Program-made: the position numbers and the translations under genes
Source: Allocoprobacillus halotolerans
Lineage (GTDB): Bacteria; Bacillota_I; Bacilli_A; Erysipelotrichales; Coprobacillaceae
DNA: 64,000 nt
NCBI RefSeq assembly: GCF_024399475.1
Contig: NZ_CP101620.1
Coordinates: 2,089,608 to 2,153,607, forward strand
Direction of reading: 5' to 3'
Part shown: positions 1 through 64,000 of the stretch, in pieces
Layout of the letters: each line of letters begins with the position of its first letter
How positions within the stretch are numbered: position 1 is the first letter of the stretch
The notes under the pieces: generated by a model
Told to the model about the DNA's origin: nothing
The model's input: only the letters and a program-made list of their open reading frames with translations
Databases searched by the model: none

Positions 1-686
1 TTTTAACATATAGAGATTATGAATCTTTAATCCCTGAATATCAAGTTGACCTACCTGTTTGGCTGTTTCTAGCATCATATCATAAGTTTCGTAAGGTAGA
101 CCATTGATAATATGAACACAAACATCAAGATGTCGTTGTCTTAAACGTTGTAGGCCCTCTAAAAAGTCTGATAATCATGACCACGATTGATGAGTTTTGC
201 TGTTTGATCATGAATCGTTTGAAGTCCCAGCTCAATATATAAATCACAGCGATGAGATAATTGTTCTAAATAATCACAAATGTCTTCACTTAAGCAATCA
301 GGACGTGTTGCTATTGCAATGCCAACAACATCTTTTTTATTGGCAAATGGTTCAAATCTTTCTTTTAATTGTTCAACTGTACCATAGGTATTGGTATTTG
401 CTTGAAAATAAGCAATAAACTGACAGTCAGGCCATTTTTGGCGCATAATGGAAGAAATATCTTCGAATTGTTTTTGCAAGGAATCTTTCACATGACCAGC
501 AAAATCACCAGAACCTGATTCGGAACAGAAAATGCAGCCACCTTTGCCACAAGTACCATCACGGTTAGGACAGGTGAACCCAGCATTTAAAGACACTTTA
601 GCGACTTTACCATGATATTTTGTTTTTAAAAAGTAATTATAAGTATGATAACGCTTGTTATCAAATGTATATGGAAATTTATTCAT
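1..686 (-). CDS. Radical SAM protein, TIGR01212 (YhcC-like) family; partial, one frameshift
   Basis: The N-terminal part carries the family's cysteine cluster (TCPNRDGTCGKGGCIFC), which should hold a 4Fe-4S cluster and bind S-adenosylmethionine. The start is ATG at 686, preceded by AGGTGA. An open frame runs to about 165 (GHDYQTF), where a stop appears. Adding one T to the T5 run restores the expected continuation (LEGLQRLRQRHLDVCVHIINGLPYE), which stays open to base 1. The C-terminus lies outside the window. The biochemical role of this family is not firmly known. The gene is divergent from the ABC transporter at 726. Family call is confident; substrate unknown. Confidence 0.85.
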
Positions 687-725
687 GACATCACCTGCCA
701 AGATTATAACATAAAGGAGAATACA

Positions 726-2505
726 ATGTTAGCGTTAAAAAATATTTCTAAACAATATAATCAAACAAAAGTTCTTGATGATATTTCTATTTGTTTTCCA
801 GATACGGGATTGATTGGGATTCAAGGACAAAGTGGCTGTGGGAAAAGTACACTTTTATATATTATGGGTATGCTAGATGATGATTATCAGGGTGAAATTT
901 TTTATAATGGTGATAAAATTATGAATTCGCAACAATTTATTTGTGAACATGTTTCATTTATGATGCAAAATAAAGATTTTATTTCCGCTCTAACAATCAA
1001 AGAAAATATGATTTTACCTTGTCATATTAGTCACCTTCATTACAATGTGTCTTTTTTACAAAAGATTGTGACCCAATTGGATATTCAAGATTTATTGTCA
1101 CGCTATCCCCGTCAACTCTCTGGTGGACAGATGAAAAGAGCTTCACTTGCTAAAGCACTACTGAAACAATCAGATATTATACTTTGTGATGAACCAACTG
1201 GCGCTTTATATCATCAACAGGCTCAAGATGTCATGAAATATTTAAAAAAGATTTCAAAAAATGTTTTAGTTATTATTGTATCCCATGATCCTCAATTATT
1301 AAAGACTTATTGTGATGATGTTTTAACATTATTTCAGGGAAAATTACAAGGAGAAATTAAAAAACAGAAAACATCATCTATTCAGGTAGCACCAGCACAT
1401 CAACGTCATACACTATGGTTTTATCCGATTCGTCAGATTATTCATCAAAGAAACAAATTGATGTTTCTTTTTTATTTCAATGGATTGTTATTGTGGCTTT
1501 CTTTTTGATTGTGACGGCTATTTTTGGCGCTTTTGATGCGACTTTACAAAGTCAACAACAGGCTGTATTAAAAAATATCATCAATGTGGAAAAGAAAGAT
1601 GGAACACCTTTTGAAAGTCTGCTGACAAATGAAAATATAGCTTACATAGATTATGGTTATCATTTAGAACAATGCCAACTTCAAGCAGCTAATCAGGATA
1701 TTGAAGCAACAAAATATTTTTTACCTCAACACAATAATCATGTATCTTTAATACAAGGACGTATGCCTCAAAATGATATGGAAATTCTTGTCAGTCAACC
1801 CTTTTATCAAAAATATCATAATCAAAATCTCACTTTAACCTATCAACAAAAAACTTTTTCATTGGTGATTGTTGGGGTTCTTCCACAAGATTTTTTAGTC
1901 AAGATGAAATTTATTTATCCAATACTTTTAAAAATAATATTCCAGAACTTGTCAATCATCATGAATGTATTGTTGAAACCAAAGCAACACAAAATAAATC
2001 CGTTTATCAAACATTATCACATGATTATATTGTTTATAATGAAATACAAGAACGTGTCAATAGTTATCAATCTTTACTTTCATTAGCTCAAATTGTTGCA
2101 GGTGTTTTTATTGGTATGAGTTTATTGATTTCGTTATTATTGTTGGGGATTGTTGAATCTATCATTTATTATGAAAGAAAGCATGATATGGCTTATTTAT
2201 TGTCGCTTGGATTATCATCTTCAAGATTATTCTTCTTATCACTTTGTGAAGCTATTTTGTTAGGTAGCATAATAGCATTAGGAGGTTGTTTATTATCCAT
2301 GATCGCTTATGAATATGTGAATCATGTTTTATGCATTCAAGATTATTTTTCGTTTTCACTATTGTTAAAACCTATTTTCTTTTCACGCTATGATTTATAT
2401 ATTATTATTTTCTTTATTTATCTTGTTATGAGTGTTTTGTCTGTTTTAAGACCGATTCAAAAAATGATGAAGATTACAAAAACAGATGTTTTAAGGGAGG
2501 AATAG
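726..2505 (+). CDS. ABC transporter, fused ATP-binding and FtsX-like permease protein (two frameshifts)
   Basis: The start is ATG 726 after AAAGGAG. The ATPase half has Walker A (GQSGCGKST), signature LSGGQ and Walker B (ILCDEPTGAL). The usual D-loop SALD is replaced by GALY. It is followed by a transmembrane segment, a long extracellular domain and three C-terminal transmembrane helices of FtsX/MacB type. Single missing T residues in T6 runs near 1473 and 1894 break the frame. Restoring them gives one protein of about 593 residues, matching the 618-residue neighbour, with which it overlaps closely (stop 2505, next ATG 2507). The two probably form a heterodimeric exporter or a peptide/antimicrobial-resistance transporter. 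Substrate not deducible. Confidence 0.82.
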
Positions 2506-2506
2506 G

Positions 2507-4363
2507 ATGCTTGAAGTTCAACATATTTCCAAACGTTATCATTATCAAAAGGTGTTAAATGATATTTCTTTATGTTTTCCAAAAGCAGGTATCGTCGCAA
2601 TCGTTGGACCAAGTGGTTGTGGGAAAACAACATTATTACATATTTTGGGTGGTATTGATCGTGATTTTCAAGGTGAACTGTTGTGGAATGGACGTTCAGT
2701 GAAACATCGTTTGACACGTTATCGTCGTCGCCACATCAGTTTTATTTTTCAACAATTTCATTTGATTATGTGGCTATCATTAAAACAAAATATCAGTTTG
2801 CCTCGTTTTTTTCATAAACAGGAAAAGGCCGATTTCGCTTTAGAAATGGATGCATTGAAACAACAATCATTAACTTCACTTTCAATGGGACAAAGACAAC
2901 GCTTGGCTTATTTACGAAGTCATTACCATCATAGTGATATTCTTTTGTGTGATGAACCAACCGGTTCACTTGATCCTCAATATGCCAAAGCAGTGATGGA
3001 ATTGTTGAAGAATGAAGCCAAACATCGTCTTGTCATTTTGGTATCTCATGATGAAAAATTAGTGAAAGAATATAGTGATGAAATTTATTATATGCAAGAT
3101 GGTGAAATTATCAATCATGATATTTTATCATCACAAAAACGTATCGAACATTTTCCTACAATTCATCATCAATATGTCTTTTCTCATATGCGCTTGGCAT
3201 TTGCTTCCTTATGGTCCCATAAAGGGCGTTCTTTACAACTTATCATGGGTTTGCTTTTGTCTTTGTTATGTATTGTGACGGCTCTGACTTTAACACGCCA
3301 TCTTGAAGAACAGTTTCATCAATATATTTATTCACTTGTACCAGCATCTGGAATTAGTTTTCAATCTCGTTATCAACAATCACTCTCATTGGAATTGTTA
3401 GATCAAATGCAAAATCAAGCAGGTATTATCAAAAGTGAAATGTTTTTAGATGATTATGAATGTTTAGGTATTGGTTTTGAATCTGATCATTATGAACAAT
3501 CTCAAACACTATTTATTGGTGATGATACATCGCCCTATACTTATCTCTCATTACAATATGGACAATATCCTCAAGCCAATAATGAGATTCTTTTATCATT
3601 ATCAACAGCTAGACATCTTTATGGTGAGCAGGATGTATCGTCTTTAATTGGACAAAATGTTTATGCCTGGTATCAACATGACTGGGAAGTGAAAGGTATC
3701 TGTTATAAAATTGTTGGTATTACCAATCAAACAACCACATTAGATACACTTTATCAGATGAATCATGCCTATATTCATCTTTTAAAAGATGTCTATACTT
3801 ATGATGTGAATCAGGTTACTTCACATCTAGGAATTCTCTATGTCCATCCAGATTATCAAAGAGAAGATGTCATCAAACAACTACAAAAACAATATCCTGA
3901 TTATGAGTTTATGGAAATTGGAAAATCAACAACCCAGAATGTTTCAAAGACTCTTGAACAGGTAAATATGATTTTAGCTATTTTTTCTTTATTGGCTATT
4001 TTATCTTCTTTATTTTTGATAGGTGAAGTAATGTTTTTGAATGTTGTACAAAAGAAAAAGGATTTAGCAATTATGAAATGTTTTGGAGCCAGTTCTTTGG
4101 ACATTATGAAAATTGTTTTTTATGAATCTTTACAGATTTTGTTTATCGCACAAAGCTCATGTCTGATTTTATATTATCAGATTATTCAAATTTTGAATAC
4201 TTTTATGAAAGATGTCTTTGGAAGTGAAATGTTTTCTTTGCAGATGGATATGTATGTTGTAGGGGTCGTTTTTGTGTTATGTGCCTTATTGGTTTTTATC
4301 AGTCAATGCCCACCGCTCTTTTATATTTTAAAAATGAATACCGTACAAGCTTTAAAAGAATAA
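2507..4363 (+). CDS. ABC transporter, fused ATP-binding and FtsX-like permease protein
   Basis: This is an intact 618-residue protein. The N-terminal ATPase has Walker A (GPSGCGKTT), a signature variant LSMGQ, Walker B (LLCDEPTGSLD) and a switch histidine (LVSHD). From about residue 245 there is a membrane helix, a large extracytoplasmic domain, then three helices near residues 485-610, as in MacB/FtsX permeases. The order ATPase-then-permease in one chain is less common than the split form. It begins one base after the previous gene stops and is translationally coupled to it (GGAGGAATAGGATG). Together they look like a half-and-half exporter. Confidence 0.85.
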   Translation: MLEVQHISKRYHYQKVLNDISLCFPKAGIVAIVGPSGCGKTTLLHILGGIDRDFQGELLWNGRSVKHRLTRYRRRHISFIFQQFHLIMWLSLKQNISLPRFFHKQEKADFALEMDALKQQSLTSLSMGQRQRLAYLRSHYHHSDILLCDEPTGSLDPQYAKAVMELLKNEAKHRLVILVSHDEKLVKEYSDEIYYMQDGEIINHDILSSQKRIEHFPTIHHQYVFSHMRLAFASLWSHKGRSLQLIMGLLLSLLCIVTALTLTRHLEEQFHQYIYSLVPASGISFQSRYQQSLSLELLDQMQNQAGIIKSEMFLDDYECLGIGFESDHYEQSQTLFIGDDTSPYTYLSLQYGQYPQANNEILLSLSTARHLYGEQDVSSLIGQNVYAWYQHDWEVKGICYKIVGITNQTTTLDTLYQMNHAYIHLLKDVYTYDVNQVTSHLGILYVHPDYQREDVIKQLQKQYPDYEFMEIGKSTTQNVSKTLEQVNMILAIFSLLAILSSLFLIGEVMFLNVVQKKKDLAIMKCFGASSLDIMKIVFYESLQILFIAQSSCLILYYQIIQILNTFMKDVFGSEMFSLQMDMYVVGVVFVLCALLVFISQCPPLFYILKMNTVQALKE

Positions 4364-4413
4364 AGAAAAACTTGTTTTTCATCAAAAAGTTAGTTATAAT
4401 ATTACCGTTAATA

Positions 4414-4625
4414 CGATGAAAAGGACAAGTAGGTAAAGAATTTGTATCAGAGAGGAAAACAAAGGCTGGAAGTTTTCTTACAATGCATTTATTGAATTCA
4501 CCTTGGAGTGCGACTAATCATCGCCGTAGAGCAACGTTACTGCTTTAAAGGGCATAACTTATTAAGTTATGAATTAGGATGGTACCGCGATATAATCGTT
4601 CCTATGTGGAACGGTTTTTTTATTT
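4414..4625 (+). promoter_or_regulatory. T-box riboswitch (phenylalanine) leader of pheST
   Basis: The leader ends with the hallmark T-box sequence AGGATGGTACCGCG at 4576-4589, followed by a terminator (4597-4621). A likely specifier codon TTC (Phe) sits at 4497-4499 followed by the usual A. Uncharged tRNA-Phe should pair with the specifier and the T-box and block the terminator. The 5' edge is estimated from the stem I start near 4414. The gene directly downstream is pheS, which agrees with the TTC specifier. Confidence 0.9.
4597..4621 (+). terminator. T-box regulated terminator before pheS
   Basis: Stem CGTTCC / GGAACG (4597-4602 and 4608-4613) is followed by seven or eight T. Its 5' arm lies just past the T-box sequence, so it is the alternative to the antiterminator. 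Confidence 0.85.
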
Positions 4626-4638
4626 TAAGGAGGATATT

Positions 4639-5671
4639 ATGGACGAATTATTAAAGATTAAAGAAGAAGCTTTATTGAAGATTCATGATTGTTCATCGTT
4701 GAAAGCATTGAATGATTTGAGAGTTTTCTATTTAGGGAAAAAAGGACCAATGCAATCAGCTATGAAATCAATGAAAGATATGACAAAAGAAGAGCGTGCC
4801 TCTTTTGGACAGGTTTCTAATAAAGTCAAACAAGAAATGACACAAGCGATTGAAGAAAAGAAAAAGTTTTAGAAGAAGCAGAGATGCTTGAAAAAATTCA
4901 AAATGAAAAAATTGATATTAGTTTACCAGGAAGTCAGTTACCACTTGGAACAATTCACCCATTAACAATGATTAGAGAAGAATTAGAAGATTTATTTATT
5001 GGAATGGGTTATAGTGTTGCGAAGGACCAGAAGTGGAAACAGATCATTTTAACTTTGAATTAATGAATTTACCAAAAGATCATCCTGCTAGAGATATGCA
5101 GGACACTTTCTATATTGATGAAAATACATTATTAAGAACACATACATCACCAGTACAGGCTCATGTTATGTTAGCAGCCAATGGACAAGGACCAATCAAG
5201 GTTATTTGTCCGGGAAAAACATATCGTCGTGATGATGATGATGCGACACATTCACATCAATTTAGTCAATGTGAAGGTTTGGTTATTGATAAAAATATTA
5301 CTATGGCTGATTTAAAAGGAACATTAGAATTATTTGCGAAGAAGATGTTTGGTGAAAAACGTGAAATTCGTTTAAGACCATCTTATTTCCCATTTACTGA
5401 ACCAAGTGTAGAAGTTGATATTTCTTGTTATAACTGTAATGGGAAAGGTTGTGCAATGTGTAAACAGACTGGATGGATTGAAATTTTAGGAGCAGGTATG
5501 GTCAATCCTAAAGTTTTAGAAATGTGTGGTTTTGACAGTCAAGTTTATCAAGGATTTGCCTTTGGAATTGGCTTAGAACGTGTGGCCATGTTGAAATATG
5601 GTATTGACAATATTAGAGATTTTTATAGTGGTGATTTAAGATTCTTAAATCAATTTGTAAGAAAGGATTAG
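4639..5671 (+). CDS. pheS: Phenylalanine--tRNA ligase alpha subunit (two frameshifts)
   Basis: The catalytic subunit of the alpha2-beta2 enzyme charging tRNA-Phe. ATG 4639 follows AAGGAGG at 4627-4633. The N-terminal coiled-coil arm ([14 protein letters not shown]) and the class II catalytic core are clear, including the [16 protein letters not shown]-type motif 2 region ([13 protein letters not shown]) and motif 3 ([16 protein letters not shown]). The frame breaks near 4863 (one A missing after EEKK) and near 5026 (one G missing in GCGGAAGG). With both restored the protein is continuous at about 345 residues, normal for PheS. Because the enzyme is essential, the breaks are most likely sequence errors. 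pheT follows after 4 bases. Confidence 0.95.
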
Positions 5672-5675
5672 GCAT

Positions 5676-8066
5676 ATGGAAGCAAGTTTAAAATTATTAA
5701 ATCAATATGTAAAAGTCGATGATTTTTCGGCACAGGAAATTGCTGATCAATTAACATCTATTGGTCATGAAGTAGAAGGAATGCATACTTTTGCAAGAGG
5801 AGATAAACTTGTTGTAGGGTATGTCAAAGAAAAAGTTCCTCATCCTGATAGTGATCATTTAAATGTTTGTCAGGTAGAAGTTGGAAATGGCGTGGTTCAA
5901 CAGATTGTTTGTGGAGCACCGAATGTTGATGCTGGACAAAAAGTCATTGTGGCATTGCCAGGATGTGATTTAGGTGAAGGTTTTAAGATTAAAGAGGCAA
6001 AGATTCGTGGTGTTGAATCAAATGGTATGATTTGTTCAATTGCTGAACTCGGTATTGATCAAAGATTATTAAGAGAAGAAGATAAAGCAGGTATTCATGT
6101 TTTAGATAAAGATGCTCCAGTAGGTGAAGAAGCTTTAAAATACATGGGATATGATGATACAGTTTTAGAAATTGGATTAACACCAAATCGTGCTGACTGT
6201 ATGGCTATGATTGCCTTGGCTTATGAGGTAGGTGCTTTATTAAAGCGTGACGTTCATGTTCCTGCCATGAAAACATTGAATGAATTAGAGAGTGATATTG
6301 AAGTTGATGCTCAAACTGATTTATGCCCATTATTTGGTGCAAAATTAGTCAAAGGGGTACAAACAAAAGAATCACCTGAATGGTTAAGAACATTCTTGAT
6401 GGCAAGTGGTATTAAACCAATCAATAATATTGTTGATATTTCTAACTTTGTGATGTTAGAAACAGGTCAACCTATTCATATGTATGATTATGATAAATTA
6501 AAAGAAAAACGTTTTGTCATTAAAACTGGATTCCATCAAAAAGCCACTTTATTAGATGGTAAAGAATATGATATTTTGCCTGAAGATATTATTGTTTCAA
6601 CTGATGATGGTATCGGATGTATTGCAGGTGTCATGGGTAGCGATGATACGAAGATTGATGAAAATACTGTTAATATTGTGATTGAAGCAGCGACTTTCCA
6701 TGGAGCGACTTTACGAAACACAGCACGTCGTTTGAATTTATTAACAGATGCCTCACAGCATTATATTAAAGGTGCTATTGATACAGCGAATACAGCAAGA
6801 GTTTTGAATCGTTGCGCTGCTTTACTTGAAGAATTAGCTGACGCCAAAGAAATTTATAAAAGTGTATTGACTGATTATGAAGTTGAAGAAAAAGTGATTA
6901 CACTCACAACAACACGTGTGAATGGTTTATTAGGAACAACAATTTCTACGGAAGCTATTGAAGATATTTTAACAAGTTTGCATTTTACATACACATTAGA
7001 AGGAGAAACATTTACAATTCAAGTACCAACTTATCGTAATGATATGTCTATGGATGCTGATGTGATTGAAGAAATTGCCAGAATGTATGGCTATAATCAT
7101 ATTCCATCAACATTACCATTCATGGAAATGACAAAAGGTGCTTATACACCAGTTCAAAGTTGTGTGAAAATGATTAGACATTTATTAACAGATTTAGGTT
7201 TACATGAAGTGATGACTTATACTTTAACATCACCAGCAATGGTTGATGATTTCAATCTTTTCCATCATCAAGATAATGTATCTTTAATGTTACCGATTGG
7301 TGAAGAAAGAAGTGTAACAAGAAAATCATTGATTCCATCTTTGTTGCAGGCTATTAATTATAACCATGCTCATGCTCAAAAAGACGTCATGATTTATGAA
7401 ATTTCACATACTTATTCAAAAGATACAGAAATTCAAAATTTAGCGATTGCATGTTCTGGAATGTATCAAAATGTTGCATGGCAACAACTCCAACAAAAAG
7501 CTGATTTCTATTTATTAAAAGGTTTTGTAGAAACAATTTTTGAAAAATTAGGTATTAAAGAATCACGTTATACATTAAAACCAGTAGAAGCCAATAATTC
7601 TGATTTCCATCCTGGTAGAAGTGGATATATTATGATGGGAAAAGATATTGTTGGTGTGATTGGTGAAATTCATCCTCGTCAAGCGAAAAAATATGATGTG
7701 AAAGATGTTTATGTGGCTGAATTGAATTTATCTGTTTTATTAAATTTAAAGAAACCAGCGATTAAATTTACAGATATTCCACAATATCCATCAGTAACAA
7801 GAGATATTGCTTTGGTTATGGATAAAGATATTCCAGTTCATGATGTAGTACGTTCTATTTGTAAAGCTGGTCAACGTTTAATTGTTGATACACAGATTTT
7901 TGATATATATGAAGGGGAACATATCGAAAGTGGTAAAAAGTCAGTGGCTATCGCTTTAACATTCCAGGATGCTTCAAAAACATTGGATGATGCTTCAATC
8001 AATGCAACAATGGAACAGATTTTAAATGCTGTATCAAAAGATTATGGAGCGCATTTAAGAGTTTAA
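5676..8066 (+). CDS. pheT: Phenylalanine--tRNA ligase beta subunit
   Basis: An intact 796-residue protein of normal length for PheT. In order: a tRNA-binding OB domain (about residues 40-155), the B3/B4 editing domain (about 210-360, with the MASGIKPINNIVDISNFVM stretch), the B5 domain, the catalytic-like core and a C-terminal anticodon-binding FDX-ACB domain (from about residue 700, PQYPSVTRDIALVMD). It forms the heterotetramer with PheS and hydrolyses mischarged Tyr-tRNA. It shares the T-box-controlled transcript with pheS. Confidence 0.97.
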   Translation: MEASLKLLNQYVKVDDFSAQEIADQLTSIGHEVEGMHTFARGDKLVVGYVKEKVPHPDSDHLNVCQVEVGNGVVQQIVCGAPNVDAGQKVIVALPGCDLGEGFKIKEAKIRGVESNGMICSIAELGIDQRLLREEDKAGIHVLDKDAPVGEEALKYMGYDDTVLEIGLTPNRADCMAMIALAYEVGALLKRDVHVPAMKTLNELESDIEVDAQTDLCPLFGAKLVKGVQTKESPEWLRTFLMASGIKPINNIVDISNFVMLETGQPIHMYDYDKLKEKRFVIKTGFHQKATLLDGKEYDILPEDIIVSTDDGIGCIAGVMGSDDTKIDENTVNIVIEAATFHGATLRNTARRLNLLTDASQHYIKGAIDTANTARVLNRCAALLEELADAKEIYKSVLTDYEVEEKVITLTTTRVNGLLGTTISTEAIEDILTSLHFTYTLEGETFTIQVPTYRNDMSMDADVIEEIARMYGYNHIPSTLPFMEMTKGAYTPVQSCVKMIRHLLTDLGLHEVMTYTLTSPAMVDDFNLFHHQDNVSLMLPIGEERSVTRKSLIPSLLQAINYNHAHAQKDVMIYEISHTYSKDTEIQNLAIACSGMYQNVAWQQLQQKADFYLLKGFVETIFEKLGIKESRYTLKPVEANNSDFHPGRSGYIMMGKDIVGVIGEIHPRQAKKYDVKDVYVAELNLSVLLNLKKPAIKFTDIPQYPSVTRDIALVMDKDIPVHDVVRSICKAGQRLIVDTQIFDIYEGEHIESGKKSVAIALTFQDASKTLDDASINATMEQILNAVSKDYGAHLRV

Positions 8067-8067
8067 T

Positions 8068-9495
8068 ATGGCAAGAAAACTTTCAAAAAAACGTGTTGGA
8101 ATCGCTGTGTTTGGGGTTGTTCTTCTCTTTATTGCAGTCTATATTGTGATATGGAGAATAGAGTTAAAGTTGGCAGATGGCGGAGATATCACTTTAGAAG
8201 TTGGGGAAGAACTGAGTCATGATGTCGCAGATTATTTGAATTTAACTTGGTATCTACCTTCAGAACGTGAAGATATTATTGAAAATTGTCAATTATCATT
8301 AGAAGATATTAAATATCTGGATGAAAAGGAACAATATCCTGAAATTGGTGAATATCATGGAACAGTTACTTATGATGATGAAACTTATGCGATTCATATT
8401 GAAGTTGTTGATGAAACAGCACCAACTATTGAATGTCAGGAAACAGTCGCTTATGGAACTGAAAATTTTCAACTTTCAGATATTATTACCGTCAGTGATA
8501 ATTCACAAGATGATTGTGATGTTCAAATTGAAGGAAAAGTGGATGTTTCTAAAATGGGAACTTACAGCGTTGAAGTTAAAGCCACCGATCCTTCACAAAA
8601 TGTGGTTGAAAAGTCATTTGAAGTGCAGGTTGCAGACTTAACAGCTCCTGAATTGACAATCAAACCAATGATTGCTTATTTGAATGAAAAATTCGATCCA
8701 TTAAAAAATGTTGAAGCACAAGATAATGTGGATGGTGATTGTACAGCTTCTATTCAAGTATCAGGTGAAGTAGATACCCAAAAAGCAGGGACATATACTT
8801 TAACTTATGCAGCCAAAGATCAGGCAGGTAACGAAACAAAAGTTGAACGAGAAGTTGTGGTCAAAGAAAAAGAAACATCTTATCGTATTTCTAATGTTCC
8901 AATGGTTTTACAATTACCAGATTATCATAATGGTTGTGAATCAGCATCTTCAACGATGTTGTTACAATATTATGGATATGATGTAACTATGCCAGAAGTC
9001 ATTAAAAAAGTTCCAATTGTACCACTTGAGTATAAAGATGGACGTTTATATGGCGCAGATCCACATGTTGCTTTTACAGGTAGTATGTCTTCTCGTGGCT
9101 ATGGTATTTATGTTGAACCAATGGTTGATGTTTTAGAAACAATCATTAAAGAACAAAATGGAAAACATCAAGTCAAAAATTTAACAGGTTCATCGTTAGA
9201 AGATTTATTAACTTATGTAGAAATGGGACATCCTATTCAAATATGGGCAACGGCTTCTTTACAAACATATGAACAATCAGGAAAACAACAATGGTATATT
9301 AAGACATTGGATGGAAAGTATACGGATGAAAAAGTCACTTTCCCAGTTAGTGAACATTGTCTTGTTTTGATTGGTTTTGATGAAGATCGTGTTGTTTTAA
9401 ATAATCCTTTACAAGGATTAACAATTTGGGATAAAGATGCTTTTGAAAAAGCTTATGAAGGTATGGGCTCACAAGCAATTATGATTGAAGAATAA
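8068..9495 (+). CDS. Membrane-anchored C39-like peptidase-fold protein with Ig-like repeats
   Basis: A 475-residue protein with one N-terminal transmembrane segment (residues about 10-28), two or three Ig-like/DUF5011-type repeats (about 110-265, each with an IxVxDxxxP..A.D-like pattern) and a C-terminal C39-like domain. The likely catalytic cysteine is in NGCESAS, the histidine in SEHCLVLIGFD and the Asn/Asp in LNNPL. It should sit outside the membrane and may cleave or bind cell-surface peptides. It starts 1 base after pheT and is probably co-transcribed, but no functional link to tRNA charging is implied. A strong terminator follows. Confidence 0.8.
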   Translation: MARKLSKKRVGIAVFGVVLLFIAVYIVIWRIELKLADGGDITLEVGEELSHDVADYLNLTWYLPSEREDIIENCQLSLEDIKYLDEKEQYPEIGEYHGTVTYDDETYAIHIEVVDETAPTIECQETVAYGTENFQLSDIITVSDNSQDDCDVQIEGKVDVSKMGTYSVEVKATDPSQNVVEKSFEVQVADLTAPELTIKPMIAYLNEKFDPLKNVEAQDNVDGDCTASIQVSGEVDTQKAGTYTLTYAAKDQAGNETKVEREVVVKEKETSYRISNVPMVLQLPDYHNGCESASSTMLLQYYGYDVTMPEVIKKVPIVPLEYKDGRLYGADPHVAFTGSMSSRGYGIYVEPMVDVLETIIKEQNGKHQVKNLTGSSLEDLLTYVEMGHPIQIWATASLQTYEQSGKQQWYIKTLDGKYTDEKVTFPVSEHCLVLIGFDEDRVVLNNPLQGLTIWDKDAFEKAYEGMGSQAIMIEE

Positions 9496-9498
9496 AAA

Positions 9499-9543
9499 AA
9501 GAGAAGTGAATGTTATCATTTTAACATTTCACTTCTCTTTTTT
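9499..9543 (+). terminator. Rho-independent terminator after the C39-like gene
   Basis: A long stem (GAGAAGTGAA... pairing with ...TTTCACTTCTC, 9501-9537, one bulge) with A-run before and T-run after. It can serve both strands, ending the convergent gene at 9542 as well. Confidence 0.85.
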
Positions 9544-9996
9544 ATCCCATATCAACAAAATTTCTAGTTTTGATACGTTTATATATTTGGAAAGTTGTTG
9601 ATGAAATTAAAATCGCTAAAGCGAGTGATAGACTTGTTCCTAATGTTGATAAAAAACTTTCCATAAACAAATCATTCATACCTTGCACAGCATAAAGCAT
9701 GGTATAATAGATTCCACTACCAGGTACCAAAGGAAAGCAACCAATAATGATAAAAATTGTTGCAGGTGCTTTAAAGAAACGAGCAAAGAACTCGGCTAAT
9801 AAGGAAACACAAAGCATGGCGATAAAACTTTGTAAGAAAATATTATTTAAAGAATCAGAAATTAAATAAATAAACCAACCTAAAGCTCCAATCAATGAAC
9901 CGATGATTGAAAAACAAATATTTTTTGAATTCTAAATATAAATGTAAAACCAAAGCAGCCTATAAAAGCGGCTAAACATTGTATCAAACTTTCCAT
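9542..9996 (-). CDS. Threonine/serine exporter family, C-terminal-half subunit (ThrE_2/DUF3815), one frameshift
   Basis: A small all-helical membrane protein of about 150 residues with the typical PGSGIYYTMLYAV segment. It corresponds to the second half of ThrE-type exporters, which in Bacillota are often split into two genes. ATG 9996 (MESLIQCLAAFIGCFGF) is followed by a break near 9920, where an A6 run needs a seventh A to join into NICFSIIGSLIGALGWF. It lies one base downstream of the gene for the first half and should form the exporter with it. Confidence 0.85.
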
Positions 9997-9997
9997 A

Positions 9998-10750
9998 CTA
10001 AACTCCTTGTAAAATCATCATCATAATACCCACTCCAATAGCGATGCTGGCAGCAATTAAAATGGCTTCAATCATACGTGACAGCCCAGAAACAAAGTCA
10101 CCACCAATAATATCTCTTAAGCTATTTGTAATCGCAATACCTGGCACAAGAATCATTAAAGTTCCAGTGATGACAGATTGTTGATTAGAAATGATATTCA
10201 TTTTTTGTGCAATAATGGCAATACTTGCTAAAACCATGCTAGAAAGAATTGTACGCACGATACCATTGACATCCAATCTCTCTAGTAAATATATAAAGTA
10301 ATAAAGAATCAAACCAATAAAAGCGTAAACAATCATTTCAGGGATATGTCCACCAAAAAAGACACAGAACATCGCAGCCGATACAATATACCCCATCAAA
10401 ATCAAATGATAATTGAGTTTTTGACTTTCAATATTTTGAATTTTTTCTTTGATTTCATCTAAAGATAGTTCTTGATTGCTGATTTGACGGACTAAACAAT
10501 TCAGTTCATAGAGATGGTCTAAATGTGTTCGATTACTGCGAGAACGCTTAGAAGACTGATAAGGTGTTCCATCATGTAAAGTTAAAGATAAGGTAAAATA
10601 TGTTGGAATCGCAAAAACTTCTATATTTGTAAAACCAAAGCCTTCACACATTCTTTTTAAAGATTCTTCAACACGATAGATTTCTGCCCCATGTTTTAAA
10701 AGCAATTGTCCAATTTTATTGATCTGTTGTAAAACATCTAAATCATTCAT
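9998..10750 (-). CDS. Threonine/serine exporter family, N-terminal-half subunit (ThrE/DUF1212)
   Basis: A 250-residue protein with a soluble N-terminal half (LLKHGAEIYRVEESLKRM, typical of DUF1212) and about five membrane helices from residue 115 on. It partners with the DUF3815 gene immediately downstream. The pair probably exports small amino acids or related solutes; the specificity is not readable from sequence. The motif PGIAITNSLRDIIGGDFVSG is the conserved core of the family. Confidence 0.88.
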   Translation of the reverse strand: MNDLDVLQQINKIGQLLLKHGAEIYRVEESLKRMCEGFGFTNIEVFAIPTYFTLSLTLHDGTPYQSSKRSRSNRTHLDHLYELNCLVRQISNQELSLDEIKEKIQNIESQKLNYHLILMGYIVSAAMFCVFFGGHIPEMIVYAFIGLILYYFIYLLERLDVNGIVRTILSSMVLASIAIIAQKMNIISNQQSVITGTLMILVPGIAITNSLRDIIGGDFVSGLSRMIEAILIAASIAIGVGIMMMILQGV

Positions 10751-10777
10751 ATTTTCACCCCACAGATAAATGTTATA

Positions 10778-11933
10778 TCATAAATCAGATATTTGAATCA
10801 ATGGAATATGTGAAAATTCTTCTTGAATTAATTTTTGAGGAGAAGAAGATAATAAGGAAAGTAGACGTGAGGCTTTGAGTTCCATATCTAAGGCAGGATG
10901 GTGATATTTAGAAAAGTTCGTGACAAGTGCATAAGGACATGTTTTTTGATTAGTGATAAATATTCTCGTCCTTTTTCATTCATTGCCAGAATACGTATAT
11001 AATCTAAATTCATTGCTTTTTGTATATCTTCTTTGGTATTTTTCATTAATATATGAATAAGCATACGAGAAATACGAGGACGGGTATAACGTTTGGATGA
11101 TAGTTGTTCAATGAATTCTTCCATTGTCTGACATTGATTGATGGTTTTATATAAAGTGTTTTCTAACCCCTCATCCACCATATGATAATTTTTCAGTTCT
11201 TCAGGTGTTGATGTATAGATTTGATAACGAAGATAAGGAAAGAAATCTTCCATGAAATAAAGTTCATCTTTATATAGATTTTCATAAGGCAAGGTATGTG
11301 AAAAGTCCTGTTGATTTTTTATAGCATATCTAATCGCTGAGGCACTGGCAATATGTTTTAAATCTAAACCATGATAAGTGTTTGTTCTTAAAAAACAATG
11401 GGGTGTGATAGAATATTGATGTGCAATGATTTCTTTGACATAACTTAAACCCAGTAAATCATTGGGGGTTTTAACTTCTTTATGCATGATTTTTTGTAAT
11501 GCCTGATTGCATGCATCCGCATAGCGTAACCCTTTTTCATTGCTTGTTGAACATAGTCATCATAACTTTCCTGATGTTCAAAAAGAGTTTGAGCAATTTC
11601 AATAAAAGTTGAAATCTCACCATTTTCACTTCCAAAACAAATGTCAGTTACACCTATTTTTGCAAGCAGTTCAATTGCTCCTTTGGCAAAGTAATCAGCA
11701 CTTTGACAAGCATAAACAAAAGGTAATTCAATCACAAGATCAATACCATATTCAATCGCTATCTGACTACGTTTCCATTTATCAATGATAGCGGGTTCGC
11801 CTCTTTGTACAAATGAAGAAGACATAATCGCAATTGTATAATCAAATTGATCAAGGGATTGAGCTTTTTGAATATGATAGATATGTCCATTATGAAATGG
11901 GTTATATTCAACAATTAATCCAAGTATTTTCAT
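10778..11933 (-). CDS. tmcAL: tRNA(Met) cytidine acetate ligase, YlbM family (two frameshifts)
   Basis: The N-terminus MKILGLIVEYNPFHNGH carries the nucleotidyltransferase HxGH-type motif of TmcAL, which acetylates the wobble C34 of elongator tRNA-Met using acetate and ATP. ATG 11933 follows a GGAGG site. Two breaks occur: near 11530 (a base missing around AAAAAGGGTTACGC) and near 10942 (an A6 run that needs seven). With both corrected the chain runs to a TGA at 10778-10780 (about 385 residues), the usual family length. It is transcribed alone, ending before the ThrE pair. Confidence 0.88.
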
Positions 11934-11956
11934 AGTTTTTACCTCCATTGGATAGT

Positions 11957-13906
11957 GGTAGTGTCAAAAGTTGCTATATGACAACACAAATGCACTACTC
12001 TTGATTTGTTTTATTTGTTCTATTTTAATAATAATTTGTATTCTTATTTTTTTACTATTTCTCTAAAATTTGTATTAAAAAAGTGAAATATCCATGTTAT
12101 AGTATTCTTTACACAAAATCTAACGAAAGGATATTTCACATGAATACTATAACACATATCTTAAATAATTTAAATTCTTTTTCTAAATCTAACTTTAAGT
12201 TTTCCAAATATATTGATTTCTTTCAGTTGATAAAGTCTATCCCTCATTCTGTTGAGTATCATCTTAATTCCTCTGATTTTATTTATCACCTTGAGCAGGT
12301 GACAATCCATCTCGACTGGATGATTGATTTCTTTGATAAACACATCAATCCCTCTCTTAAAAAAGAGTTTAAGAAATTAAAGAAATCCAATAAGAATGAT
12401 CATACCATTCCTTATGCCGACTTTAAAATTGACGAGCCTCCTGTCTTCAAAAAGGAAGCACCTGTTCAGCTGAGTTTTGAAGATATTCTTAGAAATGCAT
12501 TAAAGGATGGTCGTCCTATCAAGCCTGTCAACAGAAGAAACAATAATTTTGACTTTAAGGGTGTCTGCCCTTTTTGTGGTGCTCCTCATGAATATATCTA
12601 TGACAACAATGGTCGCGGTCAATTCATGTGCAAGGTATGCTGCCAGACATTCTCCCTGAAGATCTCTCTTTCCGGTGAAACGGGCATCTTCTGTCCTCAT
12701 TGTGGCAAAAAGCTTGATATGAAGAACGACCGCCAGGGATATCTTGTTTTTGTATGCCCAAGCATGAAATGCCCCTATTACATCAAAAACAAAAAGCTTG
12801 TCGATGAAGGAAAGGGAGAACACCTTCTGACTTCAAGCAATCAGTACAGGCTTCGCTATCACTATCGTGACTTCAAGTTCAATCTTGACAGTCTTAAAAA
12901 GGCTGAAGAAAACATCACAACTCCTGTCAATCTTTCAAGAATTCATTTTGATCACAGAATCCTTGGATTGGCATTGACCTATTACGTCAACTATGGTCTT
13001 TCTTCAAGAAAGACTGCACTGATCATCAGGGAAGTCCATGGCTTTAAAATATCACACCAGACAGTCATCAACTATGCGACAACTGTATCACGTCTGGTCA
13101 AGCCTCTTGTTGACAGGTATCCATACAGGCTTGGCTCCATATTGTCCGGCGATGAAACCTATATTAAGATAAGAGGCAAGAATCATTACGTGTTCTTCTG
13201 GTCTGATCCCAAGACAAAGATCATCACTTCTTACACAATTTATCCCGTAAGAGATACAAAATGTGCCTGTACATCTATTTATGAGTGTCTAAGTCATTAC
13301 AGTGAAATCCCAGATGACATGACTCTTATAACAGATGGGAATCCAATCTATAATGCAGCACAGGTTTTCTTTGAAATCAATGGAATCAAGTTTGACCTGC
13401 ATCAGGTCATCGGTGTAAAGAATCTTGATGAGGAATCACAGAAATACAGACCTTTCAAGCAGATTGAGGAGCGCCTCAACAGGACATACAAGCAAAACTA
13501 TCAGGGAACAAATGGCTATGACAGGCTTGAATGTGCAAATAGTTATATGGTCCTGTTTGTATGCTTCTTCAATTTCTTAAGAAGGCATTCAGCACTGAAC
13601 TATAAGACGCCTGTTGATGACGGTCTGTTCAAAAAGGATATGCTTATGCCTGACAGATGGCTGCAACTTATCGAGTACAGCTCACAATATCACGCAGCAT
13701 AGAAAGTTCACCATTTTTAAAAAAATGACGTGAGAAACGATACCCTCATTGCGCCCAAAAATGGGCTTTTTTTATTGGAAAGATGGCAGTCCGTAAATTT
13801 TGGAAAAAGACAAAGAAAGATTTTCAAATAAATGCATCCTGCCAGAGTCATCGTACACTTTGTAAAGTTGCAAAGAGTAAAACTTTCATAGATTTTTTAC
13901 TCTACC
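11957..13906 (+). mobile_element. Insertion sequence A, copy 1 (intact, 1950 bp, 8-bp target duplication)
   Basis: The ends are inverted repeats (GGTAGTGTCAAAAGTT at the left and GGTAGAGTAAAAAATC read inward from the right). The element is flanked by the 8-bp direct repeat TGGATAGT (11949-11956 and 13907-13914). A second copy at 53190-56483 shares both ends, which fixes the borders. It holds one transposase gene. An 8-bp duplication and a zinc-ribbon/DDE transposase fit the IS6/IS1595-like group. It landed between tmcAL and the yceD promoter without breaking a gene. Confidence 0.93.
12140..13702 (+). CDS. DDE transposase of insertion sequence A with zinc ribbons
   Basis: A 520-residue protein. 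ATG 12140 is preferred because AAAGGA at 12126-12131 sits 8 bases upstream, although the frame is open from 12083. Two CxxC pairs form zinc ribbons (CPFCGAPHEY...CKVC and CPHCGKKLDM...CPSMKCPYY). The catalytic domain has D in LSGDETYIKIRG, D in LITDGNP and E in IEERLNRTYK, an IS240/IS6-like DDE fold. Codon use (many ATC, CTT, GTC) differs from the host genes and suggests transfer. It is nearly identical to the interrupted copy at 53393-56300. Confidence 0.88.
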   Translation: MNTITHILNNLNSFSKSNFKFSKYIDFFQLIKSIPHSVEYHLNSSDFIYHLEQVTIHLDWMIDFFDKHINPSLKKEFKKLKKSNKNDHTIPYADFKIDEPPVFKKEAPVQLSFEDILRNALKDGRPIKPVNRRNNNFDFKGVCPFCGAPHEYIYDNNGRGQFMCKVCCQTFSLKISLSGETGIFCPHCGKKLDMKNDRQGYLVFVCPSMKCPYYIKNKKLVDEGKGEHLLTSSNQYRLRYHYRDFKFNLDSLKKAEENITTPVNLSRIHFDHRILGLALTYYVNYGLSSRKTALIIREVHGFKISHQTVINYATTVSRLVKPLVDRYPYRLGSILSGDETYIKIRGKNHYVFFWSDPKTKIITSYTIYPVRDTKCACTSIYECLSHYSEIPDDMTLITDGNPIYNAAQVFFEINGIKFDLHQVIGVKNLDEESQKYRPFKQIEERLNRTYKQNYQGTNGYDRLECANSYMVLFVCFFNFLRRHSALNYKTPVDDGLFKKDMLMPDRWLQLIEYSSQYHAA

Positions 13907-13989
13907 TGGATAGTTTAACATAGTTTGAGAAATAAACATAGTTTTACTTAAAAATAGAGGAAATATTCAATGAAATATTGAAATTTAGA

Positions 13990-14018
13990 TTGACATATTT
14001 CTTAGTTTTATATATAAT
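13990..14018 (+). promoter_or_regulatory. Sigma-A type promoter of yceD-rpmF
   Basis: TTGACA at 13990-13995 and TATAAT at 14013-14018 are both consensus with a 17-base spacer. The rest of 13703-13989 is the IS right end, a hairpin-rich GC patch at 13725-13775 and AT-rich DNA with no gene visible. Confidence 0.88.
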
Positions 14019-14046
14019 TGGCTATGCGATGTAAAGGGTGATTTTT

Positions 14047-14559
14047 TTGAAATGGAATTTACAATGGATTATTAAACAAAAAGATGGACGTTTTCACTTC
14101 GATGAAACGTTAAGTTTTCCACCTGAAATGTTCCATAATTTATCCCAAATTAATGGATTAAAGGACGTTCATGTTCAAGGACAGGGACGTTTGGATACAA
14201 AAAATCATCAATTATACGTTGATTTCCAAATAGATGGTGAAATGATTCTACCATGTGCAATATCATTGGAAGATGTGGATTATCCATTCCATATTGAATC
14301 AAATGCTATTTTTGCCTTTTATAAACCTTCAGAAGATGAAGAAGTTATAGAAGTCAAAAGAAATACAGTTGATTTAACACCTGTGATTTTTCAGGAAATT
14401 ATGATGGAAGTTCCAATGAGAGTGGTTAAAGAAGGTGCTTCTTTAAAAACACATGGTCAAGGTTGGAAAGTATTAAGTGAGAAAGACGAATGTGAAGATG
14501 AGGACTATATTGATCCTCGTTTAGCGAAGCTTAAAGATTATTTTAAGGATAGGGAATAA
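14047..14559 (+). CDS. yceD: YceD family (DUF177) protein
   Basis: A 170-residue DUF177 protein whose start is probably TTG 14047 (MKWNLQWIIKQKD) with AAAGGGTG at 14032-14039 as ribosome site; a GTG at 14038 would overlap that site. The central DVHVQGQGRLDTKNHQLYVD strand pattern and PCAISLEDVDYPF are typical. YceD proteins are found next to rpmF almost everywhere and are linked to 23S rRNA/ribosome metabolism. Here rpmF starts 12 bases downstream. Confidence 0.88.
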   Translation: MKWNLQWIIKQKDGRFHFDETLSFPPEMFHNLSQINGLKDVHVQGQGRLDTKNHQLYVDFQIDGEMILPCAISLEDVDYPFHIESNAIFAFYKPSEDEEVIEVKRNTVDLTPVIFQEIMMEVPMRVVKEGASLKTHGQGWKVLSEKDECEDEDYIDPRLAKLKDYFKDRE

Positions 14560-14571
14560 GGAGGTGTACCT

Positions 14572-14739
14572 ATGGCAGTACCACAAAGACGAGTTTCAAA
14601 AACAAGAAGAAACAAAAGAAGAACACATGACAAGTTAACAGTACCAAGTGTCGTAGTTTGCCCAGAATGTGGAGAATATAAATTATCTCATAGAGTATGC
14701 AAACATTGCGGAACTTACAACGGACAAAAAGTGTTATAA
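14572..14739 (+). CDS. rpmF: 50S ribosomal protein bL32
   Basis: A 55-residue protein ([17 protein letters not shown]...) with the basic N-terminus and zinc ribbon (CPECGEY, CKHCGTY) of the zinc-binding form of bL32. AAGGAGGTG lies just upstream of ATG 14572. It is co-transcribed with yceD and followed by a terminator. Confidence 0.98.
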
Positions 14740-14742
14740 AAA

Positions 14743-14769
14743 CTGCCCCTTATTTCAAGGGCTTTTTTT
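14743..14769 (+). terminator. Terminator after rpmF
   Basis: The stem GCCCCTT / AAGGGC (14745-14762) is followed by seven T. Confidence 0.88.
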
Positions 14770-14805
14770 ATTTTTATAAATATTATAACTTTTATTTTTA
14801 TTGAA

Positions 14806-15215
14806 TTAAAAGTATAAGACAAAAACCATCTTTGAAATAAAGATGGTCTGCTTATTTTTTCTTCTACGATTTTTTCTTGTTGCTTGACGTCCTTCTACTC
14901 GTTCATGATAATTTAGAAAACTTCCTAAGTCATAAACATTATAATTAAGTTTCATTAATTTTTTACATCCCTTTTCACTAATTGCTTTATTGAAAGAATA
15001 AAGATAATACTTCATATCTTTATTAGGATAGGCTTCTTCAAATTTATCTAATAAGCGAAATGGAAAACATTGTGCATCAGCAACATGCAATTCATCATAA
15101 TCTTTTAATTCGTCAAGACAGATAATTGTGATTTGATCAGGATTTTTTTCATATTGACGAAATCCTTCATTAATATCTAAACTCTTAATTATTTTTTCTT
15201 TTTAAAACCAAACAT
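14806..15215 (-). CDS. Degenerate rhodanese-like domain protein (frameshifts)
   Basis: ATG 15215 (MFGFKKKK) follows GGAGG. One A must be added to an A6 run near 15196 to join it to IIKSLDINEGFRQYEKNPDQ and the long open part. The pattern VADAQCFPF...YYLYSFNKAISEKGCKKLMKLNYNVYDLGSF follows a rhodanese domain (entry loop, strand with the active-site position, then A..L...GY..VYDLG). The usual catalytic cysteine (YCRSG) is replaced by LYS residues, so it is probably catalytically dead. The basic tail probably ends at about 14852 (RRRKK) if a second A is missing, just before the terminator. Confidence 0.6.
14820..14848 (-). terminator. Terminator of the rhodanese-like gene
   Basis: ACCATCTT / AAGATGGT stem (14825-14846); on the minus strand it is followed by a T-run. 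It overlaps the tail of the open frame, which supports an earlier true stop near 14852. Confidence 0.7.
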
Positions 15216-15314
15216 TTTATTTCCTCCAATACTTATCTATAATATCACTATTTCTTTATTTTTTCTATTGCTTTTCTATATTTTATGTGCTATTATTACA
15301 AAGCAACATTACTT

Positions 15315-15390
15315 GGCCTGTTGGAGAAACGGTTAACTCACATGCCTTTCACGCATGCATTCACGGGTTCGAATCCCGTACAGGTCACCA
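15315..15390 (+). tRNA. tRNA-Glu (anticodon TTC), CCA encoded
   Basis: A full cloverleaf: acceptor GGCCTGT / ACAGGTC, anticodon loop CTTTCAC with TTC, T-loop GGTTCGAATCC, and an encoded CCA end. It lies one base upstream of tRNA-Trp, so the two are one transcript. Confidence 0.96.
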
Positions 15391-15391
15391 T

Positions 15392-15464
15392 AGGGGCGTG
15401 GTTCAATGGTAGAGCATCGGTCTCCAAAACCGTGGACGCGGTTCGATTCCTGCCGCCCCTGCCA
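15392..15464 (+). tRNA. tRNA-Trp (anticodon CCA), CCA encoded
   Basis: Acceptor AGGGGCG / CGCCCCT, anticodon loop TCTCCAAAA with CCA, T-loop GGTTCGATTCC and an encoded CCA end. Confidence 0.95.
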
Positions 15465-15475
15465 TGAGCAAACTA

Positions 15476-15499
15476 AGAGTCATAATGACTCTTTTTTTC
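15476..15499 (+). terminator. Terminator of the tRNA-Glu/tRNA-Trp operon
   Basis: AGAGTCAT / ATGACTCT stem (15476-15492) followed by seven T. Confidence 0.9.
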
Positions 15500-15636
15500 T
15501 AAAATATAATTAATTTATATTTGATTTCTAAAATTTGATATAATGAGAAATGAGAGAATGACTACATTATTAAATATATGAAAAATCATAAAAATTGATA
15601 TTGAATTATTCAAAGATGATAAGGGGTGATATTGTA

Positions 15637-16409
15637 ATGGAAAGTTTTTCAGAAAAGAGTTTACAAGCACTAGGAGATTACTATGTTTATGGATTAATTG
15701 ATCCAAGAAACAATGAAATATTTTATATTGGTAAAGGAAGTGGAAATCGTGTTTTTGAATATGGAAAAGAAAGTTTATTAAGTCCAAATAGAGAAAAATT
15801 GAAACTTAAAATAATAAGCCAAATAAAGGAAATGCATTTAGAAGTTAAAAAATTAATTATTATAAGCAATCTATCAGAAAGTGAGCTTTTGCGGCTGAAG
15901 CTGCTCTAATTAATATATTTCAATTTATTGATAAATTCAAACTAACGAATATAGTAGCTGGTCATCATTCAAAAGAAGCGTTAACTGTTGAGGAATTTGA
16001 AAAAGTTTATGGGGCTCAAGAACTATGTGAAAATGATATTCATCACAAAATTTTAATTATTAAAATTAATAAATTGTATCTTAGGAATATGTCTAAAGAT
16101 GAACTTTACGATGCAATGAGAGGTGTTTGGAGAGTATCAAGAAAGAAACTACAAGAGATTGAATATGTATTTGGTGTATATAACTCATTAATTGTTGCAG
16201 TCTATAAACCAACAAATTGGTATATTTGTAAAGAGGCACAAAATAGGTTACCTAGACAAGATGCTATATTAACACCACGAACAGAAAATCGCTTGTTTTT
16301 TGTTGATGAAAATTTTGAAAATGGTTTGTTTACTGATGTGAATCAGAAATATTACTATGGAAAATCACGAGTCATGTGTTATACTTTAATAAGTATATTA
16401 AATTCTTAA
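15637..16409 (+). CDS. GIY-YIG (LEM-3-like) domain protein, one frameshift
   Basis: ATG 15637 follows AAGGGGTGAT. The N-terminal motif YYVYGLIDPRNNEIFYIGKGSG is a GIY-YIG nuclease signature of the LEM-3-like type, with the conserved G-K-G and following R. One G is missing near 15889 (GAGGCTTTTGCG expected), after which the frame continues through AEAALINIFQF (conserved Glu of the fold) to 16409. The C-terminal 100 residues (WYICKEAQNRLPRQDAI...) are of unknown function. In total about 257 residues. It may be a stand-alone nuclease of a defence or selfish system, but no partner gene is visible. Confidence 0.7.
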
Positions 16410-16446
16410 AATTTATTATAATGTGTATATAAGAAGGGGTGGGATT

Positions 16447-16827
16447 ATGGGTGAATCTAAAGGTTTTGGATATTGTGGTTTGGCTTGCGATTATTGTCAG
16501 GATAATGAAGATTGTGTAGGTTGTAAACAAGGTGGATGTTCCGAAAAAGATGTATGTAAAAACTATCAATGTTGTGTATCTCAAAATTATAAGTATTGTT
16601 TTGAATGTCATGATTTTCCATGTAATGATAGTATCTTACATAAGTTAAGAATACGAACATTTTGTCAGTATATTCAAAAATATGGGGAAGAAGATTTAAC
16701 AAAAAGATTAAAAGAAAATCAAGATAAAGGGATTCAATATCATTATAAAAATCAACATATTGGAGATTATGATCAATTTGAAACAGAAGATGAAATTATT
16801 GAATTCATTCTAAATGGAATCAAGTAA
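16447..16827 (+). CDS. Cysteine-rich DUF3795 protein
   Basis: A 126-residue protein starting at ATG 16447 behind AAGGGGTGGG. The N-terminal half is rich in cysteine (GYCGLACDYCQDNEDCVGC...CFECHDFPC), the DUF3795 pattern, likely binding zinc or a metal cluster. Role unknown. It is a stand-alone gene with its own terminator. Confidence 0.8.
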   Translation: MGESKGFGYCGLACDYCQDNEDCVGCKQGGCSEKDVCKNYQCCVSQNYKYCFECHDFPCNDSILHKLRIRTFCQYIQKYGEEDLTKRLKENQDKGIQYHYKNQHIGDYDQFETEDEIIEFILNGIK

Positions 16828-16832
16828 GTTAT

Positions 16833-16883
16833 AAAAAAGTCATAAAATCATATGTATACCATATGAATGTTTATGACTTTTTG
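16833..16883 (+). terminator. Bidirectional terminator between DUF3795 and HIT genes
   Basis: AAAAAGTCATAAA (16834-16846) pairs with TTTATGACTTTTT (16870-16882), giving A- and T-runs on both sides for the two convergent genes. Confidence 0.8.
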
Positions 16884-16884
16884 T

Positions 16885-17250
16885 TTAATAATTCATTTTT
16901 TCAGGAATAACACCTCTTACACCACCTTTAGGATGTGCTGTGTCACCATGATAGCGAGGAATAAGATGAATATGTAGATGCATGATGGATTGTCCTGCAT
17001 CTTGACCACAATTCATACCAATGTTGTAACCTGTTGGATGATATTTTTCATCTAATAATTGTTTAGCTTGATCTATTAATGCAAATAAATACGTTCTTAA
17101 TTCTTGGTCTGCTTCAAAAAAATGTGAAACATGTTTTTTAGGAATAATCAACATATGTCCTTGACTCACAGGAAATTCATCAAAGATAGCATAAGCATAA
17201 TCATTCTCTAAAATATAATCTTTCTTTTGACAAAATAAACATTCTTTCAT
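16885..17250 (-). CDS. HIT family nucleotide-binding hydrolase
   Basis: A 121-residue protein if started at ATG 17250 (MKECLFCQKKD), which has AGAGG upstream; an in-frame start at 17286 would overlap the preceding gene. The histidine triad HLHIHLIPRY is intact and CLFC...C matches the zinc site of bacterial HIT proteins. These hydrolyse purine nucleoside phosphoramidates or AppppA-like compounds. The gene follows a MerR regulator on the same strand. Confidence 0.92.
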   Translation of the reverse strand: MKECLFCQKKDYILENDYAYAIFDEFPVSQGHMLIIPKKHVSHFFEADQELRTYLFALIDQAKQLLDEKYHPTGYNIGMNCGQDAGQSIMHLHIHLIPRYHGDTAHPKGGVRGVIPEKMNY

Positions 17251-17263
17251 TTGAATACCTCTT

Positions 17264-18141
17264 TTATGACTTTTTCTTTTTTTCAAACATAGGTTCTTTT
17301 AAAGCTTTTTTAATAACACTCCAACCAAAGAAATCTTTCTTCTTTGAATTTTTTTCATTATTTTCTTGATGACAGTAGTTTAAAAAAGAATCTCGGGGAT
17401 TATCAAGATGATATATTTTTGCCCATTCTTTAAAATGATGATGAATATAATTATATAAAGCGACAGGATCTCTTTTTTTATGATAAAGCTTTATAAGTTT
17501 TAATGGATCATCAACGATAATTTGGTGATTTAAAAAATAATCAAACATATGACAAACAGAATCGTTATTAAGAATAGAAAAGGAATATGTATCTTGGTAT
17601 GTGATGATATCTATATCAACATAATATTGAAAATAAACACTACCCATGCCAAATGCTCCGGCACCAGCATGAAGTATTCCTGTTGCACTATACATAGAAA
17701 TCTGAATTATTTTGATTTGAGATAGTTCAATCATGATTTCGTTATATTTTATATGATGATTATTAAAATAAAGAGTATCATATCCTTTCCATTGATCAAT
17801 CATTCTATCATCAAAGGAAACTTTGACTTTTCTTCTTTTGATGTAGTCGTTAATTCTTTGATCTATTCTTTCTAACTTTTTTGTGAATCATGAATAAAAT
17901 CCTTTTTTTGTTCTAAAACATTTCTAATAGATAATTGATTATTCAAGATAAGCTTAATTTCATCTATTGTTACTTCCATAGAACGCAACAATAAAATTAG
18001 TTTCAAAAGATCAATATCTTTTTGTGTATAATCACGATAATTGTTTTCTTGACGTAAAGGATGAATCAATCCTTCTTTTTCATAATAAATTAATGATTGT
18101 TTTGTGATACCTAGCATTTCTTCAACTTCATGTGTCTTCAT
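17264..18141 (-). CDS. MerR-family transcriptional regulator with long C-terminal domain (one frameshift)
   Basis: The N-terminus (MKTHEVEEMLGITKQSLIYYEKEGLIHP) is a MerR winged helix-turn-helix. An A6 run near 17880 needs one more A to join QKS* into QKKLERIDQRINDYIKRRKVKVSF and the downstream frame. The corrected protein is about 292 residues, longer than typical MerR proteins; the C-terminal 200 residues include a PH-like strand-rich stretch and end in a basic tail. The effector is unknown. It lies just upstream of the HIT gene. Confidence 0.75.
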
Positions 18142-18224
18142 AATCTTACCTCCTACCGGTATTTTAGACTATATGCTAAGAATACAGTCAAGTCTTTAAA
18201 GATTATTTATTTAAAATAATATTA

Positions 18225-18656
18225 TTATAGTAATTCTCTACGTTGAAATTCTTCAATGAGTAAAGGTTGAATCAAAGGATAAGTCCAATTTTCAGGTAAA
18301 TTGTCTAATAAAACAATTTTTTCCATTTCACTATGTAATTCATTATCAAGTTTTTGGATACAAGCATAATACAACATTCCAAAAGATTCTTCACTTGTCT
18401 GATTTACTCTGTTTTTACCAATCACTGAATAAACACAGATAGGTTCGATAGAAAAATCTAAAGCTCCTGTTTCTTCATACAATTCTCTTTTAGCACAATC
18501 TAAAATACTTTCATGTGATTCTCTATGTCCACCAGGAATCTCAAAAGTTTGTCTTTGTTTATGTTTACAAAACACCCATTTATCATGATATTTAGCAATA
18601 ATCACTGCAAATTTTAATAAATCATCATTGACACTTTCATAAAACTGTACTTTCAT
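18225..18656 (-). CDS. NUDIX hydrolase
   Basis: A 143-residue protein. ATG 18656 (MKVQFYESVND) has GGAGG upstream. The Nudix box is complete: GGHRESHE, then seven residues, then RELYEETGA. It likely hydrolyses an oxidised nucleotide or another nucleoside diphosphate derivative. Its upstream region (18689-18775) was duplicated when the IS1634-family element inserted, so promoter material now also exists at 20704-20790. Confidence 0.92.
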   Translation of the reverse strand: MKVQFYESVNDDLLKFAVIIAKYHDKWVFCKHKQRQTFEIPGGHRESHESILDCAKRELYEETGALDFSIEPICVYSVIGKNRVNQTSEESFGMLYYACIQKLDNELHSEMEKIVLLDNLPENWTYPLIQPLLIEEFQRRELL

Positions 18657-18688
18657 TTCTAATATCCCTCCTGAATATATAATTATTC

Positions 18689-18775
18689 TATCATAAATAT
18701 CTATTTTGATAAAATAAAGAATATCTAGCATTTTGATAAGTTCATTGTATAAGTCATAATAGATAGAACAGAAAT
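18689..18775. repeat. Left copy of 87-bp direct repeat flanking the IS1634-family element
   Basis: Identical to 20704-20790 over 87 bases by direct reading. It begins TATCATAAATATC and ends GATAGAACAGAAAT. Base 18688 (c) and base 18776 (c) differ from the right copy's neighbours, so the repeat edges are sharp. It is best explained as an unusually long target-site duplication. Confidence 0.9.
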
Positions 18776-20703
18776 CCCGTCTTTAGGAGTTCTCACTATA
18801 TTTTTTAGTAATCCTTTTTCATCAAATATCATATTACGCCGATTTTATCGGCTTTTTTTGTTTTTTATCTTTTTTTATTTATTTTTTATGTTATAATTTA
18901 TATAGTGATACTAGTGATATCTATTATGGAGGTTATTTATGGCTTATTTTCTTAAAAAAACTCATCGTAATGGGCGTACTTATCTTTCTATCGTGGAAAG
19001 TTACTATTCCCCTCAAAAACGCTGCGGAGCTCATCGCACCTTTAAATCTCTCGCTTCTGTCGAATCTTGGAAAGCCAAAGGAATCGAGGATCCTATCGCT
19101 CATTTCCAAAAAGAAGTCGATGCTCTTAATGATGAAATTTCTAACAGTCAGGCTCTCAAAATTTCTGAATCATCTCCTGAACTTTATTTAGGATATTTTC
19201 CTTTTGTTTCTTTATTGAATAAAATGAACATCAAAAAGTTTGTTGACTATTTCAATATTTCCAATTCCTTTGAATTCGATCTGTATGAATTGCTTTCCTC
19301 TCTTGTTTTTGCCCGACTTGTGAATCCCTGCAGTAAGCATAAGACTTTTCACGAGGTTCTTCCCCAGCTGAAGGATCCTGTCCATTTTTCTTATGACCAA
19401 CTTTTAGACGGTCTTGCCTTCATGGGCAATGATTACGGCAAGTTCATCGAGATTTTTAATGAGCAGATGAAGAAAGTCTATCATATCAATACTTCAAAGA
19501 CTTATTTTGATTGTACCAATTTCTATTTTGAAATCGACAAGGAAGATGATTTTAGAAGAAAGGGGCCATCAAAAGAAAACAGAAAAGACCCTATTGTGAG
19601 TTTGGGGCTATTGCTCGATGCCAATCAAATCCCTATTGGCATGAAGCTGTTTCCTGGTAATGAAAGTGAAAAGCCAGTCTTAAGAGATGTGATTCATGAT
19701 CTTAAAAAGAAAAACCAAATTTCAGGAAAAACTATACATGTAGCTGACAAGGGATTGAACTGCACTCAAAACATTGCTTTTTCTAAAGAAAATGGAGATG
19801 GCTATTTATTCTCCAAATCTGTCAAGACTCTCCCTGAAAAAGAAAAGATATGGGTATTGTTGAATAATGAAGACTGGAAAGAAATAAAAAATGATAATGG
19901 TACATTATTATACAGATATAAGTCATGCATTGACAAATTTCCTTATCATATAGAAATTGATGGGAAAAAGAAGACTATATATTTTACTGAGAAACGAGTA
20001 GTGACTTATAATCCAAAGCTTGCATCTAAAAAAAGATATGAAATCAGCAAACAGGTTGAAAAGGCAAGAAGCCTATGTTACAGTCAGGCAAAAAGAGCCG
20101 AATATGGAGATCTAGGAAAATACGTTAATTTCACTAATGAAAATGGAGAAAAAGCAAAGGCAACAATCAATGAAGACATCATAGAAAAAGAACTTGAACT
20201 GGCAGGTTATAATTTATTGATCACATCAGAAACAAATATGAAGTCAACAGACATCTACAATACCTATCACAATTTATGGAGGATAGAAGAATCATTTAGA
20301 ATAATGAAATCCGATTTGGATGCCAGACCAGTATTCCTTCAAAAAGAAAACAGTATAAAGGGACATTTTTTGATATGTTACCTGGCAGTATTATTGGAAA
20401 GAATATTCCAATTCAAAATCTTGAACAATAAATATAGTACACAGGAAATTATGAAATTTGTAAAAAGTTTTAAGATAGTCAAGGGAGAAAGTAAATATAT
20501 CAACGTAACAACATCAAGCAAGTTCATAAAAGACTTTGAGCAAATGACAAAATTACCGTTAACAAATTATTACTTGACAGAAAGGCAAGTAAAACAAATA
20601 TTCAGGTACAAAATATAAAAAAGCAGTAGCAATCACTTAAAAGATTACTACTGTTTTTCAATGAAAGTCTCACTATATTTTAATGTTGGATACCAAAGTC
20701 AGG
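18776..20703 (+). mobile_element. IS1634-family insertion sequence (1928 bp)
   Basis: The element lies exactly between the 87-bp direct repeats. Its ends form imperfect inverted repeats (CCCGTCTTTAGGA versus CCTGACTTTGGTA, 9 of 13 matching). It contains one complete transposase gene. IS1634-type elements are known for long, variable target duplications. It sits between the NUDIX gene and the HPr-like gene. Confidence 0.9.
18939..20618 (+). CDS. IS1634-family transposase
   Basis: An intact 559-residue DDE transposase. ATG 18939 follows GGAGG. The N-terminal MAYFLKKTHRNGRTYLSIVESYY is the family's typical start. Catalytic acidic residues are in TYFDCTNFYFE, HVADKGLNC and WRIEESFRIMKSDL (the IS4-superfamily YREK-like motif). 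Codon use with many CTC/ATC codons in the first half is unlike its neighbours. The gene looks functional. Confidence 0.93.
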   Translation: MAYFLKKTHRNGRTYLSIVESYYSPQKRCGAHRTFKSLASVESWKAKGIEDPIAHFQKEVDALNDEISNSQALKISESSPELYLGYFPFVSLLNKMNIKKFVDYFNISNSFEFDLYELLSSLVFARLVNPCSKHKTFHEVLPQLKDPVHFSYDQLLDGLAFMGNDYGKFIEIFNEQMKKVYHINTSKTYFDCTNFYFEIDKEDDFRRKGPSKENRKDPIVSLGLLLDANQIPIGMKLFPGNESEKPVLRDVIHDLKKKNQISGKTIHVADKGLNCTQNIAFSKENGDGYLFSKSVKTLPEKEKIWVLLNNEDWKEIKNDNGTLLYRYKSCIDKFPYHIEIDGKKKTIYFTEKRVVTYNPKLASKKRYEISKQVEKARSLCYSQAKRAEYGDLGKYVNFTNENGEKAKATINEDIIEKELELAGYNLLITSETNMKSTDIYNTYHNLWRIEESFRIMKSDLDARPVFLQKENSIKGHFLICYLAVLLERIFQFKILNNKYSTQEIMKFVKSFKIVKGESKYINVTTSSKFIKDFEQMTKLPLTNYYLTERQVKQIFRYKI

Positions 20704-20790
20704 TATCATAAATATCTATTTTGATAAAATAAAGAATATCTAGCATTTTGATAAGTTCATTGTATAAGTCATAATAGATAGAACAGAAAT
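20704..20790. repeat. Right copy of 87-bp direct repeat flanking the IS1634-family element
   Basis: Identical to 18689-18775. The sequence after it (20791-20936) would have been contiguous with the NUDIX upstream region before insertion; it is AT-rich and holds the promoter region of the HPr-like gene (TATAAT at 20903-20908). Confidence 0.9.
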
Positions 20791-20936
20791 GCTTTTTTAA
20801 ATGATGTAAAGGGAACATTTAGTTTATCAATAACAGCGTTTAGAAAATCAATAATTTTAATTTAGAAAGTCATATTTTTTCAAATATCCCATATCTTTAT
20901 GTTATAATAAAAATATAAGTAAAGGAGGAATCATAT

Positions 20937-21212
20937 ATGGCTCAAAGTTTAAAATTTACTGTTACAGACCCGGTTGGACTTTATGCGACTCCTACTACCG
21001 AATTAGTCGATACAGTCAAACAATTTTGTTGTCATGTGACATTAAATTACGGAAATAAAAGTGTTAATTTAAAAAGCATGATGGGAGTTTTATCTTTAGG
21101 TATTCCTACGAAAGCTCAAATTGAAATTATAGCTGATGGAGAAGATGAGAAAAAGGCAATTGAAATGATTAAAGATAAAATTAATGAATTAGGTATTTCA
21201 ACAATTGAATAA
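20937..21212 (+). CDS. HPr-like protein lacking the active-site histidine (Crh-like)
   Basis: A 91-residue protein of HPr fold, ATG 20937 after AAAGGAGG. The regulatory serine region is intact (VNLKSMMGVLSLGI, Ser47), but the active-site loop reads GLYATPT instead of GLHARPA: Tyr16 replaces the phosphoryl-accepting His15 and Thr replaces Arg17. It therefore cannot carry PTS phosphate in the usual way. In Bacillus, Crh is an HPr paralogue with Gln at this position that acts only in CcpA-dependent regulation through Ser46. By analogy this may be a regulator. It is monocistronic with its own terminator. Confidence 0.85.
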   Translation: MAQSLKFTVTDPVGLYATPTTELVDTVKQFCCHVTLNYGNKSVNLKSMMGVLSLGIPTKAQIEIIADGEDEKKAIEMIKDKINELGISTIE

Positions 21213-21220
21213 TCATATTG

Positions 21221-21243
21221 GGTATTCTTCGGAATACCTTTTT
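21221..21243 (+). terminator. Terminator after the HPr-like gene
   Basis: A perfect stem GGTATTC / GAATACC (21221-21238) with a UUCG-type tetraloop, followed by T5. Confidence 0.9.
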
Positions 21244-21312
21244 ACAGCAATCATTCAAATGATTTGAGAAAGATTTCTAGATATGAGATACTTAGAAAAA
21301 GGGGTTTGATTC

Positions 21313-23616
21313 ATGATTGAATATATTAGAAAAAGAGATGGACGAATGGATCAATTTGATGTTAATAAAATTGCAGGGGCAATATATAAAGCTTTTCAGG
21401 CAACAGAAGCCAAATATGGTTTAGATGCAGCCATTGATTTAGCTCATGTCGTTGAACACAAATTAGAAGATCGTCATACTGAACTTCCAACAGTAGAACT
21501 TGTTCAAGATACAGTGGAAGAAACTTTAATAGAAAAAGGATATGTGCGTATTGCGAAAGCCTATATTTTATATCGTGCTGAACGTACACGTTCAAGAGAT
21601 CGTAAATCTCGATTAATGAAAACACTTGAGGAAATTACTTTTCAGGATGCTAAAGATAGTGATTTAAAAAGAGAAAATGCCAATGTTAATGCTGATGCAC
21701 CAATGGGAACAATGTTGAAATACGGAGCTGAAGCAGCAAAACAGTTTAATGAAATGTTTGTTTTAAATCCTTTGCATAGTGCAGCACATCGTTCAGGAGA
21801 TATTCATATACATGATATGGATTTTTTAACATTGACCACAACATGTACACAAATTGATATTATTGATTTATTTAAAGGTGGCTTTTCAACGGGACATGGT
21901 GTATTACGTGAACCTAACAGTATTACAACTTATTCTGCTTTAACATGTATTGCGATTCAATCTAATCAAAATGACCAACATGGTGGACAGGCGATTGTTA
22001 ATTTTGATTATGGAATGGCTGAGGGAATTAAAAAATCTTACAGCAAGTGGTATTATAAGGCTATTGATAAAGCTTTGAAATTATTAACGAATATAGATAC
22101 GAAAACTGTTTTAGAACAATTAAAAGCTTTATCAGTCAAACCATCTTTAAGTAATGAAGATTATTTCAAACAGGAAAAAACAATACTCCAAGACAATGAT
22201 TTATCATTAGAAACAATTGAGCGTATTCAAAAATTTGCCAAAGATGAAGCCTATCAGGATACGGATAAAGAAACATATCAGGCAATGGAAGCCTTGATTC
22301 ATAATTTAAATACAATGAATTCCCGTGCAGGAGCACAAGTGCCATTTAGTTCATTAAATTATGGGATGGATACATCAGTAGAAGGGCGAATGGCCATTCG
22401 CAATGTTTTACTAGCAACAGAAGCTGGTCTTGGTGGTGGCGAAACACCTATTTTCCCCATTCAGATATTTAGAGTCAAAGAAGGTATTAACTATCAAAAA
22501 GGAGAACCTAACTATGATTTGTTCCAATTAGCTTGTCGTGTATCTGCTAAACGTTTATTTCCAAACTTCTCTTTTGTTGATTCATCATTCAACAAGCAAT
22601 ATTATAAAGGAACGCCTGAAACAGAAATTGCTTATATGGGATGCCGTACCAGAGTTATGTCAAATGTATATGATCCAACGCGAGAAGTTTCGCCAAGACG
22701 TGGAAATTTAAGTTTTACATCTATTAATCTTCCTCGTTTAGCTATTAAGTCTAAAGGAGATATTGATGAATTTTTTACAAAACTTGATCAACTTATTGAT
22801 TTATGTATTAATCAGTTATTAGAAAGATTTGAAATTCAATGTAAAAGAAGAGTTATGAATTATCCGTTTTTAATGGGACAAGGAATCTGGATGGATTCTG
22901 AAAAATTAAAACCAACAGATGAAGTAAGAGAAGTTTTAAAACATGGAACATTAACGATAGGTTTTATTGGTTTGGCTGAAACATTGAAGTCATTGATTGG
23001 ATATCATCATGGAGAAAGTGAAAAAGCTCAAATTTTAGGTTTACAGATTGTAGCACATATGCGTCGACGTGTTGATGAAACAACTCAAAAATACCATTTG
23101 AATTTTTCTTTAATTGCGACACCGGCTGAAGGATTATCAGGACGTTTTGTGAAATTAGATCGTAAACTTTATGGAAATATTGAAGGTGTAACGGATCGTG
23201 AATATTATACAAACAGTTTTCATGTGCCTGTTTATTATCCAATGACGGCTTTTGAAAAGATTCAAATTGAAGGACCTTATCATGCTTTGACAAATGGAGG
23301 ACATATTAGCTATATTGAAATGGATGGAGATCCAACAAAGAATTTACCAGCATTTGAAAAAATCGTTAGAGCTATGCATGATGCCAATATGGGGTATGGA
23401 GCAATCAATCATCCAGTTGATCGTGATCCTGTCTGTGGTTACAATGGAATTATTAATGATGTTTGTCCAAAATGTGGACGTACAGAAACAGCACATGAAG
23501 GTTTTGAAAGAATTAGACGTATTACCGGTTATCTTGTTGGTACATTAGACCGTTTTAATGATGCCAAAAGAGATGAAGAAAAAGACCGTGTTAAACATGA
23601 TGCCAACAAAGATTAG
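21313..23616 (+). CDS. nrdD: Anaerobic ribonucleoside-triphosphate reductase
   Basis: An intact 767-residue class III reductase. It has an N-terminal ATP-cone (MIEYIRKRDGRMDQFDVNKIAGAI), a catalytic barrel and, near the C-terminus, a zinc-site (CGYNGIINDVCPKCGRTE) and the glycyl-radical loop RITGYLVGT. It makes dNTPs without oxygen, which fits an anaerobe. nrdG overlaps its 3' end. Confidence 0.97.
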   Translation: MIEYIRKRDGRMDQFDVNKIAGAIYKAFQATEAKYGLDAAIDLAHVVEHKLEDRHTELPTVELVQDTVEETLIEKGYVRIAKAYILYRAERTRSRDRKSRLMKTLEEITFQDAKDSDLKRENANVNADAPMGTMLKYGAEAAKQFNEMFVLNPLHSAAHRSGDIHIHDMDFLTLTTTCTQIDIIDLFKGGFSTGHGVLREPNSITTYSALTCIAIQSNQNDQHGGQAIVNFDYGMAEGIKKSYSKWYYKAIDKALKLLTNIDTKTVLEQLKALSVKPSLSNEDYFKQEKTILQDNDLSLETIERIQKFAKDEAYQDTDKETYQAMEALIHNLNTMNSRAGAQVPFSSLNYGMDTSVEGRMAIRNVLLATEAGLGGGETPIFPIQIFRVKEGINYQKGEPNYDLFQLACRVSAKRLFPNFSFVDSSFNKQYYKGTPETEIAYMGCRTRVMSNVYDPTREVSPRRGNLSFTSINLPRLAIKSKGDIDEFFTKLDQLIDLCINQLLERFEIQCKRRVMNYPFLMGQGIWMDSEKLKPTDEVREVLKHGTLTIGFIGLAETLKSLIGYHHGESEKAQILGLQIVAHMRRRVDETTQKYHLNFSLIATPAEGLSGRFVKLDRKLYGNIEGVTDREYYTNSFHVPVYYPMTAFEKIQIEGPYHALTNGGHISYIEMDGDPTKNLPAFEKIVRAMHDANMGYGAINHPVDRDPVCGYNGIINDVCPKCGRTETAHEGFERIRRITGYLVGTLDRFNDAKRDEEKDRVKHDANKD

Positions 23617-24127
23617 GCTCTATGGTGTTGTCAATGATTCCATAGTTGATGGACCAGGTTTACGTTATACCATTTTTACGCAAGGTTGTCCTCATCATTG
23701 TCCAAGTTGTCATAATCCTCAAAGCTGGGATGAAAAAGGTGGCTATGAAGAAGATATTGAAAAAATAGTTCAAGAGATTATCAATAATTCCTTGTTGGAC
23801 GGTGTCACTTTATCAGGTGGTGAACCTTTTATGCAATGTTTACCTTTAATCACATTACTTAAGCAATTAAAACAACAAACCTCTTTACATATCATGATTT
23901 ATAGTGGTTATACTTATGAAGAAATATTACAATTAGGAGAATTAGCACTAACGCTTTTATCATTATGTGATACCTTGGTTGATGGTCGTTTTATTCAATC
24001 TTTAAAAAGCCTAGAATTACTTTATAAAGGTTCATCTAATCAAAGAATCATAGATGTTCAAAAGAGTTTAAAAAATGGTTATGTATGTAAGCAAAAAGTG
24101 AGTGAGTATGGAGAATTTGTGGAATAA
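23597..24127 (+). CDS. nrdG: Anaerobic ribonucleotide reductase activating protein
   Basis: A 176-residue radical SAM activase with the iron-sulfur motif CPHHCPSCHNPQSW (CxxxCxxC) that installs the glycyl radical on NrdD. The start is at ATG 23597 or ATG 23600, inside the end of nrdD, so translation is coupled (about 20 bases overlap). A longer in-frame start at 23558 is less likely because the first residues would be poor in conservation. Confidence 0.95.
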   Translation: MMPTKIRLYGVVNDSIVDGPGLRYTIFTQGCPHHCPSCHNPQSWDEKGGYEEDIEKIVQEIINNSLLDGVTLSGGEPFMQCLPLITLLKQLKQQTSLHIMIYSGYTYEEILQLGELALTLLSLCDTLVDGRFIQSLKSLELLYKGSSNQRIIDVQKSLKNGYVCKQKVSEYGEFVE

Positions 24128-24192
24128 GCAATTTCTCTTCTTTATATATGAAATGAATTTTTGTATAATAAAAAAGACGAGGAGGCTGAATA

Positions 24193-24978
24193 ATGAAACC
24201 TTTATTATGTTTTGATGTTGATGGAACATTAAGAGATAATGTCCATCATCAAGTTTGTCAATCGACTCAAAAAGCATTGCGTTTATTAAAGAAGAAAGGT
24301 TATCATATGATTATTTCTTCAGGACGAGGAATAGATTCATTAACCAAGACGGGGCTTATGGAAATGTTTGAATGGGATGGCTTTGTCTGTAATAATGGAC
24401 AACGTGTTTTAGATGCCAAAAGAAATGTTATTTTTCATGCGACAATGGAACCACAGGCTGTTTTAGAAGTTTTAGAAATTGCCAAATCATATGATTATGC
24501 AGTGACCTTAAAATCAAAACAGCGTGTCATTACCAAAGAACCGGATGCCTATGTTTTACAGACGCAACAATATTTTCAAAATATGATTCCACCAGTCGGT
24601 ACATATCATGGTCAAGAAATAGAAGCAATGATCATCTATGGACCAATGGGTTATGATTATGCACCGTTTCAAAAAGTAGCAGGGGTTCAAGTCTTACCTG
24701 GTGAATCGACATATGCAGATGTTACGATTGCTGGATTGTCTAAGGCTACAGGAATTCAAAAATTAATGCATTTATTGGGAAATGATGAATATATTGCTTT
24801 TGGAGATTCATTAAATGATGTTGATATGTTTGCTCATGCGAGTCAAAGCGTGGCAATGGGACAAGGAAATGAAAAATTAAAAGCAATGGCTACGTTTGTC
24901 ACAAAACCCATAGATGAAGATGGCATTTATCATGCCTGTGTTTATTTGGGATTGATTCAGGAAGGAGAAGGACAATGA
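24193..24978 (+). CDS. HAD-superfamily (Cof-type) sugar-phosphatase-like hydrolase
   Basis: A 261-residue Cof-type HAD protein. Motif I is CFDVDGTLRD, motif II ISSGRG, motif III/IV lysine in GLSKATGI and IAFGDSLNDVDMF. GAGGAGG lies upstream of ATG 24193. Substrates of this class are typically sugar phosphates or flavin/pyridoxal phosphates. It overlaps by 4 bases the small gene at 24975. Confidence 0.9.
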   Translation: MKPLLCFDVDGTLRDNVHHQVCQSTQKALRLLKKKGYHMIISSGRGIDSLTKTGLMEMFEWDGFVCNNGQRVLDAKRNVIFHATMEPQAVLEVLEIAKSYDYAVTLKSKQRVITKEPDAYVLQTQQYFQNMIPPVGTYHGQEIEAMIIYGPMGYDYAPFQKVAGVQVLPGESTYADVTIAGLSKATGIQKLMHLLGNDEYIAFGDSLNDVDMFAHASQSVAMGQGNEKLKAMATFVTKPIDEDGIYHACVYLGLIQEGEGQ

Positions 24979-25216
24979 CGAAAGATGAAGCAATAAAAAA
25001 GCCCATAGGATGGGGGCTTACATGGAAAGTGAACAAGCTGATGAAAAGACACATGATTTTGATGATCTCTGGCAAAGTCTTTATGATGTCTGTCAATTAG
25101 CGACTTATGGAATTGTTGAATTGACACAAGAAGAAATAGATGAAGCCATCGCATGGTTAAAGCAAACACAACCTTTAACTAAGCAGTATCAGGAAACAGA
25201 TATTTATTTTTCATAG
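24975..25216 (+). CDS. Small conserved-looking protein, unknown function (one frameshift)
   Basis: ATG 24975 overlaps the stop of the HAD gene. The reading MTKDEAIKK breaks near 25000, where an A6 run needs one more A to continue as AHRMGAYMESEQADEKTHDFDDLWQSL and on to 25216, about 80 residues. It is acidic and helical with no motif I recognise. It lies between the phosphatase and the dipeptidase in a tight row, so all three may be one operon. Confidence 0.55.
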
Positions 25217-25224
25217 GAGGTTTG

Positions 25225-26219
25225 ATGATGAAAGTTGTAGATATGCATTGTGATACAATTTCAGCGATATATCTTCAAAGAAAAGAAGGTCAAGATGTAT
25301 CTTTAAAACAAAATCAGCTTCATATCAGTTTGGATAAGATGCAAAAAGGGGATTATCTCTTACAAAATTTTGCAATGTTTACACCTTTAAGCATGACCGA
25401 TAATCCTTGGCAATATGCCCATGATTTGATTGATACATTCTATCAGGAAATGAATCAGTTCTCTGATTTAATAGGAGTTGTCAAAAATTATCAGGATATG
25501 ATGGATAATATGAAACACCATCGCATGAGTGCGTTGTTGACATTGGAAGAGGGCGCTGTGATCCAAGGTGATCTCAAAAATTTACAACATTATTATGATT
25601 TGGGCGTTCGTATGATAACACTCACATGGAATTTTCCCAATGGCATTGGTTATCCCAATTTTTCTATGGATGACGACCAGCATGGCTATCATACTTGTGA
25701 TACCATTCATGGTTTAACAGATTTTGGCAAAGCTTATGTCAAAGAATGTGAACGTTTAGGCATCATCATTGATGTTTCACATCTAAGTGATGCAGGGTTT
25801 GAAGATGTTTATCAGTTAACGACTAAACCTTTTGTGGCTTCTCATTCTAATGCGCGAAGTGTATGCCCTCATGCTAGAAATATGACAGATGAAATGATTT
25901 TAAAATTAGCCAGTCGTGGTGGTGTGATGGGAATCAATTATGCAGCTGATTTTTGTGTGAAAATCATCAAGAACATGCGCTTTCTAAAATTGAAGATATT
26001 GTCAAGCATATCCTTTATATTAAAAAATTGGCAGGAATTGATTGTATTGGTTTGGGTAGTGATTTTGATGGTATACCACCTTACTTAGAATTAAAAGATG
26101 CTTCGTATTTATCTTTATTGGAAAAAGCATTAAAACAAGCTGGTTTATCATCATTGGAGATAGAAAAGATTTTTTATAAAAATGTTTTAAGAGTATATCA
26201 AAACATTTTGAAATCATAA
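25225..26219 (+). CDS. Membrane dipeptidase, peptidase M19 family (one frameshift)
   Basis: ATG 25225 follows AGGAGG. Metal and catalytic motifs of renal-dipeptidase-like enzymes are present: MHCDTIS, LTLEEGAV (bridging Glu), DVSHLSD, ASHSNAR and, after the break, GLGSDFDG. The frame fails near 25955; a T5 run that should be T6 restores DFLCENHQEHALSKIEDIVKH. The corrected length of about 331 residues is normal. It hydrolyses dipeptides, perhaps with D-residues from peptidoglycan. Confidence 0.9.
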
Positions 26220-26221
26220 AA

Positions 26222-26254
26222 AAACAGATGGGTGGGAGACTCATCTGTTTTTTT
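26222..26254 (+). terminator. Terminator after the dipeptidase gene
   Basis: ACAGATG... / ...CATCTGT stem followed by a T7 run. The interval 26255-26474 has no gene; it carries a TATAAT box at about 26434 that may serve the lipoprotein gene. Confidence 0.82.
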
Positions 26255-26474
26255 GATATCAGTTTGGGAAAGGATATCATGAAGTAGTCAAATTTGAAGG
26301 GAAAACAAATTATTTTTGACTACACTTATAATCTAACAGATTAATTTGTTTAAAATTCCATGTAATTGTCAAAAAATATGTGATTGAAACTTATTGTTGA
26401 AGAATGGGACTATATTTCATAGTGTGTTTTGTGCTATAATCATATAAAGTCGAATTATGGAGGACAAAAGCTTT

Positions 26475-26867
26475 ATGAAAAAGTTTGGAATGTTATTAAT
26501 ATGTACATTATTGTTGATGGGATGTCGTTATCAGGTTTCTCAATCTGCATCTGTGCAAAAATATAAAGAACCACAAATAAAAACTATTTATCAATATCAA
26601 GATTTCTTATTATATATTGTTGAAGATCAACAAAAAAGTGATGGTTTTTCATTTCAAATTGAACTCAATGGAACCGGAATAGGAGATTATGCAAAATATA
26701 CAGATGCATCGCATCATCAAGCAGCATGTACTCTTTCTATGCAACCAGATTGTCAATTGACATTTACTTTTGAAAAGAATGAAATTATTGTCAAAGCTAC
26801 AGAGGAAGATAACTTTTTAGGAACTGATTTATCAGGACATTATGTTTTACAGGAGGATTTATCGTGA
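26475..26867 (+). CDS. Small lipoprotein, unknown function
   Basis: A 130-residue protein starting at ATG 26475 (MKKFGMLLICTLLLMGCRYQ). The signal peptide ends in a lipobox (LLMGC), so the mature protein should be anchored outside the membrane through Cys16. The remainder is strand-rich, with two cysteines (AACTLSM, PDCQL) that may form a disulfide. No family recognised. Its stop overlaps the start of the RpiR regulator by 4 bases. Confidence 0.75.
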   Translation: MKKFGMLLICTLLLMGCRYQVSQSASVQKYKEPQIKTIYQYQDFLLYIVEDQQKSDGFSFQIELNGTGIGDYAKYTDASHHQAACTLSMQPDCQLTFTFEKNEIIVKATEEDNFLGTDLSGHYVLQEDLS

Positions 26868-27688
26868 AGAATTTGTTTTATAGATTGATTATCTTTTTAG
26901 ATACTGCCCAAGAAACAGATACGAATTATAATATTGCATGGTTTATGGCTAATAATTTTTATCGTATTGCCAATATGCGTATTAGTGAACTGGCCGCAGA
27001 ATGTTTTGTATCTCCAGCCACGATTTCTCGTTTTTGCAGAGCCTTAGGCTATGAGAATTTTGCCCATTTGAAGCAGGAATGTTACACATTTCATTCACAC
27101 GATAAAAAATTTAATAATTTGATTAACATTCCTTTAGAAACAATGAAAGATTATCCTCAACAAGCAACGCGACAATATATTCAACAGGTCATTCAATATA
27201 TTTCAGATTTGCCAGAATTTTTAGATTGGAATGAAGTTGATGCGATTTTAAAATTGATTCATGATAGTGATTCTGTTGCTTTCTTTGGAACGCAGTTTTC
27301 ACAAAGTGCGGCTTTACATTTACAGACAGATTTATTAATGTTAGAAAAGTTTACAATGGCTTATATGGATTCTTCGCGACAATTAGAATGTGCGAAACAA
27401 TTAGATGAAAAGAGTGTAGCTATTATTATGACAGTTAATGGTTATTTTACAAACAGTCATTCTAAGTTACTACAATATATAAAAAAATCAGGCTGTCAGG
27501 TGGTTTTAATAACTTGTCATCCTCATTTGGATTTAAAAATACCAATCCATCATCAATTGGTTTTGGGACGTTCTAAAAATAGAAAAACAGGAAAACATAG
27601 TTTATTGACAGCTGTAGAGTTAATGTCATTAAGATATTATTGTTTATATTATCCTTCACTTCAAGAATTAAAGGGACATCTTCTTTAA
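26864..27688 (+). CDS. RpiR-family transcriptional regulator
   Basis: A 274-residue regulator with an N-terminal helix-turn-helix (ISELAAECFVSPATISRFCRALGY) and a C-terminal SIS-like domain (about residues 110-240, SVAFFGTQFSQSAALHLQ). Such proteins sense phosphorylated sugars or related metabolites. The SIS domain is somewhat divergent. It precedes the fumarase genes and is the first of two RpiR genes flanking them. Confidence 0.85.
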   Translation: MKNLFYRLIIFLDTAQETDTNYNIAWFMANNFYRIANMRISELAAECFVSPATISRFCRALGYENFAHLKQECYTFHSHDKKFNNLINIPLETMKDYPQQATRQYIQQVIQYISDLPEFLDWNEVDAILKLIHDSDSVAFFGTQFSQSAALHLQTDLLMLEKFTMAYMDSSRQLECAKQLDEKSVAIIMTVNGYFTNSHSKLLQYIKKSGCQVVLITCHPHLDLKIPIHHQLVLGRSKNRKTGKHSLLTAVELMSLRYYCLYYPSLQELKGHLL

Positions 27689-27752
27689 TTCTTTTTTCTT
27701 GTGATAGCTTCGAAAATTATATATAATAAACATAATAAAAGAGGGTGGTACA

Positions 27753-28594
27753 ATGAAGGAAATCAAACAAGAAGAAATTATTCAAGCAGTCAAGACATTA
27801 TGCAAAGAAGCCAACTATCAATTGCCTGAAGATGTTCAAAAAGCATTACACCAGGCAAAACAAGTGGAAGATAGTCTTTTGGGGCAACAGACATTATCAA
27901 TATTAGAGAAAAATGCTAATATGGCTCAAACATCTTGTATGCCCATTTGCCAAGATACAGGAATGGCTTGCTTGTTTGTTGAAATAGGTCAGGAAGTCCA
28001 TGTGCAGGGATCTTTAGAAAAAGCTTTACATGAAGGCGTTCGTCAAGGTTATCAGGAGGGATATTTAAGAAAAAGCGTTGTTGATGATCCCGTTTTTGAA
28101 CGTCGCAATACGCAAGACAATACACCGGCTTTGATTCATTATGAAATCGTTGAAGGAGATCAGTTGAAAATAACAGTGGCTCCCAAAGGTTTTGGTAGTG
28201 AAAATATGAGTCAGGTAAAAATGTTGAAGCCAAGTGATGGAATAGAAGGTATCAAAAACTTTGTTTTAAAAGTTGTTGAAGAAGCTGGACCTAATGCTTG
28301 TCCACCAATGGTGATTGGTGTAGGAATTGGTGGTTCTTTCGATTATGTAACTTATCTGGCAAAAAAGCAATGTTGAGAGAAATTGGAACACATCATCAAG
28401 ATGAAAAATTTCAACAATTAGAAGAAGAATTATTAGAAAAAATCAATCAACTTGGAATTGGACCAGCTGGTTATGGAGGAAAAACAACAGCTCTATCATT
28501 AAATATTGAAACTTATCCAACGCATATTGCTGGTATGCCAGTGGCTGTTTCTATTTGCTGCCATGTTGCCAGACATAAGGAGGTTATTTTATAA
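27753..28594 (+). CDS. Class I fumarate hydratase (or tartrate dehydratase), alpha subunit; one frameshift
   Basis: ATG 27753 follows GAGGGTGG. The sequence has iron-sulfur ligands of the oxygen-sensitive class I enzyme (TSCMPICQDTGMA and GPNACPPMVIGVGIGG). The break near 28366 is a missing A in an A6 run; restoring it gives LAKKAMLREIGTHHQ and a normal 281-residue chain. The alpha and beta subunits are separate, as in anaerobes. Fumarase and L-tartrate dehydratase cannot be separated by eye. The beta gene overlaps the stop by 1 base. Confidence 0.9.
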
Positions 28595-29160
28595 TGAAAC
28601 AAATCATAACACCTTTAACAGTTGAACAGGTTCAAAGTTTACATGCAGGTGATCAGGTTTTGCTTTCAGGAGTGATTTATACAGCACGTGATGCGGCTCA
28701 TAAACGTTTAGTTGCATTGGTTGAAAAAGGTGAAGCTTTACCTTTTGATGTGCAAGATCAAGTTATTTATTATGTGGGGCCAACACCAGCTAAACCAGGA
28801 CAAGTTTTTGGCAGTGGGGGACCAACAACAGCGGGACGTATGGATGCATATGCTCCAACATTAATGCAATTAGGATTACGTGGCATGATTGGAAAAGGGT
28901 ATCGTCAACCTGTTGTAAAAGAAGCTATTCAAAAATATCAATGTGTTTATTTTGGAGCTATTGGTGGAGCTGGAGCTTATATTTCACAATGTGTTGAATC
29001 AAGTGAAGTCATAGCGTTTGAAGATTTGGGACCAGAAGCAATTCGCCGTCTGGTTGTGAAAGACTTGCCACTAACAGTGATTATTGATAGTCAAGGAAAT
29101 GATTTATATGAAATAGGAAGAAAACAATATTTAAAGGAGCATAGTGATGCCAATTCATGA
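28594..29160 (+). CDS. Class I fumarate hydratase (or tartrate dehydratase), beta subunit
   Basis: An intact 188-residue subunit. The conserved features are AGDQVLLSGVIYTARDAAHKR, GPTPAKPG, GSGGPTTAGRMD and FGAIGGAGAYIS. It completes the hydratase with the alpha subunit. AAGGAGG lies 11 bases upstream within the alpha gene. Its last codons overlap the next regulator gene. Confidence 0.92.
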   Translation: MKQIITPLTVEQVQSLHAGDQVLLSGVIYTARDAAHKRLVALVEKGEALPFDVQDQVIYYVGPTPAKPGQVFGSGGPTTAGRMDAYAPTLMQLGLRGMIGKGYRQPVVKEAIQKYQCVYFGAIGGAGAYISQCVESSEVIAFEDLGPEAIRRLVVKDLPLTVIIDSQGNDLYEIGRKQYLKEHSDANS

Positions 29161-29970
29161 TTATAATGAAGTCGATATTTTATATACATTGATGTCTTAT
29201 GTGAATGTATCTTCACCACAGGATATGTATTATTCTATCGCTCATACGATTTTAACGCATATAGATCAAATTCCAAGTATCAGCATTAATGATTTAGCTG
29301 ATCTTTGTTATACTTCACCAGCAACTATTTCACGTTTTTGTAAAGATATGAATTGTAAAAGCTTTGTGAATTTTAAAAATGAAATTGCAATAGCTTTAGA
29401 AATTGCGAGAAATGAAATTCATTTATCGCCATCAGATAATCAAAATGTTTTAGAAAATCCTGAATATTTAAAGAAAAAATGTATCAAGAAGCGATTGAAT
29501 CTTTAGAACTTGTTCAAAATTCTCTTTCTATGAATGATATTGACCGTATTTGTGATATGATTTATCAGGCCAAAAAAGTTCATATGTTAGGGTATCAATT
29601 TAATAAAATTATCTCTAATGATTTTCAAATGAAAATGTTGAAACATCGTAAGTTTGTTTATGCCTTTGTAGAACGTGGCGATGAAATTCAAAGGTTAGAT
29701 ATGATTGATGAAGAAAGTCTGGTTATTATTATAACTGTTCGTGCCAGAGAGCAGTTAATGAATGCATTGATTAATAAGATTAAGGAGCATCATCCTAAAA
29801 TTCTTTTATTAACAATGAGCCAAACTTATCAAAATGACGATGTTGACTGGATTTATCGTATTGATGGAACAGAAAGTCAATATAGTGAATCATCATTACA
29901 AGGAACAATGAACTTTTTAAGTTTATTAAATTTAATATATGTACGATATGGATTGTTGTATCGAGAATAG
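29147..29970 (+). CDS. RpiR-family transcriptional regulator (one frameshift)
   Basis: ATG 29147 is chosen for its spacing from AAAGGAG at 29133-29139. The N-terminal helix-turn-helix reads INDLADLCYTSPATISRFCKDM. The frame breaks near 29477, where an A6 run needs one more A to join YLKKKMYQEAIESLELVQ. The C-terminal SIS-like domain (KKVHMLGYQFNKIISNDFQMK) is present. It is a paralogue of the regulator at 26864 and overlaps the end of the fumarase beta gene. Confidence 0.82.
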
Positions 29971-29978
29971 GAGGCAGT

Positions 29979-30994
29979 ATGTATAGTTTTTTAAACGATT
30001 ATAGTGAAGGCGCACATCCACGCATTTTAGAAGCTTTAAATAGTACAAATACAATACAGACAGTTGGCTATGGTGAAGATGAATATTGTCGTCAAGCTAA
30101 AGCTATGATTCAAAAAAGATTGGTCATCCTCAAGCTGATATCCATTTTTTAGTAGGTGGAACGCAAACGAATATGCTTGTGATTTCTTATGCTTTAAAAC
30201 ATTATCAGGCAGTGATTGCCTGTGATGAAGGACATATTCATGTTCATGAAACAGGAGCAGTGGAAGGAGCAGGTCATAAAATACTCATACGTCCTCATGT
30301 GCATGGTAAAGTGACTTGTCAAATGATTGAAGAGATATGTCAACAACATCAGGATGAACATATGGTACAACCACGTATGGTTTATATCTCACAAACAACA
30401 GAATTAGGAACTTATTATACACGTGATGAATTAAAAGCTCTCTATCAAATGACACGTCGCTATGGGTTATATCTTTTTATGGATGGTGCACGTTTAGGTA
30501 GTGCATTGGCTTTACCAGATGCACCAACATTACAAGAAATTGCCCAAAATGTTGATGTTTTCTATATTGGTGGAACAAAAATGGGAGCCTTATTTGGTGA
30601 AGCTTTAGTGATTATGCATGATGATTTGAAACCACAATTTCGTTATCATATGAAAAATAAAGGAGCCATGCTAGCAAAAGGACGTCTTTTAGGTATTCAA
30701 TTCTATGAATTTTTTAAAGATAATCTTTATGAAGACATTGGACGTTATGAAAATGATATGGCTGACCAGATTCGACAAGCTTTGATTCAAAAAGGTTTTT
30801 CAATTTATGAACCTTCTTCAACAAATCAGATTTTTGTAGATTTTCCACAAGAAGTTCTTGAAAAAATCGAAAAAGAATTTATGGTAACACATATGGGACG
30901 CATTGGAGACAAAGAAAGAGTCCGAATTGTGACATCATGGGCAACTGCTCGAAAAGCTGTAACATCATTTATTCAGTTGATTGAAAATCTTTAG
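29979..30994 (+). CDS. Low-specificity threonine aldolase / aromatic beta-eliminating lyase family (one frameshift)
   Basis: ATG 29979 follows AGGAGG. It is a PLP enzyme with lysine in FYIGGTKMGALFGEA, aspartate in LFMDGARLGSAL and the HIHVHETGAVEGAGHK loop, typical of low-specificity L-threonine aldolases (Thr to Gly plus acetaldehyde). The frame breaks near 30117: one A is missing in an A6 run, and repair gives IQKKIGHPQADIHFLVGGTQTN. Corrected length is about 338 residues. It follows the second RpiR gene by 8 bases and may be under its control. Confidence 0.9.
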
Positions 30995-31005
30995 AATAAA
31001 CCTAC

Positions 31006-31034
31006 TGTACAAGCGGTAAGAGTTGTATTATAAT
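31006..31034 (+). promoter_or_regulatory. Candidate promoter of the HU gene
   Basis: TGTACA at 31006-31011 and TATAAT at 31029-31034 with a 17-base spacer, about 50 bases before the HU start. Confidence 0.5.
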
Positions 31035-31081
31035 AGGTTCTAGGGAATAACCCTAATATACATAGAAATGGAGATTATAGT

Positions 31082-31359
31082 ATGAATAAAAATGAATTAT
31101 TGGAAAAAGTTTCTCAAGCATCTGGTTTGACAAAAAAAGAATCTGAAGCTGCAATTAATGCTTTTTAGAAACTTTAACTGATGTTTTAAAAGCAGGAGAT
31201 AAAATTTCTTTAAAAGGTTTTGGAACTTTTGAAGTACGTACAAGAGATGCTAGAACTGGACGTAATCCAAGAACTGGAGAAACAATGGAAATTCCTGCAA
31301 GTAAAGTACCTGCTTTCAAAGCAAGTTCATCTTTAAAAAATATTGTTAATGGAAAATAA
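31082..31359 (+). CDS. hup: DNA-binding protein HU (one frameshift)
   Basis: ATG 31082 with GGAG upstream. The protein reads MNKNELLEKVSQASGLTKKESEAAINAF and then hits a stop at about 31168. Adding one T to the T5 run gives LETLTDVLKAGDKISLKGFGTFEV and the DNA-binding arm ARTGRNPRTGETMEIP, for a normal 92-residue HU. HU is effectively indispensable, so the break is a likely sequence error. A terminator follows. Confidence 0.95.
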
Positions 31360-31362
31360 TGG

Positions 31363-31388
31363 AAAAGCCGTGAAATTCACGGTTTTTT
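31363..31388 (+). terminator. Terminator after hup
   Basis: GCCGTGAA / TTCACGG stem followed by T6. Confidence 0.85.
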
Positions 31389-31420
31389 AAATTATGTTTA
31401 GATGAATATAATTTAAATAC

Positions 31421-31460
31421 AAAAAAACCTATAAAGTTGAATTCTTTATAGGTTTCTTTT
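31421..31460 (-). terminator. Terminator of pduL (usable from both strands)
   Basis: AAACCTATAAAG (31425-31436) pairs with CTTTATAGGTTT (31444-31455), with an A-run on the left and a T-rich right side. Confidence 0.8.
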
Positions 31461-32027
31461 TTATTTAATGATTGTTCCTTCAGATGGTGCACCTGCAGCA
31501 TTTGATTCATCAGTGTCAATATGCATAGCTAATGCATAGCTATCACTTACACGACAAACAACATCTCCAAAGACTAAAGAACGATCAGCTGATTTTACTT
31601 CAACACTAACAACATCTTTATCTTGCACACCAAATTCTTTTGCATCAGCAGGTGTCATATGAATATGACGTTTTGCAGCAATCACACCACAAGTGATTTC
31701 TACTTCCCCAGCTGGTCCGATTAATTTACATCCAGCAGTACCTTCAATATCTCCAGATTCTCTAATCAATGCTTTGATTCCTAATGATCTGGCATCAGTT
31801 AAAGAAACTTCAACTTGTGTTTGAGCACGTGTTGGACCTAAGATAGACATTTTTGTTTCACCTTTTGGACCTACAACAGTCACTTTTTCCTGACAAGCAA
31901 ATTGCCCAGGTTGTGATAAATCTTTTTTGTTTGTTAAAACATATCCTTTACCAAATAAAGTTTCTAAATCTGTTTGTGATAAATGAACATGTCTTGCAGA
32001 AGTTTCGACTAAAATTGTTTTTCCCAT
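31461..32027 (-). CDS. pduL: Phosphate propanoyltransferase / phosphotransacylase PduL
   Basis: An intact 188-residue PduL-type phosphotransacylase with the zinc-binding histidine motifs SARHVHLS and AAKRHIHMTP and the C-terminal MHIDTDESNAAG. It interconverts acyl-CoA and acyl-phosphate. No microcompartment shell genes or N-terminal targeting peptide are seen, so it probably serves as the general acetyl/propionyl phosphotransacylase. Start ATG 32027 has AGGAGG upstream. Confidence 0.93.
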   Translation of the reverse strand: MGKTILVETSARHVHLSQTDLETLFGKGYVLTNKKDLSQPGQFACQEKVTVVGPKGETKMSILGPTRAQTQVEVSLTDARSLGIKALIRESGDIEGTAGCKLIGPAGEVEITCGVIAAKRHIHMTPADAKEFGVQDKDVVSVEVKSADRSLVFGDVVCRVSDSYALAMHIDTDESNAAGAPSEGTIIK

Positions 32028-32213
32028 AAATTATCCTCCTATACCATACATATATTACAACTTTTTTACATATTTGCAAAGGAATTTATTTCTTTTTATT
32101 GAAAAACAAGTTGTTATCTTTTCATGATGAGATATTTTCAGGAAATGAAAGAGGTAACGTTTTACTTTTGATAGAAAACTGATATAATAAAAAAGAAATG
32201 TAGGTGATAGAGA

Positions 32214-33007
32214 TTGAGTCTTAGTATTGTGGTTAACTTTATAAGATCAGCGATAGATTTAATTGCCGTATGGTTTATTCTATATTACTTAATTTCAATG
32301 TTTAAGACAAATATGAAAACCATGCAGCTTTTTAAAGGTGTCCTTTTCATTTTAATCGTTAAAATTTTAACGAGTTTATTAGGGTTGACGACATTAAATT
32401 ATCTTGTTGATAGTATTATCAATTGGGGTGTTTTAGCTATTATTATTATTTTTCAGCCAGAGATTCGTATCCTGTTAGAAAAAATGGGACAAACAAAAAT
32501 GAGTGTAAAAAAAGAAATCAGTAATGATGAAAAAGAAAGATTAATGGATGAATTGGTAGATGCAATATCAACGTTAGCCAAAGAACAGACAGGCGCTTTG
32601 ATTACTTTTGAAAGAACACAATCCATGATAGATTATATTAATACTGGAACCAAGATTAATGCAGATATTCGTAGTGAACTCTTTTTAACGATTTTTTGGG
32701 AAGGAACACCATTGCATGATGGGGCAACAATTATTCAAGGGGATCGTGTGGCATGTGCTGCAGCTTTTTACCCACCAACGAATAAAGAATTGAGCCCTAA
32801 ATATGGAGCACGACATCGTGCGGCTATTGGAATTAGTGAAATCACTGATTCTTTAACAGTGGTTGTGAGTGAAGAAACAGGAACAATTTCATTTGCGACA
32901 AACGGTGAATTGAAAAAATCCCACTGAAAGAATTAAGAGCATCATTGGTTAATGAATTACAATGGTATAAATCTAGCGATGAAGGAGGTCAGGCTCATGA
33001 GTCCTAG
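32214..33007 (+). CDS. cdaA: Diadenylate cyclase (one frameshift)
   Basis: Makes cyclic di-AMP at the membrane. The protein starts at TTG 32214 (MSLSIVVNFIRSAIDL), has three N-terminal membrane helices and a DAC domain with LHDGATII and GARHRAAIG motifs. The frame breaks near 32918 (A6 that should be A7); restored it reads KKIPLKELRASLVNELQWY and ends at 33007, overlapping cdaR by 11 bases. The order cdaA-cdaR-glmM is the classic Bacillota operon controlling c-di-AMP and cell-wall precursor synthesis. Confidence 0.95.
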
Positions 33008-34393
33008 AAATCAAAAAAATAACAAGCCGTTAAAAGATACAACAACAGATTTCTTTTTAAAAATTGTTGAAAAAGAAAAAGAAAAATCAACAAAAGAATC
33101 AACCAATAAAGAAATTGTCAGTGAAAAAAAGTCAAAGCTATTGATACGGGTGCACGCTTTTATAACTATATGAATCAGATTTTAGATAAAATCCTTTCTA
33201 ATAAAGTTTCTATTATGATTTTATCTTTTATGATGGCAGCTGTATTGTTTTATAGCGTTTCTGGTAAAGATATTTTAACCAGTCCAACTTCAGGAGCAAC
33301 TTTGGAAAATGTTCCTGTCAATGTTGAAAATCTAGATGATTCTCTAGAAGCTTCAGGAATTCCGGAAAATGTTTCGGTTGTATTGGTTGGGCCATCTTTA
33401 GATATTTATAAAACAAATTTTTCTAAAGATTATGAAGTCTATCTGGATTTACAGGATTTAAATACCGGAGATTATGTTTTAAATTTACGAACACGTCATT
33501 TTCCAGAGTCATTACAAGTTGTTTCTATTCCAAGTTCAATTAAAGTGACATTAGCTAAAAAAGTGACACGTACATTTGATTTGGGTTATCGTTTTATAAA
33601 TGAAGATGAACTTGATAGCAAATATTCTATCAGTGTCAATCAAATGGATTTGGATACAGTTGATATTCGTGCGAGTGAGGAAACTCTATCCAAAATTGAT
33701 AAAGTTGATGCTTGTATCGATGTTTCTAATCAAACAGAAGATTTTGAACAAAACGCAAAAATTAGAGCGTATGACAGTAATGGAAAAGAACTGGATGTAG
33801 ATATCAAACCAACAAATGTTCACGTGATATGTCAGGTTTCATCTTATAGTAAAACTGTGCCGATTCATGTGAATTTTGTAGGTAATCTACCAACGGGTTA
33901 TCAAGTTTCTGGATATACATTATCACAAAATGAAGTGACTATTTTTGGATTGGAAGATCAATTAAATCAAATCCAACAAATCGAGGTTGATGTTGATGTG
34001 AGCGATTTGAAATCAAGTACAACCATTAATAATCTAACTTTAAAAAGAGTAACGGGTATTAACAAATTTTCGCAGGATACAGTAGATGTCAGTGTGGAAA
34101 TAGAAAAAGTGATTACTAAAAAATTCGATAACATTCCTATTAAGGTTTTGAATAATTCTAAAAATTATCAAGTGTCATTTGCTGGGCAAGGACAATATGC
34201 ATCCGTTTCAGTAACTGGAACTGAGGAAAAAATCAATACTTTAAAAGATGATAACATTCAGGCAACAATTGATATTGATGGCTTGAAGGTTGGAACACAT
34301 CAGGTGAATGTTAGAATAGCAGGCGATGATGAAACATTAATTATGAAATTATTATCGTCATCAAAAGTAACAATTAATATAGAAAGGAATTAA
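32997..34393 (+). CDS. cdaR: CdaR, YbbR-domain regulator of diadenylate cyclase (one frameshift)
   Basis: ATG 32997 (MSPRNQKNNKPLKD) follows GAAGGAGG. A break near 33128 (A7 that should be A8) joins EKKVKAIDTGARFYNYMNQILDKILSNK, then one membrane helix and four extracytoplasmic YbbR repeats, each with an LxxxxVxVxxxxLP-like pattern (about 466 residues). CdaR modulates CdaA activity at the membrane. glmM follows after 5 bases. Confidence 0.92.
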
Positions 34394-34398
34394 AAACA

Positions 34399-35748
34399 AT
34401 GGGAAAATATTTTGGAACAGATGGATTTAGAGGAGAAGCAAATATTGATTTGACAGTAGAACATGCCTATCAGGTAGGTAGATATTTAGGATGGTATTTT
34501 TCACGTTCACATCGTGCAAGAATCGTAATTGGAAAGGATACAAGAAGAAGTTCATACATGTTCGAATATGCACTTGTTGCTGGTTTAACTGCTAGTGGTG
34601 CAGATGCTTATTTATTACATGTGACGACAACACCTTCAGTATCTTATGTAGTAAGAAGTGAAGAATTTGATTGTGGTATTATGATTTCAGCATCACATAA
34701 TCCTTATTATGATAATGGGATTAAAATTATTAATGGAAAAGGACAAAAATTGGAGGCAACAATTGAAACATTGATTGAACAATATATTGATGGTTTAACT
34801 GATCCAATTCCATATGCTACAAAAGATAAGATTGGAAGAACAATTGATTATTCAATGGGTAGAAATCGTTATATTGGTTATTTAATGAGTATTCCAACAC
34901 GTGCTTTTAAAGATATTAAAGTAGGACTTGATTGTGCTAACGGTGCATCTAGTGCTATCGCAAAAAGCGTTTTTGATGCTTTAGGGGCACAGACACATGT
35001 TATTAATAATCAACCTGATGGTTTGAATATTAATACAAACTGTGGTTCTACACATATTGAAGTATTACAGAAGTATGTGGTTGAAAACGGATTAGATGTT
35101 GGTTTTGCTTATGATGGAGATGCTGATCGTTGTATTGCAGTAGATGAATTTGGTCGTGTTGTTAATGGTGATTTAATTCTTTATGTTTGTGGATTAGAAA
35201 TGAAACAAAAAGGTGAACTTTTAAATAATACGATTGTCACAACTGTTATGAGTAATTTTGGTTTATATAAATCATTGGATAAAGTAGGTATTCAATATGA
35301 AAAAACAGCAGTTGGTGATAAATATGTTTATGAAAATATGGTGAAAAATGGTCATTGTATTGGGGGAGAACAATCTGGACATATTATCTTTTCTAAACAT
35401 GCTACAACAGGTGATGGTATTTTAACATCATTGAAGATTATGGAAACAATGGTTGAAAATAAAAAAACCTTAGCTCAATTAACAGAACAAGTAGAAATTT
35501 ATCCTCAGTTATTAATTAATGTTCGTGTGAGTGATAAAGCTTTAGCTCAAAATGATCCTGATGTTCAAAAAGCTGTTAAAGAAGTGGAAGAGGCATTAGG
35601 AGATGAAGGACGTATTCTTGTTCGTGAAAGTGGAACTGAACCAGTTGTGCGTGTTATGGTTGAAGCACAAAGTGATGAAATTTGTCATGAATATGTTTTA
35701 AAAGTTGTTAATACAATCAAAGAAAAAGGATATGCTGTAGAAAAATAA
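34399..35748 (+). CDS. glmM: Phosphoglucosamine mutase
   Basis: An intact 449-residue enzyme converting glucosamine-6-phosphate to glucosamine-1-phosphate for cell-wall synthesis. Features: the N-terminal GKYFGTDGFRGEAN, phosphoserine loop ISASHNP near residue 100, metal loop DGDADR and sugar-binding GEQSGH. It is the last gene of cdaA-cdaR-glmM and is followed by a strong hairpin. Confidence 0.97.
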   Translation: MGKYFGTDGFRGEANIDLTVEHAYQVGRYLGWYFSRSHRARIVIGKDTRRSSYMFEYALVAGLTASGADAYLLHVTTTPSVSYVVRSEEFDCGIMISASHNPYYDNGIKIINGKGQKLEATIETLIEQYIDGLTDPIPYATKDKIGRTIDYSMGRNRYIGYLMSIPTRAFKDIKVGLDCANGASSAIAKSVFDALGAQTHVINNQPDGLNINTNCGSTHIEVLQKYVVENGLDVGFAYDGDADRCIAVDEFGRVVNGDLILYVCGLEMKQKGELLNNTIVTTVMSNFGLYKSLDKVGIQYEKTAVGDKYVYENMVKNGHCIGGEQSGHIIFSKHATTGDGILTSLKIMETMVENKKTLAQLTEQVEIYPQLLINVRVSDKALAQNDPDVQKAVKEVEEALGDEGRILVRESGTEPVVRVMVEAQSDEICHEYVLKVVNTIKEKGYAVEK

Positions 35749-35767
35749 TACAATTTCACATATTATC

Positions 35768-35802
35768 ACAAAATATTGCCATTTTATATGGCAATATTTT
35801 GT
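35768..35802 (+). terminator. Terminator after glmM
   Basis: A 14-base stem ACAAAATATTGCCA with its complement around a 7-base loop. The A/T-rich base makes it usable in both directions. Confidence 0.8.
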
Positions 35803-35829
35803 ATATAATGAAAGAAGAGGTGAGTGAAT

Positions 35830-36486
35830 GTGAAATACCGTATAAATATTATTGATGATGAAAAAAATTTAAATGATCTTGTCAGAACTTATTTGGAAAA
35901 AGAAGGATATATTGTTTATTCTTTTTATACTTATGAAGAAGCCTTTTTACATAAGGATGATGATGTACATTTATGGATTGTTGACATTATGCTTGATAAA
36001 AACAGTGGATTTGATTTGTTGAATGAAATCAAAGAATGTAAACCTGATATGCCAATTGTTTTTATGAGTGCTAGAGATCAAGAATTTGATCGTATTATTG
36101 GTTTGGAAAAGGGTTGTGATGAATATATTACAAAACCATTCAATATTAAAGAATTGATTTTAAGAATTCATAATGTTTTAAAGCGTGTCTATAAAGATGA
36201 TCCAGCACTTATTAATATTGATGGTTACGCTATTGATGAAGAAAAGAGAAAAGTTTTATTCCAAAATAATGAAATAGAATTAACAACAAAAGAATATGAT
36301 TTACTGCTTTATTTTATTAAAAATAAAGGATTGGCTATTTCCCGTGATCAAGTATTATCTAAAGTGTGGGATGAAAATTATTTTGGCAGTGATCGTGTTG
36401 TTGATGATACATTACGTCGTTTAAGAAAGAAAATGCCTGATTTAAATATTAAAACAATATATGGATTTGGATATCGATTAGATTAA
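35830..36486 (+). CDS. OmpR-family response regulator
   Basis: About 218 residues. GTG 35830 is preferred over GTG 35824 because AAGAGGTGAG lies 7 bases upstream. The receiver has the acidic pair (IIDDE, residues 9-10), phospho-acceptor Asp52 (IVDIMLD), the MSARD position and Lys in ITKPF. A winged-helix DNA-binding domain follows (ELTTKEYDLLLYF ... IYGFGYRLD). It pairs with the kinase starting 2 bases downstream. Target unknown. Confidence 0.93.
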   Translation: MKYRINIIDDEKNLNDLVRTYLEKEGYIVYSFYTYEEAFLHKDDDVHLWIVDIMLDKNSGFDLLNEIKECKPDMPIVFMSARDQEFDRIIGLEKGCDEYITKPFNIKELILRIHNVLKRVYKDDPALINIDGYAIDEEKRKVLFQNNEIELTTKEYDLLLYFIKNKGLAISRDQVLSKVWDENYFGSDRVVDDTLRRLRKKMPDLNIKTIYGFGYRLD

Positions 36487-36487
36487 T

Positions 36488-37825
36488 ATGGAAAAAATAA
36501 AATCACGTTTATCTTTTTTTAAGAAATTATCATTAGTACAACAATTGATTGTTGTCCTATGTTTGATTGGTTTATTATTGGTTGCGGTTGTTATGCCAAT
36601 TATTGATTATAATTTATCTTCAATTGTTGATAAACAGATGTATGAGCGTTTAACAATATCACAATATTCAATCGTTTATAGTAATGTTATGCCTTATAAA
36701 CAAGAAAAAGAAGTTTATCATATTATTTATGAAAGTACAGAAAATACTTTTATAGATACCAATATTAATAATAATCAAGTTGTTTATGATTTTTATTCTT
36801 TTCTTTTTAGAGAGGACTTATCAAAAGCTGTTAATACCAATCAAGATGTTATTAAAAATAAAGGGCAGTATAATGGTAATACGTATTATTATATGATTAC
36901 AAAAATTAATAATACATCGCAATATTTGATTTCATTAGTAGATAGTGATTATTCTGTTTCATTAGTGACTTCTTTACGTAATCAAATTATTTATATTCAA
37001 TATGGGTTCTTTGTTGTTTTTGCTTTGGTTATGATTTTATGGGTTTTGACATTAATCAGTCCATTGAAAAAGATAAAAAATTATATTGATAATATCAAAG
37101 ATAGAAAAGATAGTGAATTAAGTATTCAACGAGAAGATGAAATAGGTATTGTTTTTAAAGCATTGGTAGCTATGAAAGAAGATTTAGAAAAACAAGAGAG
37201 TATTAAAGAAGAAATGATTCATAATATTTCTCATGATTTAAAAACACCTATTGCTTTAATTCAAACCTATGCTCAAAGTATTAAAGATGATGTTTATCCT
37301 TATGGCGATAAAGAGAGTTCTATTGATATTATTTTAGAAAATGCTGATCGTTTAGAACATAAAGTGAAATCATTCTTGTATTTGAATCGTTTAGATTATT
37401 TACAAGGCGAGGATAATGAACTCGCTACTTTTGCAATTAAAGAGTTAATAGAAAAAATAGTATCACAAATGGATTTATTAAAACCAAATATTCACTTAGA
37501 AACAGAATTAGAAGATGTAACCTTTGTTGGGGATGAAGAGCATTGGCGTGTAGCTATTGAAAATATTATTGAGAATGCTTCACGTTATGCCAAGACACTT
37601 ATCAAAATTACATTAAAAAAAGGTTATTTAGAAATTTATAACGATGGGGAAAAGATAGATGAAGCCACTTTACCATATTTGTTTGATCCATATGTTAAAG
37701 GTGTAAAGGGACAGTTTGGTCTAGGGTTATCCATTGTTAGTAAGATTGCTACTATGTTTCAATATCATGTTGAAGCACGTAATCAGGATGTGGGTGTCAG
37801 TTTTATTTTTGAAAAGAAAAAATAA
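36488..37825 (+). CDS. Sensor histidine kinase
   Basis: A 445-residue kinase: transmembrane helix 1 (about 18-40), an extracellular sensor of about 130 residues, helix 2 (about 172-195), a HAMP-like linker, H-box (MIHNISHDLKTPIALIQ), N-box (IENIIENASRYAK) and G-box (FGLGLSIV). It phosphorylates the preceding regulator. The signal is not deducible; the small extracellular domain is not a recognised sensor. Confidence 0.93.
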   Translation: MEKIKSRLSFFKKLSLVQQLIVVLCLIGLLLVAVVMPIIDYNLSSIVDKQMYERLTISQYSIVYSNVMPYKQEKEVYHIIYESTENTFIDTNINNNQVVYDFYSFLFREDLSKAVNTNQDVIKNKGQYNGNTYYYMITKINNTSQYLISLVDSDYSVSLVTSLRNQIIYIQYGFFVVFALVMILWVLTLISPLKKIKNYIDNIKDRKDSELSIQREDEIGIVFKALVAMKEDLEKQESIKEEMIHNISHDLKTPIALIQTYAQSIKDDVYPYGDKESSIDIILENADRLEHKVKSFLYLNRLDYLQGEDNELATFAIKELIEKIVSQMDLLKPNIHLETELEDVTFVGDEEHWRVAIENIIENASRYAKTLIKITLKKGYLEIYNDGEKIDEATLPYLFDPYVKGVKGQFGLGLSIVSKIATMFQYHVEARNQDVGVSFIFEKKK

Positions 37826-37826
37826 T

Positions 37827-37860
37827 AAAAAGCATTTCAGCGATTTGAAATGCTTTTTTT
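37827..37860 (+). terminator. Terminator after the two-component system
   Basis: AAAAAGCATTTCA / TTGAAATGCTTTTT stem with T-run. Confidence 0.88.
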
Positions 37861-37875
37861 GGCGATTAAATATAT

Positions 37876-38058
37876 TTATGATAGAGGTAATAGCTTTTCT
37901 TCGATTAAATCAACTAATATACAATCAATTCTTTGAGAATCATTATGGTATAAATAGTTTATAATGTTATAGTTATCTAAAAAAACAATTCCCTCATCTT
38001 TTAAAACTTCATAGGCTTGTAAAAAATCTTGTTTAGATGCATCTATATTTCCATGCAT
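37876..38058 (-). CDS. Small hypothetical protein
   Basis: A 60-residue frame (MHGNIDASKQDFLQAYEVLKDEG...) directly behind the gene at 38068. There is no clear ribosome site, so it may be translated by coupling or be the tail of an unrecognised frameshifted gene. No motif recognised; low confidence. Confidence 0.35.
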   Translation of the reverse strand: MHGNIDASKQDFLQAYEVLKDEGIVFLDNYNIINYLYHNDSQRIDCILVDLIEEKLLPLS

Positions 38059-38067
38059 AAAATATTT

Positions 38068-38310
38068 TTAACCAGAATTTGTATGAACTACCAATACAAG
38101 TTCACTATCAATTCCCCAAATTGTTTTATCGCTTGCATTATAAGTAATATCAATATGCTTAATATCTGAAAATGGTATTTTTATATGCTTCAATTTATTT
38201 TGAATTACATTTTCATAGAAACTGTTAAGAAAATTGATTATGAGAGATTTCTCTTCTAAATCAATAATATATCCATTTCTTTTTGATCCTACAATGATTG
38301 TATTACTCAT
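38068..38310 (-). CDS. Small hypothetical protein
   Basis: An 80-residue frame (MSNTIIVGSKRNGYIIDLEEKSLIINFLNSFYEN...) with a strand-rich C-terminal half (DIKHIDITYNASDKTIWGIDSELVLVVH) that looks like a PH-like or YcxB-like fold. AAAGGTCCCC upstream is a weak ribosome site. Function unknown. Confidence 0.45.
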   Translation of the reverse strand: MSNTIIVGSKRNGYIIDLEEKSLIINFLNSFYENVIQNKLKHIKIPFSDIKHIDITYNASDKTIWGIDSELVLVVHTNSG

Positions 38311-38330
38311 AGATTATTGGGGACCTTTCG

Positions 38331-39251
38331 TTAATTATGTTCTTTTTTAGGATCTTTAATAATTTCAGCAATTGATGTCACAGCACCAGCGATTCCTTGT
38401 AAATCAGTAGGAATAATGATTTTTGTGGCATCACCTTTTGCAAGATTTTCTAAAGCTTTGAATCCTTCTAGTGTAATATAAGGTTGCTGAGGTTGAGAAT
38501 TGTTAATGTATTCAATACCTTTTGCTTGTGCTTCATAAACTAATCTTAAGGCTTCTGCTTCACCTTCAGCACGAGCAATCTGTGCTTCTTTTTCAGCAGT
38601 AGCTTCAAGAATCATAGATTCTTTTTTACCTTCAGCCGTTAAGATAGCGGCTGTTTTCTTACCTTCAGCTTGTAAGATAGCTTCACGTCTTTCACGTTCA
38701 GCACGCATTTGTTTTTCCATAGCTTCTTGAATATCGCGAGGTGGAATAATATTTTTAACTTCTACACGATGAATTTTAATTCCCCAAGGATCAGTTGCTT
38801 CATCTAAGATGGAACGCATTCTTGAATTGATGATATCTCTAGAAGTTAATGTTTCATCAAGTTCAAGATCCCCAATAATATTACGTAAAGTTGTTGCAGT
38901 TAATGTTTCAATTGCATTTAATGGTCTGACAACACCATAAGTAAATAATTTAGGGTCAGTTATTTGGAAATAAACAACTGTATCAATTTGCATTGTGACG
39001 TTATCTTTTGTGATAACAGGCTGTGGAGCAAAATCTAAGACTTGTTCCTTTAAAGATACTTTATTTGCAATTCTATCCAACAAAGGAATCATAATATGCA
39101 AACCAACAGTGCAAGTACGATTATAAGCGCCAATTCTTTCAACAACATAAGCATATGATTGAGGAATAATACGAATTGTTTTTGCAATAATGATAATAAT
39201 TAAGATCAAAAGCAATATAATCCATAAATAATTAAAAATATTGTCTAACAT
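38331..39251 (-). CDS. SPFH-domain protein, stomatin/paraslipin (QmcA-like)
   Basis: A 306-residue protein: one N-terminal membrane helix (residues 5-25), the SPFH/band 7 domain (VVERIGAYNRTCTVGLHIMIP) and a long charged coiled coil (about 185-250, RAERERREAILQAEGKKTAA). Such proteins form membrane microdomain scaffolds. It overlaps by 7 bases the NfeD-like gene upstream, the standard stomatin-NfeD operon. Confidence 0.93.
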   Translation of the reverse strand: MLDNIFNYLWIILLLILIIIIIAKTIRIIPQSYAYVVERIGAYNRTCTVGLHIMIPLLDRIANKVSLKEQVLDFAPQPVITKDNVTMQIDTVVYFQITDPKLFTYGVVRPLNAIETLTATTLRNIIGDLELDETLTSRDIINSRMRSILDEATDPWGIKIHRVEVKNIIPPRDIQEAMEKQMRAERERREAILQAEGKKTAAILTAEGKKESMILEATAEKEAQIARAEGEAEALRLVYEAQAKGIEYINNSQPQQPYITLEGFKALENLAKGDATKIIIPTDLQGIAGAVTSIAEIIKDPKKEHN

Positions 39252-39693
39252 GAAATATCATCTCCTTTATCCATTTTTTTAACGACAACATGTGAACCTT
39301 CAATAGAAACAATTTCAGCATATTCACCAGCTGGAATTATGACATTATTAAGACTCGTAGCTGACCACAAATTTCCCATGACTTTGACTTCACCTTTTTG
39401 ATCAGCAGTAATCATTTCTGTGACAAGACAGTGTTTTCCAATCATTCTGTCAAGATTTGTTTTAACTGTATTTCCACGTAGGTATTTTTTAGCAAGTGGT
39501 CTTGTAATAAGAATACATACAACCGATATAACAGCAAAAACAATAACTTGAACAATTTCATGCATTCCTAAAAATCACAAATAAGAGCCCCAATGGCACC
39601 AATTCCAAACCAGATGCTAACTAAATCAATCGTTATAGCTTCTACAATTATTGCAATCACAAGAATAATCGTCCAGATAAGATTTGTTGACAT
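39245..39693 (-). CDS. NfeD-like membrane protein (one frameshift)
   Basis: ATG 39693 (MSTNLIWTIILVIAIIVE) after AAAGGGGAA. A T5 run near 39571 should be T6, joining ALICDF to LGMHEIVQVIVFAVIS. It has three to four membrane helices and a C-terminal OB-fold (GEVKVMGNLWSATSLNN). It is the short NfeD type that partners SPFH proteins. Corrected length about 149 residues. Confidence 0.88.
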
Positions 39694-39712
39694 GGTTTTG
39701 TTCCCCTTTCCA

Positions 39713-40078
39713 TTATAATTGAATAATCATTATAGAATGCACAATATCATAGGTCGCTTTATACTTATAACATTGTTGCTTTGAAAAATCTAAATCAAAT
39801 TCTACACTGAGGTCTAATACAAATGATTTATTAGAAATTCTTCCATAGCTTTTCCCAAGTGAAATACGATGCAATTGACTTTTAGGATAAATATTTTCAT
39901 CAATTTCCTGTTTGGATACAGGTTTAATTCCTATTTGTTGTGTTGCTCTATCAATCCCTAAAAGAACATAATTTACGTCTTCGAAATGAACACATGCTGC
40001 TTTGTTTAAAGTTAAATTTGTTTCATAAATGGTAACAGTCATTGTGGCTATATCATTTGTTGACCATTCAAAGTTCAT
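39713..40078 (-). CDS. Hypothetical protein
   Basis: A 121-residue protein starting at ATG 40078 (MNFEWSTNDIATMTVTIYETNLTLN) with AGGAGG upstream, so it is a real gene. It is strand-rich with no signal peptide and no motif I recognise. It sits directly upstream of the NfeD-SPFH pair with 19 bases between and is probably in their operon. Confidence 0.6.
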   Translation of the reverse strand: MNFEWSTNDIATMTVTIYETNLTLNKAACVHFEDVNYVLLGIDRATQQIGIKPVSKQEIDENIYPKSQLHRISLGKSYGRISNKSFVLDLSVEFDLDFSKQQCYKYKATYDIVHSIMIIQL

Positions 40079-40208
40079 TCATATCCTCCTCCTTAACTCT
40101 ATTATATTATTAAAATTATTTTTTTCAATAAAATTAATGAAAAGTTTTTAAATCAGTCAGTATACAATCTCACACGAATAGTTTATAATACAAATGAAGG
40201 AGAAAAGA

Positions 40209-40649
40209 ATGAAAAAGAAAATATTATTTATATTATCAATGATGTTGTTATGGGGTTGTCAAAATGACAGGACTTCGATAGAAAAAATAACATTATCCAA
40301 ACCTGTGACAATGCTTTATTTTTATATTGAAACTTGTTCAGAATGTCAAGCCTTTAAAGAAACAGCTATTCCTTATTTAGAAGAAACATTCGGTGATTCT
40401 CTGACAATCCAGCAATATGATCTAGATGATGATTCTACTCAAGCTGTTTATGAAGATGTGATTGTCAAATTAGATCAATTTGATCAATCTCTTTATGGCA
40501 TGGGACCAATGTATGCGATAGAAGGATATTATGCAAAAGTTGGTTATACTTCAGGCGATGAAGAATACATTGTTCAAGATATTCAAAATGCAGTTGAACA
40601 AAAGACATTGAGTGATGAGTTAAGTGGATTACGTTTTACATATCAATAA
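40209..40649 (+). CDS. Thioredoxin-like lipoprotein
   Basis: About 146 residues from ATG 40209 (MKKKILFILSMMLLWGCQND), with lipobox LLWGC. A thioredoxin-type active site CSEC follows (FYIETCSECQAF). It should act as an extracytoplasmic thiol oxidoreductase or redox sensor. It is a tandem paralogue of the next gene, 2 bases away. The CSEC pair is unusual compared with CGPC or CPHC. Confidence 0.75.
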   Translation: MKKKILFILSMMLLWGCQNDRTSIEKITLSKPVTMLYFYIETCSECQAFKETAIPYLEETFGDSLTIQQYDLDDDSTQAVYEDVIVKLDQFDQSLYGMGPMYAIEGYYAKVGYTSGDEEYIVQDIQNAVEQKTLSDELSGLRFTYQ

Positions 40650-40650
40650 A

Positions 40651-41103
40651 ATGAAAAAAATATTATTAGTTTTATTGATGTTTATCAGTGGTTGTCAAGT
40701 GAAACCACAATATTATTTATATGTTTATTATGCGAAAACTTGTCCTCATTGTCGTTCATTTATGCAAGTTGTGATTCCAAAATTGGAAACAGAGTATGGA
40801 AGTCAAATGGAAATTATCAAGCTGGATATTGATGAAGAATCATCAATAGAATCCTATGCCAAAACATGTCATCTATTAGAAGACTATGTTGTCAATGATC
40901 AATCAGGAAGTGTTCCGTTTATTGTTTTAGATGGCTATTTTGCATGGGTTGGATATCAGATGGGAGAAGATCAGTCATTTTTAGAAATGGTTCACCAGGC
41001 GATTGCTGGTGAAGATGTAGCGGTTGATAATCATGAAATATATTTTTTAAAGAGGGTCAGACATTTCACGAAGGAGGATGATTATTATGTCAACACCACA
41101 TAA
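40651..41103 (+). CDS. Thioredoxin-like lipoprotein
   Basis: About 150 residues from ATG 40651 (MKKILLVLLMFISGCQVK) with lipobox ISGC and active site CPHC (YYAKTCPHCRSFM). It resembles the preceding protein in layout, including a conserved FDGYFAWVGY-like C-terminal stretch (LDGYFAWVGYQMG versus IEGYYAKVGYTSG). The stop overlaps the deoD start by 17 bases. Confidence 0.78.
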   Translation: MKKILLVLLMFISGCQVKPQYYLYVYYAKTCPHCRSFMQVVIPKLETEYGSQMEIIKLDIDEESSIESYAKTCHLLEDYVVNDQSGSVPFIVLDGYFAWVGYQMGEDQSFLEMVHQAIAGEDVAVDNHEIYFLKRVRHFTKEDDYYVNTT

Positions 41104-41788
41104 TCAAGCACAAAAAGGAGAAATTGCTAAAACTGTTTTAATGCCAGGAGATCCTTTACGTGCAAAATTTTTAGCAGAACATTATTTAGAAGATGTTCAT
41201 CAATTCAACACTGTGAGAAATATGTTTGGATATACAGGCTATTATCATGGTAAACAAGTTTCTATTATGGGTTCTGGAATGGGACAACCATCAATTGGTA
41301 TTTATTCACATGAACTTTATACACAATATGATGTTGAAGCTATCATTCGTATTGGGTCTTGTGGTTCTTTACAAAAAGATGTCCATTTAAGAGATATCAT
41401 TATTGCACAAGGATCTTGTACAGATAGTAATTTTGCACATCAGTTTGAACTTCCTGGAACATATTCAGCAATTAGTTCTTATGATTTACTAGAAAAAGCT
41501 GTAGAACAGGCAAAATTAAAAAATGCAAGTTATCATGTAGGAAATGTCATTGCTTCAGATATTTTCTATCATGCTGATAAAGATGCAGGCAAGAAATGGG
41601 CATCAATGGGATGTCTTGGTGTCGAAATGGAATCTTATGCTTTATTTGCGACTGCTGCTTATTTAGGGAAAAAAGCATTAACATTATTAACAGTTTCTGA
41701 TTCACTCGTTACCCAAGAAGAAACAACTGCTCAAGAAAGAGAACAAACATTTACAACCATGATGGAAATTGCATTGGAGATTGCTTAA
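41087..41788 (+). CDS. deoD: Purine nucleoside phosphorylase, DeoD type
   Basis: ATG 41087 (MSTPHNQAQKGEIAKTVLMPGDPLRAKF) with AAGGAGG upstream. A 233-residue hexameric PNP with the phosphate-binding GDPLRA, RIGSCGS and the VEMESYALF sugar/base site. It phosphorolyses purine nucleosides. It overlaps by 1 base the HAD gene downstream. Confidence 0.95.
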   Translation: MSTPHNQAQKGEIAKTVLMPGDPLRAKFLAEHYLEDVHQFNTVRNMFGYTGYYHGKQVSIMGSGMGQPSIGIYSHELYTQYDVEAIIRIGSCGSLQKDVHLRDIIIAQGSCTDSNFAHQFELPGTYSAISSYDLLEKAVEQAKLKNASYHVGNVIASDIFYHADKDAGKKWASMGCLGVEMESYALFATAAYLGKKALTLLTVSDSLVTQEETTAQEREQTFTTMMEIALEIA

Positions 41789-42408
41789 TGTTACAACGTG
41801 TTGCTTTATATGATTTTGATAACACCATAGCTTCAGGTGATTCCATTGCACGATTATTGGCTTATGATTTAAAGAAATATCCTTATCACTTTTTCTATTT
41901 CTTTAAAGTTGCTTTCTATTATGTTTTATACTTATTACATTTAGGAAGTTTTGAAAAAGCAAAATCAGCTTTATTGTTTCCTTTAAATCATATGGATAAT
42001 GATCAACTCAAAGCTTTTTATCAACAAGAAATTGAACCAACATATTATTCTCATATTGTCAAACAAATGGAACAGGAAAAGCATCAAGGTTATCTCGTTA
42101 TTATTTGTACGGCTTCATGTGAGGCTTATATGCAATTTCAACAGTTGCCTTGTGATTGTTTATTGGGAACAAGAACAATAGAGAAAAATCACCAACCAAC
42201 TAGCCAGGTGATTGGTAAAAACTGTAAAGGTCAAGAGAAAGTGCCACGTATTCAAGAATATTTAAAATCAAAAGATATAGAAATTGATTATGAACATTCC
42301 GTTGCTTATTCTGATTCATCATCAGATATACCAATGTTATCATTAGTCAAAAATCGTAAAAGAATTGCCTTGAAAACTGGTCAAATCAGTGATTTTGAAA
42401 TAAAATAA
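41788..42408 (+). CDS. HAD-IB family phosphatase (SerB-like)
   Basis: A 206-residue HAD protein: motif I YDFDNTIASGD, motif II VIICTASCEAY, Lys in GKNCKGQEK and motif IV AYSDSSSDIPML. The DxDxT motif is DFDNT, as in HAD-IB phosphatases. A hydrophobic stretch near residues 40-65 is the helical cap. Possible substrates include phosphoserine-like or lipid phosphates. Co-transcribed with deoD. Confidence 0.85.
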   Translation: MLQRVALYDFDNTIASGDSIARLLAYDLKKYPYHFFYFFKVAFYYVLYLLHLGSFEKAKSALLFPLNHMDNDQLKAFYQQEIEPTYYSHIVKQMEQEKHQGYLVIICTASCEAYMQFQQLPCDCLLGTRTIEKNHQPTSQVIGKNCKGQEKVPRIQEYLKSKDIEIDYEHSVAYSDSSSDIPMLSLVKNRKRIALKTGQISDFEIK

Positions 42409-42462
42409 AAAAAGATTGTCCGTCTGAAATAGTGGATACTATTCATTCGTGACAATCTTTTT
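42409..42462 (+). terminator. Bidirectional terminator between HAD and DUF378 genes
   Basis: AAAAAAAGATTGTC pairs with GACAATCTTTTTTT across a 25-base loop that holds a smaller hairpin. Confidence 0.8.
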
Positions 42463-42657
42463 TTATTGATCTAAATCAGTAAATAATAACATAATATTAA
42501 TAATACCAGCAATACCAACAATCATATAAATAATGGCACTTAAAAGGGCATAGCCAAAAATAGCTTCTACAAGATTAAAATTAAAGAGGCCAATGAGTCC
42601 CCAGTTGATTGCACCAATGATGGTAAAAACTAAAGCAATTTTCTGTATCATATTCAT
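42463..42657 (-). CDS. DUF378 small membrane protein
   Basis: A 64-residue protein with two membrane helices. ATG 42657 (MNMIQKIALVFTIIGAINWGLIGLF) follows GGAGG; a longer frame starting at 42708 lacks a ribosome site. The GAINWGLIGLFNFNLVE segment is diagnostic for DUF378. Function unknown. Confidence 0.85.
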   Translation of the reverse strand: MNMIQKIALVFTIIGAINWGLIGLFNFNLVEAIFGYALLSAIIYMIVGIAGIINIMLLFTDLDQ

Positions 42658-42751
42658 TTTTTCTATCCTCCTAATGATATTATAACCAAAGCAATAATCT
42701 TTATTCATAAAAAAATTGACAAATCATAAAATGTGATGAGGAGGAAGAATC

Positions 42752-43742
42752 ATGAATAAAAAAATCATTGCAATAGCAGTGAGTGTGATTGTTGTTATTG
42801 TAATAGCAGTTAGCTTTTTTCTTTAAATCATCATCATTGGATGATTTGATTAAGGAGGCCAATGAATGTCAAAGTTATCAATTGGTTGGAAATATGGAAA
42901 TGTTGGAAAATGATGAATTAAAATCTTATCAGGTTACATCGACTTATGCACGTCTTGATAAGAAAGATTATTATAAAGTAGAACTTTATGATAAATCTTT
43001 AAATCAATCACAAGTCATTGTTAAAAATGATGAAGGTGTATTTGTATTGACGCCATCTTTAAATCAAGCTTTCCAATTCCAAAGTGAATGGCCGAATAAT
43101 TCACCAAAACCATACATCTATCAATCTTTAATTTCATTTTTAAAAGAAAATCAATCAGAAAAAATTAAGGATGGATATTTAGTGCAAGGAGAAATGGCTT
43201 ATGAAAATGATGAACGTGTCAAAAGTCAGGAAATTAAATTTGATAAAGATTTAAAGCCAGTGTATATTAGTGTTTTTGATCAGGATGGAACTGAAATCAT
43301 TAAAGTTGAAGTGACATCTTTTACTATGAATGAAACGATGAAGAAAGATGACTTTTTACAAAAAAATATCATCAAAACAACAAAAACACAATATACTGAT
43401 AGTGTGGCAGCATCTTTACCACTTTATCCAGTGTCTTTGATGGGATCAACTTTAGAAAATGAAAAAGTTTCAACAATTGATGATGAAATTAATCATATTT
43501 TAAAATTTACTGGTGAAAAATCTTTTACGATTGTTGAAAAAACATCTAAAGATAATGAAGAGTTAAAAATGGAAACTATTGATGGATATATGATTGATAT
43601 GATTGATGGTGTTGCTTTTGAAAATGATCAACAGATGACCTATATTTCTTCTGGTATTGTGTGTTCACTTTATTCCAATGATTTAACAACCCAAGAAAAG
43701 TTAGCGGCTTTATCAAGTATGCAATCATCTCAAGTGAAATAG
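42752..43742 (+). CDS. LolA-like exported protein (frameshift in signal region)
   Basis: ATG 42752 (MNKKIIAIAVSVIVVIVIAVSFF) follows GAGGAGG. The frame breaks near 42820 in a T6 run; here either one T too many or two missing restores FKSSSLDDLIKEANECQSYQLVG. The rest, about 330 residues in all, resembles the LolA/sporulation outer-membrane-lipoprotein-sorting fold (TSTYARLDKKDYYKVELYDKS..., NDEGVFVLTPSLNQAFQFQSEW). It is probably an anchored extracytoplasmic protein. It lies just upstream of alr. Confidence 0.65.
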
Positions 43743-43812
43743 GGGAAAACCCTATTTTTCTTGAAAAAAGGATATGATGGATTATACTAAAACATTGAAA
43801 AGGGGTGAAAAT

Positions 43813-44888
43813 GTGACACATTATCGTAATACTTATGCTTGTATTCGTTTAGATTATTTACAAGATAATGTTGAAACATTATATCAAAAAGTACGTAAAC
43901 CATTTATGGCGATTATTAAAGCAAATGCTTATGGACATGGTTACCAGCAGGTGGCTAATGTTTTAAAGGATAATCCACATATTTCAATGTTTGGTGTCGC
44001 AACATTAAAAGAAGCGATTGATTTAAGAAATATAGGAATTCAACAGGATATATTGGTTTTGGGAGCTATTCCCATTGAAGATTTAGATTTAGTGATTCAC
44101 TATGATATTACTTTATCATTATTTTCAAAAGATTATATGAATGAAATCAAAAAACTATACCATCATCAAAAAACAGTGAAAGTGCATATAAAAATTGATA
44201 CTGGAATGAATCGTATTGGTATAAAATCACAAGAGGAATTTGAAGATATTTTGACTCATTGTCAAAATTCTATTTTTCAAGTTGATGGTGTTTTTACACA
44301 TTTTGCAACAGCTGATGATCCTTTGCAAAAAGAGGCTTATCAAAGCCAAATTGACATGTTCTATGATATCATTGGTCAGCATTCTTTCAAATATATTCAC
44401 TGTCAAAATTCAGCAGCTATGATGTATCATCATGATGAGCGTTCTAATTTAGGACGTATTGGTATTGCTATGTATGGTATTGATCCTGCTGGTGAAGAAT
44501 GTAAAGAATTAAAACAGGTGATGTCTTTATATACACGTGTGGCGATGATTAAGAAAGTAAAAAAGGTGAACGTATAGGATATGGTTTGACTTATACAGCT
44601 TTAAAAGATGAATATATTGCAACTTTGCCAATTGGCTATGCTGATGGCTTAATTCGTGCTAACCAAGGTAGACAAGTGTATATTCAAGGACATTATTATC
44701 CAATTGTCGGAAGAGTTTGTATGGATCAGATGATGGTAAAAATTGATGAAAATGTTCATTTACATGATCGTGTTGAAATCTTTGGTGAACATATATCACT
44801 TGCTCGTATGGCGAAAGAGTTATCAACCATTCCTTATGAAATTGTATGTTTAGTGAGTGAACGTGTAGAAAGAATTTATCAAAAATAA
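43813..44888 (+). CDS. alr: Alanine racemase (one frameshift)
   Basis: GTG 43813 (MTHYRNTYACIRLDYLQDNVETLY) is preferred, with AGGGGTG upstream. The PLP lysine is in MAIIKANAYGHG and the catalytic tyrosine in IGYGLTYTALK. The frame breaks near 44565, an A6 run that should be A7; restoring it gives VKKGERIGYGLTY. Corrected length about 359 residues, normal. It supplies D-alanine for peptidoglycan and is normally essential. A terminator follows. Confidence 0.95.
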
Positions 44889-44912
44889 AAAATCCCATTT
44901 GGGATTTTTTAT
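44886..44912 (+). terminator. Bidirectional terminator after alr
   Basis: AAAAATCCC / GGGATTTTTT stem shared with the convergent gene at 44909. Confidence 0.85.
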
Positions 44913-45337
44913 TTGAAGTTTTCTTTAATGAAATCATATAAAGAATAGTATTGGCTATAACCTTCTTTTTTTGCAGTGACTTTTCCATCTTTAATAATAA
45001 ATGTAATTGGATAAGTGACATTCGTATCAAAAGTCTTTTCAACATAGCTATCAATATCTTCTATTTCAGAAGTATCTAAATAATAGAAAGGTGTTGAACG
45101 ATTCTTAGTTGTGTATTTTGTCATCACTTCTTGATAACTTGTCATTGTAGAGTTTGTAGAATCACCTAATACCACAACGAAATCTTCTTGATCTTCTACC
45201 ATTTGTGTTAATTGACTTTGTGAAATCGTTTTATAATCTTTAAATGTTGCCTGACGATATATAAAGAGTCCTAAGAATATCAAAAGCACTAATCCAAAGA
45301 CGCTAATTTCTTTTGCAAATTTCTTTATAAAATTCAT
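44909..45337 (-). CDS. Membrane-anchored thioredoxin-fold protein without CxxC
   Basis: A 142-residue protein: one membrane helix (residues 10-28) and a thioredoxin-like fold (FVVVLGDSTNSTMTSY... YPITFIIKDGKVTAKKEGY). The active-site CxxC is replaced by STNS, so it is not a disulfide oxidoreductase. The conserved cis-proline context (TYPITFIIKDG) remains. ATG 45337 follows GGAGG. Role unknown. Confidence 0.7.
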   Translation of the reverse strand: MNFIKKFAKEISVFGLVLLIFLGLFIYRQATFKDYKTISQSQLTQMVEDQEDFVVVLGDSTNSTMTSYQEVMTKYTTKNRSTPFYYLDTSEIEDIDSYVEKTFDTNVTYPITFIIKDGKVTAKKEGYSQYYSLYDFIKENFK

Positions 45338-45462
45338 ATTTTATGCCTCCTAATGCTCATATTCTAACAAATTTCAAAACATATGACAATAAGAATATTG
45401 TGTGAATGTTTGGGCTTGTTTCAAGATAATGTTTCTTTTATAATAAAAATGAGGTGGAATTC

Positions 45463-46008
45463 ATGAACGAACACGATTCAACACGATATCTTTTTGCACA
45501 AAGTATTAAAGATTTAATGGCAAAACAATCATTAGATAAAATGACAGTTACAGATATTGTCAAACATAGTGGTATGACAAGACAAACTTTTTATCGTTAT
45601 TTTAAGGACAAATATGATTTGGTCAATTGGTATTTTGAAAAACTGGCAGATAAGTCTTTTCGTCAAATTGGAAATTCTTCAACTTTACGTGAAGGATTGA
45701 TTAAAAAGTTTACTTTTTTATTAAATGATAAAATCTTTTTTATGCAGGCTTTTCAATCTAAAGATTATAATAATGTTGAAAACTACGATTATCAATGTAT
45801 TTTAGAGTTTTATCAAAATATTATTCATAAAAAGATAGGAGAGATTCCAACAGATATTATGTTTCTATTAGAAATGTATTGTCATGGTTCAATTACAATG
45901 ACTGTGGAATGGGCAATATCAGGAATGACAAAGACACCTGAAGAAATGGCAGATTTGTTGATTGCAGCCTTGCCGCCTAAGTTAGAACAACTTTTATCTG
46001 ATTTGTAA
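45463..46008 (+). CDS. TetR/AcrR-family regulator (DhaS-like)
   Basis: A 181-residue regulator with an N-terminal helix-turn-helix (MTVTDIVKHSGMTRQTFYRYFKDKYDL) and the TetR_C_8-like C-terminus common in DhaS-type regulators (TMTVEWAISGMTKTPEEMADLL). ATG 45463 follows GAGGTGG. Its gene is upstream of, and separate from, the dehydrogenase at 46132. Confidence 0.88.
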   Translation: MNEHDSTRYLFAQSIKDLMAKQSLDKMTVTDIVKHSGMTRQTFYRYFKDKYDLVNWYFEKLADKSFRQIGNSSTLREGLIKKFTFLLNDKIFFMQAFQSKDYNNVENYDYQCILEFYQNIIHKKIGEIPTDIMFLLEMYCHGSITMTVEWAISGMTKTPEEMADLLIAALPPKLEQLLSDL

Positions 46009-46028
46009 CAGGCATGATGCCTGTTTTT
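46008..46028 (+). terminator. Terminator after the TetR gene
   Basis: ACAGGCAT / ATGCCTGT stem with T5. Confidence 0.85.
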
Positions 46029-46131
46029 ATATAGAATATATTGAATTAATTATTTTGATATATTTACTTTTTCAATAATGCATTTGATAAATTGCTAGCC
46101 ATATAGTAAAATATTATTTGGGAGTGAGAGT

Positions 46132-47088
46132 ATGAATGTTTTAATGTTAGCACCTTTAAGAGAAGAAAATTTTCGTAAAATTGAAGAAGCTTTTCCAGAT
46201 TTTCATTTTACTTACAGCAAGAGGATAGATGTTACACAAGAAATGATTGATAATAATGATATTATTGTTGGAAATCCACCATTTTTTGTTGATTTCAATA
46301 AAAGCCATCTTAAAGCTATTCTTTTAAATAGTGCTGGTAGTGATGAATATGTGAGAAAGGGATTGTTACATCCTCAAACGATCCTTGTTAATGCTAGTGG
46401 AACATATGGTAAAGCTATTGCTGAACATACGATTGGTATGATTTTAGCACTAAATAAGAATATAAAAACATATGTTAAACAGATGAATGAACATTTATGG
46501 CAAGTTGTACCTACGGGTAAAGAAATCTATCAAAGCTGTGTCGTTATTGTTGGTTTAGGGGATTTAGGTTATGAATTAGCAAAAAGATTAAAAGCTTTTG
46601 AATGTCATATCATTGGTATAAAGAGGACAAAATCTGATTTATTACCTTGTGTTGATGAAATATATACAACTGAATACTTGGATAAAGTATTACCACAAGC
46701 TGATTTTGTGATATCAACATTACCTCAAACAAAAGAAACGATTCATTTATTTAATAAAGAAAAGTTTTTAAAAATGAAGAAAGATGCTGTATTTGTAAAT
46801 GTAGGAAGAGGAAGTGCAGTTGATACAAATGATTTAATGGAAGTCTTGGATCAAGGACATTTGTATGGTGTTGCATTAGATGTTTTAGAACAGGAACCAT
46901 TATCTTTATATCATCATTTATGGGATTATGGCAATGTTATTATTACTCCACATGCTTCTGGTGGTTATGTATGGGAAAGTACAAGACAATATTATACTGA
47001 TTTAGTTATAAGAAATATCAAACATTTATTAAATAATGAAGAATTAGAAAATGAAGTTGATTTTGAAACAGGTTATCGAAAAAAGTAG
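46132..47088 (+). CDS. D-2-hydroxyacid dehydrogenase family protein
   Basis: A 318-residue NAD(P)-dependent dehydrogenase: the nucleotide motif VIVGLGDLGYELAKRLK, the catalytic arginine in VNVGRGSAVD, Glu in LEQEPLS and His in ITPHASGG. Family members reduce 2-oxoacids such as phenylpyruvate, hydroxypyruvate or glyoxylate. ATG 46132 follows GGGAGTGAG. A terminator ends the gene, and the group II intron sits directly behind it. Confidence 0.9.
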   Translation: MNVLMLAPLREENFRKIEEAFPDFHFTYSKRIDVTQEMIDNNDIIVGNPPFFVDFNKSHLKAILLNSAGSDEYVRKGLLHPQTILVNASGTYGKAIAEHTIGMILALNKNIKTYVKQMNEHLWQVVPTGKEIYQSCVVIVGLGDLGYELAKRLKAFECHIIGIKRTKSDLLPCVDEIYTTEYLDKVLPQADFVISTLPQTKETIHLFNKEKFLKMKKDAVFVNVGRGSAVDTNDLMEVLDQGHLYGVALDVLEQEPLSLYHHLWDYGNVIITPHASGGYVWESTRQYYTDLVIRNIKHLLNNEELENEVDFETGYRKK

Positions 47089-47090
47089 TA

Positions 47091-47123
47091 AAAAAATGAC
47101 AAGTGACCATGCTTGTCATTTTT
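47091..47123 (+). terminator. Terminator used as group II intron target
   Basis: AAAAATGACAAG (47092-47102) pairs with CTTGTCATTTTT (47112-47123). The intron begins about 4 bases after the T-run. Confidence 0.88.
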
Positions 47124-47613
47124 CTTTGTATGCCGGGCATGGCATATATCTAGGTGGTGAAAGTCCACTGTGGGGGCGATGTCGCAACTGCCAACCACTA
47201 GCCAATATCAAGGGTGTCTATCGTGAGATGGAATCTGAAAGAAGATGGAGGCAAAGTCCTGGTCCGAGGAACACGAATCACATCAGGCATATAATAGGGA
47301 CGAGTGTGCAAAACAACACGAAGTCATAAGAGGTTGCGGAATAGGACTATTATATGTAAATGTGGCGGATATATGGGAGGAAAGAGATATGACCTTATCC
47401 CGGGAGGTCTCACTAGCGATACAGCAGTAACAACGAATAGTGAGAAGTCAGCAGAAGTCGTAGTAGTAAGGAAGTGACTGTAATGGTCATGGAGCGAAGG
47501 ACTGAATAAATCTATCAGTTATTGAATTTTGAATTGATTTCATTATACGAAACCGTGGAGATAGACGAGTACACTAGAAGACCCGAAAGAAGAATGTAGG
47601 GAAGGTGAGTATA

Positions 47614-48930
47614 ATGGATAGCGAAAGAAATGGAGGTAACGAAAATATGAAAACTGATAACACATTGCTTGAGGAAATGCTTAGTGATACTAATCTAGAA
47701 CTAGCATTTACACAAGTCAAACGAAACAAAGGTGCAAGTGGAGTAGATGGAATGGAAGTAGCTGAACTTAAAGACTATTTAGATAAACATCTAGAAGAAA
47801 TTAAGGACAGTATACGAAACAAGACATATAAGCCACAACCTGTGAGAAGAGTAGAAATACCCAAACCCGATGGCGGAATACGAAATCTAGGAGTGCCAAC
47901 AGTACTTGATAGATTTGTCCAACAAGCCATAGCCCAAGTGTTAATACCTATCTATGAACCAATATTCAGTGACAATAGTTTTGGATTTAGACCAAATAGA
48001 TGTTGCGAAATGGCAATCATCAAAGCATTGGAATATATGAATGAAGGCTATCAGTGGATAGTAGATATAGACCTAGAAAAGTTCTTTGATACAGTTAATC
48101 ATGATAAACTTATTTCACTTGTCATGAAAGATGTAAAGAGTGGAGAAATAGTATCCCTAATTAGGAAATATCTAGTAAGCGGGATTATGATTGATAATGA
48201 ATATAAAGAGTCAGTCGTAGGAACACCACAAGGTGGAAATCTAAGTCCGCTACTCAGTAACATAGTTCTCAATGAACTAGATAAGGAAATGGAAGCACGA
48301 GGACTAAGATTCACACGATATGCAGATGATTGTATTATATTAGTGGGTAGCAGTAAAGCCGCCGATAGAGTAATGGAAAACATTAGTAAATTCATAGAAA
48401 AGAAACTAGGACTTAAAGTAAATATGACTAAAAGTAAAGTTTCCAAACCTAATGATATTAAATATCTAGGATTTGGATTCTATTATGACTCTTTTTCATC
48501 TATGTGGAAAGCAAAACCACATGAGAAATCTATCGCAACACTGCAAACAAAACTAAGGAGACTAACAAATAGAAGTTGGTCAGTATCGTGGGAATATAGA
48601 ATACTTAAGATAAGACAACTTGTAAATGGGTGGATTAACTATTACCGTATTGGAAATTTTATAAAAGTCTGTAGAAAACTAGATGCACAAATAAGATTTA
48701 GGATACGTATGTACTTATGGAAGAAATGGAAAACCATAGGAAATAGAGAAAAGCAACTAAGAAAGTTAGGGGCATTACCATGGCAAGCTAAAACTTGGGC
48801 AAACAGTCGAAAATCATATGCAAGATGTGCAAGTACATTTCTTCAAACAAGAATAACTAATGATTTATTATATAGAAAAGGACTACCATCAATGGTAGCC
48901 CAATATCAGTTAAAACATATTTCAGTATAG
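47614..48930 (+). CDS. ltrA: Group II intron reverse transcriptase/maturase
   Basis: A 438-residue protein from ATG 47614 (GGTGAG upstream). The RT domain has FGFRPNR, IVDIDLEKFFDTVNHD, GTPQGGNLSPLLSN and the catalytic YADDC. The thumb/X maturase domain follows (VNGWINYYRIGNF). No HNH endonuclease domain is present, which fits class C elements. The protein appears intact. Confidence 0.95.
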   Translation: MDSERNGGNENMKTDNTLLEEMLSDTNLELAFTQVKRNKGASGVDGMEVAELKDYLDKHLEEIKDSIRNKTYKPQPVRRVEIPKPDGGIRNLGVPTVLDRFVQQAIAQVLIPIYEPIFSDNSFGFRPNRCCEMAIIKALEYMNEGYQWIVDIDLEKFFDTVNHDKLISLVMKDVKSGEIVSLIRKYLVSGIMIDNEYKESVVGTPQGGNLSPLLSNIVLNELDKEMEARGLRFTRYADDCIILVGSSKAADRVMENISKFIEKKLGLKVNMTKSKVSKPNDIKYLGFGFYYDSFSSMWKAKPHEKSIATLQTKLRRLTNRSWSVSWEYRILKIRQLVNGWINYYRIGNFIKVCRKLDAQIRFRIRMYLWKKWKTIGNREKQLRKLGALPWQAKTWANSRKSYARCASTFLQTRITNDLLYRKGLPSMVAQYQLKHISV

Positions 48931-48936
48931 ATTTAA

Positions 48937-48968
48937 ACCGCCGTATGCCGAACGGCACGTACGGTGGT
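48937..48968 (+). ncRNA. Group II intron domain V
   Basis: The hairpin ACCGCCGTA / TACGGTGGT encloses a second short stem (GCCG / CGGC), as in domain V. It is followed by GTGAGAGG and a domain VI hairpin (AAAATAAATA / TTATTTATTTT). Confidence 0.85.
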
Positions 48969-49008
48969 GTGAGAGGTCGAAAATAAATATAAAATTATTT
49001 ATTTTCTC

Positions 49009-49781
49009 CTACTCGATTTCATACCTATTGTAATATTCTAAAGCAATCATATTTGATAGTAACTGGAATAAGATGGTTGAGGAAGAATAGTTGTAATTTG
49101 TATCTAATATAATATTTTTATAAACAAATTTACTCTTTTTTAATTGATTCGTAGTTACAAAATATATTTTAGGATAATGGTTTTTATCTAGGATCCTGAT
49201 TCTTGGTAAGATGATATCAAAAAAGTATCCTCTAGCTGAAAAGATGATGATCAGATCATTTTCATTAGCATTAACGATCGTATCTTTGATTTGAACTGCA
49301 TCTGTTGTACAATAGACAAATTTACGTAAAGATGCGAGATCATCTTGAAGATTCATTAAGATATGTCCTGATTGCATCATACCTAAAAATGAAACTTTTT
49401 CATATCTATGAATGTCATGGACTAATTCTAGGATGATCTTTATATCAATATTTTGATTAAATTGATTGATTTTATCTGTAACACTTTTAACATAGTCACG
49501 AAGATCATGACTATTTTGATGTTGATAGTGAAATTTATGTTCTGTTAATGAAACATAACTCTTTATTAAAATTTGTAAATCTAAAAAATCTTGTAAACCA
49601 ATACATCTACAAAAACGACTTACTGATGCTTTGGATACATTACATGCTTTTGCAATTGAAGTCACAGAAAAGTTTTCACGTGACCCTAGATGGTTAAGAA
49701 TGTAATGAGCAATAATATAATTAGTACTTCCTTTTTTTCTTTGTCTATAACCGCAAATAACAGCATTAATATATATCCCAT
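49009..49781 (-). CDS. RpiR-family regulator next to the beta-glucoside locus (one frameshift)
   Basis: ATG 49781 follows AGAGAGGAAC; one G appears missing right after the start (ATGGGG expected), giving MGIYINAVICGYRQRKKGSTNYIIAHYILNHLG and then the helix-turn-helix VTSIAKACNVSKASVSRFCRC. The SIS-like domain (VSFLGMMQSGHILMN) follows. The last codons lie in the group II intron's 3' end: YYNRYEIE-stop, where the uninterrupted gene would read YYNRYEKEK-stop. It is divergent from the 6-phospho-beta-glucosidase gene and likely controls it. Confidence 0.82.
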
Positions 49782-49942
49782 TGTTGTTCCTCTCTTATTA
49801 TAAATTGATTCCTATATTATATTATAGCGTCTTATTATTTTTTGTATCAATGTTTCATAAATTGAAACGATAACACTACTTATGAAATAAACAAATATAT
49901 TCAATAGAATCATTTATAATGGGGGTCAGAAAGGAGGAACTT

Positions 49943-51393
<1,451 letters not shown>

Positions 51394-51402
51394 AAGGGAA
51401 AT

Positions 51403-52689
51403 ATGAGAATGGAAAAATTTACAGAAATTTTTACAAAAATAGCTGCTAAGATTTCTACTAATAAATATTTAGTTGCTATTAGAGATGGTTTGATGGCTTT
51501 AATGCCTATGTTGATCGTTGGTTCTATTGGAACATTACTTGGTTCGGTTGTTTTTTCAACAAATGGTCTAGCTCAAATCAAGGGGTTAGAATTTTTACAA
51601 AATTATTCACAGGTTTTCTTGAAACTAGCAAATAGTACAACTGATATTTTAGCTTTACTTGCAGCTTTTTCTATAGGTAGAGCTTATGCAAAGAACTTTA
51701 AATCTGAAGGATTTTTAGAAGGGGTTCTTGCGGTTGTATGTTTCTTGATCGTTTCACCAAATACATTAAATGTTGTTGTCGATGATAAGAGTCAAGTTGT
51801 TGCTGGAGTTTTATCAACGAATGTTATTAATTCTAGAGGATTGTTTGTAGCAATGATCGCAAGTGTTGCCTGCGTAGCAGCTTATAGTCATCTTGTGAAA
51901 ATTGATAAATTAAAAATCAAATTACCTGATAGTGTTCCACCAAACGTAGCAGGAGCATTTACAGTTATTATTCCTACTTCAATCGTATGTATCGCAACAA
52001 CTTTATTTGCAGCTATTTTTGAAGGATTAGTAGGTTCTAATATGGCTGATTTTATTTATAGTGTATTACAAGCTCCTATTCAAGCAGCTTTCCAACATCC
52101 ACTTGGAATTTTGATCGTAGTATTCTTTGCAGGATTATTCTGGTTCTTAGGTGTTCATGGTTCTTCATTAGCAATGACGATCGTTGGTCCTATTATGTAC
52201 GCTTCTTTACAAGTCAATATGAGTGCATTTGCGAATGGTCAACCAGTTACTGAGATTGTTACTTACCCATTCTGGAATTTATTTGCAACAATGGGTGGAT
52301 TTGGATGTACTTTGGGATTGATTGCAGCAATCTTTATTGTTGGTAAAAAAGAAGAAGATAAAGCTATTGCTAAGTTATCATTGCCTGCAGGTATTTTTGG
52401 AATCAATGAACCTATGATTTTTGGATTGCCAATTGTTATGAACCCTATTATTGCAATACCATTTATCTTAACACCAATTGTAACATGTATTATTGGATAC
52501 TTAGCAATGTATTTAGGAATATGTTCTAAGTTTGTATCAGCAGTTCCATGGGTCGTACCTCCTTGTCTTAATGGTTTTATAGCAACCGGTGGAGATATAA
52601 GGATGGCTCTTGTTCAAGCAGTTTGTTTAGTTGTATCAACATTGATTTATATCCCATTTGTAAAAATTAGAAATAATGTTGATAAGTAG
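51403..52689 (+). CDS. PTS lichenan/cellobiose-type IIC permease
   Basis: A 428-residue membrane protein of the lactose/cellobiose IIC family. Start at ATG 51403 or 51409, after AGAAGGG. Motifs include LMPMLIVGSIGTLLGS, the substrate loop FLGVHGSSLAM and GINEPMIFGLPIVMNP with the phosphorylation-transfer region. The IIB fragment at 56624 is of the same family; no IIA gene is seen. It begins 9 bases after the glucosidase. Confidence 0.92.
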   Translation: MRMEKFTEIFTKIAAKISTNKYLVAIRDGLMALMPMLIVGSIGTLLGSVVFSTNGLAQIKGLEFLQNYSQVFLKLANSTTDILALLAAFSIGRAYAKNFKSEGFLEGVLAVVCFLIVSPNTLNVVVDDKSQVVAGVLSTNVINSRGLFVAMIASVACVAAYSHLVKIDKLKIKLPDSVPPNVAGAFTVIIPTSIVCIATTLFAAIFEGLVGSNMADFIYSVLQAPIQAAFQHPLGILIVVFFAGLFWFLGVHGSSLAMTIVGPIMYASLQVNMSAFANGQPVTEIVTYPFWNLFATMGGFGCTLGLIAAIFIVGKKEEDKAIAKLSLPAGIFGINEPMIFGLPIVMNPIIAIPFILTPIVTCIIGYLAMYLGICSKFVSAVPWVVPPCLNGFIATGGDIRMALVQAVCLVVSTLIYIPFVKIRNNVDK

Positions 52690-52714
52690 AGGATGAGAAT
52701 TCATCCTTTTTTTG
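52690..52714 (+). terminator. Terminator after PTS IIC
   Basis: GGATGA / TCATCC stem followed by T7. Confidence 0.88.
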
Positions 52715-52758
52715 CATATATGTTCACTTAAAGCTGAAATAAAGTATAATAGATATAT

Positions 52759-52771
52759 ACTCCATAGGGGT
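52759..52771 (+). promoter_or_regulatory. Candidate copper-type operator upstream of the copA remnant
   Basis: ACTCC-ATA-GGGGT is a near-palindrome like the operators of copper exporters in Bacillota. TATAAT lies just upstream at 52744-52749. The regulator itself is not in the window. Confidence 0.4.
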
Positions 52772-52784
52772 GGGAAGTGTATAT

Positions 52785-52921
52785 GTGAAAAAGAAATTTG
52801 ATGTTATTGGCATGACTTGTAGTGCTCATGTTGATAAAGCAGTGAGAGGATTAGATGGAGTTCTTATTAGGAAACTAACATACATAATGATAGGAATTAG
52901 TGGATTGCTTAATCTTATTTA
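52785..52921 (+). pseudogene. Remnant of copper-transporting ATPase (heavy-metal-binding N-terminus)
   Basis: GTG 52785 begins MKKKFDVIGMTCSAHVDKAVRGLDGV, the heavy-metal-associated domain of CopA-type ATPases. It then jumps to LIRKLTYIMIGISGLLNLI and stops, so almost the whole ATPase is gone. The metal motif reads GMTCSAHV instead of the usual GMTCSACSAHV, which matches loss of one copy of a 9-base repeat (TGTAGTGCT). A hairpin terminator follows at 52925-52966, and 52967-53189 is AT-rich with no gene. Confidence 0.7.
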
Positions 52922-52924
52922 AAT

Positions 52925-52966
52925 GAAAAGACATCTTTCTTATTATATAAGAAATGATGTTTTTTC
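52925..52966 (+). terminator. Hairpin after the copA remnant
   Basis: GACATCTTTCTT / AAGAAATGATGT imperfect stem followed by T6. Confidence 0.65.
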
Positions 52967-54038
52967 ATTATTATGTTTGAGACTACTATAGTAATGATTA
53001 AAATATGATGAATAAGTATGGATGATTTCATATATCTATATATTGTTGATTTTTAAATATTATAGAAATTGTAAATGTTATTTTGAAATTAATGCTATTA
53101 ATATATATTTTTTGTAAATAGCATAATAGATTGTTGGGATAATATTTAACTTTTAAATAAACATGATAGACTTTACTTAAATTATAAGGGGTAGAGTAAA
53201 AAATCTATGAAAGTTTTACTCTTTGCAACTTTACAAAGTGTACGATGACTCTGGCAGGATGCATTTATTTGAAAATCTTTCTTTGTCTTTTTCCAAAATT
53301 TACGGACTGCCATCTTTCCAATAAAAAAGCCCATTTTTGGGCGCAATGAGGGTATCGTTTCTCACGTCATTTTTTTAAAAATGGTGAACTTTCTATGCTG
53401 CGTGATATTGTGAGCTGTACTCGATAAGTTGCAGCCATCTGTCAGGCATAAGCATATCCTTTTTGAACAGACCGTCATCAACAGGCGTCTTATAGTTCAG
53501 TGCTGAATGCCTTCTTAAGAAATTGAAGAAGCATACAAACAGGACCATATAACTATTTGCACATTCAAGCCTGTCATAGCCATTTGTTCCCTGATAGTTT
53601 TGCTTGTATGTCCTGTTGAGGCGCTCCTCAATCTGCTTGAAAGGTCTGTATTTCTGTGATTCCTCATCAAGATTCTTTACACCGATGACCTGATGCAGGT
53701 CAAACTTGATTCCATTGATTTCAAAGAAAACCTGTGCTGCATTATAGATTGGATTCCCATCTGTTATAAGAGTCATGTCATCTGGGATTTCACTGTAATG
53801 ACTTAGACACTCATAAATAGATGTACAGGCACATTTTGTATCTCTTACGGGATAAATTGTGTAAGAAGTGATGATCTTTGTCTTGGGATCAGACCAGAAG
53901 AACACGTAATGATTCTTGCCTCTTATCTTAATATAGGTTTCATCGCCGGACAATATGGAGCCAAGCCTGTATGGATACCTGTCAACAAGAGGCTTGACCA
54001 GACGTGATACATGGTACTATGTCAAGATTTCGGACAAC

Positions 54039-54960
54039 TTAAATTGCAGAATTTGTAATAAAAGTTGTTTGATTTTTGTTAGTCACTGCTAACATATAGT
54101 TTTTCTCGTATTCGTTGGGTGACTGATACCCACAATGTGAATGAATCCTTATTGTATTGTAGAATCCCTCTATGTATTCAAATACAAGTTGATATGCTTC
54201 TTCATAATTCATTATCTTATAAAAATTCAACCACTCCCTTTTGATTAATGCATGAAATGATTCTATACAGGCATTATCCCATGGTGTTCCTTTTCTTGAG
54301 TAACTTGTTACAAATCCTTCTGTCATCTCCTGATATTTAGTTGATGTGAACTGCACGCCCCTGTCACTTTGCACCACTAATGGTTTTTCTACCTTCCTTC
54401 TTTCCTTTGCCTTTTCAATACTTTTTAGAACTTCATCTGTTTCCATCGTTTTTGTCAGCACCCATGATATGATTTTTCTTGAGTATAGGTCCATGACGCT
54501 TGTCAAATAGACAAAGCCTTCATCAACTGTTCTTATATAAGTTATATCTGTACACCAGGCACAATCAGGTCTTGATGGATTAAAATGTCTATTGAGCAGA
54601 TTTTTAAGCCTTGAAGAGAAATCCTCACTTATTGTTGTTTGAACGTATGGCTTTACATATCTAGCCTTCCAGCTGTTTTCTCTCATGATGGAATAAATGT
54701 ATCTTTGACTGACTTTTTCACCATTTTGATTGAGCATCTCTGTTATTTTTGGTGAGCCATATATTTCATGAGAATTTCTATAAATTTCCTCAACTTTCTT
54801 TGTAATTTTTCTCTTCTTTGTTTTGTATAGCTTGGCTTTCTATTAATGTAATCATAATAACCTGATTTGCTGACATCTAACTGTTTTAGCACACTGGAAA
54901 TCGAAATTGTTGAATCTTTCTTTTTTGATTCTTTAACACTTTCGTAGATGTCCTTTTGGT
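54039..54960 (-). CDS. IS3-family OrfB transposase (one frameshift)
   Basis: An rve-type DDE integrase: D in WCTDITYI, D in VQSDRGVQFTS and E in NACIESFHALIKRE, with the IS150-like HTH_21 region before it (VLKQLDVSKSGYYDYINRK). A missing A near 54806 (A5 for A6) breaks the frame. Its beginning overlaps the end of orfA in the -1 frame at GGGAAAATAAA, so an OrfAB fusion by ribosomal frameshifting is likely, as in other IS3 elements. Confidence 0.88.
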
Positions 54961-55251
54961 TTATTTTCCCAGTATGCCAATAGCCTTTTTTAGGATTTCT
55001 AATGCATCCTTTGTATCTTTAAGTTCTTTTCTTAATTTGGCTATTTCCTTAGCTTCATCACTTGAATAATTTCCACTTCCTCTTATAATCACTTCATCAT
55101 TATTTTTCTTGTAACTTTTCATCCATCCACCAATCGTCGTATCATGAATTCCAAATCTTTTTGATACACTTACATATGATTCATCTGGATGATCTAAACA
55201 GTACTGAATCACTCCTTCTCTAAAATCTTTATCATAAGTATGTTTTGCCAT
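54961..55251 (-). CDS. IS3-family OrfA, helix-turn-helix protein
   Basis: A 96-residue protein with a transposase_8-type helix-turn-helix (ESYVSVSKRFGIHDTTIGGWMKSY) followed by a leucine-zipper coiled coil (AKLRKELKDTKDALEILKKA). ATG 55251 follows AGAGGAAG. It ends in LGK at the probable frameshift site into orfB. Confidence 0.9.
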   Translation of the reverse strand: MAKHTYDKDFREGVIQYCLDHPDESYVSVSKRFGIHDTTIGGWMKSYKKNNDEVIIRGSGNYSSDEAKEIAKLRKELKDTKDALEILKKAIGILGK

Positions 55252-56506
55252 ATGTTTCTTCCTCTCATTCTGTTTGTTTTATAATTCATATGACATTGTA
55301 CCATCAATGATTTTCTCTGTCATTTACCTTGTACAGTTTTTATTCTACCATCAACAGTTGTCGCATAGTTGATGACTGTCTGGTGTGATATTTTAAAGCC
55401 ATGGACTTCCCTGATGATCAGTGCAGTCTTTCTTGAAGAAAGACCATAGTTGACGTAATAGGTCAATGCCAATCCAAGGATTCTGTGATCAAAATGAATT
55501 CTTGAAAGATTGATAGGAGTTGTGATGTTTTCTTCAGCCTTTTTAAGATTGTCAAGATTGAACTTGAAGTCACGATAGTGATAGCGAAGCCTGTACTGAT
55601 TGCTTGAAGTCAGAAGGTGTTCTCCCTTTCCTTCATCGACAAGCTTTTTGTTTTTGATGTAATAGGGGCATTTCATGCTTGGGCATACAAAAACAAGATA
55701 TCCCTGGCGGTCGTGCTTCATATCAAGCTTTTTGCCACAATGAGGACAGAAGATGCCCGTTTCACCGGAAAGAGAGATCTTCAGGGAAAATGTCTGGCAG
55801 CATACCTTGCACATGAATTGACCGCGACCATTGTTGTCATAGATATATTCATGAGGAGCACCACAAAAAGGGCAGACACCCTTAAAGTCAAAATTATTGT
55901 TTCTTCTGTTGACAGGCTTGATAGGACGACCATCCTTTAATGCATTTCTAAGAATATCTTCAAAACTCAGCTGAACAGGTGCTTCCTTTTTGAAGACAGG
56001 AGGCTCGTCAATTTTAAAGTCGGCATAAGGAATGGTATGATCATTCTTATTGGATTTCTTTAATTTCTTAAACTCTTTTTTAAGAGTGGGATTGATGTAT
56101 TTATCAAAGAAATCAATCATCCAGTCGAGATGGATTGTCACCTGCTCAAGGTGATAAATAAAATCAGAGGAATTAAGATGATACTCAACAGAATGAGGGA
56201 TAGACTTTATCAACTGAAAGAAATCAATATATTTGGAAAACTTAAAGTTAGATTTAGAAAAAGAATTTAAATTATTTAAGATATGTGTTATAGTATTCAT
56301 GTGAAATATCCTTTCGTTAGATTTTGTGTAAAGAATACTATAACATGGATATTTCACTTTTTTAATACAAATTTTAGAGAAATAGTAAAAAAATAAGAAT
56401 ACAAATTATTATTAAAATAGAACAAATAAAACAAATCAAGAGTAGTGCATTTGTGTTGTCATATAGCAACTTTTGACACTACCTTATAAGGAAAGGGGAG
56501 ATAGTT

Positions 56507-56629
56507 ATGGAACTAAGAAAAGATTTTTTGGGGGTGGCGCTACGGCTGCTAACCAATATGAAGGCGGATATTTAGAAGGTGGTAAAGGTTTAAGTATTGC
56601 TGATGTAGAAAGAGGAGCAAGACATGGCA
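56507..56629 (+). pseudogene. N-terminal fragment of a second 6-phospho-beta-glucosidase
   Basis: ATG 56507 after AAAGGGGAG. Reading MELRKDFL, then with one T restored near 56527, WGGATAANQYEGGYLEGGKGLSIADVERGARHGI, the hallmark GH1 N-terminus. The similarity ends after about 42 residues, where the sequence turns into the start of a PTS IIB gene. About 440 residues are deleted, so it is non-functional. Confidence 0.8.
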
Positions 56630-56920
56630 TCAAATACTCTAAAAATATTATTATGTTGTACGTCAGGATTAACAACTTCTTATTTTGCATATTTAATGCA
56701 GGAAGCATTAAATCAAACTCATCATTGTGTAGATGTTGATGCTATTAATTATTTAGAATTGGATGCTATTCAAAATCAATATGACTGTATATTATTAGCA
56801 CCTCAAATTGATTATCATTATTGAGAATTAAGACAAAAATATGGTGAGAAGGTCATGATGATTGATACGATTGATTTTGCAAGCGGAAATGTAAATAGAC
56901 TATTAAAACAATTGATTTAA
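56624..56920 (+). pseudogene. PTS lactose/cellobiose-type IIB subunit with internal stop
   Basis: ATG 56624 (MASNTLKILLCCTSGLTTSYFAYLMQEAL) carries the phospho-cysteine P-loop of cellobiose IIB proteins (LLCCTSGLTTS). The frame meets a TGA at 56822-56824, after PQIDYHY, and then continues in the same frame as ELRQKYGEKVMMIDTIDFASGNVNRLLKQLI to 56920. The intact length (about 98 residues) is normal for IIB. The stop is a substitution rather than an indel. Its ribosome site AGGAG lies inside the glucosidase fragment. Confidence 0.75.
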
Positions 56921-57138
56921 TATTTAAAAGATGAAATTTAAAATTTATCTTTAAGCATGATATTATCAGTAATCTGAAATTCGTCAATTAAAGAATTCAT
57001 TTATTTAATAATGATTTATCTTTATTAGTGATGATAATGGATTGCTTTTTTAGTTGTAGTTGTGTCTTCAATATCATCAAATGTAAATAAAAAATATTAT
57101 CTAATAAAACGTCTGAATTTTTAACTAATGTTATCTGA

Positions 57139-57261
57139 TTTACTATATTGTGTATTTTATTTGCGATACTTGTATTACTTCACATAGAGGTATCCATAAC
57201 ATATATTGTTTTAGCTAGTTTATTTTTATGTGAATTTGTTTATATTTTGAAAAAACAATAG
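57139..57261 (+). pseudogene. Fragment of a membrane protein C-terminus
   Basis: A short open stretch (FTILCILFAILVLLHIEVSITY...FVYILKKQ) encodes two hydrophobic helices and a basic tail but has no start codon or ribosome site. It is probably the tail of a lost membrane-protein gene. Otherwise 56921-57410 is AT-rich with nothing I can identify. Confidence 0.3.
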
Positions 57262-57410
57262 AATATTTTAAATATTAGTCATTTTTCTTTCTTTGTTAGA
57301 TATGACTTTTGAAATTTGTTTAGGTACATAATTGTTATATAGACGTCAATCATATAAATGAAGTTTGTATATAACTTCTTCTCGTATAATATGTATAGAA
57401 GTTTGAATTA

Positions 57411-57463
57411 AGGATTTCTCTTTTTAAACAACTGAGATATCTCAGTTGTTTAAAAAATCCTTG
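57411..57463. repeat. Large palindrome upstream of the IS110-family element
   Basis: 57421-57456 is a perfect 36-base palindrome (two 18-base arms meeting at GAT|ATC), extended outward by AAGGATT (57411-) and AATCCTT (-57463). It can act as a bidirectional terminator or as a cruciform. No gene ends directly at it. Confidence 0.75.
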
Positions 57464-57646
57464 CTTCTACACTCTCTTTTAAGATAATAGTTTCGTTTTG
57501 AATCAAGGTTTTATTCTTTTCTCCTGCGGCCATCTTGTTATGTTCCACTTCTAAAAGACTTAATCCTCTGTTCAAGGCGTACTTTATACCCGAATGAGTT
57601 TGTTGCAGCAGTGTATTCTCACTTGTCTCCGCATTTACGAGGTTGC

Positions 57647-59241
57647 GTTTGTCTTGATTTAGAGGTGCAATTCAAAACCATTTACATACTTTAGAAAGAA
57701 GGTCATTTTTTATGAAAAATTACAATTACAATCTTTATGTTGGCATTGATGTCTCTAAAGGCAAGGCTGATGCTGCTGTTCTGGCTGTCCCTGAATTAAG
57801 ATCGGTCAAACCTCATTTCCTTAGAAAAAAATTATCTTTTAAGTTTATTAAATCTGAAGTTGTTGAGTTTTTAAATACTGTTAGAAAGTATTCCAGTGAT
57901 CAGTACTGTCTCCACACTTATTTTGCTTTGGAAGTCACTGGCATATATTCTACTAATATCTACACCTTTATTAAACAAAACTGTAATAGCGATGAAGAAA
58001 TCCATCAGCTTAATACGGATTTCGTTAATAAATGGAGAGAAAGCCATAATATATCTAAATCTGATCCTTTGGATGCTCAAACCATCTGTTCCATTATCGG
58101 TACTGATGATCAGGTCAAATATGTTTCAGATTCTGTTTTTGAAAACAAAAACGGATATCAAGATCTTAAGGCTCTCGTTCACAGACACTATCAGATTAAA
58201 AAACTCTATTCTCAGGAAACTAACCGTCTCATTGCCCTTTGTGATTGTTATTTCCCTGAACTTCAGTATGTTTTTGAACCTAAATCAGCTGCTTTCCTGG
58301 CTGTCTTATCTCAATATCCTACTTCGCATGATATCATAAATGCTTCCAAAAATGAAGTGTTTCATCTTGTTTACGAAGCAACTAAACATCGCTGCAGTAT
58401 GGATAAGATTGATAAGCTTTTCAATTATGCTCAGGATACACTGGTTCCACATGTATCCGATCATATGAGATATGTTATTTCCAACACTGTTGAAAGCATC
58501 ATCCATATTCGTACACAATTGAAACTGATTGAAAAAGATATCAGAAAGCTTGCTGCCACTTTTAATGTTTACAGTCTGCTGTTGACCATCACTGGCTGTG
58601 GTCCTTTGACTGCCGCTGTTATCATCGCTGAAACCGGAGACATCTTCAGATTCAAAAATGCTGATCATTATGTCTCTTACAGTGGTTCATCACCACGTAA
58701 CAAGCGTTCTGGCAAGTCTGTGGAAATCATGGGCAAGATTTCCAAGAAAGGCTCAAAATACCTGAGACACGCTCTTTACATGATTGCCGAATTTGCCAGA
58801 CGACATAATCCTGTTCTTAAACACTTATTTGAAAGAGTGAAGAACGGAAATAAAAAGCGTCATAAATTAGCGGTCATTGCAGTTGCCAATCGCATTGCCA
58901 GATATATCTATTCAATCATGAAAAACGAAAGCAGTTTTATAATCATGCATGAAAATATCATGCGATTACCAGAAGAAACCCGAAATACGTTCTTCAATTC
59001 AATATCTTTAGATTTTCCAAAGAATACCAGAAAACAGATTTATCAGTATTCTGATATCAATGGTGAAATCCATCGCTTTGTTTATAGGAACGAAGCAACG
59101 GAATCAGTAGCTTAAAAACAAAGAAAACCTAAAATGTAAGAGCTTTCAAACACTGGGTTTTGAGAAGTTGTTTTTAGTGCACCCAAAAATCCACTAAAAA
59201 CATCAAAGAACATCGGATTGCTCCTCTAAATCAGGACAAAC
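57647..59241 (+). mobile_element. IS110/IS1111-family element with 25-bp inverted repeats
   Basis: The transposase is bracketed by 57647-57671 and 59217-59241, which are inverted copies matching at 23 of 25 positions (GTTTGTCyTGATTTAGAGG...). Inverted repeats near the ends are a mark of the IS1111 subgroup; plain IS110 elements lack them. True ends may lie slightly outside. Non-coding flanks of 40 and 101 bases inside the repeats, plus the GC-rich 57520-57646 stretch, are candidate guide (bridge/seek) RNA sources. Confidence 0.75.
57712..59115 (+). CDS. IS110-family transposase (DEDD type)
   Basis: An intact 467-residue protein. ATG 57712 follows AGAAGG. The N-terminal RuvC-like DEDD domain shows YVGIDVSKGKADAAVLAV, a Glu in FALEVTGIYS and Asp residues in SKSDPLDAQTI. 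The C-terminal Transposase_20 domain has ITGCGPLTAAVIIAETGD, the catalytic-serine region SGSSPRNKRSGKS and KISKKGSKYLRHALY. Such enzymes use a short guide RNA encoded in the element's end. Confidence 0.93.
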   Translation: MKNYNYNLYVGIDVSKGKADAAVLAVPELRSVKPHFLRKKLSFKFIKSEVVEFLNTVRKYSSDQYCLHTYFALEVTGIYSTNIYTFIKQNCNSDEEIHQLNTDFVNKWRESHNISKSDPLDAQTICSIIGTDDQVKYVSDSVFENKNGYQDLKALVHRHYQIKKLYSQETNRLIALCDCYFPELQYVFEPKSAAFLAVLSQYPTSHDIINASKNEVFHLVYEATKHRCSMDKIDKLFNYAQDTLVPHVSDHMRYVISNTVESIIHIRTQLKLIEKDIRKLAATFNVYSLLLTITGCGPLTAAVIIAETGDIFRFKNADHYVSYSGSSPRNKRSGKSVEIMGKISKKGSKYLRHALYMIAEFARRHNPVLKHLFERVKNGNKKRHKLAVIAVANRIARYIYSIMKNESSFIIMHENIMRLPEETRNTFFNSISLDFPKNTRKQIYQYSDINGEIHRFVYRNEATESVA

Positions 59242-59481
59242 ACTATTAAAATCATTTTTTTAAATTAATTATTGACATTTAATAGTTTGTCTTTTTATTG
59301 ATGACAATTTTAAACAAATAATTACATAATATGTCTTATATCGAATAAAAATGATTATTTTTTGAAAAAAATCTACAAGAATATTATCATTTATCAAGCT
59401 ATATTTATAGTTCGACAAATTAAACATAAAGAATATTGTAAGTTTATATCCTATATTAAATATTTTAGGAGAAGTGTGTCT

Positions 59482-59657
59482 ATGAACAATATTCGTTTAC
59501 CTCCTTATTTTTCTTTTTTGGAAAATATACCAGGAAAAATATGAACTATAAAATTTATGATTATGCAAAGAATGATTTTAAAAGGCAATTAGACGACAGG
59601 GGAAATTTGAAATATTACATAAGAGTCAATAAAAAATTTATTGAGGTTACAAGATAA
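59482..59657 (+). CDS. Small protein of a conjugative-element remnant (one frameshift)
   Basis: ATG 59482 after AGGAGA: MNNIRLPPYFSFLENIPGK, then with one A restored near 59537, NMNYKIYDYAKNDFKRQLDDRGNLKYYIRVNKKFIEVTR. About 58 residues. No named family, but its position just before a sigma-like HTH gene suggests an accessory protein of a mobile element. 59242-59481 before it is AT-rich without a gene. Confidence 0.5.
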
Positions 59658-59684
59658 CAATATTTAGTTTGTTTTCGAAGCTAT

Positions 59685-60008
59685 ATGAAAATTAAATATG
59701 ACAGAAAGAGGGAAGTAGCAAGATCAGTCCAATATTTTGGAGATATTGATCAGGCTACTTCCTTTATTTTGTCCAAGACTACAACTTATTGTATAAATCA
59801 AATATACATAAAAGATTTAGTAAATCTTGCAATTCAAGAGATACATAAACTGCCTGATAAATATAAAGATATAGCAATCTGTATATTTCTGAATGAAATG
59901 ACTATTGCTGAAACATCTTTGAAATTAAGAATACCAAAATCTGCAATTTATGACAGAAAAATAAAAATACAAAAAATATTACAAGAAATTTTAAAAAAAT
60001 TCGGATAA
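59685..60008 (+). CDS. Sigma-70 region 4-like helix-turn-helix protein
   Basis: A 107-residue protein (MKIKYDRKREVARSVQYFGD...). The C-terminal half LPDKYKDIAICIFLNEMTIAETSLKLRIPKSAIYDRKIKIQK is a sigma-70 region 4 or ArpU-like helix-turn-helix. The ATG has no strong ribosome site and may not be the true start. Proteins like this accompany integrative conjugative elements of gut Bacillota and control excision or transfer genes. Confidence 0.6.
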   Translation: MKIKYDRKREVARSVQYFGDIDQATSFILSKTTTYCINQIYIKDLVNLAIQEIHKLPDKYKDIAICIFLNEMTIAETSLKLRIPKSAIYDRKIKIQKILQEILKKFG

Positions 60009-60068
60009 ATATTTTCAAGTTTCTGCGGCAAAGGGTGAAGGGACATTTCCATTAAGGAGCTAACTGAA

Positions 60069-60433
60069 ATGAAAGAATTAAAAGCATTTATTTATTGTAG
60101 AGTATTAGATGAAAAAGCAAGAAGTTTGCTTGACTATCAGGAAAAGAAATTAACTGAGTTATCACAATATCTTGATATGAAAGTCATAGCATGTGCCAAA
60201 GAAGTAGGTAGTTGGAAATATTTTGGTACTTTTGCTATACAAAAACTTATTCATCATATAGTTGTTGGAAAGATTGATGTTGTTCTCGTTTATGATGAAA
60301 CGAGATTAGCTATTTATGATGATTTCTATGCGAATTTCAAATGATATGTGATCAACATGATGTTGATATTCTTACAATCAATGATTTAAAATCAATGATT
60401 TTTGCAAATTCAATATTAAAATGCCATGACTAA
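60069..60433 (+). CDS. Serine-recombinase-like N-terminal domain protein, catalytic Ser missing (one frameshift)
   Basis: ATG 60069 follows AAGGAG. The sequence KAFIYCRVLDEKARSLLDYQEKKL matches the first strand and helix of serine recombinases (YCRVS...Q...L), but Leu stands where the nucleophile Ser should be. Later parts fit the fold (KIDVVLVYDETRLAI; DVDILTINDLKS). One base is missing near 60344 (FEMICDQHD expected). The corrected 122 residues lack a DNA-binding domain, so it is probably regulatory or structural rather than a recombinase. Confidence 0.6.
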
Positions 60434-60448
60434 CAATCATGGCTTTTT
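60423..60448 (+). terminator. Terminator after the recombinase-like gene
   Basis: GCCATGA / TCATGGC stem followed by T5, overlapping the stop codon. Confidence 0.85.
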
Positions 60449-60506
60449 GCGTTGCTATTGTAGAAGTCCACCATGATCTTCTTTTTCGAAGAAAAGGAGG
60501 TAAAAA

Positions 60507-60946
60507 ATGAGCTACAATTATGCAAAAGAATTAGCAAAATGGACAAAGTGGAAAGAACAGGAAGAACAATTATTAAGGTCATTGAATGTTGAAAAAATAT
60601 AATCAGTCAATTACATGAATATGATTGGGAAGCATTTAAAACAGACAGAAGAATAAGAAGAAAACAAAATGTAACATTAGACAGTTTGTTTTACAGTATT
60701 CCCTGTTATGACAAAAAAGATATTTTAACAGTTGAAGATTTATTAGATGAAATAGAAAATGAGGCATTGCTTCATTACTTATCTCAAACAGATTAAACAA
60801 CTTTAAATATTATTTTGATGAAGATGTTAGGTTATTCAACTAGAGAAATATCAGAAATATTGAAAATAAGTTCTTCAGCAATTTATGTTCGTATACATCG
60901 TTTGAAAAATAATTTAAAAAAATTACAAGATGATGTAAGAAAATAA
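60507..60946 (+). pseudogene. Sigma-70-like helix-turn-helix protein, frameshifted and with an internal stop
   Basis: ATG 60507 follows AAAGGAGG: MSYNYAKELAKWTKWKEQEEQLLRSLNVEK. One A is missing near 60596, restoring IISQLHEYDWEAFKTDRRIRRKQNV. An in-frame TAA at 60794-60796 (after SQTD) then interrupts the passage into TTLNIILMKMLGYSTREISEILKISSSAIYVRIHRLKNNLKK, a clear region 4-type helix-turn-helix. The stop looks like a real substitution (AAA or CAA to TAA). Together with 59685 this makes two sigma-like proteins around the recombinase-like gene. Confidence 0.6.
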
Positions 60947-60989
60947 TGATTGAAATGGACTATATAGTGTAAGGTTCAAAAAGACACCT

Positions 60990-61312
60990 AAAAAAGTACC
61001 TTGATAACTGAATAACAGCCATTGGATACGTTCCTGTTAAATGAGCCTTTCAACAAATACGCCATGACTATTAGACAATCTAGTAAGAGCGATGAAATAT
61101 TGAGTTGTAAAAATAGATCAGCACCTATTTGGCAATGATACTTAACAGCAATAATGATACTCCTGTTAATTCATAGTCCGAGCGTTAGAAGCGTCGCAGG
61201 CATTGATAGCAGTTGCATGAGAACCATGCGAGGGTGAGATTCCCGTGAGAACTTTGCTAGAATTCGTCTAAATGGTATCCCTTGTTTTTTGGGTGGTCAG
61301 CGACAAATAAAA
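60990..61312 (+). ncRNA. Candidate structured non-coding element of a conjugative-element remnant
   Basis: No open frame of note crosses this higher-GC block. It contains two related hairpins: TAACAG...CTGTTA at 61013-61039 and TTAACAG...CTGTTAA at 61142-61169, both with GATAC and TCC in the loop. A third hairpin GCATG/CATGC (61215-61229) is followed at once by GGG/CCC (61232-61244), and CCCTTG...TTTTTTGGG ends it near 61296. The block sits directly behind the sigma/recombinase module. Its function is not known to me. Confidence 0.5.
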
Positions 61313-61395
61313 AAACAATAACTGAGTGTAGAAGAAATATGCTCAGTTTTACATAATGAATTTGATAAAATGTTACAAACACTTTCATCTGTAAC

Positions 61396-61425
61396 TTGTT
61401 TTTATTTTCACATGAATGATAAAAT
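61396..61425 (+). promoter_or_regulatory. Candidate promoter of the alcohol dehydrogenase gene
   Basis: TTGTTT at 61396-61401 and TAAAAT at 61420-61425 with an 18-base spacer, 30 bases before the start codon. Confidence 0.45.
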
Positions 61426-61455
61426 AGAAACAGTTAAAAAAGGAGATAGATAAAA

Positions 61456-62601
61456 ATGGCAAACAGATTTGTATTAAATGAAACAAGTTATCATGGAAAA
61501 GGAGCAATCAATGAAATCCCTAATGAAGCTAAAGCAAGAGGATTCAAAAAAGCATTAGTTTGTTCAGATCCAGACTTGATTAAATTTGATGTAACTAAAA
61601 AAGTTACAGATTTATTAGATGAAGCAGGATTAGCTTATGAAGTTTATTCAGATATCAAACCTAATCCAACTATTGAAAATGTTCAACATGGTGTTGAAGC
61701 ATTACATGCAGCTGAAGCTGATTATATTATTGCAATTGGAGGAGGATCATCAATGGATACAGCTAAAGCAGTTGGTATTATTGATAGAAACCCTGAATTT
61801 GCAGATGTAAGAAGTCTTGAAGGTGTCGCTGATACAAAGAATCCTTGTACACCAATTTTTGCTGTACCTACAACAGCTGGAACAGCTGCTGAAGTGACAA
61901 TTAACTATGTTATTACTGATGCTCAAAAAGATAGAAAAATGGTATGTGTAGATGTTCATGATATTCCAGTTGTTGCATTTGTTGATCCTGATATGATGGC
62001 TTCAATGCCAAAAGGTTTAACAGCTGCAACTGGTATGGATGCTTTAACACATGCAATTGAAGGTTATATCACAAAAGGTGCATGGGAAATGAGTGATATG
62101 TTCCATTTAAAAGCTATTGAAATCATTGCAAAAAATTTAAGAGGAGCTGTTGACAATACACCTGAAGGTAGAGAAGGTATGGCTTTAGGTCAATATATCG
62201 CAGGTATGGGATTCTCTAATGTTGGTTTAGGATTAGTTCATAGTATGGCTCATCCTTTAGGGGCATTATATGATACACCTCATGGTGTTGCTAATGCAAT
62301 TATCTTACCAACAGTTATGGCATACAATGCACCATATACTGGTAAAAAATATAAAGATATTGCTGAGGCTATGGGTGTTGATACAACAGGTATGACGCAA
62401 GATGAATATCGTCAGGCAGCCATTGATGCAGTGAAACAATTATCTACAGATGTTGGTATTCCAGCAGATTTAAAAGAAATTGTCAAAGTAGAAGATTTAG
62501 ATTTCTTAAGTGAAAGTGCATTGGCTGATGCTTGTTGTCCTGGTAATCCTCGAGATACAACTGTGGAAGAAATCAAAGCATTATATCAATCTTTATTATA
62601 A
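61456..62601 (+). CDS. fucO: Iron-containing alcohol dehydrogenase, lactaldehyde reductase type
   Basis: An intact 381-residue group III alcohol dehydrogenase closest in style to FucO (lactaldehyde to 1,2-propanediol). The NAD loop GGGSSMDTAKAVG and the iron-binding region (GMDALTHAIEGY, LVHSMAHPLGA, DTPHGVANAI) are complete. ATG 61456 follows AAAGGAG. Codons are strongly biased, which suggests high expression. It may act in fucose/rhamnose fermentation or general aldehyde reduction. The gene stands alone with its own terminator. Confidence 0.9.
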   Translation: MANRFVLNETSYHGKGAINEIPNEAKARGFKKALVCSDPDLIKFDVTKKVTDLLDEAGLAYEVYSDIKPNPTIENVQHGVEALHAAEADYIIAIGGGSSMDTAKAVGIIDRNPEFADVRSLEGVADTKNPCTPIFAVPTTAGTAAEVTINYVITDAQKDRKMVCVDVHDIPVVAFVDPDMMASMPKGLTAATGMDALTHAIEGYITKGAWEMSDMFHLKAIEIIAKNLRGAVDNTPEGREGMALGQYIAGMGFSNVGLGLVHSMAHPLGALYDTPHGVANAIILPTVMAYNAPYTGKKYKDIAEAMGVDTTGMTQDEYRQAAIDAVKQLSTDVGIPADLKEIVKVEDLDFLSESALADACCPGNPRDTTVEEIKALYQSLL

Positions 62602-62608
62602 TAATGAA

Positions 62609-62640
62609 TCAGTACATCTATCATGGATGTACTTTTTTTG
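62609..62640 (+). terminator. Terminator after the alcohol dehydrogenase gene
   Basis: AGTACATC / GGATGTACT stem followed by T7. Confidence 0.88.
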
Positions 62641-62668
62641 TTATAATGATTATGGAGTGTGAATAACT

Positions 62669-62824
62669 ATGGTTATAATTAATCAAACTTTGATCATGTC
62701 ATTTTTAGGTATTATTGCGACAAGTAGTATTGTTTTTCCTGTTTTATTTCTTGTTCAAAGAAAAAAACATCATCGTGAATGGATGGAATTGATCAAAAAT
62801 AAAGAGAATCATCAATCTAAATAA
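62669..62824 (+). CDS. Small single-helix membrane protein
   Basis: A 51-residue frame (MVIINQTLIMSFLGIIATSS IVFPVLFLVQRKKHHREW...) with one membrane helix and a basic cytoplasmic tail. GGAGTG lies about 12 bases upstream of ATG 62669. No family recognised; length and layout are typical of small membrane proteins. Confidence 0.5.
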   Translation: MVIINQTLIMSFLGIIATSSIVFPVLFLVQRKKHHREWMELIKNKENHQSK

Positions 62825-62921
62825 AGAAATCTATTAATGAATAGAGTGGTTGTTTGACAATTCACTTATTTTATAGTAATATTTAGGAAATTTATGTGAT
62901 AAAAAGGAGATATGTATTAAA

Positions 62922-64000
62922 ATGGACTCGAGTCATATAGTCATGATTTTTGCTTTTATTGCGCTTATTTCTTTATCGGCTCTTTTTTCAATGAGTGAAA
63001 CAGCGTTTATGTCTATTAATAAAATAAGAATAAAAACTTTGGCAGAAGAAAATAACAAGAAAGCCATTCTTATTCGATCATTACTGGATGATCAGACACG
63101 TTTATTAAGTTCAGTCTTAGTGGGGAATAACTTAGTGAATATCGCTGCATCTTCATTAACGACATCTTTTGTGATTAGTCTTTTAGGAAATGAGGGAACA
63201 GGTGTTGCTATAGCAACTGGAGTTGTAACATTAATTATTTTGATTTTTGGTGAAATTACACCTAAATCTTTAGCTACTCAAAATGCGGAATCTATTGCAT
63301 TTGGAGTTTGTCGTTTTATTAAACTTATTACAATTATCTTTACCCCAGTCGTTACGATATTAAACATTGTTTCAGGGCTTTTTATTCGCTTGTTTGGTGG
63401 AGATGCCAACAATGGTCCAACAATGACAGAAGAAGACTTAAAAACAATTGTGACGGTATCTCATGAAGAAGGCGTATTAGAAGATGAAGAAAAAGAAATG
63501 ATTCATAATGTCTTTGAATTTGGTGATACTGAAATTAAGGAAGTCATGACACCAAGAATCCATGTTGAAAGTATTTCTACAGATACAACATATGATGAAG
63601 TGATTGAAGTTTTTAGGGAATCTCAATTTTCTAGATTACCTGTACATAATGATTCATATGATGAAATTGTAGGTGTTCTTTATATTAAGGATTTATTTAT
63701 GTATGATGTCAATCGTGATGATTTTGATGTCACCAAAATCATGCGTGAAACATATTTCGTTTATGAATTTAATCAAATTTCTGATGTTTTTGAAGCTATG
63801 CGTAAAGATCATGTTTCATTAGCTGTTGTTTTAGATGAATATGGTGTGATGAGTGGAATTGTAACATTGGAAGATATTGTTGAGGAAATTGTTGGTGAAA
63901 TTGATGATGAATATGATGAAATTTTACAGTCTATTGTAGATTTAGGACATGGTGAATATTTAATAGATGGAAGTTTAAATATTGATGAAGTCAATGATGT
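62922..64000 (+). CDS. CNNM/CBS-domain membrane protein (HlyC/CorC family), partial
   Basis: ATG 62922 follows AAAGGAGAT. The N-terminal CNNM domain has four helices (residues about 5-150, with FSMSETAFMSINK and LIFGEITPKSLA), followed by two CBS domains (MTPRIHVESISTDTTYDEV and VVLDEYGVMSGIVTLEDIVEEIVGEI). The start of the C-terminal CorC/HlyC domain (LDGYLIDGSLNIDEVND-like) is reached at the window end. Family members take part in magnesium and other divalent-cation export. The frame is open to base 64000. Confidence 0.93.
   Translation, partial: MDSSHIVMIFAFIALISLSALFSMSETAFMSINKIRIKTLAEENNKKAILIRSLLDDQTRLLSSVLVGNNLVNIAASSLTTSFVISLLGNEGTGVAIATGVVTLIILIFGEITPKSLATQNAESIAFGVCRFIKLITIIFTPVVTILNIVSGLFIRLFGGDANNGPTMTEEDLKTIVTVSHEEGVLEDEEKEMIHNVFEFGDTEIKEVMTPRIHVESISTDTTYDEVIEVFRESQFSRLPVHNDSYDEIVGVLYIKDLFMYDVNRDDFDVTKIMRETYFVYEFNQISDVFEAMRKDHVSLAVVLDEYGVMSGIVTLEDIVEEIVGEIDDEYDEILQSIVDLGHGEYLIDGSLNIDEVND

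Follow-up and report, generated by a model that had tools for sequence, protein, structure and literature searches.

canT of Tn916 is a cis-acting, orientation-specific, processive antiterminator, demonstrated in B. subtilis, that is essential for conjugation of the element and most likely works as RNA; it allows read-through of heterologous terminators, even three in series, in cis and without other genes of the element (PMC11658703). A 162-nt deletion inactivates canT, as does canT(S3), a change of ATA to TGC at nt 283–285 after the orf8 stop codon; in a 400-bp canT fragment the S3 change has little effect (PMC11658703). Its discoverers could not derive a structure from single-sequence folding, report that they did not pursue an analysis of its sequence and structure, and mention neither Rfam nor pemK (PMC11658703). 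Other processive antitermination RNAs include put of phage HK022, EAR of the B. subtilis eps operon, and conAn2 of pLS20, with conAn also requiring the protein ConAn1 (PMC11658703, PMC8955417). We liken these to the RNAs described here by antitermination function and claim no sequence relation.

The Rfam family RF02913 ("pemK RNA") is typed as a cis-regulator, and its model comprises only 61 positions, whereas the conserved element is about 260–300 nt long; Rfam 15 added three covarying pairs and left the model length at 61. Below we describe a block from Allocoprobacillus halotolerans that, judged by sequence homology, is a structured RNA of the same family as both Tn916 canT and Rfam "pemK". 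No publication connecting canT with RF02913 or pemK was found in the literature searched, coverage of which was incomplete. Antitermination by canT in Tn916 was already known; the present work adds a detailed structure and a probable function for the previously unexplained "pemK" RNA.

Homology of the block to RF02913 and canT

The block occupies positions 60990–61312 of a 64,000-nt stretch of the A. halotolerans chromosome (hereafter the window). A sequence-only reading had described it as non-coding and richer in GC than its surroundings, and both properties hold: GC content is 38.7%, versus 28.3% in the left flank and 23.8% in the right, and between 60344 and 61456 the ORF listing of the window has no entry of at least 60 aa. 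The 3' third of the block exceeds the gathering threshold of RF02913:

61151–61248, + strand: match to RF02913 "pemK RNA" (Rfam, 65.3 bits; gathering threshold, 34.8; E = 1.7e-9)

The complete RNA element in the window is longer, spanning about 61000 to 61276, or roughly 275 nt from a BoxA-like motif through a closing stem. Relative to RF02913, the full element adds helices P1–P4, two kink-turn-like junctions, and the BoxA-like motif.

DNA searches with the block covered the genome of the window itself and those of 97 relatives; 27 of these 98 gave matches. The host genome has four copies detectable with Rfam, of which the window copy scores highest. Plasmid pCF10 contains a Tn916-type element (L035) with tetM, the orf7 sigma factor, orf8, xis, and int, and an RF02913 match (4302–4402, 55.0 bits) lies between its orf8 and xis. 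The three bases changed in canT(S3) correspond to L035 4302–4304, that is, to model positions 1–3 of this match, and the first of them does not vary among the 35 relatives in the alignment; the inactivating 162-nt deletion takes out the whole RNA core. RNAs of the same type are also found in Tn1549-type (L036, vanB) and TndX-type (L037) elements. The presence of tetM on Tn916-like elements and of vanB on Tn1549-like ones lends the family some practical weight. Certain variants (L022, L030, L113, and the RNA of a second module in L184) lack the outer P5 stem and P6, fall below the gathering threshold, and hence were missed by Rfam.

The window copy and canT share a homologous core, an Rfam match at the S3 site, covarying P1, P2, and P5–P7 helices, a BoxA-like motif, and placement after a sigma-like gene. 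canT then precedes recombination genes; the window copy, in contrast, derives from a PemK-type module, has no xis or int behind it, stands before a chromosomal alcohol dehydrogenase (ADH) gene, and is a putative antiterminator. The comparison ties canT to an orphan Rfam family, suggesting a probable function for the "pemK" RNA, and provides canT with an evolutionarily supported structure.

Two side observations concern these searches. Tn916-type elements contain a second structured RNA in their control region, the Rfam SQ2397 cis-regulator of an HTH factor, located upstream of orf7 (L035 2853–3082). In addition, a contig labelled as a Methanomassiliicoccaceae archaeon (L062, from a metagenome-assembled genome) encodes the RNA together with a TndX-type recombinase, reflecting either a binning error or transfer into an archaeon.

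Covarying structure of the RNA

Homologues were gathered from genome and viral contigs with a core pattern, and pairing was evaluated in 36 non-redundant RNAs by an alignment-free test in which each 5' strand is matched against its own 3' partner and against 3' strands taken from the other RNAs. This test supports P1 (z = 10.3), P2 (z = 15.0), P3 (z = 7.3), and a kink-turn hairpin (z = 6.4), while P4 is not significant among the 36 RNAs (z = 1.1). The elements of the structure in the window are as follows:

60999–61013, + strand: BoxA-like motif CCTTGATAACTGAAT, of the kind found in rRNA leaders and spacers, at a fixed spacing upstream of P1
61018–61026 with 61267–61276, + strand: P1 closing helix; double changes in 6 of 7 pairs, 90.4% paired, with an irregularity in the window
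61034–61040 with 61142–61148, + strand: P2, CTGTTAA with TTAACAG; double changes in 9 of 10 pairs
61043–61047 with 61131–61138, + strand: putative kink-turn-like junction 1, GA-GCC strand with GGC-AAU-GA; a kink-turn by consensus
61051–61059 with 61098–61107, + strand: P3; double changes at 8 of 8 pairs
61060–61091, + strand: putative kink-turn-like junction 2, CGC-CAU-GA, hairpin 61069–61085, GA-GCG; C-stem 96% paired, hairpin covaries
61111–61116 with 61125–61130, + strand: P4 hairpin, the weakest helix, 65.5% paired
61163–61168 with 61207–61212, + strand: P5 domain enclosing AGTCCGAGCG...CGTCGCAGGC; double changes in 8 of 8 pairs, 100% paired
61214–61219 with 61225–61230, + strand: P6 hairpin, TGCATG/CATGCG with a GAGAA loop; covarying
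61232–61234 with 61242–61244, + strand: P7 hairpin, GGG-TGAGATT-CCC; covarying

Across an alignment of 35 sequences, 86.8% of the positions in a 65-pair structure form standard pairs, versus 67.2% in shuffled controls and 37–44% when the structure is slid along the alignment, a control that leans toward the structure because the structure was drawn from these same sequences. Double changes occur at 54 of the 65 pairs among the 35 relatives aligned, and the covariation score is 0.517, compared with 0.197 ± 0.008 after shuffling (35 sequences). RNAalifold, run without being given a structure, recovers P1, P2, P3, the C-stem, the P5 core, and P7, and adds a GCC/GGC helix. The window copy retains 62 of 67 pairs and 75 of 78 conserved positions. 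Folding of the block as a single sequence gives no excess stability over shuffled sequence (z = +0.71); the evidence for RNA structure is covariation, not free energy.

The sequence-only reading had proposed a duplicated GATAC hairpin. Both quoted sequences are present at the coordinates given (61013–61039 and 61142–61169), but as local hairpins they pair no better than strands taken from different RNAs (z = 0.9 and 0.4 among the 36 RNAs). Their strands belong to other helices: 61034–61040 pairs 100 nt away with 61142–61148 in P2, and 61163–61168 pairs with 61207–61212 in P5. The pairing test gives no support for regarding the two local hairpins as conserved or as forming a switch. Covariation, which that reading had suggested looking for, is extensive in the element, and the compact tail that it described fared better than the two hairpins, with the GCATG/CATGC and GGG/CCC pairs corresponding to covarying helices; a last CCC/GGG pair (about 61279–61293) falls outside the supported structure.

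The GCC/GGC helix added by RNAalifold points to a second kink-turn consensus on P2 (GA-GCC / GGC-AAU-GA), besides CGC-CAU-GA / GA-GCG. With C-stem, 3-nt bulge, tandem GA, and NC-stem all matching the consensus and the stems supported, we infer two kink-turns; the frequency of the CGC-CAU-GA / GA-GCG motif is partly selected, as the motif also served as a search anchor. In other bacteria, L7Ae-family proteins bind kink-turns. No such protein (PF01248) was matched in the host genome, ruling out YlxQ/YbxF as a kink-turn partner here.

Genomic context, BoxA, and the proposed antitermination

The sequence-only reading had offered an unverified impression that similar blocks occur in gut conjugative elements, which our survey of homologues and their contexts bears out. 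A tyrosine or serine recombinase is encoded within 3.5 kb downstream in 44 of the 55 non-redundant loci with enough downstream sequence (none was detected within this distance in the remaining 11), xis or PemK frequently intervenes before the recombinase, and a sigma- or Orf8-like gene lies upstream in 42 of the 67 loci with enough upstream sequence. Across many gut Firmicutes, the same RNA is thus found together with sigma-like regulators, excisionases, PemK toxins, and recombinases of both types. A complete PemK-type module occurs in the host genome itself (L184), encoding a sigma-like protein, a small resolvase-domain-like protein, a second sigma-like protein, the RNA, PemK, and a tyrosine integrase; a second, inverted sigma/resolvase-like/sigma/RNA/PemK/integrase module lies on the minus strand of the same contig (10010–13355).

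Several minor features were seen around the PemK-type copies. PemK/MazF-type toxin genes directly follow the RNA at L183 8214–8564 and L184 7733–8098, and we noticed no antitoxin-like ORF between the RNA and the toxin in either locus. In four PemK-type copies (L002, L003, L022, L030), a perfect hairpin just before the pemK ribosome site has a wholly different sequence in each. A terminator scan detected no classical terminator between the RNA and pemK or ADH, the hairpins there included.

These observations agree with the suggestion that the block is an RNA regulator, which is supported by the Rfam match, covariation, and homology to canT. We consider it probable that the block is a full-length, plus-strand member of a single RNA family, comprising Rfam "pemK RNA" and Tn916 canT, that carries out processive antitermination. 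Points that weigh against this view are the small effect of S3 in the 400-bp canT fragment, the canT fragment that is active with a truncated BoxA-like motif (see below), the lack of an L7Ae-family match in the host, the failure of the hairpins before pemK to score as terminators, and the 11 loci with no recombinase detected. By analogy with canT, the window copy would itself act as an antiterminator, and the same function is presumed for the PemK-type members. It is unlikely, in our estimation, that the RNA is instead an ordinary cis-regulatory leader, such as an attenuator or riboswitch that controls only the next gene by sensing a ligand or a protein such as PemK. A fixed short distance between the RNA and the next gene, the hairpin preceding pemK in PemK-type copies, and the Cis-reg typing by Rfam would all suit a leader. 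However, the genes behind the RNA are unrelated (xis, pemK, serine recombinases), the common factor being a recombination module, and the read-through of serial heterologous terminators by canT in the absence of other element genes (PMC11658703) speaks against such a leader.

In the processive antitermination model, transcription from the sigma-like genes would produce the RNA, which would fold as it emerges, with the two kink-turn-like junctions shaping it, and remain with RNA polymerase, making the polymerase resistant to terminators. One promoter could in this way drive the integration genes (xis/pemK–int) and, once the element has excised, also read across the joined ends into the transfer genes.

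The motif at the 5' end of the RNA suggests that host factors of rRNA antitermination (NusB/S10) assist. CCTTGATAACTGAATA stands immediately 5' of the RNA structure in the window, and 34 of 36 RNAs have a BoxA-like motif at either of two favoured distances, compared with 1.0 expected from shuffled flanks, using a search pattern chosen after inspection of the RNA set. The window motif matches the BoxA of the host rRNA operons, which have GGGACATTGAAAACTGAACAG in the leader and GGAACATTGAAAACTGAACAG in the spacer; comparable rrn motifs were found in 6 of 7 genomes checked, and 22 nt of one RNA (L023) are identical to rrn spacers of two genomes (G009 and G022). NusB is present in the host. NusB/S10 bound at BoxA may load or stabilise the antitermination complex, so that both BoxA and Nus factors would have a role in the window RNA. 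A strict requirement for BoxA is weakened by the active 452-bp canT fragment, which starts at +126, four bases inside the BoxA-like motif (+122 to +139), indicating that an intact BoxA was not needed in that reporter. Although BoxA-like motifs are common to rRNA operons and this family, no rRNA lies downstream here, and only this family has the large structured domain that follows BoxA. The motif suggests a testable link between canT-type RNAs and rRNA antitermination.

More broadly, orphan Rfam "pemK" could represent a class of processive antiterminator RNAs, spread across the Firmicutes on conjugative and integrative elements, that borrows the host rRNA BoxA beside a large two-kink-turn scaffold, with canT as its first tested member and PemK-type modules using the RNA in place of an xis leader; we regard this wider proposal as evenly balanced.

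A stranded copy at the edge of a mobile island

The sequence-only reading placed the block directly after a mobile-element control module, as is confirmed by relatives in L184 of the sigma-like and resolvase-domain genes upstream. The neighbouring features are as follows:

59685–60008, + strand: sigma-like regulator 1, 55% identical to the L184 module copy, with sigma-factor family matches
60069–60344, + strand: small resolvase-domain protein (PF00239), 53% identical to the L184 copy; 3' end out of frame relative to that copy, with similarity resuming in a different frame
60508–60945, + strand: sigma-like regulator 2, broken by a single frameshift and a single stop that relatives lack
61321–61347, + strand: hairpin ACTGAG...CTCAGT; no classical terminator by scan; PemK-type relatives have an unrelated perfect hairpin at this place

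The three upstream genes are 53–59% identical to the first three genes of the module, and the second and third are broken. Downstream of the RNA, PemK/xis and integrase are absent, and a gene for an iron-dependent ADH of the lactaldehyde reductase type follows. Of the canT-type placement between regulators and recombination genes, the window copy thus has the upstream half only. Lacking excisionase/PemK and integrase genes, and with two broken regulators upstream, the window copy is not part of an intact module but is stranded where a decayed mobile island ends.

In four congeners (G001–G004) the TetR gene (window 45454–46008) is directly followed by ADH, indicating that about 15.3 kb has been inserted in the window genome. 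This island (46075–61372), absent from the four congeners, has the RNA at its right edge, and its two ends (46075–46094 and 61353–61372) are marked by an imperfect 20-bp direct repeat. It also contains a 2-hydroxyacid dehydrogenase, a group II intron (47217–49017, reverse transcriptase ORF 47605–48930), an RpiR-type regulator, a broken 6-phospho-beta-glucosidase, a cellobiose-type PTS IIC, several IS elements, and the RNA module.

The position at an island edge flanked by this repeat could suggest a DNA element rather than an RNA, and a transfer origin or an att-type site had indeed been proposed from the sequence. We judge such an element very improbable, as the family covaries in the manner of single-stranded RNA, G-U pairs included, and canT acts in one orientation only. 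Moreover, the oriT of Tn916 lies elsewhere, near orf21 (PMC11658703), and the possibly att-like repeat copy at 61353–61372 is just outside the block and the RNA. The IS110 transposase gene nearby (57712–59115) raises the idea of a guide-type RNA of that or another transposon, which is scarcely credible: some 2 kb containing module genes separate the block from the IS110 gene, and the family accompanies sigma-like regulators and recombinases of integrative and conjugative elements in many genomes. The oriT, att, and IS110 guide RNA assignments were accordingly rejected on structure and context.

The ADH gene raises the further question of whether the window copy has been co-opted as an ADH leader and kept by selection. 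Its pairing is largely intact although the neighbouring protein genes are broken, and four genomes from a different genus also have copies linked to ADH. Yet a conserved promoter region belonging to ADH itself lies downstream of the RNA and is present also in the congeners without the RNA, and the other ADH-linked copies are decayed, three having lost 20–46 of the 78 conserved positions and the fourth having a large deletion, versus 3 positions lost in the window. Recent insertion, which would account for the intact state, is the simplest reading, and co-option is rather doubtful.

Finally, a CTATATAGTG-like motif is conserved right after the second sigma-like gene in the window (60969–60978) and in three PemK-type relatives (L002, L003, L030), where it could be a promoter for the second sigma-like factor.
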